A stretch of 64,000 nt of DNA from Betaproteobacteria bacterium (GCA_027490755.1 JAIXXL010000027.1:1-64000); one strand, 5' to 3'. Positions 1 to 64,000 are shown, counted from the first letter of the stretch. Notes: generated by a model from the letters alone, not told the origin. Numbers and translations: made by a program.

Positions 1-5
1 CCAAC

Positions 6-97
6 GGGCGGCCCCCGTCGGGTGTCCTTTTCGAAGCGACTTTCGAGCGCAGCGAGCAGGAGCGAGAACAAGTGACACCCGAGGTAGTGGGCCGCCC
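6..97. repeat. Imperfect long inverted repeat around a purine-rich core
   Basis: Positions 6-14 (GGGCGGCCC) and 19-26 (CGGGTGTC) are mirrored by 74-81 (GACACCCG) and 89-97 (GGGCCGCCC), so the segment could fold into a long hairpin. The loop carries a purine-rich core at 44-68. The same 25-nt core recurs with 23 of 25 identities at 33229-33253 inside comF, also between short inverted arms. This looks like a small dispersed hairpin element. The family is not one I can name. Confidence 0.55.
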
Positions 98-250
98 CCA
101 CCCCGCCGGTAGGCCCGGCTCGCCACTTCCCCGAGGTAGTGGGCCGCCCCCCACCCCGCCGGTAGGCCTGGCCCGACACTCCCCCGAGGTAGTGGGCCGC
201 CCCCCACCCCGCCGGTAGGCCCGGCCCGCCTCTTCCCGAGGTGGTGGGCC
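81..250. repeat. Tandem array, three and a quarter copies of a 52-53 bp GC-rich unit
   Basis: The string GAGGTAGTGGGCCG begins near 81, 133 and 186, and a last partial copy (GAGGTGGTGGGCC) begins at 238, giving periods of 52, 53 and 52. Copies differ by only a few bases. The array fills the space beyond the 3' end of dnaE2 and has no credible coding content. The first copy overlaps the right arm of the inverted repeat at 6-97. There are no unique spacers, so it is not a CRISPR. Confidence 0.8.
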
Positions 251-267
251 GTCACGCCACCCTCTGC

Positions 268-3200
268 TCAGTGAAAATCCCGCGACGCCACCACCAGCCC
301 ACCCAGGCGACTGCTGAGGTCGGTCAGGCGGCCGGCCAGCAGGTGCACCAGCGGCCCGGCACGCTCGACGGTGCCGGTCACGCCCAACAGGCGCGCGTAG
401 AGCAACGGCGCGCGCTGCTGCTCGGCGGTGCTGGCACGGACGATGACGTTGACGGTACCGGTCTCGTCCTCGAGGGTGACGAAGATGACGCCGCTGGCGG
501 TCCCGGGCCGCTGCCGGCAAGTGACCAGGCCGGCCACCCGGCACACCGCGCCATCGCGCGCCGCGCCCAGGTCGGCGGCGGTCCCCCAGCGGCCGCGCTG
601 CAAGCCCGGGCGCAGCAGCGCCAGCGGGTGGCGGCCCAGGTTGACGCCGGTGTGGCGGTAGCTGGCGACGATCTCGCCACCCTCGGTCGGCGGCGGCAGC
701 AGCGGCGCCTGGCGGTCGCCGGGCGCCGCGAACAGCGCGGTCGGCGGCTCGACGCCGGCCACCAGCCAGCGCGCGTGGTGACGGTCGTGACTGAGCCCGG
801 CCAGTGCCCCGGCGGCGGCCAGCGCAGCGAGGTCACGGCGGTCGAGCGCGGCGCGCTGCGCCAGATCGTCGACGCTGGCGAAGGGCGCCGTCGCGCGGGC
901 GGCCACCACCCGCCCGATGGCGTCTGCGCTCAGGCCCTGCACCCGGTTCAGCCCCAGCCGCAGCGCCGGCCGCGCGGCAGCGGGCGGCTCCAGGCTGCAG
1001 CGGGCATCGCTCACCGCGACATCCACCAGCAGCACCGTGACGCCGTGACGCCGCGCGTCGTCGACGATCTGTGCCGGGCTGTAGAAGCCGAGCGGCTGGC
1101 TGTCCAGCAGTGCCGCAGCGAACGCCGCCGGGTGATGGCAGCGCAGCCAGGCCGAGGCATAGACCAGCAGCGCAAAGCTGGCGGCGTGGCTCTCGGGGAA
1201 GCCATAGCTGCCAAAGCCCTTGATCTGCTCGAACAGGCGGTCGGCAAAGCTGGGGTCGTAGCCGCGCTCGGCCATGCCGGCCTTCAGGCGCTGCTCGAAG
1301 TGGCCCAGCCCGCCGCGCAGCTTCCACGCCGCCATGGCCCGCCGCAACTGGTCAGCCTCGCCGGCGGTAAAGCCGGCCGCGACCATGGCCAGCTGCATCA
1401 CCTGCTCCTGAAAGATCGGCACGCCGAGAGTGCGCTCAAGCACGTGGCGCACGTCCGGCGAGGGGTAACTCACCGGCTCCAGCCCCTGCTTGCGACGCAG
1501 GTAGGGGTGGACCATGCCGCCCTGGATCGGCCCCGGACGGACGATCGCCACCTCGATGACGAGGTCGTAGAAGGTGGCCGGCCGCAGCCGCGGCAGCATG
1601 TTCATCTGCGCCCGTGACTCGACCTGAAAGACCCCCAGACTTTCGCCCCGCTGCAGCATGGCGTAGGTGGCCGGGTCCTCGGCCGGGATGCTGTGCAGCG
1701 CCGGCTCGCGGCCGCGCCAGTCGGGGTGGGTGCGGATCAGGTCGAGCCCGCGCCGCAGCGCCGAGAGCATGCCCAGCGCCAGCACGTCGACCTTGAGCAG
1801 GCCGAGCGCCTCGAGGTCGTCCTTGTCCCACTGGATCACCGAGCGGCCGGCCATGCGCGCGTTCTCCACCGGCACCAGTTCGTGCAGCGGGCCGCGCGAG
1901 ATAACAAAACCGCCAACGTGCTGCGACAGGTGCCGCGGCAGGCCGGTGAGGCGCGCCGCGATGGCCAGCCACAGGCGAACCCGCGGCTCGGTGGCGTCCA
2001 GCCCGGCCTCGGCCAGTGCCTCCGGCGGCATCAGGTCGTGGTCCCAGCGCGCCAGACCGGCGCAGGCGCGGTCCACCGCGGCGGCGTCGACGCCGAGCGC
2101 GCGACCGGCATCGCGCAGGGCGCTGCGGCGGCGGTAGCAGATCACCGTGGCCGCCAGCGCGGCGCGGTCGCGGCCGTACTTGCCGTAGATGTAGGCGATG
2201 ACCTCATCGCGCCGCTGGTGCTCGAAGTCGACGTCGATGTCGGGCGGCTCGTCACGTTCCTTCGAGATGAAGCGCTCGAACAGCAGGTTGCTGCGCGAGG
2301 GGTCGACGGCAGTGATGCCCAGGCAGTAGCAGACCGCCGAGTTGGCCGCCGAGCCGCGACCCTGGCAGAGGATGCCGCGGCCGCGGGCAAAGCGGACGAT
2401 GTCTTCGACGGTGAGGAAGAAGTGCGCGTAGCCGAGCTCGGCGATCAGGCGCAGTTCGCCCTCGACCTGGCGACGAACGGCGTCGAGTGTGGTCCGAACC
2501 GGCGGCGCCCCACCACTAACAGCTTCCAAGCGGTCAGATCGATCCTCGCCATGCCCCTGCAGCGGCGCACCAAAGCGCTCGAAAAAACCCGCCTCGGTGA
2601 GCGCGCGCAGGTGCTGGTCGGCGCTCAACCCGACCGGCACCAGCTCCTCGGGGTACTCGTAGCGCAGCGAACCCGGGTCGAAACTGCACAAGCTGGCGAT
2701 GCGCACACTCTCGGCCAGCCAGCCGTGCGGGAACAGGCCGGCCAGCCGCTCGCGCCGGCGCAGGTGGCGTTCGGCGTTTGGATCCAGCGCGAAACCGGCC
2801 TCGTCGACGCGGCAACCCAGACGGATGGCGGTGAGCGTGTCGTGCAGCGGCTTGTCGCGGCGCTCCCGCATGGCGACGTCGCCGATCGCCACCCGCCGCA
2901 GCCCGAGCCGCTCGCCAAGCGCGTCCCAATGCGCAAGCCACTCCGCCTCGTCGGCCCACAGCAGGCGCCGTACGCCCAGCCATGCGCGGCCGGGCATGCG
3001 CGTGGCCAGCGGTGCAGCGGCCTCGCCCTGCTGCGGTGTGTCGGCGAAGACGATGGCCAGGCAGCCCGGCGCGCCGTCGTCGAGGTCGGCCCAAGCGATG
3101 GCGTGGCTGTCCTTGTCGCCGGCCATGCGCACCCGGCTGATCAGCCGGCAGAGGCTGGCGTAGCCGCTGCGGTCCTGCGCCAGCAGCACCAGATGCAGGT

Positions 3201-3477
3201 CGTCGGCCAGCACGAAACGCGCGCCAGCAACCAGCGCCAGACCGGCCTCGCGCGCCGCCAGCCAGGCTCGCACCACGCCGCCGACCGAGCACAAGTCGGT
3301 CAGCGCCAGCGCGCTGTAGCCAAGCTCACACGCGCGCCGCACGAGCTCGGCCGGCTGCGCGGTGCCGCGCAGGAAACTGAAGGCCGAGGCGCAGACCAGC
3401 TCGGCATAGGCGGGTGCGGCCGGAGCGTCGGACACCGCAGCACCGGCCGTGGACGGGCGATCTCTGGATACTGTCAT
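268..3477 (-). CDS. dnaE2: Error-prone DNA polymerase DnaE2 (ImuC), C-family
   Basis: Cytoplasmic translesion DNA polymerase of the SOS mutagenesis pathway, normally working with ImuA and ImuB. It is about 1069 residues if started at the ATG at 3477. The N-terminal PHP domain (YAEL..ASAFSFLRG), the polymerase palm with the DIDVDFEHQRR catalytic motif, a helix-hairpin-helix/OB C-terminal region and the usual SRDFH end are all present, so the gene is intact. Between FERFGAPLQ and VRRQVEGEL there are roughly 15-20 residues more than I expect for the family. The start is uncertain: the LexA box at 3471-3486 covers the ATG at 3477, so the GTG at 3435 (1055 aa, eight codons before YAEL) is an attractive alternative. 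No imuB lies immediately upstream; mobB diverges instead. Confidence 0.93.
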   Translation of the reverse strand: MTVSRDRPSTAGAAVSDAPAAPAYAELVCASAFSFLRGTAQPAELVRRACELGYSALALTDLCSVGGVVRAWLAAREAGLALVAGARFVLADDLHLVLLAQDRSGYASLCRLISRVRMAGDKDSHAIAWADLDDGAPGCLAIVFADTPQQGEAAAPLATRMPGRAWLGVRRLLWADEAEWLAHWDALGERLGLRRVAIGDVAMRERRDKPLHDTLTAIRLGCRVDEAGFALDPNAERHLRRRERLAGLFPHGWLAESVRIASLCSFDPGSLRYEYPEELVPVGLSADQHLRALTEAGFFERFGAPLQGHGEDRSDRLEAVSGGAPPVRTTLDAVRRQVEGELRLIAELGYAHFFLTVEDIVRFARGRGILCQGRGSAANSAVCYCLGITAVDPSRSNLLFERFISKERDEPPDIDVDFEHQRRDEVIAYIYGKYGRDRAALAATVICYRRRSALRDAGRALGVDAAAVDRACAGLARWDHDLMPPEALAEAGLDATEPRVRLWLAIAARLTGLPRHLSQHVGGFVISRGPLHELVPVENARMAGRSVIQWDKDDLEALGLLKVDVLALGMLSALRRGLDLIRTHPDWRGREPALHSIPAEDPATYAMLQRGESLGVFQVESRAQMNMLPRLRPATFYDLVIEVAIVRPGPIQGGMVHPYLRRKQGLEPVSYPSPDVRHVLERTLGVPIFQEQVMQLAMVAAGFTAGEADQLRRAMAAWKLRGGLGHFEQRLKAGMAERGYDPSFADRLFEQIKGFGSYGFPESHAASFALLVYASAWLRCHHPAAFAAALLDSQPLGFYSPAQIVDDARRHGVTVLLVDVAVSDARCSLEPPAAARPALRLGLNRVQGLSADAIGRVVAARATAPFASVDDLAQRAALDRRDLAALAAAGALAGLSHDRHHARWLVAGVEPPTALFAAPGDRQAPLLPPPTEGGEIVASYRHTGVNLGRHPLALLRPGLQRGRWGTAADLGAARDGAVCRVAGLVTCRQRPGTASGVIFVTLEDETGTVNVIVRASTAEQQRAPLLYARLLGVTGTVERAGPLVHLLAGRLTDLSSRLGGLVVASRDFH

Positions 3478-3486
3478 TTTGTACAG
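3471..3486 (-). promoter_or_regulatory. LexA (SOS) box of dnaE2
   Basis: Read on the minus strand the site is CTGTACAAAATGACAG, a perfect match to CTGT-N8-ACAG as used by LexA in beta- and gammaproteobacteria. A TATACT -10-like hexamer overlaps its upstream edge, so LexA would block the RNA polymerase start. The box spans the presumed ATG of dnaE2. Confidence 0.88.
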
Positions 3487-3571
3487 TATATGCGCTGCTA
3501 ACATGGCCGTGACCGTTCAACCCGGCCGCGCCCTCCAGCGCAACGCCAACGCCCACACAAGCTGACGAGCC

Positions 3572-4093
3572 ATGCCCCAAGCACCCGCAACACCGCCCGC
3601 GATATTCGGCTTCGCCGGCTTCTCCGGCAGCGGCAAGACCACGCTCATCGAGCGCGTCATCCCTTTGCTGGTGGCGCGCGGTCTGCGCGTATCGCTGATC
3701 AAGCACGCGCACCACGACTTCGACATCGACAAGCCGGGCAAGGACAGCCATCGCCATCGCGAAGCTGGCGCCAGCGAGGTGCTGGTCAGCGGTGGCCGGC
3801 GCTGGGCGCTGATGCACGAACTGCGCGGCGAGCCGGAGCCGGATCTCGCCGCCCTGCTGGGCCACCTCTCGCCCAGCGACCTGATCCTGGTGGAGGGCTT
3901 CAAGCACGACCCCATCCCCAAGCTCGAGGTACACCGGCCGGCGCTGGGCCACCCCTTGCTGGCGCTCACCGACCCGCACATCGTCGCCATCGCCACCGAT
4001 GCGCCGGTAGACTCGCCGCTGCCGCAACTCGACCTCAACGACGCGGAGGCCGTGGCCGGCTTCATCAGCGGGTCGGCCACGCGTCTGGTGTAA
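3572..4093 (+). CDS. mobB: Molybdopterin-guanine dinucleotide biosynthesis adapter protein MobB
   Basis: Small P-loop GTPase-like protein (173 aa) that assists MobA in attaching GMP to molybdopterin. The N-terminal Walker A (GFSGSGKTT, residues 16-24) and the later VEGFKHD segment (around residue 109) are typical. Length matches the family. It is divergent from dnaE2 and 14 nt upstream of moaD, which suggests a short Moco operon mobB-moaD-moaE. The ATG at 3572 is the only sensible start before the Walker A. Confidence 0.94.
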   Translation: MPQAPATPPAIFGFAGFSGSGKTTLIERVIPLLVARGLRVSLIKHAHHDFDIDKPGKDSHRHREAGASEVLVSGGRRWALMHELRGEPEPDLAALLGHLSPSDLILVEGFKHDPIPKLEVHRPALGHPLLALTDPHIVAIATDAPVDSPLPQLDLNDAEAVAGFISGSATRLV

Positions 4094-4107
4094 GGCAGAA
4101 TCGCGGC

Positions 4108-4359
4108 ATGCTCCAACTGCTCTACTTCGCCCGCCTGCGCGAGACCTTTGGCGTCGAAGGCGAACGCCTGCCGCTGCCCGAGCCGGCCAGCGTGGCTGCC
4201 CTGCTTGACACGCTGCGCAGCCGTGGCGGCGCCTGGGCCAGCGAACTCGCGCCGGGGCGCGCCTTCCGCGTGGCGGTGAACCAGCGCGTCGCCACCACGG
4301 ATGCGCCGCTGGCCAGTGGTGACGAGGTCGCCATCTTCCCGCCGGTCACCGGCGGCTAA
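4108..4359 (+). CDS. moaD: Molybdopterin synthase sulfur carrier subunit MoaD
   Basis: Ubiquitin-fold sulfur carrier of 83 residues. The C-terminal Gly-Gly (PPVTGG) is the residue pair that is adenylated and thiocarboxylated before sulfur is passed to precursor Z in the MoaD-MoaE complex. N-terminal LLYFARLRE is characteristic. It sits between mobB and moaE, 15 nt before moaE. Activation requires a MoeB-type enzyme; one is encoded at 41259-42029. Confidence 0.95.
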   Translation: MLQLLYFARLRETFGVEGERLPLPEPASVAALLDTLRSRGGAWASELAPGRAFRVAVNQRVATTDAPLASGDEVAIFPPVTGG

Positions 4360-4374
4360 GCCGGGACAAAGACC

Positions 4375-4905
4375 ATGAACCCGGCTGACCGCATCCGCGT
4401 ACAGATCGAGCCCTTCGACATCGGCGCCGAGCACGCTCGCATCGCCGCGCTCGGTCACGGCACCGGCGCCATCGCCAGCTTCACCGGGCTGATGCGCAGC
4501 AGCAACGAGGGCGACACGGTGAGCGCCATGACTCTGGAGCACTACCCGGGCATGACCGAGTCGGCACTTGTGGAAATTGTCACGGCGGCGCGCACACGCT
4601 GGGCACTCCAGGCAGTCACCGTGGTCCATCGTGTGGGAAGGTTGCTTCCCGGCGACGCCATCGTGCTGGTTCTTGCGGCGTCAGCGCACCGGGGTGAAGC
4701 CCTTGACGCCTGCGAGTTCATCATGGACTACCTGAAGACCCAAGCACCGTTCTGGAAGAAGGAAGACACCGCCGCCGGCAGCCGCTGGGTCGAGGCGCGG
4801 ACCAGCGACGACCAGGCCGCCGCGCGCTGGCAAGCTGGTGGGTCCGGCGGCGCCGATGTGTCTGGCCAAACCCCGCGCGGCAAAGATGGCGGGGGCCCGG
4901 CCTGA
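4375..4905 (+). CDS. moaE: Molybdopterin synthase catalytic subunit MoaE
   Basis: Catalytic partner of MoaD that converts cyclic pyranopterin monophosphate to molybdopterin. The family signature MDYLKTQAPFWKKE, with its active-site lysines, lies near residues 119-132. The protein (176 aa) is about 25 residues longer than usual because of a Gly-rich, probably unstructured tail after the conserved core. The stop overlaps the start of the next gene by one base (TGATG), so translation is probably coupled. Confidence 0.95.
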   Translation: MNPADRIRVQIEPFDIGAEHARIAALGHGTGAIASFTGLMRSSNEGDTVSAMTLEHYPGMTESALVEIVTAARTRWALQAVTVVHRVGRLLPGDAIVLVLAASAHRGEALDACEFIMDYLKTQAPFWKKEDTAAGSRWVEARTSDDQAAARWQAGGSGGADVSGQTPRGKDGGGPA

Positions 4906-5459
4906 TGGGCATGTTCGAATGGATCCTCCGCGCTGGCATCCAGGACGCCAGCGCGCAAATGCTGCCTCAGCGCATCGAGTTGCCGGCCATCGACAGCAGC
5001 TGGGAGGTCGACTGGCGCCCGGAAAAAGCCGCCGCAGTCGAGTGCTCGCGGGTGCTGGGCCGCCTCACGCTGGGTCACCCGCGCGCCATCGACGCCATCG
5101 GTGGCCTGCAGACGTGGCTCAAGGCCGAGGCACGTCGCCACCTGCCGGAGTGGCTGGCGCTGGTCGCCGAAGACACCGGCCACCGCTACAAGAGGGTCAG
5201 CGTGCGCTTGCAGCGCGGCCGTTGGGGCAGTTGCAGCACCAGCGGCACCATCAGCTTAAACGCCAAGCTGCTGATGCTGCCGCCGGACGCGGTGCGCTAC
5301 GTGCTGGTCCACGAGCTGTGCCACACGCTGCACATGAACCATTCGCCTGCTTTCTGGGCAGAGGTGACGCGGCACCAGCCCGACTGGCGCCTGCAGGCGC
5401 GGCAGATCCGGGCGCTGCAGCGCGGGCTGCCGGTCTGGACCCGCGTCCAGGTCAGCTGA
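4905..5459 (+). CDS. YgjP-type (DUF45) zinc metallopeptidase-like protein
   Basis: Predicted cytosolic metallohydrolase of the YgjP/WLM group (184 aa). The HELCHTLHMNH segment around residues 143-153 supplies the HExxH zinc site plus a downstream His. The preceding RWGSC motif (about residue 108) is the other family hallmark. Substrates are not known. The start overlaps the moaE stop by one base; an in-frame ATG six bases later (4911) is an alternative. The link to cofactor synthesis is only positional. Confidence 0.85.
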   Translation: MGMFEWILRAGIQDASAQMLPQRIELPAIDSSWEVDWRPEKAAAVECSRVLGRLTLGHPRAIDAIGGLQTWLKAEARRHLPEWLALVAEDTGHRYKRVSVRLQRGRWGSCSTSGTISLNAKLLMLPPDAVRYVLVHELCHTLHMNHSPAFWAEVTRHQPDWRLQARQIRALQRGLPVWTRVQVS

Positions 5460-5479
5460 CCGGATCCACCCCCAGCAGC

Positions 5480-6247
5480 TCAGGCAGAGACATCGGCCCA
5501 CACCGGCGCATGGTCCGATGGCCGCTCGTGCTTGCGCGGCCCGGTGTCGATGCCGGCGGCCGTGCAGCGCGACGCCAGCGGCGGGCTCAGCAGAACGTGA
5601 TCGATGCGCAGACCCAGATTGCGGCGGAAGCCGCCCTGCCGGTAGTCCCACCACGAAAAAGTGGCAGGCGGCTGCTCGAACAGGCGGTAACTGTCGACCA
5701 AGCCCAGGTCGAGGAAGCGTCGGAACGCCGTGCGCTCCGGCTCGGAGCACAGCACCTGCCCCGCCCACAAGGCCGGGTCGTGCACGTCGCGGTCGTCGGG
5801 TGCGATGTTGTAGTCGCCCAGCAGGGCCAACTGCGCGTGAGCGCCCACTTCGCCCTTGAGCCAGTCATGCAGTGCCTGCAACCAGGCCAGCTTGTAGGCG
5901 TACTTGTCGCTGCCGACGGCCTGGCCGTTGGGCGTGTAGGCGCAGACCACGCGCACACCCTTCACCGTCCCGGCGATCAGCCGCTTCTGCTCGTCGGCGA
6001 ATCCGGGGATGCCCATCTGCACATCGTCGATGGCGTGCGGGCTGACGATGGCGACGCCGTTGTAGGTCTTCTGGCCGGTGTAGGCGACCTGCCAGCCGGC
6101 CTCGCGGAAGGCCTCTACGGGGAAGTTGGCATCCTCGAGCTTGGTCTCCTGCAGGCACAGCGCGTCCGGCCGCTGCTGCGCCAGCCATTCGAGCACCTGG
6201 TCGAGACGGACCTTGAGCGAGTTGACGTTCCAGGCAGCGAGCTTCAC
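5480..6247 (-). CDS. xthA: Exodeoxyribonuclease III
   Basis: Base-excision repair AP endonuclease and 3'-5' exonuclease of the EEP fold, about 255 aa. Motifs in order: WNVNSLK at the start, LQETK (catalytic Glu), GDYN, and the C-terminal SDHAPVWAD with the catalytic Asp-His. The GTG at 6247 gives the usual family N-terminus. An upstream GTG at 6268 would add seven residues and overlap the prlC stop. It follows prlC by 13 nt and is probably co-transcribed. Confidence 0.93.
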   Translation of the reverse strand: MKLAAWNVNSLKVRLDQVLEWLAQQRPDALCLQETKLEDANFPVEAFREAGWQVAYTGQKTYNGVAIVSPHAIDDVQMGIPGFADEQKRLIAGTVKGVRVVCAYTPNGQAVGSDKYAYKLAWLQALHDWLKGEVGAHAQLALLGDYNIAPDDRDVHDPALWAGQVLCSEPERTAFRRFLDLGLVDSYRLFEQPPATFSWWDYRQGGFRRNLGLRIDHVLLSPPLASRCTAAGIDTGPRKHERPSDHAPVWADVSA

Positions 6248-6260
6248 GGCGCCGCCAGGC

Positions 6261-8294
6261 TCAGGCACCGGTCATGCCGTTGTGCCGCAACAGCGGCTCC
6301 AGGCTCGGCTCGCGGCCACGGAAGGCCTTGAAAGACTCGATCGCCGGGCGCGAGCCGCCCACCGCCAGGATCTCGCGCCAGAAACGCTTGCCGACCTCGG
6401 CATTGAGGCCACCGGCCTCCTCGAAGGCGGCGTAGGCGTCGGCCGACAGCACCTCGGCCCACTTGTAGCTGTAGTAGCCCGCCGCGTAGCCGCCAGCAAA
6501 GATGTGGCTGAAGTTGTTGGGGAAGCGGTTGAACTCGGGCGGGTGCAGCACAGCCACCTCGGCGCGCACCTCACGCAGGATGTCCATCGCGCTGCGGCCC
6601 GGCGCCTCGCCGTGCAGCTGCATGTCGAACAGCGAGAACTCGATCTGGCGCAGGGTCATCATGCCGCTCTGGAAGTTCTTGGCGGCGACCATCTTGTCGA
6701 ACAGCGCACGCGGCAGGGTCTCGCCCGTATCCACGTGCGCAGTCATGCCCTGCAGCACGCCCCACTCCCAGCAGAAGTTCTCCATGAACTGGCTCGGCAG
6801 CTCGACAGCATCCCACTCCACGCCGTGGATACCCGACACGCCGAGGTCCTCGATCTGGGTCAGCAGGTGGTGCAAGCCGTGGCCGAACTCGTGGAACAGG
6901 GTGATGACCTCGTCGTGCGTGAACAGCGCCGGCTTGCCGTCGACCGGGCCGGAGAAGTTGCAGGTGAGGTAGGTCACCGGCGTCTGGATCCCGGGGCCGG
7001 CACGACGCCGCGAGATGGCGTCGTCCATCCAGGCGCCGCCACGCTTGGACTGGCGCGCGTAGAGGTCGAGGTAGAACTGGCCGATGAGCGTGCCGTCGCG
7101 GTCGGTGAGCTTGTAGAAGCGCACATCCGGGTGCCACACCGGCGCATCGTCGGGCATCACGAACAGGCCGTAGAGCCCCTCGATCACGCCGAACAGACCC
7201 TCCAGAACCTTCTGCTCGGGGAAGTACTGCTTCACCTCCTGGTCGGAGAAGGCATAGCGCGCCACGCGCAGCTTCTCGGCGGCGTAGGCCACGTCCCAGG
7301 CTTCGAGCGCGTCGATGCCGAGTGAGGCCGCGGCAAACTCGCGCAGCTCGTCCATGTCGCGCTCGCCGTAGGGCTTGGCGCGGGCAGCCAGGTCGCGCAG
7401 GAAGCCGGCCACCTGCGCCGGGCTCTCGGCCATCTTCGGCTCGAGCGAGACCTCGGCGTAGCTGGCGAAGCCCAGCAGCTGCGCCTCTTCGTGGCGCAGC
7501 GCGACGATGCGGCGGATCAGGTCGGTGTTGTCCCACTCCGGCTTGCCGAATTCGCTGGCGCGGGTGGAGTAGGCGCGGTAGATGGTGGCGCGCAGATCGC
7601 GGTTGTCGGCGTACTGCATCACCGGCAGGTAGCTGGGCGCGTGCAGCGTGATCTTGTAGCCGGGCTTGCCGTCGCGCTCAGCTGCGGCACGGCTGGCGCT
7701 GACCACGTCGTCGGGCAGCCCCGCCAGCTGGGATGCGTCCTCGGTGAACCAGCCGAAGTCATTGGTGGCGTCGAGCAGGTTCTCTTCGAACTTGGCCGAC
7801 AGGCTGGCCAGCTCTTCCTGGATCGCGGCGAAGCGCTGCTTCTTGTCAGCCGGCAGCTCGGCGCCGCCCAAACGGAAATCGCGCAGTTCGTTCTGCAGGA
7901 TCTTGCGGCGCGGCGTGGTGAGGCGCGTCCACTCCGGGCCCTCGCGCATCGCCTTGTAGCGCTGGTGCAAGCGTTCGTCCTGGCCCAGGCTGGCGTAGAA
8001 GGCACTGACCTTGGGCAGGATGGCGTTGTAGGCCTCGCGCAGTTCGGGGCTGTTCATCACCGAGTTCAGGTGCGCCACCACGCCCCAGCTGCGGCCAAGA
8101 CGTTCCAGCGACTCCTCCATCGGCTCGACCAGGTTCTGCCAGGTCGGCGACTCGACCTTGGCGGCCGCCTCCACCGCCGTGCGCGCCTCTTCGAGCAGCG
8201 CCTCGACGGCAGGCACCACGTGCTCGTGGGTGATGCGGTCGAAGGCCGGCAGGCCGCGGGGGTGACGGAGTGGGTTGCTGTCTGTCTGGCTCAT
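6261..8294 (-). CDS. prlC: Oligopeptidase A (M3 metallopeptidase)
   Basis: Cytoplasmic zinc oligopeptidase of about 677 aa that degrades signal-peptide fragments and short peptides. The M3 zinc site HEFGHGLHH is in the expected C-terminal third. The ATG at 8294 (MSQTDSNPL) is chosen because the upstream in-frame extension is low-complexity and Arg-rich. It diverges from the carbonic-anhydrase-like gene, and the 168-bp gap holds both promoters. Confidence 0.94.
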   Translation of the reverse strand: MSQTDSNPLRHPRGLPAFDRITHEHVVPAVEALLEEARTAVEAAAKVESPTWQNLVEPMEESLERLGRSWGVVAHLNSVMNSPELREAYNAILPKVSAFYASLGQDERLHQRYKAMREGPEWTRLTTPRRKILQNELRDFRLGGAELPADKKQRFAAIQEELASLSAKFEENLLDATNDFGWFTEDASQLAGLPDDVVSASRAAAERDGKPGYKITLHAPSYLPVMQYADNRDLRATIYRAYSTRASEFGKPEWDNTDLIRRIVALRHEEAQLLGFASYAEVSLEPKMAESPAQVAGFLRDLAARAKPYGERDMDELREFAAASLGIDALEAWDVAYAAEKLRVARYAFSDQEVKQYFPEQKVLEGLFGVIEGLYGLFVMPDDAPVWHPDVRFYKLTDRDGTLIGQFYLDLYARQSKRGGAWMDDAISRRRAGPGIQTPVTYLTCNFSGPVDGKPALFTHDEVITLFHEFGHGLHHLLTQIEDLGVSGIHGVEWDAVELPSQFMENFCWEWGVLQGMTAHVDTGETLPRALFDKMVAAKNFQSGMMTLRQIEFSLFDMQLHGEAPGRSAMDILREVRAEVAVLHPPEFNRFPNNFSHIFAGGYAAGYYSYKWAEVLSADAYAAFEEAGGLNAEVGKRFWREILAVGGSRPAIESFKAFRGREPSLEPLLRHNGMTGA

Positions 8295-8462
8295 GGGAGT
8301 TTCCGTTGGGAGGTGAGTCTGCTGCCGGGTCCGGGTCGGACGCGGCCCGGCAGACTGAGAGGCACGCAGATTGGAGCCGGTCGGCTGCCGGGCGTTCCGC
8401 AAAGTGTTTGCTGCACTGCCGCATTATACTTGCGGGCTTTCAGAAGCTCCCTGCGAGGATTC

Positions 8463-9008
8463 ATGAGTTCGGCCTCAAGTATCCGGCGATTCGAACAGCA
8501 CCAGCCGCAGGTCGATGCCAGCGCCTGGATCGACCCCAGCGCGGTGGTCATCGGCCAGGTCGAGATCGGCGCCGAGGTGTCGGTATGGTGCAACACGGTC
8601 ATCCGTGGCGACGTGAACCGCGTGCGCATCGGTGCCGGCAGCAACATCCAGGACCTCTGCATGCTGCACGTGAGCACCCCCAACCCACCGCGCAAGCCGG
8701 ATGGCGCGCAGCTGATCATCGGCGAGCGCGTCTCGGTCGGGCACCAGTGCATCCTGCACGGCTGCACCCTGCACGACGAGGTGCTGATCGGCATGGGCAG
8801 CCTGATCATGGACCACGCCGAGGTGCAGTCGCACGTCATCGTCGGCGCCGGCAGCCTGGTGCCGGAGGGCAAGGTACTGGAGAGCGGGCACCTCTACATG
8901 GGCCGCCCGGCCAAGCTGATGCGTACCCTCACCGCCGAGGAGATGGCTTACTTCCCCAAGCTGGCCGCACACTACGTCAAGCTGGCACGGCGCCACGCCG
9001 GGGTCTGA
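8463..9008 (+). CDS. Gamma carbonic anhydrase family protein (left-handed beta-helix)
   Basis: Hexapeptide-repeat protein of 181 aa, related to YrdA/PaaY/CaiE. Repeated [LIV]-G-X4 turns run from about residue 30 to 150. The conserved segments IRGDVNRVRIG, NIQDLCMLH and VGHQCILHGC carry the Arg, Asp and His residues that form the trimer interface metal site. A GAGGA Shine-Dalgarno sits just upstream of the ATG at 8463, and a much longer in-frame upstream extension is rejected. Carbonic anhydrase activity is inferred from the family, and many members have no demonstrated activity. Confidence 0.88.
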   Translation: MSSASSIRRFEQHQPQVDASAWIDPSAVVIGQVEIGAEVSVWCNTVIRGDVNRVRIGAGSNIQDLCMLHVSTPNPPRKPDGAQLIIGERVSVGHQCILHGCTLHDEVLIGMGSLIMDHAEVQSHVIVGAGSLVPEGKVLESGHLYMGRPAKLMRTLTAEEMAYFPKLAAHYVKLARRHAGV

Positions 9009-9037
9009 GTCGACCCCCACCAGACCCAGACGGCCTG

Positions 9038-10240
9038 CTACCAGCTCGCCTCGCGCTCGGGCGAGGCGCTGACCTTGTGGATGGTCAGGTCGGCGCCCTC
9101 GTACTCCTCTTCGGGGTCGAGGCGCAGGCTGGTCGCCATGCGGATCAGCCCGTAGACAACGAAGCCGCCCAGCAGCGCAACCAGCACGCCACCCAAGGTG
9201 CCGGCCACCTGCGAGGCCATCGACACGGTGCCGAGCCCGCCCAGCGACGCGGCGCCGAAGATGCCGGCGGCGATGCCGCCCCACGCGCCGCACAGGCCGT
9301 GCAGCGGCCAGACGCCGAGCACGTCGTCGATCTTCCAGCGGTTCTGCGTCAGCGTGAACATGTAGACGAAGAGGAATCCGGCCACCACGCCGGTGGCCAG
9401 CGCGCCCACCGGGTGCATGACGTCGGAGCCGGCGCAGACGGCCACCAGACCGGCGAGAGGGCCGTTGTGCACGAAGCCGGGGTCGTTGCGGCCGGCGATC
9501 AGCGCGGCGACGGTACCGCCGACCATGGCCATGAGCGAGTTGAGCGCCACCAGGCCGTTGACCACCTCCAGCTTCTGCGCGCTCATGACGTTGAAGCCGA
9601 ACCAGCCCACCGAAAGGATCCAGGCGCCCAGCGCCAGAAACGGGATCGACGAGGGCGGGTGCGCCGACATGCCGCCATCGCGGTTGTAGCGTCCGCGGCG
9701 CGGGCCGAGCAGCAGCACCGCAGCTAGCGCGACCCAGCCGCCAAAGGCGTGCACCACGATGCTGCCCGCGAAGTCGTGGAAGGGCTGGCCGAACTGCGCC
9801 TGCAACCACGGCTGCAGGCCCAGATTGTTGTTCCAGACGATGCCCTCGAAGAAGGGGTAGAGCAGGCCGACGATCACCGCAGTGGCCGCCAACTGCGGGC
9901 CGAAGCGCGCGCGCTCGGCGATGCCGCCGGAGACGATGGCAGGGATGGCGGCGGCAAAGGTGAGCAGAAAGAAGAACTTGACCAGGTCGTAGCCGCCGTT
10001 GGCCACCAGAGTCTCGGCGCCGGCCAGGAAGCTCACGCCGTAAGCGACACCGTAGCCGACAAAGAAGTAGGCGATGGTGGACACCGAGAAGTCGACGAGG
10101 ATCTTGACCAGGGCGTTGACCTGGTTCTTTTTGCGCACCGTACCCACCTCGAGAAAGGCGAAACCGGCATGCATGGCCAACACCATGATGGCGCCGAGCA
10201 GGATGAAGAGGACATCGGAAGAGGTTTTGAATGCATCCAT
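9038..10240 (-). CDS. amtB: Ammonium transporter Amt
   Basis: Inner-membrane ammonium channel of the Amt/Mep/Rh family, about 400 aa with eleven predicted membrane helices. The twin pore histidines are visible in VVHAFGGW and in PLHGLCGAW. The ATG at 10240 is preferred over one 19 codons earlier because the family begins shortly before the first helix (LFILLGAIMVLAMHAGFAF). Unlike most proteobacterial loci there is no glnK gene next to it. The upstream region carries a sigma-54 promoter and NtrC sites, so it should be induced under nitrogen limitation. Confidence 0.95.
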   Translation of the reverse strand: MDAFKTSSDVLFILLGAIMVLAMHAGFAFLEVGTVRKKNQVNALVKILVDFSVSTIAYFFVGYGVAYGVSFLAGAETLVANGGYDLVKFFFLLTFAAAIPAIVSGGIAERARFGPQLAATAVIVGLLYPFFEGIVWNNNLGLQPWLQAQFGQPFHDFAGSIVVHAFGGWVALAAVLLLGPRRGRYNRDGGMSAHPPSSIPFLALGAWILSVGWFGFNVMSAQKLEVVNGLVALNSLMAMVGGTVAALIAGRNDPGFVHNGPLAGLVAVCAGSDVMHPVGALATGVVAGFLFVYMFTLTQNRWKIDDVLGVWPLHGLCGAWGGIAAGIFGAASLGGLGTVSMASQVAGTLGGVLVALLGGFVVYGLIRMATSLRLDPEEEYEGADLTIHKVSASPEREASW

Positions 10241-10321
10241 GGTGATCAGTGGGCTCTTGAAGATGGCGGCTCTGGCGGCCGCGTCGCGGGACTGCAACAG
10301 AAACTTGAACGGCGTCTGAGC

Positions 10322-10337
10322 AGCAAGAAACGCGCCA
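10322..10337 (-). promoter_or_regulatory. Sigma-54 (RpoN) promoter of amt
   Basis: The minus strand reads TGGCGCGTTTCTTGCT, matching TGGCACG-N4-TTGCW with the invariant GG (-24) and GC (-12) correctly spaced. Transcription should start near 10311, leaving a leader of about 70 nt before the amt ATG. Confidence 0.85.
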
Positions 10338-10351
10338 AAAATCCACCACCC

Positions 10352-10483
10352 GTCACCAGCTTGGTGCGAGGCCTTTGCAAATAAGGGTTTACCTGCACCA
10401 AAAAGATTCGGAGCCGACCCTTACCAAGCCTTACGTACCAGCTTGGTGCACAAAGCAGCGCCGGATTGCACCGTTATGGTGCG
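10352..10483. promoter_or_regulatory. NtrC enhancer cluster upstream of amt
   Basis: NtrC binds TGCACC-N5-GGTGCA. Matches are at 10467-10483 (TGCACC-GTTAT-GGTGCG, 11 of 12), 10434-10450 (CGTACC-AGCTT-GGTGCA) and 10352-10368 (GTCACC-AGCTT-GGTGCG); a half site is at 10394-10399. The two distal sites are centred 33 bp apart, about three helical turns, at roughly -131 and -164, like a classic enhancer pair. The proximal site is near -49. These sites explain most of the 309-bp gap between amt and the next gene. Confidence 0.82.
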
Positions 10484-10549
10484 AACCTGCGCGCCCAAGG
10501 CGAGACCCGAGGCTCGCGCTCGGGGCCCCGGCTGACTTAGCATCGCGTC

Positions 10550-11194
10550 ATGCTCAAATTCGAAGTCATCCCGGTCACACCCTTCTCGCAGAACACCACG
10601 CTGGTCTGGTGCAGCGAGACACGTGCGGCCGCCTTCATCGACCCCGGTGGTGAGGTCGACCGCCTGCTCGACGCGGTACACGAGCGCGGTCTCGAGCTGC
10701 AGGCGGTCTGGCTGACGCACGGCCATCTTGACCATTGCGGCGGCTCGCTTGAACTGCGCGAACGTGTCGGCGTGCCGATCATCGGCCCGCAGCGCGAGGA
10801 CGCCTTCTGGATCGACGCGATGGCGCAGCAGGCGCAAATGTTCGGTTTCGGCAGCCCGCAAGCCTTCGTCCCCGACCGCTGGCTCGAGGAGGGCGAGACG
10901 GTGACCCTGGGCGAGCTCACCTTCGAGGTCTACCACACCCCCGGCCACACACCGGGGCACGTCATCTTCTTCAACCGCGAGGCGGGCTGGGCACAGGTGG
11001 GCGATGTGCTGTTCCGCGGCTCGATCGGGCGCACCGACTTTCCGCGCGGCAACCACGGGCAACTGCTGGCGTCGATCCGCGAAAAGCTCTGGCCGCTGGG
11101 TCGGGATGTCGCCTTCGTGCCCGGACACGGGCCGATGTCAACGTTCGGGGATGAGCGGGACGACAATCCCTTCGTCGCCGACGGGCAGCGCTAG
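10550..11194 (+). CDS. MBL-fold metallohydrolase (glyoxalase II / YcbL-like)
   Basis: Metallo-beta-lactamase-fold hydrolase of 214 aa. The metal-binding THGHLDHCGG (near residue 58), HTPGHTPGHV and the later GHGP motif form the dinuclear site. Length and compact C-terminus fit the short YcbL-like glyoxalase II type rather than full-length GloB, so a thioester such as S-lactoylglutathione is a plausible substrate. It diverges from amt across the NtrC region and converges on the ferredoxin gene. Confidence 0.87.
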   Translation: MLKFEVIPVTPFSQNTTLVWCSETRAAAFIDPGGEVDRLLDAVHERGLELQAVWLTHGHLDHCGGSLELRERVGVPIIGPQREDAFWIDAMAQQAQMFGFGSPQAFVPDRWLEEGETVTLGELTFEVYHTPGHTPGHVIFFNREAGWAQVGDVLFRGSIGRTDFPRGNHGQLLASIREKLWPLGRDVAFVPGHGPMSTFGDERDDNPFVADGQR

Positions 11195-11234
11195 CGGAGG
11201 CTGCAGCGCTGGCCGGCGCGGCCTTACCAGAGAC

Positions 11235-11522
<288 letters not shown>

Positions 11523-11572
11523 CTACCGGCGCGACTGTTACAGAACCTGATCGAACGCAGCGCCGGCACCGC

Positions 11573-12648
<1,076 letters not shown>

Positions 12649-12668
<20 letters not shown>

Positions 12669-13953
12669 CGGCCACGACCACCGTCGCCATGTGCGCCGGG
12701 TCGATGCGACGCTTGAAGGCGTCACGGATCTGGTCGATGGTCACGGCATCCACCGCAGCGGTGAACTCGTCGATGTAGCTGAGCGGTAGGTCGTAGGAGG
12801 CGACCATCGCCACGTAGTCGAGGATCTTCCTGTTGTTCTCGATGCGCAGCGGGAAGCCGTCGATCAGGTTCGACTTGGCCGCCTTGAGTTCGGCTGCGGT
12901 GGGGCCCTCTGCCATGAACCGCGACAGCGTCTCGCGCACCACCGACAGCGCCTCGCCAGCACTTTCGCGCTTGGTCTGCAGGCCGATCATGAACGGCCCG
13001 TTCTCCAGGCGCGGGATGAAGTAGCTGTAGACGCTGTAGGCCAGGCCGCGCTTCTGCCGCACCTCGTCGGTCATGCGCGAGACAAAGCCGCCACCACCGA
13101 GGATGTAGTTGCCGACGAACAGCGGGAAGTAGTCGGGGTCGCCACGTTTCATGCCGGGCTGGCCGACCTGGATGTGTGCCTGGGTAGCCGGGTGAGCGAT
13201 GCGCGCATCGCTGGCAGCGGCCAGCGCCGCCACCGGCGGCAGCGTCCATGGCTGCGGCTCGCCCGCCGGCAGGCTACCGGTCAGGCGCTCGGCCAGCGCC
13301 TCGGCACCGGCACGGTCGATGTCGCCGACCATCACCACCACCGCGCCACCGGCACGGTAACGCTCACGGTAGAAGGACATCAGGTCGTCGCGCGTGATGC
13401 GCGCCACCGACTCCGGGTCGGCATCGCGGCCGTAGGGGTGCTGGCCGAACACGGCGGTGCTGAAGGCGCGATCGACCAGCGTCTCGGGCTTGGTCTCGGC
13501 CTCCTTCAGGCCGCTGATGGTTCGCGCCTTCTCCCGCTCGAGGATGGCGTCGGGGAACTGCGGCGACGACAGCAAGGTGGCCAGCAGGCTGGTGGACGAC
13601 TCCAGCTCGGCGGCGCTGCTCAGGGTGCGCAGGCTGAAACCCGCCATGTCGTCGTCGACGGTGGGTGCCATCTGCGCGCCGGTATCGGCCAGCCGGTCGG
13701 AGATCTGCTGCTCGCTCATGCCCTTGCTGCCGGCAGCGAACAGGTGCGAGGTCAGGCTGGCGGTACCGGCCGGGCGGGCACCCTCCCAGGCGTGACCGGC
13801 ACGGAACTGGATGCTCACGTCGAGCATCGGCAGGCCGTGGTTCTCGATCAGGTAGACGCGTGAACCGCCAGCGGTCTGCCATTGCTGGATCGGGAGCTTG
13901 GCCTGCGCAAGTGGTGCGAACAGGATGGCGCAGAGGATGATCAGGAGGCGCAT
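12649..13953 (-). CDS. M16 family peptidase, non-catalytic subunit
   Basis: Periplasmic pitrilysin-fold protein of 434 aa with a clear Sec signal (LLIILCAILFAPLAQA). The position where active M16 enzymes carry HxxEH reads SHLFAAG, so the zinc site is absent. The C-terminal half keeps the R/Y residues typical of the second M16 domain (GLAYSVYSYF). It follows the catalytic partner by 35 nt, so the pair probably forms a heterodimer in the manner of mitochondrial processing peptidase. Confidence 0.9.
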
Positions 13954-13988
13954 GAGGTGTCCCGGAGAGGCGTGAGTGTGAGTTTGGG

Positions 13989-15386
13989 TCAGTGGCGGAC
14001 GCCGCTGGGCGGGCCCTTGGGTCGGGCACCGGCCGGCAACGGCTGCGGGTCGAGCACGGCCACGGTCAGCGCGTCGTCGACCAGCAGCTCGCGTGCCACC
14101 TGCTGGACCTGCTCCGGCGTCACCTCGCGCATCTTCTGCAGCAGCAGCGCCTCGTTGCGGTAGCCGAGCCCGGCCGACTCGAGGTTGCCGATCATGCCGG
14201 CCTGGTGGCCGATGCTGTCGCGGGCGAACACCTGCGAGGCGATGACCTGCGAGCGCGCACGGGTCAGCTCCTCGGGGCGGATGCCCTCTTGGGCGATCAG
14301 GCGGATCTGCTCGCGCAGCGCCGACTCGAGGTCCTCGACGGTGCGCCCCGGCGCCGGCGAGCCACCCATAAGGAACAGGCTGGGGCCGCGGCCGATGCCG
14401 TCGTAGCCGGCATCCACATCGACAGCGATGCGCTGCTCGCGCACCAAACGGGTGTGCAGACGCGCGCCCGGGTAGCCATGCAGCACGCCGGAGAGCACAT
14501 CAAGCGCGTAGGGCACCCACTCGCGCTCGGGGTCGGTCAGCGTCGGCGCACGCCATGCCATGGTCAGCGTCGGCTCCTCCGCCACCGCCTTCACCCGCAC
14601 CCGGCGGATACCGTTCTGCACCGGCTCGTTCTGCGGCTTGCGCGCGGTCAGCACCGACGGCTTGTGCGGGCCGAAGAACTTCTCGGCGAGCTTGAACACG
14701 GCCTCGGGTTCGACATCGCCGACCACCACCAGGGTGGCGTTGTTGGGCGCGTACCAGCGCTTGTACCAGGCACGGACGTCTTCGATGGACAAGTTCTTCA
14801 GGTCATCCATGTAGCCGATGACCGGGATGCGGTAGGGGTGAGCCTGCAGCGCGGTACCCACCAGCGTCTCGTAGACCAGGCTGCCGGGCTGGTCCTCGAC
14901 GCGCCAGCGGCGCTCCTCCATGACCACCTGGATCTCCTTCTTGAACTCGGCCTCGTCGAGCACCAGGTTGCGCATGCGGTCGGCCTCGAGCTCGAGCACC
15001 AGCGGCAGGTGGCGAGCCGCCAGCTGCTGGTGGTAGACGGTGTGGTCGCGGCTGGTGAAGGCGTTCTCCTTGCCACCCGCTGCCGCCACGCGGCGCGAGA
15101 ACTCGCCGCTCGGCACCTTCTTGGTGCCCTTGAACATCATGTGTTCGAGCACGTGCGAGACACCGGTGATGCCGTTGGTCTCGTCGACGCTGCCGATGCG
15201 GTACCAGACCTGGCTCAACACCACCGGGGCGCGGTTGTCGGGTCGGACGATGACCTTCATGCCGTTCTTGAGGACGGTCTCGCGGGTCTCGGGTTCGGCC
15301 TGTACCGCCGGGGCCACGAGGGCGGCGATCAGGGTGATGGCGACGAGCGGCAGTCGCGTCAGTGTGTGCGTCATCCGGCTGGGCAT
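13989..15386 (-). CDS. M16 family zinc peptidase, catalytic subunit
   Basis: Exported zinc protease of 465 aa with an N-terminal Sec signal (LVAITLIAALVAPAVQA). The HVLEHMMFKGT motif near residue 82 is the inverted HxxEH zinc site, with the downstream Glu ligand in the VMEERR region. It is the first gene of the pair and diverges from ftsY. Start choice between ATG 15386 and ATG 15374 is not settled, since neither has a visible Shine-Dalgarno. Substrates are unknown. Confidence 0.92.
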   Translation of the reverse strand: MPSRMTHTLTRLPLVAITLIAALVAPAVQAEPETRETVLKNGMKVIVRPDNRAPVVLSQVWYRIGSVDETNGITGVSHVLEHMMFKGTKKVPSGEFSRRVAAAGGKENAFTSRDHTVYHQQLAARHLPLVLELEADRMRNLVLDEAEFKKEIQVVMEERRWRVEDQPGSLVYETLVGTALQAHPYRIPVIGYMDDLKNLSIEDVRAWYKRWYAPNNATLVVVGDVEPEAVFKLAEKFFGPHKPSVLTARKPQNEPVQNGIRRVRVKAVAEEPTLTMAWRAPTLTDPEREWVPYALDVLSGVLHGYPGARLHTRLVREQRIAVDVDAGYDGIGRGPSLFLMGGSPAPGRTVEDLESALREQIRLIAQEGIRPEELTRARSQVIASQVFARDSIGHQAGMIGNLESAGLGYRNEALLLQKMREVTPEQVQQVARELLVDDALTVAVLDPQPLPAGARPKGPPSGVRH

Positions 15387-15439
15387 GGTGGAGGGCTACA
15401 ATCCGTAGGTCTATCGAGACCCCTCCGACCCCTCCGCGC

Positions 15440-16426
15440 ATGGTTAGTTTCTTCGGCAAGACCTCCGCATCGCCAGATACGGGGGCGGACACCCCCGCGC
15501 CAGCCGCTGCCGGCGGGGGTTGGCGCGACCGTTTGCGGGCCGGACTGAGCCGTGTCAGCGGCGCGCTGGGCGAGGCGCTGGGCACCGTGGTGCACGGCCG
15601 GCGGGCGATCGACGCCGAGGTCTACGACGACCTCGAGGCCGCGCTGCTGGCCGCCGATGTCGGCATCGGCGCGACCCAGGAGCTGCTCGAGGCGCTGCGC
15701 AAGACCGTCGCCCGTGACGCGCTGCAGGACGTCGATGCGCTGCGCGGTGCGCTGCGTGACGCGCTGCTGGCGCGGCTTCAGGTGCTCGAGCAGCCGCTCG
15801 ACACCTCCGGCCACCGCCCCTTCATCATCATGGTCGCTGGCGTCAACGGCAGCGGCAAGACCACCTCCATCGGCAAGCTGGCGCGCTGGTTCCAGAACCA
15901 CGGCCAGAAACCGCTGCTGGCCGCCGGCGACACCTTCCGCGCCGCCGCGCGCGAGCAACTCAGGGTGTGGGGCGAGCGCAACGGCATCGACGTCATCGCG
16001 CAGGAGACCGGCGACCCGGCCGCGGTGGTTTTCGACGCCATCAACGCCGGCCGCGCGCGCGGCGCCGATGTCGTCATCGCCGACACCGCCGGTCGCCTGC
16101 CGACCCAGCTGCACCTGATGGACGAACTGGCCAAGGTGCGGCGCGTCGTCGCCAAGGCCGAGCCCTCGGGCCCGCACGAGGTCCTGCTGGTGATCGACGC
16201 CCACATCGGCCAGAACTCGCTGGCCCAGATCGCCGCCTTCGACAAGGCGGTGGGTGTCACCGGACTGGTGGTGACCAAGCTGGACGGCACCGCCAAGGCC
16301 GGGGTGCTGGTGGCACTGGCCTGCAGTGCGCGGCCAGTACCGGTACGCTTCATCGGCGTCGGCGAGGGCCTGGACGACCTGCAACCCTTCTCGGCGCGCG
16401 AATTCGTCGAGGCACTGCTGCCATGA
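15440..16426 (+). CDS. ftsY: Signal recognition particle receptor FtsY
   Basis: SRP GTPase at the inner membrane that docks ribosome-nascent chain-SRP complexes to SecYEG. NG-domain motifs are present: [15 protein letters not shown] (P loop), [16 protein letters not shown] and [10 protein letters not shown]. At 328 aa it has only a short N-terminal A region before the helical N domain, shorter than E. coli FtsY. Its stop overlaps the ftsE start (ATGA), giving the conserved ftsY-ftsE-ftsX operon. Confidence 0.96.
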
Positions 16427-17112
16427 TCAATCTTCAGGCCGTCAGCAAGCGTTACCCCGGCGGCAGCGACGTGCTGGCGGGCGTCGACCTGCAGATCGCC
16501 GGCGGCGAGATGGTGGTCATGCTCGGCCCCTCGGGCGCCGGCAAGAGCACGCTGCTCAAGCTGATGGGCGGCATCGAGCGCGCGTCTGCAGGCACGGTCG
16601 AGCTGTTCGGACAGGACACCGCGCGCCTGGACCCGGGCCGGCTGGCGCTGGTGCGGCAGCAGATCGGCCTCATCTTCGAGGACTTCAAGCTGCTGGCCGA
16701 CCGCAGCGCGCTCGACAACGTCATGGTGCCGCTGGAGATCGCCGGCTACTCGCTGGCCGAGGCGCGGCGCCGTGCCCGCGCGGCGCTGGAGAAGGTCGGC
16801 CTGGGGGCGCGCGAGAAGGCGCGGCCGGCCAGCCTCTCGGGCGGCGAGCAGCAGCGCCTGTGCATCGCCCGCGCGGTGGTGTCGCGGCCGGCGCTGATCC
16901 TCGCCGACGAGCCGACCGGCAACCTCGACGCCGGCCAAGCGGCGAGCATCGCCGACATGCTGCGCGCGTTCCACGCGGTCGGCACCACAGTGGTGGTGGC
17001 CACCCACGACCCGGTGTTCCGCGACCGACTGCAGGGCCGCGCGGTGCACGTCGAGGCCGGCGCAGTACGCGCCACCGACACCGCCGCCAACCGCAAGGGG
17101 GTCACGCGGTGA
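16423..17112 (+). CDS. ftsE: Cell division ATP-binding protein FtsE
   Basis: ABC ATPase of the FtsEX complex (229 aa), which controls periplasmic murein hydrolases at the septum through EnvC-type activators. Walker [10 protein letters not shown], the signature LSGGEQQR and Walker [13 protein letters not shown] are intact. The start overlaps the ftsY stop and the stop overlaps the ftsX start, each by 4 nt. An EnvC homologue is encoded in the same window at 38373. Confidence 0.96.
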
Positions 17113-18026
17113 ACGCGCTCAACGGCTGGCTCCGCGCCTACGGTGCCGCGTTCATGCAACTGCTGCGCGAGCCGGTCGCGAACCTTTTCAACCTGATGGC
17201 GCTGGCTTGTGCCTTCGGGCTGGGCCTGGCCGCCGTGGTCTGGCTCGGCGAGGCCAGCCTCGGCCTGACACCGACCAAGGGCGCGAGCCTGTCGCCGCAG
17301 GTCACGCTGGTGCTGCGCGGCAACGTTGGCGAGGCCGGTCGCGGCAAACTGGAGCGGTCCATCCGCGCCGAGCCGGGCGTGCGTGAGGTCCGCTTCATCG
17401 GTCGTGACACGGCGCTGCGGCGGCTGGCAAAGGATCTGGGCGACACGCGCCTGATCGAGGGGCTCGGCGGCAACCCGCTGCCCGATGCGCTGGCGGTGAC
17501 ACTCTCCCCTGACGTGCCGGAGGCGCGCATGGACGAGTTGCTGAAGGGCTGGCAGGCGCGCAGCGAGGTCGACGAGGTGCTGGCCGACCGCGAACTGGTG
17601 GAGCGCCTGCGTCGCATCGGCAGCGCCCTGCGGCTGATGGCGCAGGGCGTGGTGACCCTGCTGCTGGCCAGTGGCGCGGTGGTGGTCTTCAACACCATCC
17701 GCCTGCAGCTGGCGGGGCGGCAACAGGAGATCGAGCTGATCCGCCTGCTCGGGGCGCCGGCAGCCTTCGTGCGGCGCCCGTTCGTCGCGCGCGGCAGCCT
17801 GCTCGCGCTGGCCGGGGCCGGCCTCGGCTGGTTGCTTGCCGAGGTGCTGGTGCGACAGGTCGCGGGCTGGATCGGCCCGCTCGCCACCGCCTGGGGTCTG
17901 CCACCGCCGCCAACGTCGGTGCCGGCAGAGAGCGGGCTCGGCTTCCTGCTGGTGGCGCTGCTGATCGGCTGGTCGACGGCGTGGCTGGGGGTGACCCGGC
18001 ACCTGCGGGCCGCAGACCGACGCTAG
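17109..18026 (+). CDS. ftsX: Cell division protein FtsX
   Basis: Membrane subunit of FtsEX (305 aa). One transmembrane helix follows a short cytoplasmic start ([19 protein letters not shown]), then a periplasmic loop of about 120 residues and three C-terminal helices. The start is a GTG at 17109 overlapping the ftsE stop. The loop would contact EnvC in the periplasm. The gene ends 70 bp before the CIRCE element of rpoH. Confidence 0.94.
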
Positions 18027-18096
18027 CAGACCTCTGCAGTCTCCCTGATCAGGGTCAGCGACTGTGGAACCGGTCACGCGCACAATCATCCAACGC

Positions 18097-18123
18097 TTAG
18101 CACTCGCGGTAAGAGAGTGCTAA
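18097..18123 (+). promoter_or_regulatory. CIRCE element (HrcA operator) upstream of rpoH
   Basis: The sequence is TTAGCACTC-N9-GAGTGCTAA with both 9-bp arms perfect. HrcA is the only known repressor of this operator, usually at groESL or dnaKJ. Here the nearest downstream gene is rpoH, 54-60 bp away, so HrcA is predicted to repress the heat-shock sigma factor gene. Confidence 0.92.
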
Positions 18124-18183
18124 ATTCGTGTTGTGGATGTGTGGTGCCGCCTGACCGGCCCCGTCCCCTGCAAGGAGATGACA

Positions 18184-19036
<853 letters not shown>

Positions 19037-19050
<14 letters not shown>

Positions 19051-19612
19051 GCAGCGCCTTCAGGTCGGCAGCCAGTTTCTGCGGACCGATGCCGTAAGCG
19101 GAAAACAGCCGCACCCTTCCGTTGGTGTCGTACAGGTAGCTGCCGGCGGTGTGGTCGAGCGTGTAGTTCGGCCCCTCCCCGACCTTGCTGGCGAACAGGC
19201 GGAACTCCTTCACCGCAGCGTCGGTGGCGGCGCGGTCGCCGCGCAACCCGACGAATCGCGGGTCGAACCCCGGCACGTACTTCGACAGCAGCTCCTGCGT
19301 GTCGCGCTCCGGGTCGAGCGTGACGAACAGCACCTGCACCCGCGCCGCGCCATCGCCCATCAGCTTGAGCGCCGCGGCGGCCTCGCCCATGGTGGTGGGG
19401 CACACGTCCGGGCAGAAGGTGTAACCGAAGAACAGCATCACCACCTTGCCGCGATAGTCGGCCAGCGTGCGCGTCTGGCCGGTGTGATCGGTCAGCTTGA
19501 AGTCGCGGGCGAAGGTGGCACCGGTGATGTCGGTGCCGTTGTAGGTGGCGGGTTGCGGCGTGCAAGCGGCCAGCAGCAGACCGAGCCACAAGGCGAACAG
19601 CGCGCGTCTCAA
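19037..19612 (-). CDS. SCO1/SenC family copper chaperone (lipoprotein)
   Basis: Thioredoxin-fold protein that delivers copper to the CuA site of cytochrome oxidase subunit II. It has the CPDVCP copper motif and the conserved downstream His (in LDHTAGS). From the TTG at 19612 the protein (191 aa) begins with a compact lipoprotein signal ending in the lipobox LLAAC. An ATG at 19675 would add 21 non-signal residues and overlap ctaA. It is the last gene of the oxidase assembly block and overlaps the end of rpoH tail to tail. Confidence 0.9.
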
Positions 19613-19652
19613 TTGTGCGTATCCAAACGGCGGGCTGTCACGAATGCCTGGT

Positions 19653-20639
19653 TCAACGAAACACCGCACGGTCACGCGGCGGCGTCATGCCGGTCAGCAG
19701 CCAGACCAGGCTCATGAGCAGCAGCGCAGCACCGGCGTTGTGCGCGGCAGCAAGGACCACCGGCAGGTGCAGCAGGACGTTGGCCACCCCCAGCGAGAGC
19801 TGCCCGAGCAGGAGCAGTCCGAACCACAGCGGCCATGCGCGCAGGCCAGCGGCAGCCAAGCGCCAGACCAGCACGACGATGCCCAGCGTCGCCGCCAGCG
19901 CCCCCAGCCGGTGCGCCCAGTGGATGGCGACCAGGGCGGCGTTGCCGATCGGCTGACCGGACGCATCCATGTGCAGGGCGCGTGTCGGGTCGAAGCCCTC
20001 GCCGTCCATCTGCGGCCACCAGGCGCCGCCGCAGGTTGGGAGGTCGACGCAGGCCAAGCCAGCGTAGTTGGTGCTGACCCAGCCACCGAGGACGATCTGT
20101 ACGGTCAGCAGCGCCAGCGCCAGGATGACCAACGGCCGTAGCGCGGCGCGGCGCTGCAGCGCCCAGTGGGTGGCGGGCGGCATCGACAGCGCGGCGCCAG
20201 CGGTGAGCAGGGCCAGCGTGGTCATGCCGCCGATCAGGTGCAGGGTTACGATGCCGGGGCGCAGCAGCTCGGTAACCGTGAGCATGCCGAGTGTGGCCTG
20301 CGCCAGCACCACCAGGCAGGTCAGCGCGAGCAGCTTGCGCGATGCCAGGCGGGCGCGCCACGCGACCACCGCCAATCCAAGGATGATCAGGCCGAGCACG
20401 CCCGCCAGGTAGCGGTGCGCCATCTCTTTCCAGGCCTTGCCGATCTCGACCGCGGCGCCAGGAAAGGCCTGCTCGGCCGCCGCGATCTCGTGCGAGGCCT
20501 CCGGCACACCCACCAGCTGGCCGTAGCAGCCGGGCCAGTCCGGGCAGCCGAGCCCGGCATCGTGGATGCGGACGTAGGCACCGAGCACCACCACGCAGAG
20601 CGCGAGCAGCGCGGCGAAACGACTGGTCAGGCTGAACAT
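19653..20639 (-). CDS. ctaA: Heme A synthase (COX15/CtaA)
   Basis: Integral membrane enzyme (328 aa) that oxidises the C8 methyl of heme O to give heme A for aa3 oxidases. The N-terminal GLGCPDWPGCYGQ signature and eight hydrophobic helices with conserved His residues are visible. A second Cys pair (CVDLPTC) fits the family's disulfide loop. It follows ctaB, so heme O made by CtaB is passed to a co-transcribed CtaA. Confidence 0.94.
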   Translation of the reverse strand: MFSLTSRFAALLALCVVVLGAYVRIHDAGLGCPDWPGCYGQLVGVPEASHEIAAAEQAFPGAAVEIGKAWKEMAHRYLAGVLGLIILGLAVVAWRARLASRKLLALTCLVVLAQATLGMLTVTELLRPGIVTLHLIGGMTTLALLTAGAALSMPPATHWALQRRAALRPLVILALALLTVQIVLGGWVSTNYAGLACVDLPTCGGAWWPQMDGEGFDPTRALHMDASGQPIGNAALVAIHWAHRLGALAATLGIVVLVWRLAAAGLRAWPLWFGLLLLGQLSLGVANVLLHLPVVLAAAHNAGAALLLMSLVWLLTGMTPPRDRAVFR

Positions 20640-20699
20640 GCGTCTATGGGCGTCGGTTTGGAGTCCGACTAGAGTCTAGACGGCGTCGCGACCCGGCGC

Positions 20700-21599
20700 T
20701 CAGGCCAGCGCACGATCGACCAGCAGCGCGGCGAAGGTGGCCGCCAGGTAGACGATCGAGTAGCGGAACATCTCGCGTGACAGCGCGTCGGTGTAGTGCA
20801 GGTAGAGGCGGATGGCGTAGCCAAGGAACAGCCCGTTCAGCACCACCGCAGAGACCAGATACAGCCACCCCGCCGTGCCCATGGTCACCGGCATGAAGGC
20901 GGCCAGGGTCAGCATGATGGTGTAGCCGACGATGTGCACCAGGGTGACCTTTTCGCCGTGGGTGACCGGCAGCATCGGCATATCGACCTTGGCGTAGTCG
21001 TCGCGGCGATACAGCGCCAGCGCCCAGAAATGGGGGGGCGTCCAGAGGAAGATGATGAGGAACAGGACCAGCGCCTCGGGGGTGACGGTGCCGGTCACCG
21101 CGGCCCAGCCCAGCACCGGCGGCATCGCCCCGGATGCGCCCCCGATGACGATGTTCTGCGGCGTCGCCGGCTTGAGAAAGATGGTGTAGACCACCGCGTA
21201 GCCGACGAAGGTGGCCAGCGTGAGCCACATGGTCAGGTCGTTGACCCAGGTGTGCAGGATGGCCAGACCAGTGACGCCAGTCAGCACGGCAAACAGCAGC
21301 GTGGCAGGCGTGGTCACGTCGCCGCGTGCGGTGGGGCGGTGGCGGGTGCGCATCATGCGCGCATCGATCTGCTGCTCGACCATGCAGTTGAAAGCGGCGG
21401 CGGCGCCTGAGGCGAGGCCGATACCTACGGTGGCGGCGACCAGCGTCACCAGCGAGGTCTCCGGCGTCATCGCCAGCAGCATGCCGATCACCGCGGTGAA
21501 CACGATCAGGCCGGTGACCTTGGGTTTGCACAGGACGTAGAAATTACGGACGCTGACTGCGGCCAGCTGGAGGTTGAAGTTCTGGGCAAGGCTGGTCAT
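20700..21599 (-). CDS. ctaB: Protoheme IX farnesyltransferase (heme O synthase, COX10/CtaB)
   Basis: UbiA-type prenyltransferase (299 aa, nine predicted helices) that adds farnesyl to heme B. The Asp-rich motif [19 protein letters not shown] and the second loop ([15 protein letters not shown]) are canonical. It starts 18 nt after the preceding SCO-like gene and is followed 60 nt later by ctaA. Confidence 0.95.
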
Positions 21600-21617
21600 G
21601 ACATCTCCGATCTCGGC

Positions 21618-22175
21618 TCAGCCGATCCAAGAAAACTTGAGGAGCCGCTCGAGGTCGCGGCGAACGCCGCTGGGGTCGAACGAATCCGGGTAGACCATCA
21701 TCAGGTTGCCCTGCGGGTCGATGATTGCGAGGCGCGGGCCGCCGGGCCCGGCATCGGGAAGCGCGCCGCGCAGCGAGTCGAGCGGGCCGCGCCAGATACG
21801 GGTCTGTCCGATCTGCTCTACGGCCTGCCGCAGCGAGGCCGACGGCGCGTCGGCCACCAGCACGGCACGCTGAAGACGGCTGGCCTCACGCGCCTGCGTC
21901 GATTCGATCTGCTGCATCAGCCACAAGGTGTGGCGGCAGGGGTCATCGCACTCGGCCGGCGGCAGCATGGCGAGGGTCCACTGGCCGGGGGCTGGCTCCT
22001 CGCCGAGCAGGCTCGACCATTGCGCTGTGCTCAGCACCGCAGGCGGGTCGACCAGCTGGCCGTGCGAGGCCACGCGATCGGGCCGCCAGTTGCCGACGAA
22101 CAGCCCCCAACCCAGCACGAACGGCAGCGCAAACACGGCGACCAGGCCGATCAGGATGATCTGCTGGCGGTTCAT
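21618..22175 (-). CDS. SCO-like cytochrome oxidase cluster protein, membrane-anchored
   Basis: A protein of 185 aa with one N-terminal transmembrane helix (IILIGLVAVFALPFVLGWGL) and a periplasmic domain resembling the SCO/thioredoxin fold. The domain ends in a segment typical of this group (AIIDPQGNLMMVYP). The SCO CxxxC is replaced by CDDPC near residue 80, so copper or redox function is uncertain. Its ATG overlaps the surf1 stop by 4 nt. The role in oxidase assembly is inferred from position and fold. Confidence 0.75.
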   Translation of the reverse strand: MNRQQIILIGLVAVFALPFVLGWGLFVGNWRPDRVASHGQLVDPPAVLSTAQWSSLLGEEPAPGQWTLAMLPPAECDDPCRHTLWLMQQIESTQAREASRLQRAVLVADAPSASLRQAVEQIGQTRIWRGPLDSLRGALPDAGPGGPRLAIIDPQGNLMMVYPDSFDPSGVRRDLERLLKFSWIG

Positions 22176-22909
22176 GCGGCATCCCCGCCGCGGGCGCGGC
22201 GCCAGCCGTGCCAGCCGTAGATCATCAGCGCTGCCAGCGCGAAGCCGTACCACTGCCAGGCATAGCCGAGGTTGGTGTGCACGCGCTCGGCCGGCTGCGG
22301 CCACTCCACGCGCAGCGCACCCGGCGCGTCGCGGTCGATGATGAGCATCCAGTCGGCGACCGGCTCACCGAGGCGCGAGGACAACTCGGGCGCGTCGATC
22401 CACGCGTGCACCGCGCCCTCGTTGCTGGCGCCGGCCAGCCGCATACCCGGCTTGGGCAGGGCCACCGCGAGGCCCTTGACCGGCCCGGCGACCGGTCCGG
22501 CAATCTGCGGCACCGTATCGTGGTCGCCACCGGCCTGCACCCAGCCACGGTTCACCAGCACCACGCCGCCGCCCTCCAGGCGTAGCGGTGCGATCGCGGC
22601 AAAACCGGCGCGGCCGTAGGCGATCTGGTTGTCCAGCAGGAAGGCGGACGCGCCATCGTAGGTGCCGTGCAGTCGGACCGGGCGGTACTCGACATCGGCC
22701 AGCGTCGGACCCTGGCGCTTCACGTCCAGCACCGGACCGGTCAGACGCTGCTCAAGCATGGCCTGCCGCGCCAGCTTGGTCTGGGCCTTGCCGTACTGCC
22801 AGTTGCCCAGGCTGACGAACACCGGCACCAGAGCCACCACGATCAGGGTGGCCAGCATCGTCGGGCGGAACAGCCGGCGGGGGCCGTGCAAGGCGAGGTT
22901 TGCGGTCAT
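22172..22909 (-). CDS. SURF1 family cytochrome oxidase assembly protein
   Basis: Membrane protein of 245 aa with one helix at each end and a periplasmic domain between them. SLGNWQYGKAQ after the first helix and the conserved VNRGWV in the middle are the two SURF1 signatures. It is thought to help insert heme a into subunit I. It diverges from the DUF2909 gene and is translationally coupled to the SCO-like gene. Confidence 0.92.
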   Translation of the reverse strand: MTANLALHGPRRLFRPTMLATLIVVALVPVFVSLGNWQYGKAQTKLARQAMLEQRLTGPVLDVKRQGPTLADVEYRPVRLHGTYDGASAFLLDNQIAYGRAGFAAIAPLRLEGGGVVLVNRGWVQAGGDHDTVPQIAGPVAGPVKGLAVALPKPGMRLAGASNEGAVHAWIDAPELSSRLGEPVADWMLIIDRDAPGALRVEWPQPAERVHTNLGYAWQWYGFALAALMIYGWHGWRRARGGDAA

Positions 22910-22957
22910 GAGGGGCGGGGCCGATAATCAGCCCGGACACTCTGCGAGGCCGGACCC

Positions 22958-23158
22958 ATGAAACTGTTGATCCTGTTGCTGCTGGCGGCCATCGTCGTCA
23001 GCCTGCTGTCCGGCGCCATCTTCCTGTTCCGCGACCGCCACGGCGGTGAGAGGACGGTCAAGGCACTGACGCTACGCATCGGCCTGTCGCTGGTGCTTTT
23101 TCTGTTGCTGCTGGTCGGCTTCCAGTCGGGTCTGCTGCAGTCGCGCGTGCCGATGTAG
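22958..23158 (+). CDS. DUF2909 twin-transmembrane protein
   Basis: Peptide of 66 aa made almost entirely of two hydrophobic helices (LILLLLAAIVVSLLSGAIFLF and RIGLSLVLFLLLLVGF) joined by a short basic loop. Such twin-TM proteins recur next to the aa3 oxidase genes in betaproteobacteria, but no function is established. It is the only gene of this cluster on the plus strand, between surf1 and ctaE. Confidence 0.85.
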   Translation: MKLLILLLLAAIVVSLLSGAIFLFRDRHGGERTVKALTLRIGLSLVLFLLLLVGFQSGLLQSRVPM

Positions 23159-23239
23159 GCAACCTGGACGTGCAGGAGGCGGCGCCCAGGGGCACCGCCT
23201 CGCGCACGACAGCCTGACAGCTGGCCCACGCGGACTGCC

Positions 23240-24100
23240 CTACAGCCAGTACACGAAGACGAACAGGCCGAGCCAGACGACGTCGACGAAGTGCCAGTAC
23301 CAGGCGGCGGCCTCGAAAGCGAAGTGGTCCTTGCTGCTGAAATGACCCTTCAGGGTGCGACCCAGCACCACCGCGAGGATGATCGCGCCGATGGTGACGT
23401 GCAGGCCGTGGAAGCCGGTCAGCATGAAGAAGGTGGAGCCGTAGACGCCGCTGCCCAAGGTCAGGCCCAGCTCGGTGTAGGCGTGGTGGTACTCGACCGC
23501 CTGGCACGCCATGAACGCGGCGCCCAGCAGCACGGTGGCGGCAAGGCCGAGGATCAGCCAGGTACGGTTGTCGCGCAGCAGCGCCCAGTGGGCGATGGTC
23601 ACGGTCACGCCCGAGGTCAGCAGCAGGCCGGTGTTCAGCGCCGGCAGGCCCCAAGCGCCCATCGGCGTGAATGCCGGGATGGCGTCGCTTGGCCCCTTGC
23701 CGGCCAGCGGCCAGCTGCCCTCGTAGGTCGGGTAGAGCATGTCGAAGCTGAGCAGGTCCGGCACCGCTAGCTGGCGGACGTAGAACAGGGCACCGAAGAA
23801 GGCGGCGAAGAACATCACCTCGGAGCCGATGAAGTACAGCATGCCGAGCCGGAAGGCGCGGTCTTCCCAGCCCTTGAAGGTGCCTGACCGGTTCTCGCGG
23901 ATGACGTCGCCGAACCAGCCGACCACCACGTAGATGATGACGGCGGCGCCCGGCAGCATGGCCCAGCCCGGGACCTTGCCGTTCATGTTGAAGACCGCCG
24001 CGAGGGCAAGCGCGAAGAGACCGAGCGCCAGCGTGAACGGATAGTGGCTGTGCGACGGAACGTAGTAGCTGCTGGCGCCGTGGGCGTGCGAATCGCTCAT
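23240..24100 (-). CDS. ctaE: Cytochrome c oxidase subunit III
   Basis: Seven-helix membrane subunit of the aa3 oxidase (286 aa). The VEYHHAYTELGLTLGSGVYG and FFMLTGFHGLHVTIGA segments are typical. A strong GGGGAG Shine-Dalgarno precedes the ATG at 24100. It follows ctaG by about 74 nt. Confidence 0.95.
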   Translation of the reverse strand: MSDSHAHGASSYYVPSHSHYPFTLALGLFALALAAVFNMNGKVPGWAMLPGAAVIIYVVVGWFGDVIRENRSGTFKGWEDRAFRLGMLYFIGSEVMFFAAFFGALFYVRQLAVPDLLSFDMLYPTYEGSWPLAGKGPSDAIPAFTPMGAWGLPALNTGLLLTSGVTVTIAHWALLRDNRTWLILGLAATVLLGAAFMACQAVEYHHAYTELGLTLGSGVYGSTFFMLTGFHGLHVTIGAIILAVVLGRTLKGHFSSKDHFAFEAAAWYWHFVDVVWLGLFVFVYWL

Positions 24101-24174
24101 GTGTCTCCCCTTTTAGGCTTCGAGCGGTTGAATCTGACTGGCCTGGCCGGTGGCATGCATGGCGCCGGCTCTGG

Positions 24175-24732
24175 TCAGCTGCGGCCGGCGTCGCCGGGGG
24201 CGGCGTCGACAGCAAAGAATGAATACGAAAGCGTCAGCGCACTGACATCGTCCGGCAGACGCGCATCGACGATGAACGACACCGGCATGTCACGCACCTC
24301 GCCGGGGGCCAGGGTCTGCTGCTTGAAGCAGAAGCAGTCCAGCTTTTGCAGGTGAGAGGCCGCCTTGCCCGGGCTCACGCTGGGGATCGCCTGACCGGTG
24401 ATGGTCGAGGCGGTCATGTTGCGCACGCGAAAGTGCACCGTGGTGATCTCGCCGGGGTGCACGCTGACGCGTGGCTCACCGGCGCTGAACTCCCAGGGCA
24501 TGCCGGGCATGGTGGTGCTGATGAACTCGACCTGCACCTTGCGGCTGGTATCGACACGAGTGTCGGCCATGGCCACCGCAGCGCCACGCGTCTTGCCGTT
24601 GAGGCCGGTGGCCTCGCAGATGACGTCGTAGAGCGGCACCAGCAGGAAGCCGAAGGCGAACGCTGCCGCCACGCCACCGAGCAACCGCAGCGCGAGGGCG
24701 CGATTGGCTTGGCTGCGGGCGGCCGGGTTCAT
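24175..24732 (-). CDS. ctaG: Cytochrome c oxidase assembly protein CtaG (Cox11)
   Basis: Membrane-anchored copper chaperone that delivers CuB to subunit I (185 aa). One N-terminal helix (LLGGVAAAFAFGFLLVPLYDV) precedes an immunoglobulin-like periplasmic domain with the copper ligands in CFCF, near residue 135. The start overlaps the stop of the 37-residue peptide gene (ATGA). Confidence 0.95.
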   Translation of the reverse strand: MNPAARSQANRALALRLLGGVAAAFAFGFLLVPLYDVICEATGLNGKTRGAAVAMADTRVDTSRKVQVEFISTTMPGMPWEFSAGEPRVSVHPGEITTVHFRVRNMTASTITGQAIPSVSPGKAASHLQKLDCFCFKQQTLAPGEVRDMPVSFIVDARLPDDVSALTLSYSFFAVDAAPGDAGRS

Positions 24733-24842
24733 GACGCCGGCGTCCAGAACAGGAAGGTACCGGCGTAGAAGGCCACCGCCACCAAGCCAAGGACGATGGC
24801 GATGCGCCGGCTGCGCACGGGATCCTGGATCTGCGTGTTCAC
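24729..24842 (-). CDS. Cytochrome oxidase small assembly protein (37 aa)
   Basis: A GTG-initiated frame between ctaD and ctaG encodes a 37-residue single-helix protein: a charged N-terminus with QDPVRSRR, then a hydrophobic helix ending FLFWTPAS. Position, size and sequence pattern fit the small protein found between subunit I and Cox11 in many betaproteobacterial oxidase clusters. It begins 10 nt after the ctaD stop and its stop overlaps the ctaG start by 4 nt, strong evidence that it is translated. Confidence 0.85.
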   Translation of the reverse strand: MNTQIQDPVRSRRIAIVLGLVAVAFYAGTFLFWTPAS

Positions 24843-24852
24843 GCGCGGCCCC

Positions 24853-26460
24853 TTACTTGATCACCGGCTGGGGATCCCAGCTGTGGTGCGGCGGCGGGCT
24901 GGAGAGTTGCCACTCGAGGCCCTTCGAGCCTTCCCAGACGCCGTCGGTGGCCTTCTCGCCCTTGCCGCGCCAGGTGGTCACGACGTTGTAGACGAAGATC
25001 AGCTGCGACAGGCCAAGGGCAAAGGCGCCGATGGTCGAGATGACGTTGAACTCGGTGAACTGCAGCGCGTAGTCGGGGATGCGGCGCGGCATGCCGGCCA
25101 GACCGACGAAGAACTGCGGCATAAAGGTCAGGTTGAACGAGATGACGGTGAGCCAGAAGTGCGCCTTGCCGAGCTTCTCGCTGTACATGTGGCCGGTCAT
25201 CTTCGGCAGCCAGTAGTACACGCCCGCCATCACGCCCATGATGCCGCCGGCAAACAGGGTGTAGTGGAAGTGGGCGACCACGAAGTAACTGTGGTGGTAC
25301 TGCGCATCGGCCGCGACGTCCGCCAGCACCAGGCCGGTCAGGCCGCCGATGCCGAACAGGATGATGAAGCCCAGCGCGAACAGCATCGGCGTCTCGAAGG
25401 TCATCGAGCCGCGCCAGATGGTGGCGATCCAGCAGAAGAACAGCACCGCCAGCGGCACCGAGATCGACATGGTGCTGTACATGAAGTAGATCAGCGCCTG
25501 CACCGGCATACCGGCGGTGAAGAAGTGGTGCGCCCAGACGATGACTGACAGCGCGGCGATACACACCAGCGACCACACCTGCGCCTTGTAGCCGTACATC
25601 GGCTTGCGCGCGAAGGTCTCAAGGATGTGCGGGATGAAGCCCCAGATCGGCAGCAGCAGGATGTAGACCTCGGGGTGGCCGAAGAACCAGAACAGATGCT
25701 GGAACAGGATCGGGTCACCACCACCGGCGGCGTCGAAGAAGTGGGTGCCGAAGTGGCGGTCGGTCAGCAGCATGGTGATGGCGCCAGCCAGCACCGGGAT
25801 GGTGGCGATGAGCAGGAATGCGGTCATCAGCCAGCCCCAGGCGAACATCGGCAGCTTCATCATGGTCATGCCGGGGGCACGCATGTTGAGGATGGTCACG
25901 ACCACATTGATCGAGCCCATCACCGACGAGATACCCATCAGGTGCAGCGCCAGGATGGCGAAGTCGATGCCCCAGCCGCTCTGCGCCGACAGCGGCGGGT
26001 AGAGCGTCCAGCCGGCATCCGCGCCACCGGTCCCGATACCGAACAGGTACAGCACCAGCGGCATCAGCAGGATGGTGCCGGCCGGCGGCAGCAGCCAAAA
26101 ACCCCAATTATTCAGCCGCGGCAGCGCCATGTCGGGCGCGCCGATCTGCAGCGGCAGCATCCAGTTGGCGAAGCCGGTGGCGGCAGGCATCAGCGCGGCG
26201 AAGATCATCACCAGCGCGTGCAGACCGATGAGCTGGTTGAACAGTTCGGGCTGGATGATCTGGATACCGGGCTGGAACAGCTCGGCACGCACGCTCAGGA
26301 TCAGCGAGCCGCCGATCAGGAACATGATCATCGAGAACATCAGGTACATGGTCCCGATGTCCTTGTGGTTGGTGGTGAACAGCCAGCGCGCCAGCCCGGT
26401 GGGGCCGTGGTGCGCGTGGTCGTCGTGGCCGTGGGCGGCGATCGATCCGGTAGACATCAT
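24853..26460 (-). CDS. ctaD: Cytochrome c oxidase subunit I (aa3 type)
   Basis: Heme a/a3-CuB catalytic subunit (535 aa, twelve helices). Key landmarks are TTNHKDIGTMY near the start, the CuB region FFGHPEVYILLLP with the His-Tyr pair, WAHHFFTAG, and HFHYTLFAGG with the heme ligands. An excellent AAGGAG lies just upstream of the ATG at 26460; a second ATG follows directly. It comes 28 nt after ctaC. Confidence 0.97.
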   Translation of the reverse strand: MMSTGSIAAHGHDDHAHHGPTGLARWLFTTNHKDIGTMYLMFSMIMFLIGGSLILSVRAELFQPGIQIIQPELFNQLIGLHALVMIFAALMPAATGFANWMLPLQIGAPDMALPRLNNWGFWLLPPAGTILLMPLVLYLFGIGTGGADAGWTLYPPLSAQSGWGIDFAILALHLMGISSVMGSINVVVTILNMRAPGMTMMKLPMFAWGWLMTAFLLIATIPVLAGAITMLLTDRHFGTHFFDAAGGGDPILFQHLFWFFGHPEVYILLLPIWGFIPHILETFARKPMYGYKAQVWSLVCIAALSVIVWAHHFFTAGMPVQALIYFMYSTMSISVPLAVLFFCWIATIWRGSMTFETPMLFALGFIILFGIGGLTGLVLADVAADAQYHHSYFVVAHFHYTLFAGGIMGVMAGVYYWLPKMTGHMYSEKLGKAHFWLTVISFNLTFMPQFFVGLAGMPRRIPDYALQFTEFNVISTIGAFALGLSQLIFVYNVVTTWRGKGEKATDGVWEGSKGLEWQLSSPPPHHSWDPQPVIK

Positions 26461-26488
26461 TCGTCTCCTTTTTGTCTGTGATGTCAGG

Positions 26489-27658
26489 TCAGCGGAGACC
26501 CGCCACCTGGGTCGGCTGGATCACTCCGCCGATGGTGTTGCCGAAGGAATTGCGCTCGTAGGTGACGACCGCCGCGATCTCTGCATCAGAGAGCGTGTTC
26601 TTGAAGGCCTGCATGGCGGTACCTGCCTTGCCGTTGAGGACGCGGTCGAGGTGGCTGTCCTTGATCAGCTTTCCGGAGGCATCCACCACCGGACCGTTCA
26701 CCACCTTGCTGCCAGCCAGCGCCGGGAAGGCGGGCGGCAGACCCTGGCCGTTGGCCTGGTGGCAGACCGAGCAGATCTTGGTGTAGACCTCGGCGCCCTG
26801 GGTCATCAGCTCGTCCTTGCTCCACTCCTTGGTGGCGCTGGCGGCGAGCTTGCTGGCCTCTTCCTTCTTGGCGACGACCCAGGCCTTGAACTCCTCCTCG
26901 GGCACCGCGCGCACCACCACCGGCATGTAGCCGTGGCCGCGGCCGCACAGTTCCTTGCACTGCCCGCGGTAGGTGCCTTCCTTCTCGATCTGCAGCCAGG
27001 TCTCGCGCAGGAAACCGGGGATGGCGTCACGCGCCACACCGAACTGCGGCACCCACCAGTTGTGGATGACGTCGGTGGCGGTCAGCAACACGCGGATCTT
27101 CTTGTTGGTCGGCACCACCAGCTCGTTGTCGACCTCGAGCAGGTAGTTCTCGCCCTTCGGCGCGCCTTGGTAAAGCTGTTCCTGCGGGGTGGTCAGGTTG
27201 CTGACGAACTTGATGCCCTGGGCATCACCGTCCATGTACTCGTACTGCCACTTCCACTGGCTGCCGGTGACCTTGAGCACCATCTGCGCGTTGGTCTTGG
27301 TGTCTTCCATCATGAAGATGGAGTGGGCGGCCGGGATGCCCATCAGGATGAAGTCGATGTAGAGCAGGATGCCGAACGGCACCAGCGTCCAGATCAGCTG
27401 CTTGCGGTTCTTCGGGCCGGTGAAGTCGGCCGGCTTGTGGCCGACGCTCTTCCGGTGCACGGCCATCGAGTAGAGCATGATGCCCAGCACAGCCACGAAG
27501 ATCACGATCGTGATGATCATGAACTTGTTGTGGACATTCAGCGTGTCCAGGGCGAGCGGCGTCGCCGGCTCCGGGAAGTTCCACGTGTAGTCGGCCAAAA
27601 CCACCGCCGGGACCATGGCCACGATGATCGCGACCAGACACTTCCACATCCTGTTCAT
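26489..27658 (-). CDS. ctaC: Cytochrome c oxidase subunit II with fused cytochrome c domain
   Basis: Electron-entry subunit of 389 aa. It has a signal peptide, two transmembrane helices, a cupredoxin domain with the CuA ligands in CKELCGRGHGYM (near residue 240), and a C-terminal class I cytochrome c domain with CSVCHQ and a late Met ligand. The fusion makes this a caa3-like oxidase. A GGGAG ribosome site precedes the ATG. It is the first oxidase structural gene after the DUF2244 gene. Confidence 0.95.
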   Translation of the reverse strand: MNRMWKCLVAIIVAMVPAVVLADYTWNFPEPATPLALDTLNVHNKFMIITIVIFVAVLGIMLYSMAVHRKSVGHKPADFTGPKNRKQLIWTLVPFGILLYIDFILMGIPAAHSIFMMEDTKTNAQMVLKVTGSQWKWQYEYMDGDAQGIKFVSNLTTPQEQLYQGAPKGENYLLEVDNELVVPTNKKIRVLLTATDVIHNWWVPQFGVARDAIPGFLRETWLQIEKEGTYRGQCKELCGRGHGYMPVVVRAVPEEEFKAWVVAKKEEASKLAASATKEWSKDELMTQGAEVYTKICSVCHQANGQGLPPAFPALAGSKVVNGPVVDASGKLIKDSHLDRVLNGKAGTAMQAFKNTLSDAEIAAVVTYERNSFGNTIGGVIQPTQVAGLR

Positions 27659-27676
27659 ACGACGTCTCCCTTCACA

Positions 27677-28165
27677 TCAAACCGGCGAACCGGAGTCGCG
27701 CAGGTGTCTGCGAAGGGTCTCGGCAAATTCGCCGCGGCGGTCCGATGGCAACCAGACCCCCACCTCCACTTCGCGTCCGCCCGACTGCAGCGCCACGCGA
27801 CACCTACCCGCCCCCTCCTGCTCCATCACGACCCGCGTCCAGGGGATCTGGAACGCGTGCCGCTCGATCTTTCGCCCCTGCCGCAGGTCGATGGCCACCC
27901 TGCCCTCGCCGATGACCACGTACTCGTAGTCGTCGGAGTGCCAGGAGATGAACATCCATGCTCCGGCAAGGCACAGCGCCTCCAACCCCGCAAACGGCAG
28001 CACCGGCCAGGCGCCTATCGCGGTCCACGCGGTGCCCACCAGCAGGGCGAACACCGTCAGGAAGACCATGACCCGCAACCGACCTTGTCGCCCCAGCGCG
28101 TCGTTCGGTCGCCCCATGGCTGTCAGGACTCCGTTTTCGATCGCCAGCGAACAGGGCATGGCCAA
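27677..28165 (-). CDS. DUF2244 integral membrane protein
   Basis: A protein of 162 aa with two central transmembrane helices (VMVFLTVFALLVGTAW and LEALCLAGAWMFI), then a soluble C-terminal domain. The WHSDDYEYVVI segment is a hallmark of DUF2244. It opens the oxidase operon 19 nt before ctaC, as in related genomes. Function is unknown. Several in-frame ATGs exist (28165, 28159, 28117), so the N-terminus is uncertain. Confidence 0.82.
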   Translation of the reverse strand: MAMPCSLAIENGVLTAMGRPNDALGRQGRLRVMVFLTVFALLVGTAWTAIGAWPVLPFAGLEALCLAGAWMFISWHSDDYEYVVIGEGRVAIDLRQGRKIERHAFQIPWTRVVMEQEGAGRCRVALQSGGREVEVGVWLPSDRRGEFAETLRRHLRDSGSPV

Positions 28166-28358
28166 TGCTGATTTATATGTTGTCCAAAGATTCTCTTATC
28201 TTGAGTCGAAAAGAGCAAGCGCGGGGAACTTTTTTGTTTGATTTCTACACACCGCGTCCGACGCCTGTCTTGGACACAGGTCATGGTCGATGGCGCGGGT
28301 GCGCGCTGCGGCGCCCGCGAGGTGGTCGGCAAACAGGGGGCGCAGACGCAGCGCGGCG
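28166..28358. other. Intergenic region between bioD and the oxidase operon
   Basis: This 193-bp gap includes a conspicuously AT-rich stretch (about 28168-28250), the likely location of the oxidase operon promoter. I could not assign convincing -35/-10 boxes. A small inverted repeat CCTGT...ACAGG lies at about 28264-28281 but has no T-tract, so it is not called a terminator. Confidence 0.4.
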
Positions 28359-29087
28359 TCAGTGCAGCGCGGGCAGGCTCAGCCGGATGGCGGCGGGGTC
28401 GGGGCTGGGGCCCCAGGGCACTGTGCCGAGCAGGGGCGCCGGCAGACGGGCAAGCAGCGTGTCGATGTTGGCCGCGGCACGCTCGAAGTCGGGGTCGATC
28501 CGGTTCGCCACCCAGCCCGCCAGCACAAGGCCCCGCGAAGTGATCGCCTCGGCGGTGAGCAGCGCGTGGTTGAGGCAGCCCAGGCGCATGCCGACCACCA
28601 GCACCATCGGCAGGCCCAGCGCCACGGCGAGGTCGGCCAGGGTGTATCGGCCGTCTAGCGGCACCAAGAGCCCGCCCGCACCCTCCACCACCAAGGGGCC
28701 TTGCTGTGCCAGCGCGGCAGCGTGGCTGATCAGGCTATCCATCTGGATCGGGCGGCCCGCCTCGGCGGCGGCGACGTGCGGTGCGATGGCGGGCAGGTAG
28801 CGGTAGGGCGAGACCTCGTCTTGGCTCAGCATGCGGCCGCTGGCGGCGATCAGACGGCGGGTGTCGTCGTTGATCAGGCCGTCGGGGCTTTCCTCGCAGC
28901 CGCTGGCGACCGGCTTGAAGGGCACCGGCGACAGGCCGGCGCGCCGCATGGCGTGAATCAGGGCACAGGCCACCAGCGTCTTGCCGACGCCGGTGTCGGT
29001 GCCCACCACGAAGCAGCCACCGTGCGGCGCGTCGATGCCGGCGCGAGGGGTGACGGCGCCGGCCGGGCGTTCGGAGCTGACGGCCAC
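28359..29087 (-). CDS. bioD: Dethiobiotin synthetase
   Basis: ATP-dependent carboxylase that closes the ureido ring of dethiobiotin. FVVGTDTGVGKT (P loop), PFKPVASGCEE and VEGAGGLLVPL are the expected motifs. The GTG at 29087 is chosen (242 aa, 14 nt after the bioC stop). Upstream in-frame sequence overlaps bioC and reads as low-complexity. It is the last gene of the bioBFHCD operon. Confidence 0.93.
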   Translation of the reverse strand: MAVSSERPAGAVTPRAGIDAPHGGCFVVGTDTGVGKTLVACALIHAMRRAGLSPVPFKPVASGCEESPDGLINDDTRRLIAASGRMLSQDEVSPYRYLPAIAPHVAAAEAGRPIQMDSLISHAAALAQQGPLVVEGAGGLLVPLDGRYTLADLAVALGLPMVLVVGMRLGCLNHALLTAEAITSRGLVLAGWVANRIDPDFERAAANIDTLLARLPAPLLGTVPWGPSPDPAAIRLSLPALH

Positions 29088-29101
29088 TGGCGCCTGCGCG
29101 T

Positions 29102-29968
29102 TCAGGCCTTGGTGGAAGGCCGGCTGCGGAACTGCACCACCGCAACGCCAGGCTCGGTCGCCAGCGCCGGCTTCCAGGCGTGCCCGTAGACCGTCTCGAA
29201 GGTGGCCGGCAGTCGCCCATCGGCGCGGCGGAAGGCCTCGTAGCGCTGGCGCGCGCGCGCCCAACGGCCACGCCCGCCGAGGCCGCGGCTGCGGCCGCCG
29301 TGCAGGTAGGTCGCGCCGATCGCGCGCAGGTCGCGGACCACGCCGTCAAAGTCGGCGTAGGTCAGCTCGAGGCGCTCCATGTCGATCACCGGGTCGGCAA
29401 AGCGCAGCCGCACCAGCGCATCGCCGATGTCATGCATGTCGGCAAAGTGGTTGACCGCCTCGTGGCCGTCGCCAGCGAAGGCCTGGCGCAGCTCCATCAG
29501 CGTGTCGGGGCCGAAGGTGCTGAACATGATCATGCCGCCCGGACGCAGCACGCGCCAGACCTCGGCCAGCGCAGTCTCGGGGTCGGGCAGCCACTGCAGC
29601 ATGAGGTTGCTCCAGACCAGGTCGAGGCTGGCATCGGCCAGCGGCAGTGCGGTGGCGTTGGCACAGATCAGGCTGGCGGAAGGGCGCCCGATGAGCCGGC
29701 GCCAGAAGGTGTCGCGTGCCGCCGCGCTGCGCAGCATGGGCGGCGCGAGGTCGAGCCCGAACATCCGCGCCCCCGCGTAGCGACGCCCCAGCGGGCCCAG
29801 CCAGGCGCCGGTGCCGCAGCCCAGATCGAGGATGTCGCGGGGCTGCAGGCGGACGTAATCGAGGCGTTCCAGCATGCGGCCGCCGATCTCGCGCTGGAGG
29901 ACGGCGGCAGCATCGTAGCTGCGTGCGGCGCGCCCGAAGGCACGCTGCACGCCAGCCGCATCAGACAT
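29102..29968 (-). CDS. bioC: Malonyl-ACP O-methyltransferase BioC
   Basis: SAM-dependent methyltransferase (288 aa) that methylates malonyl-ACP to start pimeloyl synthesis. The SAM motif DLGCGTGAWLG, WSNLMLQW and LRPGGMIMFSTFGPDTLMELR are characteristic. The ATG at 29968 overlaps the bioH stop by 8 nt. Confidence 0.94.
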   Translation of the reverse strand: MSDAAGVQRAFGRAARSYDAAAVLQREIGGRMLERLDYVRLQPRDILDLGCGTGAWLGPLGRRYAGARMFGLDLAPPMLRSAAARDTFWRRLIGRPSASLICANATALPLADASLDLVWSNLMLQWLPDPETALAEVWRVLRPGGMIMFSTFGPDTLMELRQAFAGDGHEAVNHFADMHDIGDALVRLRFADPVIDMERLELTYADFDGVVRDLRAIGATYLHGGRSRGLGGRGRWARARQRYEAFRRADGRLPATFETVYGHAWKPALATEPGVAVVQFRSRPSTKA

Positions 29969-30701
29969 CGCGGTCGTCGCCGTAGGCGTCGATAAGCAGG
30001 GCAAAGGCGTCCGGCCGGGCCAGGAAGGGCACGTGCGAGGCGTCGTCCCAACGCGTCAGACAGCCGCGCGGAAGGTTGTTGGCCATCCACTCACCAACCT
30101 CGACCGGGACGATGCGGTCCAGGCCGCCGTGCACCACATCGACCGGACAGTTCAGGCCGGGGATGCGGTCGCGGAAGTCGGCCTCGGCCAGCGTGCGCAG
30201 CCCGGCTCGCAGGAAGCCTTGGTGCTCCATCGCCGCACGGCCGGCCTCGCGCAGAAGCTGTCCCGCCGCCGGCGAGGCCTCGCGCCCACCCATCACGCCC
30301 AGCGCGGCGAAGCGCTTGAGCGTCTCCCGCGGGTCCTGCTCGAAGAACTGGGTGAAGGTGTCAAGCTCCTGGCGCGACATCCCGTAGGCCCAGTTCTCGC
30401 GCCGCAGGAAGCTCGGCGTAGAGGCAGTGAGCACCAGACGCCGCACCTGCTCGGGTGCGGCCAGCGCCCAGGCTTGGGCATAGATACCGCCGAGCGACCA
30501 GCCGCAGACCGCCACCGGCCCGGGGAAGCGCTCGCGCAGGGCCGCGACCATGCTGTCCAGGCCGGCGTCGGGCGCCAACTCGAAAAGGTCTGGGGTCTCG
30601 ACATGGTGGGTTCGCGTCAGGCGATCGCAGACCGGCTGCCAGACCGCGGAACTGCTCCCCCAGCCGTGCAGAAAGACCCATGTGGGCAGGGCGTTAGCCA
30701 T
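29961..30701 (-). CDS. bioH: Pimeloyl-ACP methyl ester carboxylesterase BioH
   Basis: Alpha/beta hydrolase (246 aa) that removes the methyl group added by BioC. FLHGWGSSSAVW forms the oxyanion-side loop; GWSLGG carries the nucleophile Ser; the catalytic His is in DASHVPFLARP near the end. It overlaps bioF by 8 nt upstream and bioC by 8 nt downstream. Confidence 0.94.
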   Translation of the reverse strand: MANALPTWVFLHGWGSSSAVWQPVCDRLTRTHHVETPDLFELAPDAGLDSMVAALRERFPGPVAVCGWSLGGIYAQAWALAAPEQVRRLVLTASTPSFLRRENWAYGMSRQELDTFTQFFEQDPRETLKRFAALGVMGGREASPAAGQLLREAGRAAMEHQGFLRAGLRTLAEADFRDRIPGLNCPVDVVHGGLDRIVPVEVGEWMANNLPRGCLTRWDDASHVPFLARPDAFALLIDAYGDDRDV

Positions 30702-31953
30702 TACAGAACAACTCCTTCAATGCAGTGATCAGTCGATCGGTGTCCTGCTCGCTATGTCCCGCGGACAGACTCACGCGCAGCCGCGCAGTTCCGGCAGGTA
30801 CCGTCGGCGGCCGGATGGCCGGGACCCAGAGGCCTGCCCGCCGCAGCGCCGCCATCGCCTCCACCGCCCCGGCATCCGGGCCGACGATGACCGGGACGAT
30901 GGGGGTGGCGGGCAGGGCCGGCGAACCGCTGGCGTGCTCCGCAGCAGCACCCGCCAGCCCACAAGCCAGGCCGGCGCGGCCGAGAGACTGCCGCACTTCG
31001 GACGCCTTGGCCAGTAGACGATGACGTCGGTCGGCGCATTCGGCATCGGCCAGGCGGCCGAGAGCGGCCACCGCGGCCTCGGCCAGCAGGGGCGGCAGCG
31101 CCGTGGTGTAAATGTAGGAACGGCCTCGCTGAACGACCGCCTCGATCACCGGGCCGGCGCCCAGCAGCAGCGCGCCGGCTGCACCGGCGGCCTTGCCCAG
31201 GGTGACCATGAGGATGACGCGCGGATCGGCGCCACCGCTGGCGAACACATGCCGCGCGAAAGCCGGCTCGTGCAGGCTGCCGCGTCCGTCACCGAGCACA
31301 CCGAAACCGTGCGCGTCGTCGACCAGCAGCATGGCGTCATGCCGGCGGCACAGGTCCAGCAGCCGGTCCAGTCGGGCGATGTCACCGTCCATGCTGAAGA
31401 CAGCGTCTGTGAGCACCCACTTCTGCGGCGACGTATCGGCCGCCAGCCATTGCTCCAGCGTGTCCAGGTCACCGTGCTGGTAGCGGCGCAGGCGCGCGCC
31501 GGACAGCCGGGCGGCGTCGTTGAGGCAGGCGTGGTTGAGGCGATCGGCGTAGAGCGTGGCGCCGCGCCCGGCCAACGCGGTGACCGCCGCCAGGTTGGCG
31601 AGGTAACCACTGGAGAACAGCAGCGCCCGCTCAAAGCCGAGCCAAGCCGCTGCATGTGCCTCGGCGGCCTCGTGCGCGCGCGTATGACCAGACAACAGGT
31701 GCGAGGCCGCGCCGCCCACGCCCCAGCGCTCGATACCGGCCGTGGCCGCGTCGCGCAGCGCGCGATCGCCCGCCAGGCCCAGGTAGTCGTTGCCGGCAAA
31801 GTTGAGCAGCGTGTCGCCATCCACGCGCACGTTGACACCGTCGACCGCCTCGACAGTGACGCGGCGACGTCGCGAAGCCGCTGCCGGCGGCTTGATGACC
31901 GCCCTCAGCCAGTCCGGCAGCGATGCCTGAGGCGGAAGGTCAGTGACCTGCAT
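30694..31953 (-). CDS. bioF: 8-amino-7-oxononanoate synthase
   Basis: PLP-dependent condensation of pimeloyl-ACP with alanine (419 aa). N-terminal [11 protein letters not shown] and the [11 protein letters not shown] Asp-His region match; the PLP lysine is in [11 protein letters not shown]. Its start overlaps the end of bioB by 14 nt. A somewhat long N-terminus compared with E. coli is normal for betaproteobacteria. Confidence 0.95.
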
Positions 31954-32959
31954 CGACGCTCATGCCCAGCCGCGCGAACAGGTCTCGGTCGCGCTGCGCG
32001 CGGGGGTTGGGGGTGGTCAGCAGCTGCTCGCCGTAGAACACCGAGTTGGCCCCGGCGAGGAAGCACAGCGCCTGCATCTCGTCACTCATCTCCTCGCGGC
32101 CGGCCGACAGGCGCACCCGGCTGCGTGGCATGGTGATGCGAGCTGCGGCCACGGTGCGCACGAACTCGAGCGGCTCGAGCGGGTCGGCCGCCGCCAGCGG
32201 CGTGCCCTCGACGCGAACCAGATTGTTGATCGGCACCGACTCTGGCTGCGGGTCGAGTGCGGCCAGTTGGGCGATCAGGCCGGCACGCTGCGCGCGGCTC
32301 TCGCCCATGCCAAGGATGCCGCCGCAGCAGACATTGATGCCGGCCTCGCGCACCCGCTCCAGGGTATCCAGGCGGTCCTGGTAGTCGCGGGTGGTGATCA
32401 CCTCGCCGTAGAACTCGGGCGCGGTGTCGAGGTTGTGGTTGTAGTAGTCGAGGCCGGCGGACTTGAGCCGCTCGGCTTGGCCATCACGCAGCATGCCCAG
32501 CGTGACGCAGGTCTCCAGGCCAAGGTCGGCAACGGCGCGCACCATCTCGGTCACCTGGTGGATGTCGCGATCCTTCGGACTGCGCCATGCTGCGCCCATG
32601 CAGAACCGCGTCGCGCCGGCCTCGCGGGCGGCGGTCGCCGCGGCCACCACCTCGCTCAGCGGCATCAGCGGCGTGGCCTCGACGCCGCCGTGGTATCGCG
32701 CGGCCTGCGGGCAGTAGCCGCAGTCCTCCGGGCAGCCACCGGTCTTGATCGAGAGCAGCTGCGACAGCTGCACGGCGTTGGCGTCGAAGTGCTGGCGGTG
32801 GACGGTCTGCGCGCGGTACAGCAGGTCGGCGAAGGGCAGATCGAGCAGCGCCAGGACCGCCTCACGCGACCAGTGGGCGGGGGCCGCAGTGTCGGCGGCG
32901 ATGCCTGCAGGTGCAGCGTCGGCAGCTGCGGGGCCCAGCGGGTCGGTGACTGTGTTCAT
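31940..32959 (-). CDS. bioB: Biotin synthase
   Basis: Radical SAM enzyme (339 aa) that inserts sulfur into dethiobiotin. The [4Fe-4S]/SAM motif is [10 protein letters not shown] near residue 76. The ATG at 32959 is preferred over an upstream TTG. It is the first gene of the operon bioB-F-H-C-D, which lacks bioA here, so the aminotransferase step must be encoded elsewhere. It diverges from comF with only about 50 bp between starts. Confidence 0.96.
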
Positions 32960-33010
32960 GGGAGATAACAAGTGGCAGTTGGAGGCGGAGTGTCTGCATG
33001 GACCCGCGCA

Positions 33011-33763
33011 ATGTCAATGTCGACGGCGCTCATCCCGACAATCTGCTCATTTATTGAGCGCTCATGGTTGCCGCGTACCTGTTTGCTGTGTGGCGCGGGC
33101 AGCCGGTATGCCCTCTGCGAGCCCTGCCTTGCCGAACTGCCGGAGCAGGTGCCTGCGGAGGAGGCATTGGCCGGGGCGATGCCGATCGCGGGCGGGCCGT
33201 CGCAGGGCGGGCCGTGCGCTGCGCCGCCCGAGCGAAGCGAGCGGGAGCGAGAAGAGTCGGCCCGAGCAAGGCCCGCTGCACAAAGCGTGACCGCCCACAC
33301 GCTGTGGCGCTACGCCGAGCCGGCGGACCGCGTGGTGATCGGCTTCAAGTATGGCGGCGACGCCGGCGTGGCCCGGCTGTGGGCGGCGCGGGTGGCGGGC
33401 GGCCTGCCCGCGGTCGATGCGCTGATCCCCATGCCGATGCACGCGCAGCGCTTGGCCGATCGCGGCCAGAACCCGGCCGAGGTGATGGCCAGCGCCCTAG
33501 CCCGCCACCTGCCCGGGCGTCCGCCACTGCTACGCGCCACCAAAACACGCATGACGGCGCGGCAGCAGGGGCTGGACCGCAAGGGTCGGCTGGCCAATGT
33601 CGCCGGCGCCTACCGCATCGACCAGCACCTGCACGGAATGCGCGTGCTGCTGGTCGATGACGTGCTGACAACCGGCGCCAGCCTGAGCGCGGTGGCCGAA
33701 GCGGCCTTTGACGCCGGGGCAGACGAGGTCAGCGCCGTAGCCATGGCGCGGGCGGTGCCCTAG
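33011..33763 (+). CDS. ComF family protein with an in-frame repeat insertion
   Basis: Phosphoribosyltransferase-fold protein of 250 aa, related to ComF/GntX. The N-terminal zinc finger has one Cys pair set (CLLCG...LCEPC, residues 24-39), and the PRPP loop [13 protein letters not shown] is intact near residue 215. Where homologues carry the second Cys pair, this protein has a Pro/Gly-rich stretch followed by [10 protein letters not shown] (about residues 73-82), encoded by a copy of the dispersed purine-rich repeat. The finger may be incomplete. The likely role is competence or DNA-related PRTase activity, by family only. Confidence 0.85.
33192..33276. repeat. Dispersed hairpin-like repeat inserted inside comF
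   Basis: The 25-nt purine-rich core at 33229-33253 matches 44-68 at 23 of 25 positions. It lies between inverted arms GCGGGCC (33192-33198, again 33207-33213) and GGCCCGC (33270-33276), paralleling the arm-core-arm layout at the start of the window. The comF reading frame is kept through it. Confidence 0.55.
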
Positions 33764-33785
33764 TCGCAGGCGATACCATGGCGCC

Positions 33786-34250
33786 ATGTTCCACCTGATC
33801 CTGTTCGAGCCGGAGATCCCGCCCAATACCGGCAACCTGATCCGGCTCTGCGCCAACACCGGCACGCAGCTGCACCTGGTCGAGCCGCTCGGCTTCCGCC
33901 TCGACGACCGCGACCTGAAGCGCGCGGGGCTGGACTACCACGAGTGGTCGACGCTGCAGGTGCACGGCGATTGGCCGGCCTGTCGTGCGGCGCTGGGCGA
34001 TGCGCGGGTGTTCGCCGCCAGCACACGCAACTCGCTGCGCTACGACAGCGTGGCCTACGCGCCGGGCGACGCCTTCCTGCTGGGGCCGGAATCGCGTGGC
34101 CTGCCGGACGGCGTGCTGGACACCTTCACGCCGGAACGGCGGGTGCGTATCCCGATGCGGCCGGGGCAGCGCAGCCTGAACCTGTCAAACGCGGGTGCAG
34201 TACTGGTGTACGAGGCCTGGCGACAGACCGGTTTCGCCGGGGGGGGTTAG
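33786..34250 (+). CDS. trmL: tRNA (cytidine(34)-2'-O)-methyltransferase TrmL
   Basis: SPOUT-class methyltransferase (154 aa) acting on the wobble base of tRNA-Leu. FEPEIPPNTGNLIRLCANTG at the start, LLGPESRGLP and NLSNAGAVLVYEAWRQ form the knot and SAM site. It begins 23 nt after comF, so the two may be co-transcribed. A short Gly tail (FAGGG) ends the protein. Confidence 0.95.
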   Translation: MFHLILFEPEIPPNTGNLIRLCANTGTQLHLVEPLGFRLDDRDLKRAGLDYHEWSTLQVHGDWPACRAALGDARVFAASTRNSLRYDSVAYAPGDAFLLGPESRGLPDGVLDTFTPERRVRIPMRPGQRSLNLSNAGAVLVYEAWRQTGFAGGG

Positions 34251-34299
34251 TCGCACGCCAGCGCGCAGCGGCCGCGGGACATGACGAGTCGTTGGCGGT

Positions 34300-35328
34300 T
34301 CAGCTGCCGAATTCCGCGCGCGGCTCGCGCGCCAGCAGGGCCGCCACCGCCTGCTGCGCAGGGACACCCTCGAACAACACGCTGTGCACCGCCTCGGTGA
34401 TCGGCAACTCCACGCCCATCTCGCGGCCCAGACGCGCCACCGCCTGCGCCGTCTTCACGCCCTCGGCGACCTGCCCCAGCGCGGCGGATGCTGCCTCGAC
34501 AGTCTCGCCACGGCCCACCGCCAGACCCAGCCGCCGGTTGCGCGACAGGTCGGAGGTGGTGGTCAGCACCAGGTCGCCCAGCCCGGCCAGCCCGTAAAAG
34601 GTCTGCGACTGGCCGCCCAGCGCCACGCCCAGGCGGGCGATCTCGGCCAGGCCGCGCGTGACCAGTGCGGCGCGCGCGTTGTTGCCAAAACCCAGCGCAT
34701 CGCTGATGCCGGCGGCGATGGCGATGACGTTCTTCACCGCACCACCCACCTCGGCGCCGATGCGGTCGTCGCTGGCGTAGACGCGCAGCCGGCTGGTGTG
34801 GAGCGCCTCCACCTCGCGGCGGGCGGCATCCATGTCGGCGCCGGCCAAGGTGACGGCGGTGGGCAGCCCGCGCCCGACCTCGGCAGCAAAGCTGGGCCCG
34901 GAGACGACGAACACCGGGTGACCCGGCAGCTCGGCCTCCACCACACGGTGGGGCAGATCACCAGTGGCCAGCTCAAAGCCCTTGCAGAGCAGGAAGATGC
35001 CGGCTGATGCCGGCAGGGCACCTGATCCCGCAATCAGCTGGCAAGCCTGGCGAACGGCGTTGACCGGAACCGCCAGCGCGATGCGCGGGGCACCCGCCAA
35101 CGCGGCGCCGATGTCAGGCGTGACGTCGACCGCCGACGGCAACGCAACGCCGGGCAGCAGGCGCGCGTTCTCGCGCGCGGTCTGCATGGCAGAAGCTTGG
35201 GAAGGGTCGCGGCACCACAGCCGCACCGGGCCGTGCGCGCAAAGCGCGACCGCCATGGCAGTGCCCCAGGCACCACCACCGAGCACGGCAAAGGCCGGGG
35301 TCGCGCGGGCGGTCAAGGCAGCAGGCAT
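34300..35328 (-). CDS. gpsA: Glycerol-3-phosphate dehydrogenase [NAD(P)+]
   Basis: Makes sn-glycerol 3-phosphate for phospholipids (342 aa). The Rossmann motif VLGGGAWGTAMA at residues 15-26 and the catalytic-Lys region GGAVKNVIAIAAG are present. It follows secB by 34 nt; secB-gpsA is a conserved proteobacterial pair. Confidence 0.95.
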   Translation of the reverse strand: MPAALTARATPAFAVLGGGAWGTAMAVALCAHGPVRLWCRDPSQASAMQTARENARLLPGVALPSAVDVTPDIGAALAGAPRIALAVPVNAVRQACQLIAGSGALPASAGIFLLCKGFELATGDLPHRVVEAELPGHPVFVVSGPSFAAEVGRGLPTAVTLAGADMDAARREVEALHTSRLRVYASDDRIGAEVGGAVKNVIAIAAGISDALGFGNNARAALVTRGLAEIARLGVALGGQSQTFYGLAGLGDLVLTTTSDLSRNRRLGLAVGRGETVEAASAALGQVAEGVKTAQAVARLGREMGVELPITEAVHSVLFEGVPAQQAVAALLAREPRAEFGS

Positions 35329-35361
35329 GGGGGCGGCAGGCTGCCGCCCCGCGTGTCCTTG

Positions 35362-35850
35362 TTACTGGACCTGCTGTTGCTGCTGCTTGGCAGCTTGCTG
35401 TTGCGCGAACAGCGCCTCGAAGTTGACCGGGTTGAGCAGCACCGGCAGGAAGCCAGCACGGGTCACGGTGGTCGAGATGGTCTCGCGGGCGTAGGGGAAG
35501 AGGATGTTCGGGCAAGCGATCATCAGGATCGGCTGCAGCTGGTCTTCCGGCACGCCGGTCACGCCGAAAACGCCGGCCTGTGACACTTCGACCAGGAACA
35601 CGGTCTTGTCGCCGGCCTTGGCGGTGACGGTGACCTTGAGCGACACGTCATACATGTTGTCGCCCAGCGAATTCACGTTGGTCTGCAGCTCGATGGCGAT
35701 CTGCGGCGGCTCGCGGTCGAGGAAGATCTGGGGTGCGTTGGGCACCTCCAGCGACAGGTCCTTCACGTAGAGCTTCTCGATCGCGAACTGCGGACCGGCT
35801 TGCGCGGTCTCGGTGTTCTGTTCGGGGGCGGGGGTGTTCTTTTCAGCCAT
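35362..35850 (-). CDS. secB: Protein-export chaperone SecB
   Basis: Tetrameric cytosolic chaperone that delivers preproteins to SecA (162 aa). The conserved core (FAIEKLYVKDLSLEVPNAP and ACPNILFPYARE) is intact, and a Gln-rich tail follows. It is the middle gene of rhodanese-grxC-secB-gpsA, all on the minus strand. Confidence 0.96.
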   Translation of the reverse strand: MAEKNTPAPEQNTETAQAGPQFAIEKLYVKDLSLEVPNAPQIFLDREPPQIAIELQTNVNSLGDNMYDVSLKVTVTAKAGDKTVFLVEVSQAGVFGVTGVPEDQLQPILMIACPNILFPYARETISTTVTRAGFLPVLLNPVNFEALFAQQQAAKQQQQQVQ

Positions 35851-35956
35851 CGGGATGCTCCGGGTCGTCGTCGGAACGACGTAAGTGATTGTTAAGGGAC
35901 GCTACAAAGCGCGAAATTGTAGCCGATGCCCGCAGATCCGCCGATACCGGCGACGC

Positions 35957-36229
35957 TCAGGCGGCAGGATGACCCAGCAACGGCTGCAGCCGACCGGCCA
36001 CGTCGAGTGCTCGCAGGTCATCGTAGCCGCCAACGTGCGTGTCGCCGATGTAGATCTGCGGCACGGTACGCCGGCCGGTCCGGTTCATCATCTCGACGCG
36101 GCGATCGGGCTCGAGGTCGACGCGGACGAATTCGATCTCGGCCACACCGCGAGCATGCAGCAGCTGCTCGGCACGCACGCAGTAGGGGCAGCTCGCCGTG
36201 GTGTACATGAGGACGCGCGGCGTACTCAT
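35957..36229 (-). CDS. grxC: Glutaredoxin 3
   Basis: Dithiol glutaredoxin of 90 aa. The active site is CPYC at residues 14-17, with TVPQIYIGDTHVGGYDDL forming the glutathione groove. The start overlaps the rhodanese stop by 3 nt, so both are co-translated. Confidence 0.95.
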   Translation of the reverse strand: MSTPRVLMYTTASCPYCVRAEQLLHARGVAEIEFVRVDLEPDRRVEMMNRTGRRTVPQIYIGDTHVGGYDDLRALDVAGRLQPLLGHPAA

Positions 36230-36636
36230 GAGCGCACCGGCAGGCCGGCCTCGCGCCAGGCTGTCATGCCGCCAGCCAGCAGGTGCAGGCGATCGGCGCC
36301 GTTCTCGCGCAGGCGGCGGCTGGCCGCCACGGCGCCGGTCGCGCCCTCGCACACCAGCAGCAGCGGCCGGCCAGACACCTTGGCCAGGCGCGACTGCGCC
36401 TCGCCCAGCTGCGCCAGCGGCAGGCTGACGGCGCCGGTGATGTGGCCGCGCGCGAACACCTCGGTGCTGCGCAGGTCGACCACGGCGGCATTGTCGCGGT
36501 TGATCAGCTGAACCGCCTGCGCCGGGGTCAGGCGCGGCAGGCCGGCCAGCCGCTCGCCAACGATGTCCCACAGCAGCGCCCCGGCGGTGAGCAGCGCGAT
36601 GCCCACCAGCATCCAGTTGTCGGTCAGGAAATCCAT
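36226..36636 (-). CDS. Membrane-anchored rhodanese-like protein (YibN type)
   Basis: A protein of 136 aa with one N-terminal transmembrane helix (WMLVGIALLTAGALLWDIV) and a single rhodanese domain facing the cytoplasm. The active-site Cys is kept (LLVCEGATG, about residue 95), so sulfurtransferase activity is possible. It heads the grxC-secB-gpsA run and diverges from gpmI. Confidence 0.88.
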   Translation of the reverse strand: MDFLTDNWMLVGIALLTAGALLWDIVGERLAGLPRLTPAQAVQLINRDNAAVVDLRSTEVFARGHITGAVSLPLAQLGEAQSRLAKVSGRPLLLVCEGATGAVAASRRLRENGADRLHLLAGGMTAWREAGLPVRS

Positions 36637-36775
36637 GTGTGTCCTACGGAAGACGGCCCGCCTGTCGCCTACTAGACGCCTGTCGGCGGCCCCGGCGGCT
36701 CAGGTGGTACCATCAGTCGGTGATTTGCAGACGCCAGCTCCGGACGGATCACCGCGCCAGAACCAACTCAAGCCG

Positions 36776-38368
36776 ATGATACCGGAAAGGTCCGCCATCC
36801 CTCGCAGCAGCGTCACCCCGGCCCTGCTGATCATCCTCGACGGCTTCGGCTGCCGTGCCGCGCGCGACCACAACGCGGTGGCGCTGGCCCGCACCCCCTA
36901 CCTCGACCGCCTGTTCGGCACCTGGCCGCACACCCGCATCGATGCCTCCGAAGGCCACGTCGGCCTGCCGGCCGGGCAGATGGGCAACAGCGAGGTCGGC
37001 CACATGAACATCGGCTCGGGCCGCATCGTCTACCAGGACGTGACGCGCATCGACCACGAGATCGCCACCGGCGGCTTCGACCGCAACCCGGTCCTGGCGG
37101 CGGCGGTGGACCGCGCCGCCGACACCGGCAAGGCGCTGCACCTGCTGGCGCTGGTATCCGACGGCGGCGTGCACGCCAGCGAGCAGCACATGCAGGCGAT
37201 GCTGCGCATGGCCGCCGCCCGCGGCATCGACAACCTTTACGTGCACGCCATCGCCGACGGCCGCGACACGCCGCCGCAGAGCGCGCACCTGTATCTCGAC
37301 CGGCTCGAGGCCTTCTGCCGCCAGACCGGGCGCGGTCGCGTGGCCTCGCTGATCGGCCGCTACTTCGCCATGGACCGCGACCGCCGCTGGAAACGGGTGG
37401 AGCGCGCCTGGCACCTGTTCGTGCGCGGCGAGGGCGACTTCACCGCAGCCACCGCCACCGAGGCGCTGGACGCCGCCTACGCGCGCGGCGAGACCGACGA
37501 GTTCATCCAGCCGACGCTGATCGTGCCGCCGGGCAGCCAGCCGGTGCGCATGGAGGACGGCGACGTAGTGGTGTTCCTCAACTTCCGCTCCGACCGCGCC
37601 CGGGAGCTCACGCGCGCGTTGGCGACCGCCGACTTCGCCGATTTCGAGCGGCCGGGGCAGCCCACCCTCGGCGAATTCGTCTGCATGACGCGCTACGACG
37701 AGTCGCTGGACCTGCCGGTGGCCTACCCGCCGCAGACCCTGTGCAACGGTCTGGGCGAATACATCTCTTCGCTGGGGCTTTCGCAGTTCCGCATCGCCGA
37801 GACCGAGAAGTACGCCCACGTGACCTACTTCTTCAATGGCGGCAACGAGCAACCTTTCCCCAACGAGGTGCGGCAGCTGGTGCCCAGCCCGCAGGTCGAC
37901 ACCTACGACATGCAGCCGGAGATGAGCGCTCCGGCGGTGACCGATGCGCTGATCGACGCCATCGAGTCGCGCCGCTACCAGCTGCTGGTCTGCAACTACG
38001 CCAACGGCGACATGGTCGGCCACACCGGCAACCTCGAGGCCGCCGTGCGCGCGGTCGAGGCCCTAGACGCCTGCCTGGCGCGGGTCATCCCGACCATGCT
38101 CGCCTGCGGCGGCGAGGTGCTGCTGACCGCCGACCACGGCAACGCCGAGGACATGTTCGACGAGGGTTCGGGGCAGCCGCATACCGCGCACACCCTGAAC
38201 CCGGTGCCGCTGATCTACATGGGCAGGCCGGCACGCATGATCGACGGCGGCCGCCTGGCCGACATCGCGCCCACGCTGCTGGCCATGATGGGACTGCAGC
38301 AGCCTCCAGAGATGACCGGCCGGGCCTTGGTCGATTTCGAGTCGGCAGTGCCGTGGAGCAGCCGCTAG
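36776..38368 (+). CDS. gpmI: 2,3-bisphosphoglycerate-independent phosphoglycerate mutase
   Basis: Mn-dependent alkaline phosphatase-superfamily enzyme interconverting 3- and 2-phosphoglycerate (530 aa). ILDGFGCR with the first metal Asp, GQMGNSEVGHMNIG with the nucleophile Ser, and TADHGNAEDM near the end are all present. The ATG at 36776 gives about 18 residues before the core; a longer upstream extension is not family-like. It is followed after 4 nt by envC, a frequent neighbour. Confidence 0.95.
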   Translation: MIPERSAIPRSSVTPALLIILDGFGCRAARDHNAVALARTPYLDRLFGTWPHTRIDASEGHVGLPAGQMGNSEVGHMNIGSGRIVYQDVTRIDHEIATGGFDRNPVLAAAVDRAADTGKALHLLALVSDGGVHASEQHMQAMLRMAAARGIDNLYVHAIADGRDTPPQSAHLYLDRLEAFCRQTGRGRVASLIGRYFAMDRDRRWKRVERAWHLFVRGEGDFTAATATEALDAAYARGETDEFIQPTLIVPPGSQPVRMEDGDVVVFLNFRSDRARELTRALATADFADFERPGQPTLGEFVCMTRYDESLDLPVAYPPQTLCNGLGEYISSLGLSQFRIAETEKYAHVTYFFNGGNEQPFPNEVRQLVPSPQVDTYDMQPEMSAPAVTDALIDAIESRRYQLLVCNYANGDMVGHTGNLEAAVRAVEALDACLARVIPTMLACGGEVLLTADHGNAEDMFDEGSGQPHTAHTLNPVPLIYMGRPARMIDGGRLADIAPTLLAMMGLQQPPEMTGRALVDFESAVPWSSR

Positions 38369-38372
38369 CGTC

Positions 38373-39647
38373 ATGAGCGTGCCCACCGGACAAGCCGGCC
38401 GGAGCCGCCGCGCGGGCTGGGCGACCGGGGCGTTGGCGGCTTGTCTTGTGGCTGGCCTTGTTGCGCCTGCACCGCTGGCGGCGGCCGATGCGCCGGGCAA
38501 GGCTGGCGCGCCCAAGGAAGATCTGGCGGCGGTCCGCAAGCAGATCGAGTCGCTGCAGAGGTCGCTCGAGGCCGCCGAGGGTTCGCGTGCCGAGGTGACC
38601 GACGCCCTGCGCGAGTCCGAGCAGGCGATCTCGGCGACCCAGCGCAAGCTGCACCAGCTCGACGGCGAGCGGCGGCGCATCAACCGGCAGCTGGACGAGC
38701 TCGGCCGCGACGCCGACACCACGCAGGGGCAGATCGAGTCGCAGCGCGAGCGCATCTCGGGCCTGCTGCAGCGCCAGTACCTGCGCGGCGACGACGACGC
38801 GCTGCGGCTGATGCTCAAGGGCAGCGACCCGGCCGACCTGCAGCGCGACCTGGTGGCCTACCGGCGCATCCTGGCCGCACGCAAGCACGAGATCGACCGC
38901 CTCGAGGGGCAGCTGCAGCGGCTGGTCGACCTGCGCACCGAGATCGATGACCGACGCGTCGAGTTGCAGGCGGTCCAGCGCGAGGAGCAGACGCAGGCGA
39001 AGAAGCTCGAGAAGCAGAAGGCTCAGCACGCGCAGAGCCTGGCCAAGCTGGGCAAGGACATCGAGGTGCGGCGCCGCCAGATCGAGACGCTCAAGCGCGA
39101 CGAGACGCGCCTGACGCAGCTGATCGAGCGGCTGGCGGCACTCAAGCCGCCGGCGCCCAAGCCCGCCAAACCGAAGGCGCCGGGCGCAACAGCCCCCGGC
39201 GGGCCGGCACCGATCGCCAGCGACAACCTGCCCGAGCGCGGCTTCCAGGGCGACTTCGCGGCGCTCAAGGGGCGGCTGCGGCTGCCGGTGCGAGGCGACG
39301 TGGTGAACCGCTTCGGCAGCCCACGCGCCGACACCGGACTGGCCTGGAAGGGCCTGCTGATCCGCGCCGACCAGGGCGCGCCGGTGCTGGCGGTGGCGCC
39401 CGGCCGGGTGGCCTACGCCGACTGGCTGCGGGGTTTCGGCAACCTCCTCATCATCGACCACGGCGACGGCTACATGAGCCTGTACGGCTACAACGAGAGC
39501 CTGCTCAAGCAGCCTGGCGAGACGGTGTCGTCGGGCGATGCCGTGGCGCGCGTCGGCAGCTCGGGCGGCAGCCCGGGCTCGGCCCTGTACTTCGAATTGC
39601 GCCGGGCGGGTTCACCCATCGACCCGCTGGCGTGGGTCGGCCGCTAG
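38373..39647 (+). CDS. envC: EnvC-like murein hydrolase activator (degenerate M23)
   Basis: Periplasmic protein of 424 aa with a Sec signal ending ...PAPLAAAD, a long coiled coil (about residues 45-260) and a C-terminal LytM domain. The zinc ligands of active M23 peptidases are missing: the HG(N)GY..xH site reads HGDGYMSLYGY and the last HxH reads LYFEL. That is the EnvC pattern, in which the domain activates amidases rather than cutting peptidoglycan. FtsEX, its expected controller, is encoded at 16423-18026. Confidence 0.9.
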   Translation: MSVPTGQAGRSRRAGWATGALAACLVAGLVAPAPLAAADAPGKAGAPKEDLAAVRKQIESLQRSLEAAEGSRAEVTDALRESEQAISATQRKLHQLDGERRRINRQLDELGRDADTTQGQIESQRERISGLLQRQYLRGDDDALRLMLKGSDPADLQRDLVAYRRILAARKHEIDRLEGQLQRLVDLRTEIDDRRVELQAVQREEQTQAKKLEKQKAQHAQSLAKLGKDIEVRRRQIETLKRDETRLTQLIERLAALKPPAPKPAKPKAPGATAPGGPAPIASDNLPERGFQGDFAALKGRLRLPVRGDVVNRFGSPRADTGLAWKGLLIRADQGAPVLAVAPGRVAYADWLRGFGNLLIIDHGDGYMSLYGYNESLLKQPGETVSSGDAVARVGSSGGSPGSALYFELRRAGSPIDPLAWVGR

Positions 39648-39774
39648 AGCCGCCGCGCATCTTCGTAACGATGCAGATGCATCGCGCTGCAACCTTCTGC
39701 GCAGCGTGGGCTCAAAGCCCTGCCATACAATGACCGAACCGGCCCTGCCGGACACACCACCGGAGCTTATGACA

Positions 39775-41166
39775 ATGCGTGATCGCATCTCCCAACTGGG
39801 GCTGCTGGCCCTCGGCGCCATCGTCGGCGTCGCGCTCAGCCTCAATTTCTCGGCAGAAGCCAACAAGGCGCCGGCCAATCCGCTGCCGATCGACGAGTTG
39901 CGCGCTTTCACCGAGGTCTTCGGTCGCATCAAGAGCGACTACGTCGAGCCGGTGGACGACAAGAAGCTCATCAACGAGGCCATCAACGGCATGCTGCAGG
40001 GCCTCGACCCGCACTCGGCCTACCTCGACCCGGACAGCTTCAAGGAGCTGCAGGCCGGCACGCAGGGCGAGTTCGGCGGCCTCGGCATCGAGGTCGGCAT
40101 GGAAGACGGCTTCGTCAAGGTGGTGTCGCCGATCGAGGACTCGCCGGCCTCGCGCGCTGGCCTCAAGCCGGGCGACCTGATCATCAAGCTCGACGACACC
40201 CCGGTGAAGGGCATGACCATCAACGATGCGGTCAAGCGCATGCGTGGCAAGCCCGACACCGACATCATGATCACCATCCTGCGCAAGGGCGAGCCGAAGC
40301 CGTTCCCGGTCAAGCTGACCCGTGCCGTGATCAAGACGCAGAGCGTGAAGGCCAAGATGCTGGAGCCGGGTTATGGCTTCATCCGCATCACCCAGTTCCA
40401 GGAACACACGGGTGAGGACTTGGCCAAGTCGATCCGCAAGCTCTACACCGAGAACAAGGAAGACCTGAAGGGTCTGGTGCTCGACCTGCGCAACGACCCG
40501 GGCGGCCTGCTGAACGCCGCGGTGGGTGTGTCGGGTGCCTTCCTGCCCAAGAACAGCCTGGTGGTCTACACCGACGGCCGCACCGACGACTCGAAGATGA
40601 AGCTCTTCAGCGTCCCCGAAAGCTACGTCCGCGGCGGTGCCGATTACCTGGCCGACTTGCCTGCAGGCATCAAGAAGGTGCCGATGGTGGTGCTGATCAA
40701 CGGTGGCTCGGCTTCGGCATCGGAGATCGTCGCCGGCGCACTGCAGGACCACAAGCGCGCCGCCGTGATGGGCACGCAGAGCTTCGGCAAGGGCTCGGTG
40801 CAGACCATCCTGCCGCTGGGCAGCAACAGTGCCATCAAGCTGACCACCGCGCGCTACTTCACGCCTAACGGCCGCTCGATCCAGGCCAAGGGCATCACGC
40901 CGGATATCGCCATCGAGGATCCCAACGGCGAGGGTGCCGGCCGCGTGCGCGAGGCCGACCTGCAGCGCCACCTGGGCAACCCCAACGGCGGTGAGGAGAA
41001 GAAGTCGGAGGCGCCCAAGCCCACCGAGGCGGCCAAGCCGGTGGCACCGGCCAACCCGCTGGGCCAGCCGCCGGCCCAGGCACCGGTGGAGTTCGGTTCG
41101 CCGGGCGATACGCTGACCAGCCAAGCGGTCAACCTGCTCAAGGGCGTCGCGATCATCAAGCCTTAA
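39775..41166 (+). CDS. Carboxyl-terminal processing protease (S41A, CtpA/Prc-like)
   Basis: Periplasmic serine protease of about 463 aa: signal anchor (LGLLALGAIVGVALSL), a PDZ domain near residues 95-175, and the S41 catalytic dyad with Ser in NGGSASASEIV and Lys in SFGKGSVQT. The tail is Pro/Ala/Lys-rich. GGAG lies 9 nt before the ATG at 39775, so that start is preferred over 39769 and 39730. The gene follows envC, a conserved gpmI-envC-ctp order, and ends at a strong terminator. Confidence 0.93.
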   Translation: MRDRISQLGLLALGAIVGVALSLNFSAEANKAPANPLPIDELRAFTEVFGRIKSDYVEPVDDKKLINEAINGMLQGLDPHSAYLDPDSFKELQAGTQGEFGGLGIEVGMEDGFVKVVSPIEDSPASRAGLKPGDLIIKLDDTPVKGMTINDAVKRMRGKPDTDIMITILRKGEPKPFPVKLTRAVIKTQSVKAKMLEPGYGFIRITQFQEHTGEDLAKSIRKLYTENKEDLKGLVLDLRNDPGGLLNAAVGVSGAFLPKNSLVVYTDGRTDDSKMKLFSVPESYVRGGADYLADLPAGIKKVPMVVLINGGSASASEIVAGALQDHKRAAVMGTQSFGKGSVQTILPLGSNSAIKLTTARYFTPNGRSIQAKGITPDIAIEDPNGEGAGRVREADLQRHLGNPNGGEEKKSEAPKPTEAAKPVAPANPLGQPPAQAPVEFGSPGDTLTSQAVNLLKGVAIIKP

Positions 41167-41210
41167 GCGACCCGCCGCGGTGGTCATCTGATCCGCCGCG
41201 TGGTGTAGTA

Positions 41211-41237
41211 AGGGCCGGAACCCATCCGGCCCTTTTT
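41211..41237 (+). terminator. Rho-independent terminator after ctp
   Basis: GGGCCGG-N7-CCGGCCC followed at once by TTTTT. The stem is seven G-C pairs. It lies 45 nt after the ctp stop and just before the moeB-like gene, closing the gpmI-envC-ctp unit. Confidence 0.92.
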
Positions 41238-41258
41238 ATTTCGGCCCTTTTATTGACG

Positions 41259-42029
41259 ATGGACGACGCGCAACTCACCCGCTACAGCCGCCACATCCTG
41301 CTCGACGAGCTCGGCGTCGAGGCTCAGGAAGCCTGGCAGCGCGCCACCGTTCTCATCGTAGGGCTGGGTGGTCTGGGCTCGCCAGCTGCGCTGTATCTGG
41401 CCAGTGCCGGCGTCGGCCGCCTGCTGCTGGCCGACGGCGACACGGTAGACGCCACCAACCTGCAGCGGCAGGTGGTGCACCGCGACGCTGCGGTCGGTCG
41501 ACCCAAGGTGGAATCGGCCGCCGACACGCTGCTTGCGCTCAACCCCGGGGTCGCTGTCGAGTGCATCGCCGAGCGGCTGGCGGGCCCGGCACTGCAGGCG
41601 GCGGTGGCGCGAGCCGATGTGGTGCTCGACTGCAGCGACAACTTTGCCACCCGCTACGCCCTCAACGCCGCCTGCGCGGCTGCTGGCACGCCGCTGGTGA
41701 GCGGCTCCGGTGTGGGCTTTGACGGCCAGCTGGCGGTGTTCGACTTCCGCCGCGCCGACGGGCCCTGCTACCGCTGCCTGTTCCCCGAGGATCTGGAGTC
41801 GGAGGAGACGCGCTGCGCGGTGATGGGCGTGTTCGCGCCGCTGGTGGGGGTGGTGGGCACGCTGCAGGCCGGCGAGGCGCTCAAGCTGGTGGCGGGAGCC
41901 GGGCGCACCCTGCACGGCCGGCTGCTGCTGGTGAATGCCTTGAGCCTGGAGTTGCGGACACTCGAGCTGCCGGCCGACCCGGACTGCCCGGTGTGCCGGG
42001 CGCGCAAGTCAGGCGCTGCGAGCGCCTAG
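41259..42029 (+). CDS. moeB: HesA/MoeB/ThiF family adenylyltransferase
   Basis: E1-like enzyme (256 aa) that adenylates the C-terminal glycine of a sulfur carrier such as MoaD or ThiS. RYSRHILLDELG opens the protein; the ATP loop is GLGGLGSPAALYLA, DxD-type residues follow in DGDTVDATNLQRQ, and a CxxC pair (CYRC...CPVC) binds zinc. The MoaD encoded at 4108 is a natural partner. The last four bases overlap the convergent slmA gene. Confidence 0.92.
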   Translation: MDDAQLTRYSRHILLDELGVEAQEAWQRATVLIVGLGGLGSPAALYLASAGVGRLLLADGDTVDATNLQRQVVHRDAAVGRPKVESAADTLLALNPGVAVECIAERLAGPALQAAVARADVVLDCSDNFATRYALNAACAAAGTPLVSGSGVGFDGQLAVFDFRRADGPCYRCLFPEDLESEETRCAVMGVFAPLVGVVGTLQAGEALKLVAGAGRTLHGRLLLVNALSLELRTLELPADPDCPVCRARKSGAASA

Positions 42030-42610
42030 AACGGCATCACGATCCGGCTGCCCTCAGACAGCAGGACCGGCGCCACCTTGGCCCAGCCCTCCAGCGGGTC
42101 GCGGCTGAAGCCGGACCGCACCAGCTGCTGCCAGCGGCCCAGCACAAAGCACAGCAGCATGTTGGCGCGTTCCTGGTTGTCGGTGCCGGCAGGGCGGGCC
42201 ATGCGCAGCGACTGCCGCAGGCTGGCCTCCAGACGGTCGAGCAGCTGGGTGACACGCTGCTGCAGGCGCGGGTCCTCGTGCAGCAGTGCGTCGCCGATCA
42301 GGATGCGGGCCATGCCACGGTTGCGGCTGGCGAACCCCAGCAGCAGCACCATGATCTGCTCGACCTGACGGTCTGCGGTGTTCTCGCTCTGCACCTTGTT
42401 GACCAGGCTGAACAGGGTCGCCTCAATGAACTCGATCAGGCCCTCGTACATCCGCGCCTTGCTCGGGAAGTGCCGATAGAGCGCGGCCTCGGATACCTCC
42501 AGGCGCGCCGCCAGCGCTGCGGTGGTGATCTTGGCGGTCTCGGGCGCCTCCAGCATGTTGGCCAGGGCCTGCAGGATCTCTTCGCGACGCTGTCCGGGTT
42601 GTCTGGCCAT
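42026..42610 (-). CDS. slmA: Nucleoid occlusion factor SlmA (TetR-like)
   Basis: DNA-bound inhibitor of FtsZ assembly over the nucleoid (194 aa). The helix-turn-helix ITTAALAARLEVSEAALYRHFPSK at residues 28-51 is followed by the dimerisation domain (MYEGLIEFIE...). It lies 8 nt after argB on the minus strand, the arrangement seen in related genomes. Confidence 0.93.
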   Translation of the reverse strand: MARQPGQRREEILQALANMLEAPETAKITTAALAARLEVSEAALYRHFPSKARMYEGLIEFIEATLFSLVNKVQSENTADRQVEQIMVLLLGFASRNRGMARILIGDALLHEDPRLQQRVTQLLDRLEASLRQSLRMARPAGTDNQERANMLLCFVLGRWQQLVRSGFSRDPLEGWAKVAPVLLSEGSRIVMPF

Positions 42611-42618
42611 GGCTGGTC

Positions 42619-44206
<1,588 letters not shown>

Positions 44207-44338
44207 GGGCGTCTCGGCGGTGACTTGCGGTATTGGGTCAAGTCTACACCGAGGAAACACGCTCCACATCCGGTTAGCCGCTCGGCAGTACGCCGCTTGC
44301 AAGATGCCCACCTGTGGCATACCTTGGACCCTGTCACC

Positions 44339-46365
<2,027 letters not shown>

Positions 46366-46392
46366 CTTTCGCCCTTGGCAGGAGCCAACGTC

Positions 46393-46509
46393 TCAAGTTT
46401 CAACTGGCCCGAAAATCCCGGGGCAGGTCAAGAGCTTGATGGCTGAGGTGTCGGGAAGGGCCTCCCAGAGGGAGCCGTAAAAAGCGATCGGGGGCGGATT
46501 CAGGTCCAT
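46393..46509 (-). CDS. Possible 38-residue protein, unrecognised
   Basis: A short frame begins MDLNPPPIAFYGSLWEALPD and ends ...CPGIFGPVET. An AGG in CGAGG lies 6 nt before the ATG. It is about 100 nt beyond the last gene of the exported-protein operon and is separated from it by hairpins, so it could be a ninth gene, a separate small gene or a fragment. No family is recognised, and coding status rests only on the ribosome site and sensible codons. Confidence 0.3.
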   Translation of the reverse strand: MDLNPPPIAFYGSLWEALPDTSAIKLLTCPGIFGPVET

Positions 46510-46551
46510 GCGGGTCCTCGATGGGAAGGAGCCGCCGAATATACGGATGAG

Positions 46552-46595
46552 CTGGCTCAGGGCGTGAGCCAGTACATGGCGCGAAAGTTGTACTG
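46552..46595. terminator. Paired hairpins at the 3' end of the exported-protein operon
   Basis: An 8-bp perfect stem (CTGGCTCA-N5-TGAGCCAG, 46552-46572) overlaps the arm of a second inverted repeat (CAGTACA-N12-TGTACTG, 46570-46595). Both lie 16-60 nt beyond the stop of the last operon gene. No T-run follows on the minus strand, so intrinsic termination is doubtful. Mutually exclusive folding or an mRNA-end structure is possible. Confidence 0.4.
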
Positions 46596-46610
46596 TCGCC
46601 TAACCGATGC

Positions 46611-47159
46611 TCAAGGACGCGAGGGCTGGGCATTGCGCCCCGTCGGCCCCATTGCCTTTTCACGGATCTCCGCCACGCATTGCCCGGCGAACTCTGCCGC
46701 CCTCGTAAGCAACTCAGGCTCGGGGTTCTGACGCGCGTCAGGAGCCACCATGGCCGACTTGTTGCAGAGAACCGCCTTTGCATTGATGGCGACCGCGCCC
46801 CCGGGCAAATGGACCTTCACGGGGCGATGCACGAGCAGGTTGATGCTTGCGATGCATCCGCCCGTCAGCGCGGAAGATGGCATTCGCAGGGCATTCACCG
46901 TCACATATACGGCCACATCTTCACCTTGGTGCGGCGCCGTAATCGTTACGTTTTGACCGGCGAGCCGCTTCTGGACAGCTTCGACGAACCGGCTGGACCG
47001 TATCTGGCATTCGACATGGTGATCATGATCGATCTCGGTGTACACGAATGCCCTTTGAATAACGCCCGTCGACGATGAGGCATCCGCCGCCTGAGCAACG
47101 CCATCTGCAAGCGCCAATCCCAGCGCTAAAAAGCGAAGGCAGGACAGCAAGCCTTTCAA
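46611..47159 (-). CDS. Exported protein of unknown function (operon gene 8)
   Basis: A protein of 182 aa with a Sec signal cleaved after GVAQA (residue 23 or so). The mature part has several Cys residues (HHVECQI, GGCIAS, AVLCNKS, GQCVAE) and beta-rich segments such as VAVYVTVNALR. I recognise no domain. Its start overlaps the stop of the preceding operon gene by 4 nt, so it is translationally coupled to the LPP20/FlgT-N-like gene. Confidence 0.7.
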   Translation of the reverse strand: MKGLLSCLRFLALGLALADGVAQAADASSSTGVIQRAFVYTEIDHDHHVECQIRSSRFVEAVQKRLAGQNVTITAPHQGEDVAVYVTVNALRMPSSALTGGCIASINLLVHRPVKVHLPGGAVAINAKAVLCNKSAMVAPDARQNPEPELLTRAAEFAGQCVAEIREKAMGPTGRNAQPSRP

Positions 47160-48337
47160 AGATTGCCTGCGGAGCGGAGTTGTTGCACCACCGTGTCCCC
47201 CGCGAAGCGCGCGGCTTCGTCAAGGGCGTTACGGTAGGCGTCCTCGATATTCGAAGCCCGTCCACGAATGTGCTTCTGGTTGGACCCGATAACAGCAGGG
47301 CCAAAGCCTTTGCGTTTGAGGTCGTAGATCTGGACCACCAGATTTGCGGTGACAACATCGAAACCAGTGGTCGCATCCTTGTCGTAGGCATCAACCGTCA
47401 GCGACGCCCACACAAAGTAGGCTCGTCCATCCAACTGCGCAGCACACGCGCGAAGGTTGCCAAGCAGCGCTCCCGAAAGATCTGACGGCATCTCGCCTGA
47501 GGGTGAGTTTGCGTAGACATCCGAGAAGGAGTCAGGCTTGGGTAGGTTGCATTGCGCCACGGCAGCAACATATGGCGTTGCGGTGAGCTTGGCGTTCACC
47601 AGTTGATTTCCAAGTGCGCCGCTCAGGTTGCTGGCATCCCCGACCTTGTAAACCGTCTTCTCGTCCTTTAACGACTGCCTCGAAGAGCTTGTCGCATTCG
47701 CTTCTGTCGTGGCTCTCTGCTGAACCAACTTGGCTTCCTCGCGACTCTGCGCTGATCCACTCGCTCCATCCTTTATGGAGTCTTTGACTGACTCGGCGGT
47801 CTTCCCGCCCACCTGGCTCTTTATGTCAGTCTTGGCTGCGATGCTGACCTCCGGCCCTTCCCGATCGATGGTGGCGGCGCGTCGCGACAACCCCAGATAA
47901 AGCACGCTGACATCGCCCCCCGCAGCCACTTGGGCACCAGCTCCCGCCCCACCACCCCTCAGCAGGTCCGCGACGACCGGCTCGGACACGTTTGCCTTGA
48001 TGCTGATGACGTAACGCTTCTCCTTCTCCCTGAAGGCCTCGTCCACGACGGTCACATTGACGACGATGTCATCCAGCGCATCGAGAAACTGCTTCTCCTT
48101 GGCGCGGATATTCGTCACCTTGGCCTGATCCTGTTTCTGCAGCCAATTCCTCCAGACATTGGTCTTTGCCGCCTTCATGGCGGCAGCCTTCTGTTCCGTA
48201 CTCGGCTTCCCCGACCAGAAGCCGCCTGCATCGACGGCGCCCTCGCCGCGGTAGAACTCAGCGGCGAAAGCTCCGGCAGAGGCCATCAAACATAGCGCGC
48301 AGGCAAGCGCCAAAAAGGCTTTCAAGGTCTTGTTCAT
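47156..48337 (-). CDS. Exported protein with LPP20/FlgT-N-like region (operon gene 7)
   Basis: A protein of 393 aa with a Sec signal (LACALCLMASAGAFAA). The early mature part (YRGEGAVDAGGFW, then an Ala/Lys helix and VVNVTVVDEAFREKEKRYVISIKANV) looks like the short alpha/beta domain of LPP20 or FlgT-N proteins. A central stretch rich in Ser/Gln/Lys (about 190-240) is probably disordered. The C-terminal region (AYFVWASLTVDAYDK, TANLVVQIYDL, ending in an Ala-rich helix) resembles a CsgG-type subdomain, by eye only. It overlaps its neighbours by 4 nt on both sides. Confidence 0.65.
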   Translation of the reverse strand: MNKTLKAFLALACALCLMASAGAFAAEFYRGEGAVDAGGFWSGKPSTEQKAAAMKAAKTNVWRNWLQKQDQAKVTNIRAKEKQFLDALDDIVVNVTVVDEAFREKEKRYVISIKANVSEPVVADLLRGGGAGAGAQVAAGGDVSVLYLGLSRRAATIDREGPEVSIAAKTDIKSQVGGKTAESVKDSIKDGASGSAQSREEAKLVQQRATTEANATSSSRQSLKDEKTVYKVGDASNLSGALGNQLVNAKLTATPYVAAVAQCNLPKPDSFSDVYANSPSGEMPSDLSGALLGNLRACAAQLDGRAYFVWASLTVDAYDKDATTGFDVVTANLVVQIYDLKRKGFGPAVIGSNQKHIRGRASNIEDAYRNALDEAARFAGDTVVQQLRSAGNL

Positions 48338-49596
48338 CGGACTTTCTCCGCTTTTGCTAGAACAGTGGCAAGGGCAGGACTCTTAGAAAGGGGCAACTTG
48401 GCCCCAACGTCGCGCGCGCCGATGCCATCCAGCATCGTTGCGTCCTTGTTAAGCATCCCGGCAAACAACTGGTCGATTACGCCCGTGAAGATCAGGTCGA
48501 AACGCTCGAGGTGGCGCTCCGGAACGACCGACTTCTCGTCAGCCGAAATGTCTTTGTCCTCGTCAAAACAAGCGCACTTCAAGAGGACCTGATCGTTGTG
48601 ATCTTTGAAGACAACACCGATGGTGAGCGACCTGGTCACGTCATGCCACCCCTGCTGCTGGTTACGCCAAGACTTCACCGTGGCACCGATCAAGACCACC
48701 TCGACCCTGAAATCAATGGCATCCCCCTCGGGTAGCCGGATGTTCTGAATGGCTGCCGAATCCGAGAAGCGAAGGGTGAAGTCAGCCAGCGCCCTGGTCT
48801 CCCTGAACGGGACCACCGGAATGGCCAGACCCCTGCAGAGCGCGGCGCTCGCAGCAAGGCCAAGGCTCTGTTCGGTAAAACGGTCGGCTATCCCGGTCTG
48901 CGCAAACACGGTGGCGACCTCTGGCCTTATCTCTACCTTGCTGACCTTGGCGAAGATGTTCCCGAAACCCTCGCGCCAACGACCGAAACGGCCGGTCAGA
49001 TCGACGAAGGTGCTACGGAAAGAATTGCTCGCCCCGGAAAGAACGTCGGGATACGCGGCCTGAACGGCCTTTAGCAGGCCTTCCGAACCATAGCTGCCCG
49101 TTCGCTTGATGTAGAAAGGGAATGAGGAGAGAAGTCTCCAGCCACCATCGTCGAATCCCAGAACAACTCCCTGTCCGGCAAGACGCATGAAGAAGAAATT
49201 CTCGCGGAGCCCCTTCACGCTAATCTGCGGAAAATTTACGACATTCTCGTAATCAAGCATCGCTGCAAGCTGAGAAGAGCCTTTGTTCGCGTTCTTGGCC
49301 GGATCGACTTCCACGAGATCTGAGACCTTCGCCCGAAGGTCGCCATCGATAGCCTGCGTGACCCACAAGTAGGGTGTTGAACCGCTTTGCAGGGTTTGCG
49401 GCAATTTGCTGATGTGAGCGAACCGGACCGGAATCTCCCCTGCCCCCGCCCCGATCCCGAAGCCAAGCCAAAGTGGCTTGGTGAGCGGCCGGGTGCGCTC
49501 ACCGGAAGCGCTCCGTCCAGACCAAACGAGCCCCGGGCGAAGGCCTATCACGGCCCCCACTCCCATGCGGGCGAGGAAATCGCGACGTGCCAGCAT
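48334..49596 (-). CDS. Tat-type exported protein of unknown function (operon gene 6)
   Basis: Starting at ATG 49596 the protein is 420 aa and begins LARRDFLARMGVGAVIGL, a twin-arginine-like signal (RRDFL), while its operon neighbours carry Sec signals. The mature domain has no motif I recognise. Repeated aromatic and basic segments (FFFMRLAGQGVVLGFDDGGW, GRFGRWREGFGNIFAKV) and a long beta-rich C-terminal half suggest a folded periplasmic binding or scaffold protein. It ends with a 4-nt overlap into the next gene. Confidence 0.65.
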   Translation of the reverse strand: MLARRDFLARMGVGAVIGLRPGLVWSGRSASGERTRPLTKPLWLGFGIGAGAGEIPVRFAHISKLPQTLQSGSTPYLWVTQAIDGDLRAKVSDLVEVDPAKNANKGSSQLAAMLDYENVVNFPQISVKGLRENFFFMRLAGQGVVLGFDDGGWRLLSSFPFYIKRTGSYGSEGLLKAVQAAYPDVLSGASNSFRSTFVDLTGRFGRWREGFGNIFAKVSKVEIRPEVATVFAQTGIADRFTEQSLGLAASAALCRGLAIPVVPFRETRALADFTLRFSDSAAIQNIRLPEGDAIDFRVEVVLIGATVKSWRNQQQGWHDVTRSLTIGVVFKDHNDQVLLKCACFDEDKDISADEKSVVPERHLERFDLIFTGVIDQLFAGMLNKDATMLDGIGARDVGAKLPLSKSPALATVLAKAEKVR

Positions 49597-49610
49597 CACT
49601 GCTCCCCGAC

Positions 49611-51059
49611 TTAAAAGTTGTCGATCTTGGACGTTGCCGCAGCGGCGGCAGCAGCCTCCGCCTTTGGATCCGGACCAGACAACTTCGCGACCCGGGCAGC
49701 TTGCTCCCAAGACGCATAAACCTTGCAACTGCCATAGAAAGCCTCGTTCACGATCCTGATCGCCGGGAGCATGCCTATGGACCTCTCTATATCCCCCGCG
49801 TAGCTCAGTGCTTCGTTCAAAACCATGCCACGCGCCTGGGTCACCAGAGACACCGCAGCGGCCCGCTTGGCCATTGCATCGTTCAACTGCGCCTTCTGGG
49901 TATCCGAGAGTCTCTCGGCCGCGGCGAGAATCCCTGCCATCTTTCTCTCGGCCTCTGGATCGGGGCTCACCGTGGTCGTGGGGTCGGTCTTTCGTTTCTC
50001 CATCAGTTGTCCAAGGCTGCGGATCTGGGCCCGGGCAGTGACTTGGTCCTGCGAAAGGCCAACAATGGCGTTGCCCTGATCGACGGCATCCGCCGAGAGG
50101 CGGAGAGCCTCATCAAGCAGTCGCCCATAAGGCTTGGAAGGAATCGCCGCCAGGTTCTGCTGCTGATAGGCCTCTGCCGCCAGGAACATCTGCCGACGAC
50201 TCGGATCGTGGTCAACGACAGTTTTTGATCGGGTCTCACGAAAGTTCCAGCGATCCATCTCCGCTTTCTGACCACCCCCTCCAATCAAGGGATTCCCCGC
50301 TGCGGCTTCTGACCGCACGAGCAGCGCCATGGCCATCTGCGGGTTCTTGGGAACACCCTCCCCAACGGCGGCACGGCGGGCGCGATACACGTTGTAGGTG
50401 TAGTGGTCCTGATTGCCGAGACTGTCAAGAAGTTGCTGTCCGCGGCCCGGGGTCTTGGAGGCCTGGGGCATCTGCAGATGAATGAATGCCAACGCGACCT
50501 TAGCGTCATTCTGCGTCTGCTGGTCCTTGCTGCTGGTCGCCTCATCAATGATCAAGGCCAGGGTGGCAGGCTCCGGGTAGGCCACGAAAGATGCGTAAAG
50601 CGCTTGGATACGCCGCGTCTCAAATTCATTGAGATAGAAGTACGCGTTGGGGAACGCGTAACTGACCGTGCGATTCGCTGCGGCGGCATTCTTGAACTGT
50701 GTGAATACCTCCTCCGGGCGCAGGTTGAATTCCTGCTGGACAAGGCCGTCGATGTTCTTCCCCCGCAATTGCTTTTCACCGACGATCACGCCCTCGATCT
50801 CGCACTGCATGCGGTTGAAGTCTTTCGCCTGGCCTTGGCCAGGTGGCCCTGATGGGTTGGCGGCAGCCCCCTTCGCAGTTGGAGACATCGCATTTGCACC
50901 GCCCTCAACAGGCTGCTGGATGGCCTGCTCCAGCTTTTTAAGAAACCCGCCCAGCCCGCCCTTTTGTTTCTTGCCCGCCGCATCTTCTGCGTGCGCCAGC
51001 GAGGATACCGACAGCAGAACTGCGGCGAGAGCCGCTAAACAAGCACTTGGGGCCTTCAT
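49611..51059 (-). CDS. Exported Sel1-like/helical protein (operon gene 5)
   Basis: A protein of 482 aa with a Sec signal (LAALAAVLLSVSSLAHA). A Pro/Gly/Ala-rich linker (residues 30-75) precedes a largely helical domain. The segment VGEGVPKNPQMAMALLVRSEAAAGNP (about 255-280) resembles one Sel1/TPR-like repeat. The C-terminus has coiled, Ala-rich helices and ends in a poly-Ala stretch. Function is unknown; a scaffold role in an envelope complex is a guess. It begins with a 4-nt overlap of the preceding small membrane protein gene. Confidence 0.65.
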   Translation of the reverse strand: MKAPSACLAALAAVLLSVSSLAHAEDAAGKKQKGGLGGFLKKLEQAIQQPVEGGANAMSPTAKGAAANPSGPPGQGQAKDFNRMQCEIEGVIVGEKQLRGKNIDGLVQQEFNLRPEEVFTQFKNAAAANRTVSYAFPNAYFYLNEFETRRIQALYASFVAYPEPATLALIIDEATSSKDQQTQNDAKVALAFIHLQMPQASKTPGRGQQLLDSLGNQDHYTYNVYRARRAAVGEGVPKNPQMAMALLVRSEAAAGNPLIGGGGQKAEMDRWNFRETRSKTVVDHDPSRRQMFLAAEAYQQQNLAAIPSKPYGRLLDEALRLSADAVDQGNAIVGLSQDQVTARAQIRSLGQLMEKRKTDPTTTVSPDPEAERKMAGILAAAERLSDTQKAQLNDAMAKRAAAVSLVTQARGMVLNEALSYAGDIERSIGMLPAIRIVNEAFYGSCKVYASWEQAARVAKLSGPDPKAEAAAAAAATSKIDNF

Positions 51060-51307
51060 TGCTCCATCCGTTTGAGGCGATCTTGGATGGTTTCCGGATG
51101 GCGCTCTGCCGGGGCAGCCTGTTGGTTCGGTTCTGGCGCTTCCGACGCCTTTGCACTGCTTGCGGTGTCTGCGCGAGGAGCCTCTGGCTGCGCCTCAACT
51201 TGCTGCGTCGAATCCGAACGGATCACGCCATCAAGAAATGAGGTGACATCACCCCAGTACCTGAATAGAAGGACGGCCACCACCACGCTCAATACAAAAT
51301 TAAACAT
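51056..51307 (-). CDS. Small single-pass membrane protein (operon gene 4)
   Basis: An 83-aa protein with one N-terminal helix (FNFVLSVVVAVLLFRYW), then an acidic Ala/Pro/Gln-rich stretch and a short basic amphipathic end (IQDRLKRMEQ). The ATG at 51307 is favoured over a longer start at 51334, which would overlap the preceding gene. It could anchor or bridge the exported partners. No family is recognised. Confidence 0.6.
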   Translation of the reverse strand: MFNFVLSVVVAVLLFRYWGDVTSFLDGVIRSDSTQQVEAQPEAPRADTASSAKASEAPEPNQQAAPAERHPETIQDRLKRMEQ

Positions 51308-51320
51308 GCAAGACCCCTTT

Positions 51321-51677
51321 TTAACGACGCCCAAGACTCGCGAATTGCGGATCGATGCTAGCGGTCACGACGCCGAATCCATCGCATTCGTGTACCTCGA
51401 TCTCGGAGCGCTTCAAAACGATCCTCTGCTCACCAGCATCTGGAAACAGCACCTTCGCAAGAAGGCTCTGCGCTCGACTCTCGGCGGAATGGGTTCCATG
51501 TCGCTGGTCCTTGTCAACCCGCATCCACACCATCACCCGACCCGGCTGCTTTTCAAGCAAGTGGGCGCCGGCTGGCTTGGAACTCATCACCGCGCAAGGG
51601 GCTTGTTCCATCGCTGATGAGGCTGGAACGGCCACTGCCAGCACCCCGGCGGACGCCATCCAACGAATGGATTTCAA
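51321..51677 (-). CDS. Small exported protein of unknown function (operon gene 3)
   Basis: A protein of 118 aa with a Sec signal (MASAGVLAVAVPASSA). The mature part has two Cys (APCAV, HECDG) and ends in a short beta-strand region. No domain is recognised. Overlaps gene 2 by 4 nt at its start and is followed 13 nt later by gene 4, so it lies within one transcript. Confidence 0.6.
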   Translation of the reverse strand: MKSIRWMASAGVLAVAVPASSAMEQAPCAVMSSKPAGAHLLEKQPGRVMVWMRVDKDQRHGTHSAESRAQSLLAKVLFPDAGEQRIVLKRSEIEVHECDGFGVVTASIDPQFASLGRR

Positions 51678-52393
51678 AACTCGCCCGTGTTCTGCCGCTC
51701 AAACACCTCTACCGGCGGTTGCGTCGTCGGGGTGCCCGAAGGCGCCTTTGGCGCGGCCGTACCTGCAGCCGGTTTGCCGGTGCCCGCCGGTCTCGGACCC
51801 GCATTGGCAGCGTTGCCAGACTTGATTTGGCCTGCAGCATTCTGGGTAAGACAGGACTGCCCGATGACGGAGTAGGCCGTCTTGCGACCGCCTTTCTCAG
51901 CCACGCCGTCTGCAAGGGTCACTGCTCCCGTAAGGATCTGATTGGCTTCACGCGTAACGAACGTCTGGATCGAAGAAGCAAAGTTGCTGCTCTCCACTCC
52001 GTCGACGGAAGACTCCTCCAGGAGCTCCTTCGAAGCCTCCTTGGACTTGATGCCAACCTCAAGAAACTCGGCCAGTCGCTTGTAAGCCTGATTCTCTGCA
52101 CGGCGCAGAGCCCCCTCGAGCGAAACAGCAGAGTTGGCGATAACAGGCGCCTCCCCTTTGCAGCGAACTGCCAGACAACCCTCGCCACCCTTGCTGGCTA
52201 CCAGTTTGCAGCCGCGTGGATCACCGCCAGCTTTGAACGTGGCTTCGATGACGCCGTCATTCGGCTTGTTCGGCTGATTCCACTCCGAATAGATCTTGTC
52301 CGATATGTCCGGGACCGCTGCCGATTCGGCAAACGAGACGGGTGATGCCAACGTGACGAGCGCAGCAAGCGGCACAGGGATCCACAACTTCAT
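51674..52393 (-). CDS. Exported protein, possible LPP20-related (operon gene 2)
   Basis: A protein of 239 aa with a Sec signal (PLAALVTLASPVSFAES). Four Cys sit in a compact region (GCKLV, GCLAVRC) with another later (GQSCLTQ). A central helical region (SLEGALRRAENQAYKRLAEFL) recalls the Ala-rich helix of LPP20-type proteins, though this is weak. A Pro/Thr/Gly-rich tail (about 195-230) looks disordered. The start overlaps the stop of the FlgT-like gene by 4 nt. Confidence 0.6.
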   Translation of the reverse strand: MKLWIPVPLAALVTLASPVSFAESAAVPDISDKIYSEWNQPNKPNDGVIEATFKAGGDPRGCKLVASKGGEGCLAVRCKGEAPVIANSAVSLEGALRRAENQAYKRLAEFLEVGIKSKEASKELLEESSVDGVESSNFASSIQTFVTREANQILTGAVTLADGVAEKGGRKTAYSVIGQSCLTQNAAGQIKSGNAANAGPRPAGTGKPAAGTAAPKAPSGTPTTQPPVEVFERQNTGEF

Positions 52394-53574
52394 TTGTCAC
52401 CTCCGAGGAAATCGTCAATGTTCTTTTCGACTGCGTTTTGCTGCTGAGCGTCCTCCGCTCGGCGTACCAGGCTCCCGACAGGAGCCTTCAAGGGATCGCC
52501 AGTGTCGATTCTCACCACAGATACAAGGGGGGCCGTTCTTACGACCTTGCCACTACCCACCGGCACTTCCAACTGGCCACGTTTTTCGCCGGTGTTGGGG
52601 TCTTTGAGCGAACCGCCAAGTGCAAAGACCTGAACAGCTTCCCCCACGCCGAACCGGCTCTCGCCGGCGTCGATGGTCAGTTCTTGGCCCGCCACGCCGA
52701 TCACGGAGGCAGGAAAGCCGTAATCGACCATCGTCGAGGCCATCATCACGCCAAGACGTCGTGCACTAGCACCGAGGTCGTTTTTCGAGTTCCCGAGCAG
52801 AGCGAGACTCGAGGTCTTCGAATAGCGAACCTGCCCGGTCGAATAGTCGAGCAGGGTGATGTTTCCGGCGATACGGCCTGATGCCCCTGACGCCCTGTTG
52901 GCCCCAACAAGCACCAAGAAATCTGCAGCCGGTGCAACACCGACGCGCGCCATCTCCTCGACTGGTGTCAGTCCCTCGCGAATGCGCGCAAACTCGCGCT
53001 CCGAAGCCTCCGTCTGGCGCCGGTCAAGAACTGCGAACTTGCGAGTGCCTACAAGAAACTCTTCGACAGCCGCCCGGGTTGGGACGGTCAAGGCCGGGTC
53101 GCCGTCCGCGCCTTGAGCCACGGCGACTCGCATCCTGGCCAATTGCGCGCTTTTTTTCAGGACAGGCACTTGAACGTCAAGTACTGCCTTGACCAGACCG
53201 CTCGACCGGTCTGCGCCCATCGAGACAACTGAGTAGGCTTTTATCGCGCCCTTGGTCCGAGATTCGATCTGGTCGATCACCGTGGCCTTGAAGTTGCTCA
53301 CCGCCTGGTTGCCAGACGCGGACTCGTCAAGACGCTCACTCGTTGAGAGCACCGACTTCACGTGTACCCCGTTGACTTGGCCAACTGCCCTGGCAAGTGC
53401 GTTGTCGGTGGCTTTGACCTCCGATTGCCCGACGCCAATCGAGCGAACCGTGACGAAGGAGATTCCTTCAGAGGATGCCTGCGGGCTCAGCAGAAAAAGA
53501 TTGGTCGCGATGAGGAGACGCGCAAACCATGTGCCTGCGAAAAACAAGATTCCCTGTACATGTAGGCGAGACAT
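52390..53574 (-). CDS. CsgG/FlgT-like three-domain envelope protein (operon gene 1)
   Basis: A protein of 394 aa with an N-terminal hydrophobic signal (LLIATNLFLLSPQAS). Three regions follow the order seen in FlgT: an N-domain (IGVGQS...NALARAVGQVNGVHV, about 40-140), a CsgG/FlgT-M-like middle domain (EEFLVGTRKFAVLDRRQ, ADFLVLVGANR, about 150-295), and an SH3-like C-domain (LTIDAGESRFGVGEAVQVF, DPNTGEKRG, about 300-370). CsgG-type proteins build outer-membrane rings or pores, and FlgT decorates the flagellar basal body. No flagellar or curli genes are nearby, so this is probably a separate system. It is the first gene of the operon. Confidence 0.72.
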   Translation of the reverse strand: MSRLHVQGILFFAGTWFARLLIATNLFLLSPQASSEGISFVTVRSIGVGQSEVKATDNALARAVGQVNGVHVKSVLSTSERLDESASGNQAVSNFKATVIDQIESRTKGAIKAYSVVSMGADRSSGLVKAVLDVQVPVLKKSAQLARMRVAVAQGADGDPALTVPTRAAVEEFLVGTRKFAVLDRRQTEASEREFARIREGLTPVEEMARVGVAPAADFLVLVGANRASGASGRIAGNITLLDYSTGQVRYSKTSSLALLGNSKNDLGASARRLGVMMASTMVDYGFPASVIGVAGQELTIDAGESRFGVGEAVQVFALGGSLKDPNTGEKRGQLEVPVGSGKVVRTAPLVSVVRIDTGDPLKAPVGSLVRRAEDAQQQNAVEKNIDDFLGGDK

Positions 53575-53691
53575 GTCCGGCCCTTACGGAGGTTGCGAGT
53601 GTCCTGATTTCGAAACGGGCTGCAGGGGACCATAGCATACTCAGCAATCCAGCATGCCCGGGGGCAGCCAGGCTTTCGCGCACAGAGAGTT

Positions 53692-54203
53692 TTGTTCAAA
53701 AAGAATTTTTTAGTCCGGCAGATCAAGGCCATCGGCCAGAACGCGGCGCTGCTCGGCGACACAGACGACCTCGAGTCCTTCCTGTTCGAGACGCCGCGCC
53801 AGGCGTTGGTGGCTATCAGTGCGAACCTGCGCCGTGTGGTCGACAGCCGCTGCTTCTACTGCGGCGGACACGTGCACGAGGCCGATGTCGACCATTTCGT
53901 GCCCTTCTCGCTGTACCCGCGTGACCTCATCCACAACTTTGTCTTCGCTCACACCACGTGCAACAGGAGCAAGTCAGACACGCTCGCAGCGCTAATGCAT
54001 GTGGAGAACTGGCGCGCGTACATCGACCGCCACGACGATGATCTGCGCAAGATCGCACTCACTGTCGGCCGGCCAGCGGACCTGACCGGCAGTCTGGCGG
54101 CGCGCGTTGGGGGTACGGCAACGCGCTGAGTGGCGGTGCGCAGGCGTGGCTGCGCTCGGCCCAGTACACCCCGGTGACGCGGGAGTACCTGGCGGCGCTG
54201 TGA
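53692..54203 (+). pseudogene. HNH endonuclease remnant, 5'-truncated and frameshifted
   Basis: The frame encodes only the C-terminal half of a predicted HNH endonuclease. The zinc/HNH core is CFYCGGHVHEADVDHFVPF...HNFVFAH..CNRSKSDT (about residues 54-97). Homologues carry a longer N-terminal half, which is missing here; the sequence breaks off where the exported-protein operon begins. After SLAARV the frame runs into TGA at 54129, but the +1 frame continues RWGYGNALSGGAQAWLRS...REYLAAL to a stop at 54203, matching the normal C-terminus. A single-base change in a GC run near 54105 explains this. Confidence 0.82.
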
Positions 54204-54229
54204 GTGGTTTAGGCGGTTTGGGCGATGCG
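54152..54229. repeat. Direct repeat, left copy (3' end of the HNH gene)
   Basis: This stretch, GCGCTCGGCCCAGTACACCC onward through CTGGCGGCGCTG and on to GGCGATGCG, recurs in slightly degenerate form at 54836-54904. The two copies bracket brnT-brnA. Confidence 0.75.
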
Positions 54230-54254
54230 GGACGAGGGCTTGTTAGCCGAATAT

Positions 54255-54273
54255 GGGGTCAGTACGAGACCCC
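54255..54273. promoter_or_regulatory. Palindrome before brnT, possible BrnA operator
   Basis: GGGGTC-N7-GACCCC, 28 nt before the brnT start, with further symmetry outside (ATAT...ATAT). BrnA antitoxins bind DNA through a ribbon-helix-helix domain and repress their own promoter, so this is a natural candidate site. Confidence 0.5.
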
Positions 54274-54300
54274 TTGTCCATATTTCCCGTAACCACAATA

Positions 54301-54585
54301 ATGGCCTTTGCAATCGAGTTCGATCAGTCCAAGCGGCTGACCACCCTGCTCGAGCGCGGTCTGGATTTTGCGCGGGCGGCAGAAGCCTTCTCGGGGCGTC
54401 ATTTCACCGATCAGGATGAGCGCCGCGACTACTCCGAGCCCCGGTTCATCACCATCGGGACTCTGGACGGATTCGCCGTGGTGATGGTCTGGACGCCCCG
54501 CGGCGGTGCCCGCCGCATCATCAGCATGAGGAAGGCAAATGAGCGAGAACGAGAGCGTTACCGGGCGGCCCTGGGTCGACCCTGA
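54301..54585 (+). CDS. brnT: BrnT family ribonuclease toxin
   Basis: RelE-fold toxin of 94 aa. The BrnT pattern is clear: FDQSKRL near the start, ALxLGERGLDF-like LLERGLDF, then ERRDYSEPRFITIGTLDG and RRIISMRKANERERERY at the end. The ATG at 54301 is used; an upstream GTG lies in the leader. It overlaps brnA by 47 nt. It is predicted to cleave RNA and arrest growth unless bound by BrnA. Confidence 0.9.
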   Translation: MAFAIEFDQSKRLTTLLERGLDFARAAEAFSGRHFTDQDERRDYSEPRFITIGTLDGFAVVMVWTPRGGARRIISMRKANERERERYRAALGRP

Positions 54586-54811
54586 CGATGCGCCCGAGCT
54601 CACTGAGGAGTTCTTTGAGCGGGCCGACGAATACAACGGTGAACGGGTCGTCCGGCGAGGCAGACGGCCGGCCGCAGTGACCAAGGTCGCGGTCACCGTG
54701 CGCTACGACGCCGATGTGATCGCCGCCTTCCGTGCCATGGGGAAGGGCTGGCAGACGCAGATGAACGATGCGCTGAGGGAGTGGCTAGCGAAACGGGAAG
54801 AGCGCCGGTAG
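54539..54811 (+). CDS. brnA: BrnA family antitoxin (ribbon-helix-helix)
   Basis: Antitoxin of 90 aa. The N-terminal half (PELTEEFFERADEY) wraps the toxin, and the C-terminal half (KVAVTVRYDADVIAAFRA...WQTQMNDALREWL) is a typical BrnA DNA-binding domain. Toxin-first order and long overlap match the family. Confidence 0.9.
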   Translation: MSENESVTGRPWVDPDDAPELTEEFFERADEYNGERVVRRGRRPAAVTKVAVTVRYDADVIAAFRAMGKGWQTQMNDALREWLAKREERR

Positions 54812-54835
54812 CGGTATCGATCGGTCATCCTAGTC

Positions 54836-54904
54836 GCGCTCAGCCCAGTACACCCTTACGACGCCGGAGTACCTGGCGGCGCTGTAGGTGGTTCAGCCGA
54901 TGCG
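54836..54904. repeat. Direct repeat, right copy (HNH 3' end)
   Basis: Degenerate second copy of 54152-54229: CCCAGTACACCC, GGAGTACCTGGCGGCGCTGT and GCCGATGCG are shared in order. It has no coding context of its own, and the 167 bp that follow, up to the XRE stop, hold nothing I recognise. Confidence 0.75.
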
Positions 54905-55071
54905 CCATCGCTGTCTCTGGTAGACCATCCGGGCGCCCTTGTCTTTTCCTCGCCCGAGAGACGCAGCCTGTCCAGGCAACTATGCCGCACCTCACCAAGA
55001 CCGCCATGGCCCAGCGGATGCGCCCCAGCCGCGCCCAGCCGCGTAACGGCTGCTTGCCCGAGCGAATCGCC

Positions 55072-55722
55072 TCAAACCACAAGAACCTCCAACCCTACAT
55101 CCAGCGCCTTCGCCAGTCGGGCCAGGGTGGCGGCGGACCCTGTGCGCTTGCCATGCTCGATCTGGCTGACATAAGGCTTGCTCACGCCAGCCGCGTCAGC
55201 GAGTGCCTGGAGGGTCATGCCACGTAACTCTCGCCAGGCTCTCAGCGGGGTTGCGCCTTCAACGATCGCGTAAACCACAGCCGACGGAAACCTCGCACCA
55301 TCATCCTCAGCCTTGGCCCGGTCGTAGGCCGCGACATCCTGGGCATCTTCCACGGCATCGCGCACCCGCCCCCAAAGGGAAGCAGGCAGCACGTAGAAAG
55401 CGGGCTTGCCATCCTCTTCGATCACCCGGATCTGTTCGATCGCCACGATATCGCTCATCTGTAAATACCCCCTCGAAACACCCCCTCGCGAGCCGATCTG
55501 CAGCACACGTACCAAAACACGCCCGGCATCGATAACGAAGATCACGCGCCAATCCCCCACACGCAGCCTGTAGCCCGGACGACCCACCAACGCCTTCACG
55601 TTTTGTGACTCGGCAGGTGCCAGCGCCATCTCATCGATCTTGGCCCGAATCAACTCGCGCGCCGGCCGCGGCAACCGGATAAGGGCCCTCAAGGCATCGC
55701 GGGAGTATTCAACAGAGTACAA
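55072..55722 (-). CDS. RelE-type toxin fused in frame to its XRE antitoxin
   Basis: A 216-aa frame from a TTG at 55722. Residues 1-88 are a RelE/ParE-superfamily toxin (YSVEYSRDALRALIRLP, GYRLRVGDWRVIFVID, LVRVLQIGSRGG). Residues 89-216, starting at the internal ATG 55458, are a complete antitoxin with an XRE helix-turn-helix (MTLQALADAAGVSKPYVSQIE, about 168-188). These are normally two overlapping genes. A 13-bp tandem duplication at the junction removes the toxin stop and joins the frames. The antitoxin could still be made alone, since GAGGGGG precedes its ATG. Whether the fused toxin is active is unknown. Confidence 0.88.
   Translation of the reverse strand: MYSVEYSRDALRALIRLPRPARELIRAKIDEMALAPAESQNVKALVGRPGYRLRVGDWRVIFVIDAGRVLVRVLQIGSRGGVSRGYLQMSDIVAIEQIRVIEEDGKPAFYVLPASLWGRVRDAVEDAQDVAAYDRAKAEDDGARFPSAVVYAIVEGATPLRAWRELRGMTLQALADAAGVSKPYVSQIEHGKRTGSAATLARLAKALDVGLEVLVV
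55463..55488. repeat. 13-bp tandem duplication at the toxin-antitoxin junction
   Basis: On the minus strand the two units are CGAGGGGGTGTTT and CGAGGGGGTATTT, back to back, with one mismatch. Removing one unit gives a toxin ending ...GSRGGIYR with TGA overlapping the antitoxin ATG, the standard arrangement. Confidence 0.9.
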
Positions 55723-55729
55723 ACTCGCA

Positions 55730-55760
55730 CCCGAATGTTAGCTAATAGTTAACTCTCGGG
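55730..55760. promoter_or_regulatory. Extended palindrome upstream of the RelE-XRE locus, likely autoregulatory operator
   Basis: Arms CCCGAATGTTAGCTA and TAGTTAACTCTCGGG (12 of 15 symmetric) around one central base, 8 nt before the toxin start. XRE antitoxins usually bind such a site to repress their own operon. Confidence 0.65.
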
Positions 55761-55904
55761 CAACGTGCACTCGGGCCCAATCAGGCCGCGGCCCTCTGCC
55801 AAAGTCTGGTTCGTGAAGGGCGCAAGCGGAATCCGGCAGATGGCCGAAATCGCGACAGCCGGCGCTTTTTGCGGCATGGCGCCGCGCCCTCCGGTGACGG
55901 ATCA

Positions 55905-55972
55905 CCTGGAGGCAACCCGAGCATTGCCTCCGGGATCAGGAGCAGAATCGAGGGCGGGACCCTCGGTGGAGG
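55905..55972 (+). promoter_or_regulatory. Structured leader of the small Cys-rich gene
   Basis: Two hairpins precede the ribosome site: GGAGGCAA-N8-TTGCCTCC (55908-55931, extendable to about 11 pairs) and CGAGGG-N5-CCCTCG (55949-55954/55960-55965). The second ends on the first base of the GGTGGAGG Shine-Dalgarno (55965-55972). The rest of the 218-bp gap back to the TA operator shows nothing else clear. No known riboswitch class was recognised. Confidence 0.5.
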
Positions 55973-55978
55973 TTTTGC

Positions 55979-56221
55979 GTGGACATCACAAAATCACTCG
56001 CCACCGCCGTCGGAGCCTTGACTGGCCTTATCGCCTCCGCCGCCATCGCCGCCCCACCCGCCGCACCGCTGGCCAAGGACGGCTCGTGCCCGACCGGCTA
56101 CTACTCGAGCGGCAACTACTGCCTCGCCAGCTCGGACAGCAACCGGCTGGCCATCCCCAAACGTGGCTCCTGCCCCTCGGGGTACTACAGCAGCGGCAAT
56201 TACTGCGTGAGCAGTCGTTAG
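55979..56221 (+). CDS. Small secreted protein with duplicated CPxGYYSSGNYC motif
   Basis: An 80-aa protein starting at GTG 55979, after a strong GGTGGAGG. A Sec signal (AVGALTGLIASAAIAA) is followed by two near-identical units, GSCPTGYYSSGNYC and GSCPSGYYSSGNYC, each with two Cys that could form a small disulfide loop. Function is not known. The next gene starts 19 nt later, so the two may be co-transcribed. Confidence 0.75.
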   Translation: MDITKSLATAVGALTGLIASAAIAAPPAAPLAKDGSCPTGYYSSGNYCLASSDSNRLAIPKRGSCPSGYYSSGNYCVSSR

Positions 56222-56240
56222 CCAAGAGGAGACTGCCCAG

Positions 56241-56681
56241 ATGATCCGTGCCGCCTTGCAATGCTTGCTGGTCCTACTTCTGACCGCGACCAGTCTCCAA
56301 GTAGCCGCCGCCGACCCGGCAGCTGACACTCACGCCGCCGAGACCCTGGTCCGCGACCAGATCGCCGCCTTCTCGGCCGACGATGGCGAGCGCGCCTTCT
56401 CCTTCGCCGCGCCCGAGGTGCAGCAGAAGTTCGGCGACGCCGGCCGCTTCATGCAGATGGTCCGCAAGTCCTATCCGGCCGTATACCGGCCCATCTCGCT
56501 GCGCTTCCAGCCAGCCAGCTTCCCCGAGGGCGAGAGCGGCGACGTGATGCTGCAGGGCGTCGAGGTGACGGACGCCGGTGGCGGCTACTGGATGGCCACC
56601 TATCAGATCGAGCGGCAGCCCGGTGGCGAGTGGCGTATCGCCGGCTGCGCGCTGCGGCGCCTGGTCGGCAAAGCCACCTAG
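56241..56681 (+). CDS. DUF4864 domain exported protein
   Basis: A 146-aa protein with a Sec signal (LLVLLLTATSLQVAAA). The mature part matches DUF4864: VRDQIAAFSADDGERAFSFAAPEVQQKFGD and a C-terminal WMATYQIERQPGGEWRIAGC. Function is unknown. It converges on lysA with only 13 nt between stops. Confidence 0.85.
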   Translation: MIRAALQCLLVLLLTATSLQVAAADPAADTHAAETLVRDQIAAFSADDGERAFSFAAPEVQQKFGDAGRFMQMVRKSYPAVYRPISLRFQPASFPEGESGDVMLQGVEVTDAGGGYWMATYQIERQPGGEWRIAGCALRRLVGKAT

Positions 56682-56694
56682 CGCAAGACCCGCC

Positions 56695-57966
56695 TCAACC
56701 GCCCCAGACCCGCTCCCCGGCCATCAGGTGCGCCAGCGTCTCGCGCTCGCGCACCACCTGCACCGTGCGGCCATCGACCATCACCTCGCAGGCGCGCGGC
56801 CGCGAGTTGTAGTTGCTGCTCATGCTCATGCCGTAGGCGCCCGCCGACAAGATGGCCAGCAGGTCGCCCTGCTCCAGAGCCAGCCGCCGGCCGCGCGCCA
56901 GAAAGTCTCCCGACTCGCAGACCGGGCCGACGATGTCCCACTCCAGCGCCTCGCCGGCATGCGGCGCCACCGGCTCCACGCCGTGCCAGGCCTCGTACAG
57001 CGCCGGGCGCATCAGGTCGTTCATGGCGGCATCCACCACCGCAAAGTTCTTGCCCTCGCCGGGCTTCAGAAACTCCACCCGCGTCAGCAGCATGCCGGCG
57101 TTGCCCACCAGCGAACGCCCCGGCTCGACCATCAGCATCTCCGAGCGGCCGGCGAACTTGCGCGTCAGCGCGCCACAGTAGGTGGCCAGATCGATCGGCG
57201 TCTCGTCCGCGTAAACAATGCCCACCCCGCCGCCCAGGTCGATGTGCTCCAGCTCGATGCCCTCACGGTTGAGCCGGTCGACCAGCGCCAGCACCCGGTC
57301 TGCCGCCTCCAGCAGGGGCGAGGCGTCGGTCAGCTGCGAGCCGATGTGGCAGTCGATGCCGGTCACCTCGAGGTAGGGCATGTCGGCCGCGCGCCGGTAC
57401 AGGTCGAACGCGTCGGTGTACGCCACCCCGAACTTGTTCTCCTTGAGACCCGTGGAGATGTAGGGATGCGTCTGCGCATCCACATCCGGGTTGACGCGAA
57501 AAGACACCGGCGCCGCAGCACCGTGCGCCTCGGCCACCTCGTGGATGCGTGCCATCTCGGCGGGCGACTCGATGTTGAAGCACTGGATGTCGGCCTCCAG
57601 CGCCTGCTCGATCTCGGCGCGGGTCTTGCCGACGCCCGAGAACACCACCTTGCCCGGCTCGCCGCCGGCCGCCAGCACGCGCGCCAGTTCGCCGCCCGAG
57701 ACGATGTCGAAGCCGGCACCCAGCTGCGCGAACACGCCGAGGATGGCGAGATTGCTGTTGGCCTTCACCGCGTAGCAGACCTGGTGCGGATGGCCGGCCA
57801 GGGCACGGTCGTAGGCCTCGAAAGCCGCCACCAGCGCCGCGCGCGAATAGACAAAGGTCGGCGTACCGAATCGCGCCGCGATATCGGCCAGCGCGACCTC
57901 GCCGGCAAAGCGCTGGCCGTCGCGCAGCGGGAACCAGGTGTCGGGACGGGCGGACACAGGCATCAT
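56695..57966 (-). CDS. lysA: Diaminopimelate decarboxylase
   Basis: PLP enzyme (423 aa) catalysing the last step of lysine synthesis. CYAVKANSN carries the PLP Lys near residue 62, and the DLGGGVGI and GAYGMSMSSNYN segments are canonical. The ATG at 57966 overlaps the lptM stop. lptM-lysA is a conserved pair. Confidence 0.96.
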   Translation of the reverse strand: MMPVSARPDTWFPLRDGQRFAGEVALADIAARFGTPTFVYSRAALVAAFEAYDRALAGHPHQVCYAVKANSNLAILGVFAQLGAGFDIVSGGELARVLAAGGEPGKVVFSGVGKTRAEIEQALEADIQCFNIESPAEMARIHEVAEAHGAAAPVSFRVNPDVDAQTHPYISTGLKENKFGVAYTDAFDLYRRAADMPYLEVTGIDCHIGSQLTDASPLLEAADRVLALVDRLNREGIELEHIDLGGGVGIVYADETPIDLATYCGALTRKFAGRSEMLMVEPGRSLVGNAGMLLTRVEFLKPGEGKNFAVVDAAMNDLMRPALYEAWHGVEPVAPHAGEALEWDIVGPVCESGDFLARGRRLALEQGDLLAILSAGAYGMSMSSNYNSRPRACEVMVDGRTVQVVRERETLAHLMAGERVWGG

Positions 57967-58073
57967 TGCTCTGCCAACTTCTTGGCCGGCTCCTTGCCGG
58001 GCAGATACAGCGACCCCTTGTAGCCGCAACCGGCCAGCAAGAACAGCATCATCAGAACCCCGACGACCCTCAA
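57963..58073 (-). CDS. lptM: LptM-type small lipoprotein (YifL-like)
   Basis: A lipoprotein of 36-41 aa with lipobox LLAGC, then GYKGSLYLPGKEPAKK, the pattern of LptM, which assists LptD maturation in E. coli. Two starts are possible. ATG 58088 overlaps the start codon of the divergent cyaY gene, while TTG 58073 has GGGAG about 8 nt upstream and gives a compact signal; TTG is preferred. Confidence 0.85.
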   Translation of the reverse strand: MRVVGVLMMLFLLAGCGYKGSLYLPGKEPAKKLAEQ

Positions 58074-58086
58074 TTCAGTTGCTCCC

Positions 58087-58410
58087 ATGTCATCCAACGT
58101 ACTCGACGAATCCGCCTTCCACCAGCTTGCCGATCAGACCTTTGCCCGCATCGAGAACCTGCTCGACGACGCCGGGCTCGACCTGGAGACCACCGGCGGC
58201 GTGCTCACCGTCGAGATGGACGACGGCAGCAAGCTGATCCTCAACCGCCAGCCACCCGTGCGGGAGATCTGGCTCGCCGCGCGCAGCGGCGGCTACCACT
58301 TTGGCTGGGACGGCAGCCGCTGGTTCTCGCGACGCGAGGACACCTCTCTCGACGACATGCTGCGGCGCTGCATCGTCGAGCAGGGCGGGCCGTCGCTGCC
58401 GACCGGCTGA
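58087..58410 (+). CDS. cyaY: Iron donor protein CyaY (frataxin homologue)
   Basis: A 107-aa frataxin-fold protein that modulates iron-sulfur cluster assembly. The acidic N-terminal helix (ESAFHQLADQTFARIENLLDDA) and the beta sheet with the GGYHFGWDGSRWF strand are typical. Its ATG overlaps the ATG of the longer lptM reading on the other strand. Confidence 0.94.
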   Translation: MSSNVLDESAFHQLADQTFARIENLLDDAGLDLETTGGVLTVEMDDGSKLILNRQPPVREIWLAARSGGYHFGWDGSRWFSRREDTSLDDMLRRCIVEQGGPSLPTG

Positions 58411-58427
58411 GCAGGCAGCGCCCCGTC

Positions 58428-58592
58428 TTAAAGCTCGACCAGCTCGAACTCGTCCTTGCGGGCACCGCATTCGGGGCAGGTCCAGTTGGGCGGCACGTCC
58501 TCCCAGCGGGTGCCCGGCGCGATACCCTCGTCGGGCACGCCCTTGGCTTCGTCGTAGATCCAGCCGCAAATCACACACATGTAGGTCTTCAT
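58428..58592 (-). CDS. Rubredoxin
   Basis: A 54-aa electron-transfer protein. Iron is bound by CVICG and CPECG, 33 residues apart as usual. It diverges from thiD and converges on cyaY. Confidence 0.96.
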
Positions 58593-58722
58593 GAACCGCC
58601 TTTCTCTGTGGACACCCGCCGAGCCGCGGCTCGCCGGCATGTATAAACTGACTGATTCTAACGTGCCCGAACGCACGGCACCGGCGCCCTGACACTTCGG
58701 CACCGGGCCAACGCCCAGACCC

Positions 58723-59556
58723 ATGCCCCAGCCCGCACCACCCGCCATCCTCTGCTTCGCCGCCACCGACCCCAGCGGCGGCGCAGGTCTTGCCGCCGAC
58801 ATCCTGGCGATCTCGGCCATGGGCGGACACGCGCTGCCGGTGGTCACCGCCATCACCGTGCAGGACACGCTGGGCGTGGAGGACGTGCATCCGCTCGAGG
58901 CCGAGTGGGTCGCCGACCAGGCCCGCTGCGTGCTCGAAGACATGCCGGTGGCCGCCTTCAAGATCGGCGTCATGGGCAGCGTCGAGATCGTCGCCGCCAT
59001 CGCCGAGGTGGTCTCTGACTACCCCGACATCCCGCTCATCCTCGACCCGGTGCTGGCCTCGGAGGGCGGCGACGCGCTGGCCAACGAGCAGGTCATCATC
59101 GCCATGCGCGAGCTGCTGCTGCCGCAGACCACGGTGCTCACACCCAACGTGCTGGAGGCGAGGCGTCTGGCCAGCCACGACAGCGACGAAGAGGACCCGG
59201 ACCTGGACGAGTGCGCCGGGCGCCTGATCGGCATGGGTTGCGAGTTCGTGCTGATCACCGGCACGCATGAGTCCGGCCCGCAGGTGACCAACCGGCTCTA
59301 CGGCAGCGAGGGCCTGATCCAGGCCCTGCACTGGGACCGCCTGCAGGGCAGCTACCACGGCTCGGGTTGCACGCTGGCCGCGTCGCTGGCCGCCGCCATG
59401 TCGACCGGCGCCGAGCTGCAGCAGGCCAGCCAGGATGCCCAGGCCTTCACCTGGAACACCTTGGCCCATGCGTTCCGGCCGGGCATGGGGCAGTTCGTCC
59501 CCGACCGCATGTTCTGGGCACACGACCCGGAAGAGCCCGGCGACGGCGATGCCTGA
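58723..59556 (+). CDS. thiD: Hydroxymethylpyrimidine/phosphomethylpyrimidine kinase
   Basis: Phosphorylates HMP-P (made by ThiC) to HMP-PP (277 aa). [12 protein letters not shown] near the start and [13 protein letters not shown] with the catalytic Cys near residue 212 are conserved. An acidic stretch ([10 protein letters not shown]) in the middle is unusual but within a loop. No THI box was seen upstream. The stop lies inside the thiE start region (8-nt overlap). Confidence 0.95.
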
Positions 59557-60223
59557 TGCGGTGTTGCCCGCCGGTCCGCAACCGTCCGGCCTTTATCTGG
59601 TCACGCCGGAGCGGCTCACCGGCATCCCGCTGCTGTCTGCCGTCGACGAGGCGCTGGCCGCCGGCGCGCTCTGGCTGCAGTACCGCGACAAGGGCGGCGA
59701 CGCCACGCTGCGGCGCGCCACCGCGGTCGCGCTGGCCAAGCTGTGCCGGCAGCACGGCGCGCAACTGCTGATCAACGACGACCTCGAACTGGCGCTGGGC
59801 ATCGACGGCGCCGGCCTGCACCTGGGCCGCGACGATGGCGATCTCGCCGCCGCCCGTGCGCGTCTGGGCGCCGACCGCATCCTCGGGGCCTCCTGCTACG
59901 GCGACCTGCAGCGTGCCCGCGATGCGCTGGCTGCGGGCGCCTCTTACGTGGCCTTCGGCGCCATGTACGCGTCCGCCAGCAAGCCGCAGGCGCCGGCCAT
60001 CGGCACCGGCGTGCTGGGCCAGGCGCGCAGCGCAGGGCTGGGCCCGCGCGTCGCCATCGGCGGCATCACGCTCGAACGTGCTGCGGATACACTGTCAGCC
60101 GGTGCTGACGCATTGGCCGTCATCGGCGATGTGTTCGACGCACCAGACATCGGGCAGCGGGTGCGCGAGTGGTGCGCCCTGCTCGACAGCCTCCAGGATC
60201 ACCCCGACAAGAACACGACATGA
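59549..60223 (+). CDS. thiE: Thiamine-phosphate synthase
   Basis: Joins HMP-PP with the thiazole phosphate (224 aa). [35 protein letters not shown] and VAIGGIT form the TIM-barrel active site. It overlaps thiD by 8 nt and hemL by 4 nt. Confidence 0.95.
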
Positions 60224-61500
60224 GCCGCAACGACACCCTCTTCGCCCGCTCCCAGACCCACATCCCCGGTGGCGTCAACTCGCCCGTCCGCGCCTTCCGC
60301 TCGGTCGGTGGCACGCCCCGCTTCTTCGAGCGCGGCGTCGGCGCCCACGTCTGGGACGCCGACGGCAAGCGCTACATCGACTACATCGGCTCGTGGGGCC
60401 CGCTGATCCTCGGCCACGCCCACCCCGACATCGTCGAGGCGGTCTGCGCCACCGCGCGCAGCGGCATGAGCTACGGCGCGCCCACCGAGCGCGAGGCCGA
60501 GATGGCCGAGACGCTGTGCCGGCTGGTTCCCAGCCTGGAGATGGTGCGCCTGACCAGCAGCGGCACCGAGGCGACCATGAGCACCGTGCGCCTGGCGCGC
60601 GGCTTTACCGGCCGCAACCGCATCGTCAAGTTCGAGGGCTGCTACCACGGCCACAGCGACAGCCTGCTGGTCAAGGCCGGCTCCGGCATGCTCACCTTCG
60701 GCCACCCCGACTCTGCTGGCGTGCCGGCCGAGCTCGCCGCGCACACGCTGGTGCTGCAGTACAACGACATCGAGGGTGTGAAGCGGGTCTTCGCCGAGAT
60801 GGGCGACACCATCGCCGCCATCATCGTCGAGCCGGTGGTCGGCAACATGAACCTGGTCGCACCAGAGCCCGGCTTCCTCGAGACGCTGCGCGAGGTCTGC
60901 ACCAAGCACGGCTCGGTCCTCATCTTCGACGAGGTGATGACCGGCTTCCGCGTCGCCCTCGGCGGCGCGCAGGCGCTGTATGGCGTCAAGCCCGACCTCA
61001 GCACCTTCGGCAAGGTGGTCGGCGGCGGCATGCCGCTGGCGGTGTTCGGCGGCCGCGCCGACATCATGAAGCACCTCGCCCCGCTCGGCCCGGTCTATCA
61101 GGCCGGCACGCTCAGTGGCAATCCGGTGGCGGTGGCCGCCGGTCTGGCGCAGCTCAAGCACCTGGAGAAGCCCGGCTTCCACGCCGCGCTCACGGCCACC
61201 ACCCGCGCCCTGGTCGACGGCGTGGTCGCAGCCGCCAAGGGCGCCGGCATCACCTTCAGCGGGCAATCGGTGGGCGGCATGTTCGGCTTCTACTTCAGCG
61301 CCGCCATCCCGAAGAGCTACCCGGAGGTGATGTCTGCCGACCGCGAGCGCTTCAACCGCTTCTTCCACCACATGCTGGACGCCGGCATCTACTTGGCGCC
61401 CAGCGCGTTCGAGGCCGGCTTTGTGTCGGCCGCACACACCGAGCAGGACGTCGCCGAGACCGTGGCGGCCGCGCGCAAGGCCTTCGCCACGCTGGCCTGA
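60220..61500 (+). CDS. hemL: Glutamate-1-semialdehyde 2,1-aminomutase
   Basis: PLP enzyme of tetrapyrrole synthesis (426 aa), making 5-aminolevulinate. [11 protein letters not shown] at the start, [15 protein letters not shown] and the PLP Lys in [12 protein letters not shown] are canonical. The start overlaps the thiE stop by 4 nt (ATGA). Confidence 0.96.
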
Positions 61501-61583
61501 GGCGGCGCACCGAACCAGCGCCGCCGCGCAGCGTCCAAGGCCGGTCACCCGAAACCGGCCGCTGGCCGCACAAGGAGCATCCC

Positions 61584-62144
61584 ATGCGCATGATCGCCCC
61601 GCTGCTGTTGGCGACGCTGGCCGCCGTGCCGGCCCACGCCGACACCTACACCATCGACGCGAAGCACACCTTCCCCAGCTTCGAGCTGAGCCACCTGGGC
61701 TTCTCGACCCAGCGCGGCCGCTTCAACGAGACCAAGGGCACCCTCTCGTTCGACAAGGCCAACCAGACCCTCACCGCCGACATCCGCATCAAGGCGGCAA
61801 GCGTCGATACCGGCCTCGACAAGCTCGAGGAGCACCTGCGCGGGCCCGACTTTTTCAACGCCGAGGCGTTTCCCGAGATCACCTTCAAGGGCACCTCGGC
61901 CAAGTTCGACGGCGAGCGCCCGGTGGTGCTTGGTGGCGAATTCACCCTGCTCGGCGTCACCCGCCCGCTCAACCTGACGCTGAACAACTTCCGCTGCGGC
62001 ATGCACCCGCGGCTGCAGAAAGAGGTCTGCGGCGCCGACGCCAGCGCCACCATCAAGCGCTCGGATTTCGGCATGAAATATGCCCTGCCGGCGGTCGGCG
62101 ACAGCGTGCAGCTGCTGATCCAGGTCGAGGCGGTCAAGGACTGA
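61584..62144 (+). CDS. YceI family periplasmic protein
   Basis: A 186-aa lipocalin-like protein that probably binds an isoprenoid or other lipid. A Sec signal ([13 protein letters not shown]) is followed by [18 protein letters not shown] and [11 protein letters not shown], which are characteristic. AAGGAG lies 6 nt before the ATG at 61584. The Cys pair (RCGMHP...EVCGAD) may form a disulfide. Confidence 0.93.
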
Positions 62145-62235
62145 CCGGGCGGCCACCCCGAAGGTGGCTGACAGTGCGGCGGCTGGCCTTATACTTCGCG
62201 GCTTTTCCGGCGCGTGCCGGTGCGTGGAGACGCCG

Positions 62236-62727
62236 ATGAGCAAGCCTCTGGTGGGTGTGGTGATGGGCAGCGACAGCGACTGGCCGGTGATGCAGCATGC
62301 CGTCGAGCAGCTCAAGGCCTTTGGCGTGCCCCACGAAGCCGAGGTGGTGTCGGCCCACCGCACGCCCGACCGCATGTTCGAATACGCCGCCAGCGCGGCC
62401 GAACGCGGGCTGGTCTGCATCATCGCCGGCGCCGGTGGCGCCGCCCACCTGCCGGGCATGATCGCCTCCAAGACCACCTTGCCGGTGCTCGGCGTGCCGG
62501 TCACCAGCAAGGCGCTGGGCGGCCTCGACTCGCTCCTTTCCATCGCGCAGATGCCCAAGGGCGTGCCGGTCGCCACGTTTGCCGTGGGCGAGGCTGGTGC
62601 TGCCAACGCAGGCCTGTTCGCGGTGGCGCTGCTGGCGCGCACCGACCCGGCGCTGGCACAGCAGCTGGCCGACTTCCGCCGCCAGCAGACCGCCAAGGTC
62701 GAGGCGATGAAGCTGCCCGGCGCATGA
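62236..62727 (+). CDS. purE: N5-carboxyaminoimidazole ribonucleotide mutase
   Basis: Purine synthesis (163 aa, class I PurE). [19 protein letters not shown] and [13 protein letters not shown] are the signature loops. It ends in a 4-nt overlap with purK. Confidence 0.97.
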
Positions 62728-63875
62728 AAATGTCTTTGCCCATCCTGCCCGGCGCCATGCTGGGCGTGCTCGGCGGCGGCCAGCTCGGGCGCATGTTCGT
62801 GCACGCCGCGCAGGCGATGGGCTACCGCGTCACCGTGCTCGACCCGGACTCGCACGCGCCGGCCGGTGCTGCCGCCGACCGCCACCTCTGCGCCGCCTAC
62901 GACGACCCTGCTGCACTGGACGACCTGGCCGCCACCTGCGCAGCCGTCACCACCGAGTTCGAGAACGTGCCGGCGGCGGCCATGCAGCGCCTGGCCGAAC
63001 GTGTCCGCGTGACGCCCTCGGCAGACGCCGTGGCCATCGCGCAGGACCGCATCCTCGAGAAGAACTTCATCCGCGACGCCGGCCTGGGCGTGGTGCCCTT
63101 CGCCGTCTTCGGCGACGCCGCCGACATCACCGCAGAAGCCTGTTCCGGCTGCCTACCGGGCATCCTCAAGACGGCGCGGCTGGGTTATGACGGCAAGGGC
63201 CAGGTGCGGGTGCAGACGCTGGACGAGGTGCGCGCCGCCTTCGACGGGCTCAAGGGCGTGCCGTGCGTCCTGGAAAAACGCGTCGACCTCGCCTGCGAGG
63301 TGTCGGTGGTGCTTGCACGCACCGACGACGGCACCACGCGCTGCTTCCCGGTCGGCGAGAACCAGCATAAGGGCGGCATCCTCGACCTCACCATCGTGCC
63401 GGCGCGCGTGAGCCCCGCCATCGCCGCCACCGCGGTCGACATGGCCACCCGCCTGGCCGCGGCGCTAGGTTATGTCGGCACGCTCGGCGTCGAGATGTTC
63501 GTGCTCGGCGACGGCTCGGTGCTGGTCAACGAGATCGCACCGCGCCCGCACAACAGCGGCCACTACACCCAGGACGCCACCGTCTGCAGCCAGTTCGACC
63601 AGCAGGTACGCGCCATGTGCGGCCTGCCACTGGGCGACCCCGGCCTGATGAGCCCGGTCGCCATGCTCAACGTGATGGGCGACATGTGGGCCGCCGGTAC
63701 GCCCGACTGGGCCGCGGTGATGGCCCACGACGGCGCCCGCCTGCACCTTTACGGCAAGCGCGAGGCACGGCCGGGCCGCAAGATGGGCCACGTCAACGTG
63801 CTGTCCGGCGACGCCGGGCGTGCCGTCGCGGCGGCCGAATCGCTGCGCCGCGCGCTCGAGGGCCAGACCGGCTGA
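62724..63875 (+). CDS. purK: 5-(carboxyamino)imidazole ribonucleotide synthase
   Basis: ATP-grasp enzyme (383 aa) forming N5-CAIR for Pur[28 protein letters not shown] and [14 protein letters not shown] are present. The ATG at 62724 overlaps purE; another ATG six bases later is possible. Confidence 0.96.
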
Positions 63876-64000
63876 TGGACGGCCTCTGGGCCATCGCCCT
63901 CATCCTCGGCGCGCTGGAGGGCCTGACCGAGTTCCTGCCGGTCTCCTCCACCGGTCACCTGATCATCGCCGGCCACCTGCTGGGCTGGACCGACGAGACC
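63875..64000 (+). CDS. uppP: Undecaprenyl-diphosphatase UppP, cut off by the window end
   Basis: Only the first 42 codons are in the window. The [19 protein letters not shown] segment is the BacA/UppP signature, containing the catalytic Glu. The start overlaps the purK stop by one base (TGATG). The enzyme recycles undecaprenyl pyrophosphate at the inner membrane. Confidence 0.93.

Follow-up and report, generated by a model that had tools for sequence, protein, structure and literature searches.

The window analysed here, a 64,000-nt stretch of DNA from a betaproteobacterium, carries eight coupled genes (g1 to g8) on its minus strand. Judged by profile matches, three of them (g6, g7 and g1) are divergent members of a conserved operon, widespread in environmental bacteria, for which we found neither a name nor a description in the open-licence literature. 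We put the probability at about one in two that this operon encodes an undescribed periplasmic assembly attached to the outer membrane (OM) on its inner side, a ring or scaffold that is stand-alone and horizontally variable. Among the genera of the carriers, Delftia, Herbaspirillum, Cupriavidus, Chromobacterium and Stenotrophomonas have cultivable strains. If the product is a ring, ring parts of the FlgT/CsgG type occur as an independent system; this would inform the question of where flagellar collars and curli-type channels originated and make it testable with one small operon.

Organization of the locus

The source genome is 2.06 Mb in size and 79% complete, and the window is its contig C12. 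The preliminary description reported eight coupled minus-strand frames running from 53574 to 46611; we recovered them at the same coordinates (Table 1), with a codon-position G+C (low at position 2) that is consistent with coding in all eight. Five junctions are 4-nt overlaps as described, but only three of these are ATGA (g1/g2, g4/g5 and g6/g7); those of g2/g3 and g7/g8 are TTGA, and the start codon is TTG, not ATG. The two gaps, described as about 14 nt, measure 13 nt (g3-g4) and 14 nt (g5-g6) given ATG starts at 51307 and 49596. Read by eye, the N-termini of g1, g2, g3, g5, g7 and g8 are Sec-like, that of g6 has a Tat-like motif (RRDFL), and g4 begins with a single-pass helix, in agreement with the earlier tally of six Sec-like products, one Tat-like product and one small single-pass membrane protein. 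The G+C content is 56-60% in the eight genes and 59-61% in the region, and mostly 64-74% in the remaining window, the greater part of which lies at about 68-70%; the genes thus lie below the core, as had been reported.

Table 1 Coordinates and predicted properties of the eight genes and of the variable interval around them
Feature	Position	Strand	Length and predicted properties
g1	52390..53574	-	394 aa, exported; FlgT-N/LPP20-like, CsgG/LpoB/TolB_N-type and C-terminal domains; divergent orthologue of the operon's OM lipoprotein
g2	51674..52393	-	239 aa, exported; conserved cysteines; Pro/Ala-rich tail with acidic-Phe end; component of the extended operon
g3	51321..51677	-	118 aa, TTG start, exported; no relatives detected
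g4	51056..51307	-	~82 aa, ATG start; single-pass membrane protein with Ala/Pro-rich tail
g5	49611..51059	-	482 aa, exported, Ala-rich; C-terminal IDNF
g6	48334..49596	-	~420 aa, Tat-like signal; tandem CsgG/PelC/PqiC/LptE-type domains (fold from orthologue model)
g7	47156..48337	-	393 aa, exported; Tip-alpha/Lpp20-like and TolB-N/CsgG-type domains, FlgT-like (fold from orthologue model)
g8	46611..47159	-	182 aa, TTG start, exported; no relatives detected
Variable interval, thiC to NTF2-like/lysA side	46362..56338		Operon plus HNH, BrnT/BrnA and ParE-HTH genes

None of the eight proteins scored above the cut-offs in Pfam, NCBIfam or PADLOC, and none matched a PADLOC anti-phage defence model at E 0.1. 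In the Pfam/NCBIfam search g1 had a sub-threshold match to LPP20 (E 0.0054), and it did not match CsgG in Pfam. A match of g6 to the flagellar P-ring (E 0.07) and one of g5 to Beclin (E 0.04) were taken as chance. A search of the genome contigs with the single g1 sequence found no relatives.

Distribution of the conserved operon

In a scan of named genomes with the g7 alignment, the gene order g6-g7-(~220-aa gene)-g1 was found at 64 of 69 loci; the remaining five comprise four truncated at contig ends and a broken one (L110). The named loci span beta- and gammaproteobacteria and come from Herbaspirillum, Comamonadaceae, Pandoraea, Cupriavidus, Chromobacterium and Stenotrophomonas/Xanthomonas. 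The stop codon of g6 overlaps the start of g7 in nearly all of the 64 ordered loci, as it does in the window. Because neighbouring genes are shared almost only within a genus, we regard the four-gene operon as a self-contained unit.

Within the Burkholderiales, the order of the window, the g7 profile was positive in 8 of 399 genomes. In a sample of the phylum it identified three genomes of one gammaproteobacterial genus, matching the Stenotrophomonas loci, together with two weak partial matches. Relatives of g1 and g7 lie near each other on one strand in genomes G064, G066 and G133, the last of which shares the window's order. The operon is carried on the chromid of Cupriavidus metallidurans CH34, and plasmid pSBC2-3 of Caballeronia sp. 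SBC2 has the arrangement g1-g2-(gene in the g3 position)-g6-g7-220-aa gene.

Since homologous genes adjoin each other in other genomes, their clustering is beyond chance. The preliminary description had proposed a conserved set of envelope genes and staked it on co-occurrence elsewhere; homologues are indeed adjacent in other genomes, and the proposal survives. Its extension to all eight genes as one unit does not. Only g6, g7 and g1, with the ~220-aa gene, are widely shared; g2, g4 and g5 are part of a less common, extended version of the operon, and no relatives were detected for g3 or g8.

The window copy is a divergent form

Against family HMMs built without the window, g1 and g7 scored E 5.7e-26 and 2.3e-14, respectively; the match of g6 was weak (E 7.5e-4) and reached E 2.6e-11 when intermediates were added. 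By these profile matches, homologues of g6, g7 and g1 stand together in the window operon. The window can be compared with G064, a single-contig Burkholderiales genome in which relatives of g1, g2, g4, g5, g6 and g7 form one operon. The G064 relatives of g1 and g7 were matched at E 4.6e-38 (BLASTP) and 4.7e-31, and that of g6 with a shuffle z of 19. The relative of g2 adjoins g1 there (E 6.9e-16, shuffle z 20) and also on pSBC2-3; g2 relatives were found in 4 of the 399 genomes of the order. For g4 the shuffle z was 8.7, in part an effect of composition.

The canonical third gene encodes a helical protein of ~220 aa. The only relative matched by window g5 is a 443-aa G064 protein (shuffle z 14.6), which itself matches the HMM of the canonical third gene weakly (E 5.8e-4); window g5 gave E 0.59 against a mixed profile. 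By these scores, g5 may or may not replace the canonical gene. The best explanation is that the window copy is an extended form to which g2, the small membrane protein g4 and an enlarged g5 have been added. In trees of g1 and g7 the window sequences cluster with their relatives from G064, Caballeronia and G066 and away from the canonical set; the branches are long and the grouping is suggestive only.

Neither g3 nor g8 is the G064/Caballeronia gene that lies between g2 and g5/g6, which was ruled out by sequence comparison. No match to g3 was found in Pfam/NCBIfam or in the same-position gene of G064/Caballeronia, and none to g8 in Pfam/NCBIfam or among the G064/Caballeronia genes. Two candidate relatives of DUF6844, g2 as a short version and a 562-aa protein of G066, scored barely above shuffled sequences and were not significant.

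Folds and domains of g6, g7 and g1

Structure models were those of the Delftia orthologues of g6 and g7, which are ~19% identical to the window proteins. The g6 orthologue (pLDDT 91.8) is modelled as two repeats of a CsgG/LptE/PelC/PqiC domain. Its C half resembles Cj1090c (Z 10.7), PqiC (10.4), PelC (10.0), CsgG (9.8) and FlgT (8.8), and its N half HpaA (Z 8.2) and TraT (Z 7.0); such middling Z values are common for the CsgG/FlgT/PelC/PqiC superfamily fold. The model of the g7 orthologue (pLDDT 74.9, residues 154-217 disordered) has FlgT (3w1e) as its best Foldseek match (E 9.3e-7), followed by the LPHT ring (E 7.0e-6), and its VIA scores were 10.8 for TolB, 10.1 for CsgG, 9.9 for PelC and 9.6 for FlgT. 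Its N-domain matches Tip-alpha/Lpp20 and its C-domain is TolB-N/CsgG-like, closest to the TolB N-domain. The g7 orthologue thus has a FlgT-like fold, a similarity of fold only.

Orthologues of g1 score above the Pfam CsgG cut-off, and their C-terminal region resembles TsaP proteins (E 3.3e-5). These results uphold the FlgT order that had been proposed for g1, namely an N-domain, a CsgG-type middle and a C-domain, the last being TsaP-like in the orthologues. LPP20/FlgT-N-like parts had been suggested for g7 and perhaps g2. The orthologue fold supports the suggestion for g7, and g1 has such a part too, but no test was positive for g2. As hhalign links among the g1, g6 and g7 profiles are weak, the kinship of the three rests on the model folds. 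In these models and profiles, g6, g7 and g1 each have one or two predicted domains of the CsgG/FlgT/PelC/PqiC superfamily, and g7 and g1 have an extra N-terminal FlgT/Lpp20-like domain, known from flagellar H-ring proteins.

Among the canonical g1 proteins, 63 of 64 carry a lipobox and 63 of 64 have a C-terminal Trp, mostly preceded by acidic residues; window g1 has neither. Acidic-aromatic ends recur in the extended form in g2 (GEF, SDDF, ADEF) and in window g5 (IDNF), and such an end may serve as a docking motif.

A possible ring or scaffold at the outer membrane

With three superfamily proteins encoded together and one of them lipidated, a stacked OM-associated ring or scaffold is the likeliest product. 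Several superfamily members with solved structures are closed rings. CsgG is a nonamer. Among the others, PelC assembles 12 subunits into a ring at the OM (PMC12141448), TraT is a decamer (PMC11733297; also PDB titles), and the Vibrio H-ring is made of FlgO, FlgP and FlgT (PMC7990780). The products of g1, g7 and g6 could form a stack of two or three rings, either tiered or concentric, and so build a collar or conduit, which in the canonical form would be anchored to the OM by the g1 lipid. A flexible g1 tail with its acidic-x-Trp end might dock a partner, and the structure would most likely export a surface component or anchor it. We infer ring formation from the fold, and likewise infer stacking, attachment to the OM in the window form and the docking tail. 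The superfamily also includes LptE, TolB and LpoB, which are not rings, so the fold alone is no proof of a ring. The missing lipobox and C-terminal Trp of window g1 count against a ring assembly, as does the want of a clear counterpart of the ~220-aa gene in the window.

A larger proposal, which we put forward tentatively, is that of a new machine across the envelope, in which three different CsgG/FlgT-superfamily proteins would form a periplasmic ring of several tiers. It would be independent of every known flagellar, pilus, secretin or curli apparatus, would have spread horizontally in beta- and gammaproteobacteria and would have gained additional components in the lineage of the window.

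The main rival is a non-ring complex for OM maintenance, in which the CsgG-type domains would be LptE/PqiC/LpoB/TolB-like adaptors holding lipid, LPS or peptidoglycan machinery. LptE-type proteins and PqiC are among the best matches of g6, the g7 C-domain is closest to the N-domain of TolB, and in both Azospirillum and G110 g1-like proteins are encoded alongside LpoB, YcfL and DUF6844. The core operon, however, is without lpt, pqi, tol or PBP genes, the combination of at least three such domains with a FlgT-like architecture is closer to the H-ring set, and the patchy carriers (8 of 399 genomes of the order) are unlike those of housekeeping envelope genes. We consider the adaptor complex unlikely, though a serious competitor.

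Another reading makes g1 the OM pore of a CsgG-kind secretion channel that would serve one specific substrate, perhaps the product of the ~220-aa gene or an unlinked protein. The lipidation of g1 orthologues and their scores above the CsgG cut-off would fit such a channel. Segments matching the CsgG hairpins are nevertheless absent from window g1, in which, by a comparison of sequences only, a short stretch separates the strands of the middle domain, and the matching segment in the orthologues is polar. Without these segments and a lipid anchor, a CsgG-type pore is not indicated for window g1. Curlin repeats (Curlin_rpt) were found in 0 of 11 carriers, with a positive E. coli control, and no CsgE/F-like neighbours were seen. 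We rate a channel of this kind as quite unlikely.

Insertion site and lateral transfer

The same thiC end and NTF2-like/lysA side occur in a congener (contig G001:C52), where they enclose ~2.4 kb of unrelated cargo (HIT-like, HNH-like). No match to g1, g2 or g7 was found in any of four congeners. Lateral gain of the operon in the window lineage, rather than loss in the congeners, is the simplest reading, and the lateral acquisition claimed earlier is supported to the extent that the site is laterally variable. The window contains no tRNA, and no clear flanking repeats were found.

A further reading is that the operon is cargo of a mobile element with a TraT-like role in exclusion or adhesion. 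Its low G+C, a variable site shared with BrnTA, HNH and ParE-HTH genes, its occurrence on chromids or plasmids and the TraT match of the g6 N half would all be expected of such cargo. Yet phage and viral contig collections gave no match, only 3 of 72,556 plasmid records matched the operon, and conjugation genes are absent nearby, which makes this reading very unlikely.

It is highly improbable that the operon adds a ring to a flagellum, a type IV pilus or some other secretin machine whose own genes lie elsewhere: FlgT-like and TsaP-like domains speak for it, but FlgI (the flagellar P-ring) is absent from carriers G064 (a single contig), G066 and G257, secretin PF00263 is absent from G064 and G066 (complete or near-complete), and flagellar, pilus or secretin genes never adjoin the operon in the loci examined. 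From carriers that lack FlgI, secretin or curlin we conclude that the general role of the operon is not that of a collar for flagella, a ring for secretins or an exporter of curli, in line with the earlier remark that no curlin, flagellin or flagellar gene is near.

Comparison with known systems

The preferred reading, a ring or scaffold at the OM, can be set against several known systems. PqiC, LptE, TraT, LpoB and TolB-N proteins have the superfamily fold in common with the operon proteins but are single-domain or otherwise fused, and the operon does not encode their partners (PqiAB, LptD, conjugation proteins, PBP1b, Pal). The cluster of COG3014-like, YcfL, LpoB, DUF6844 and g1-like genes in Azospirillum and G110 likewise places a g1-type protein among envelope genes; it differs in lacking g6 and g7 and in holding LpoB and YcfL, and the relation of its DUF6844 protein to g2 is not significant.

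The PelC ring resembles the g6 halves and the g7 C-domain (Z about 10), a likeness of fold only. In the operon, unlike in the PelC system, these domains are fused in tandem (g6) or to FlgT-N-like domains, and PelB and polysaccharide synthase genes are absent. With the curli channel CsgG the g1 orthologues share lipidation and a CsgG-type domain above the Pfam cut-off, but g1 has extra N- and C-domains, the window protein is without hairpin segments and lipobox, and carriers are without curlin repeats.

We know of no H-ring counterpart of the g6-type tandem-domain protein, and in contrast to the FlgT/H-ring system the operon has no flagellar genes nearby and some carriers have no FlgI. The likeness to that system lies in the g7 orthologue, whose best Foldseek match is FlgT, in the domain order of g1 (N-domain, CsgG-type middle and C-domain) and in the presence of a lipoprotein partner.

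The last residue is tryptophan in 63 of the 64 g1 proteins (exported, FlgT-N/CsgG-type) encoded by canonical operons, for example at L053 7958-9412. In most of them acidic residues come before it, as in EDPNW or DDKW, and an Ala/Pro-rich linker precedes this acidic-tryptophan end.

In the variable interval of the window, the BrnT/BrnA pair has 64-nt imperfect direct repeats on both sides (54152-54215 and 54836-54899, 84% alike). The ParE-HTH frame is possibly a toxin-antitoxin fusion.

The extended operon of G064 is preceded, on the same strand, by genes for an M48/BepA-like protease and an SH3-domain protein (L015 13089-14472). CsgG/FlgT-like proteins of the g1 type also occur in a second envelope cluster, with DUF6844, YcfL (DUF1425), LpoB and a COG3014-like protein.

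Coordinates of accessory features and of the second envelope cluster
Feature	Location	Strand	Remark
TPP riboswitch, upstream of thiC	window 44336-44431		Rfam, 73.7 bits
BrnT toxin and BrnA antitoxin genes	window 54253-54808		
ParE-type toxin and HTH (antitoxin-like) domains	window 55075-55722	-	single open frame
DUF6844/YcfL/LpoB/COG3014-like/g1-type cluster	L145 4194-9197		Azospirillum sp. TSH100 plasmid p1
DUF6844/YcfL/LpoB/COG3014-like/g1-type cluster	L017 8533-14902		G110
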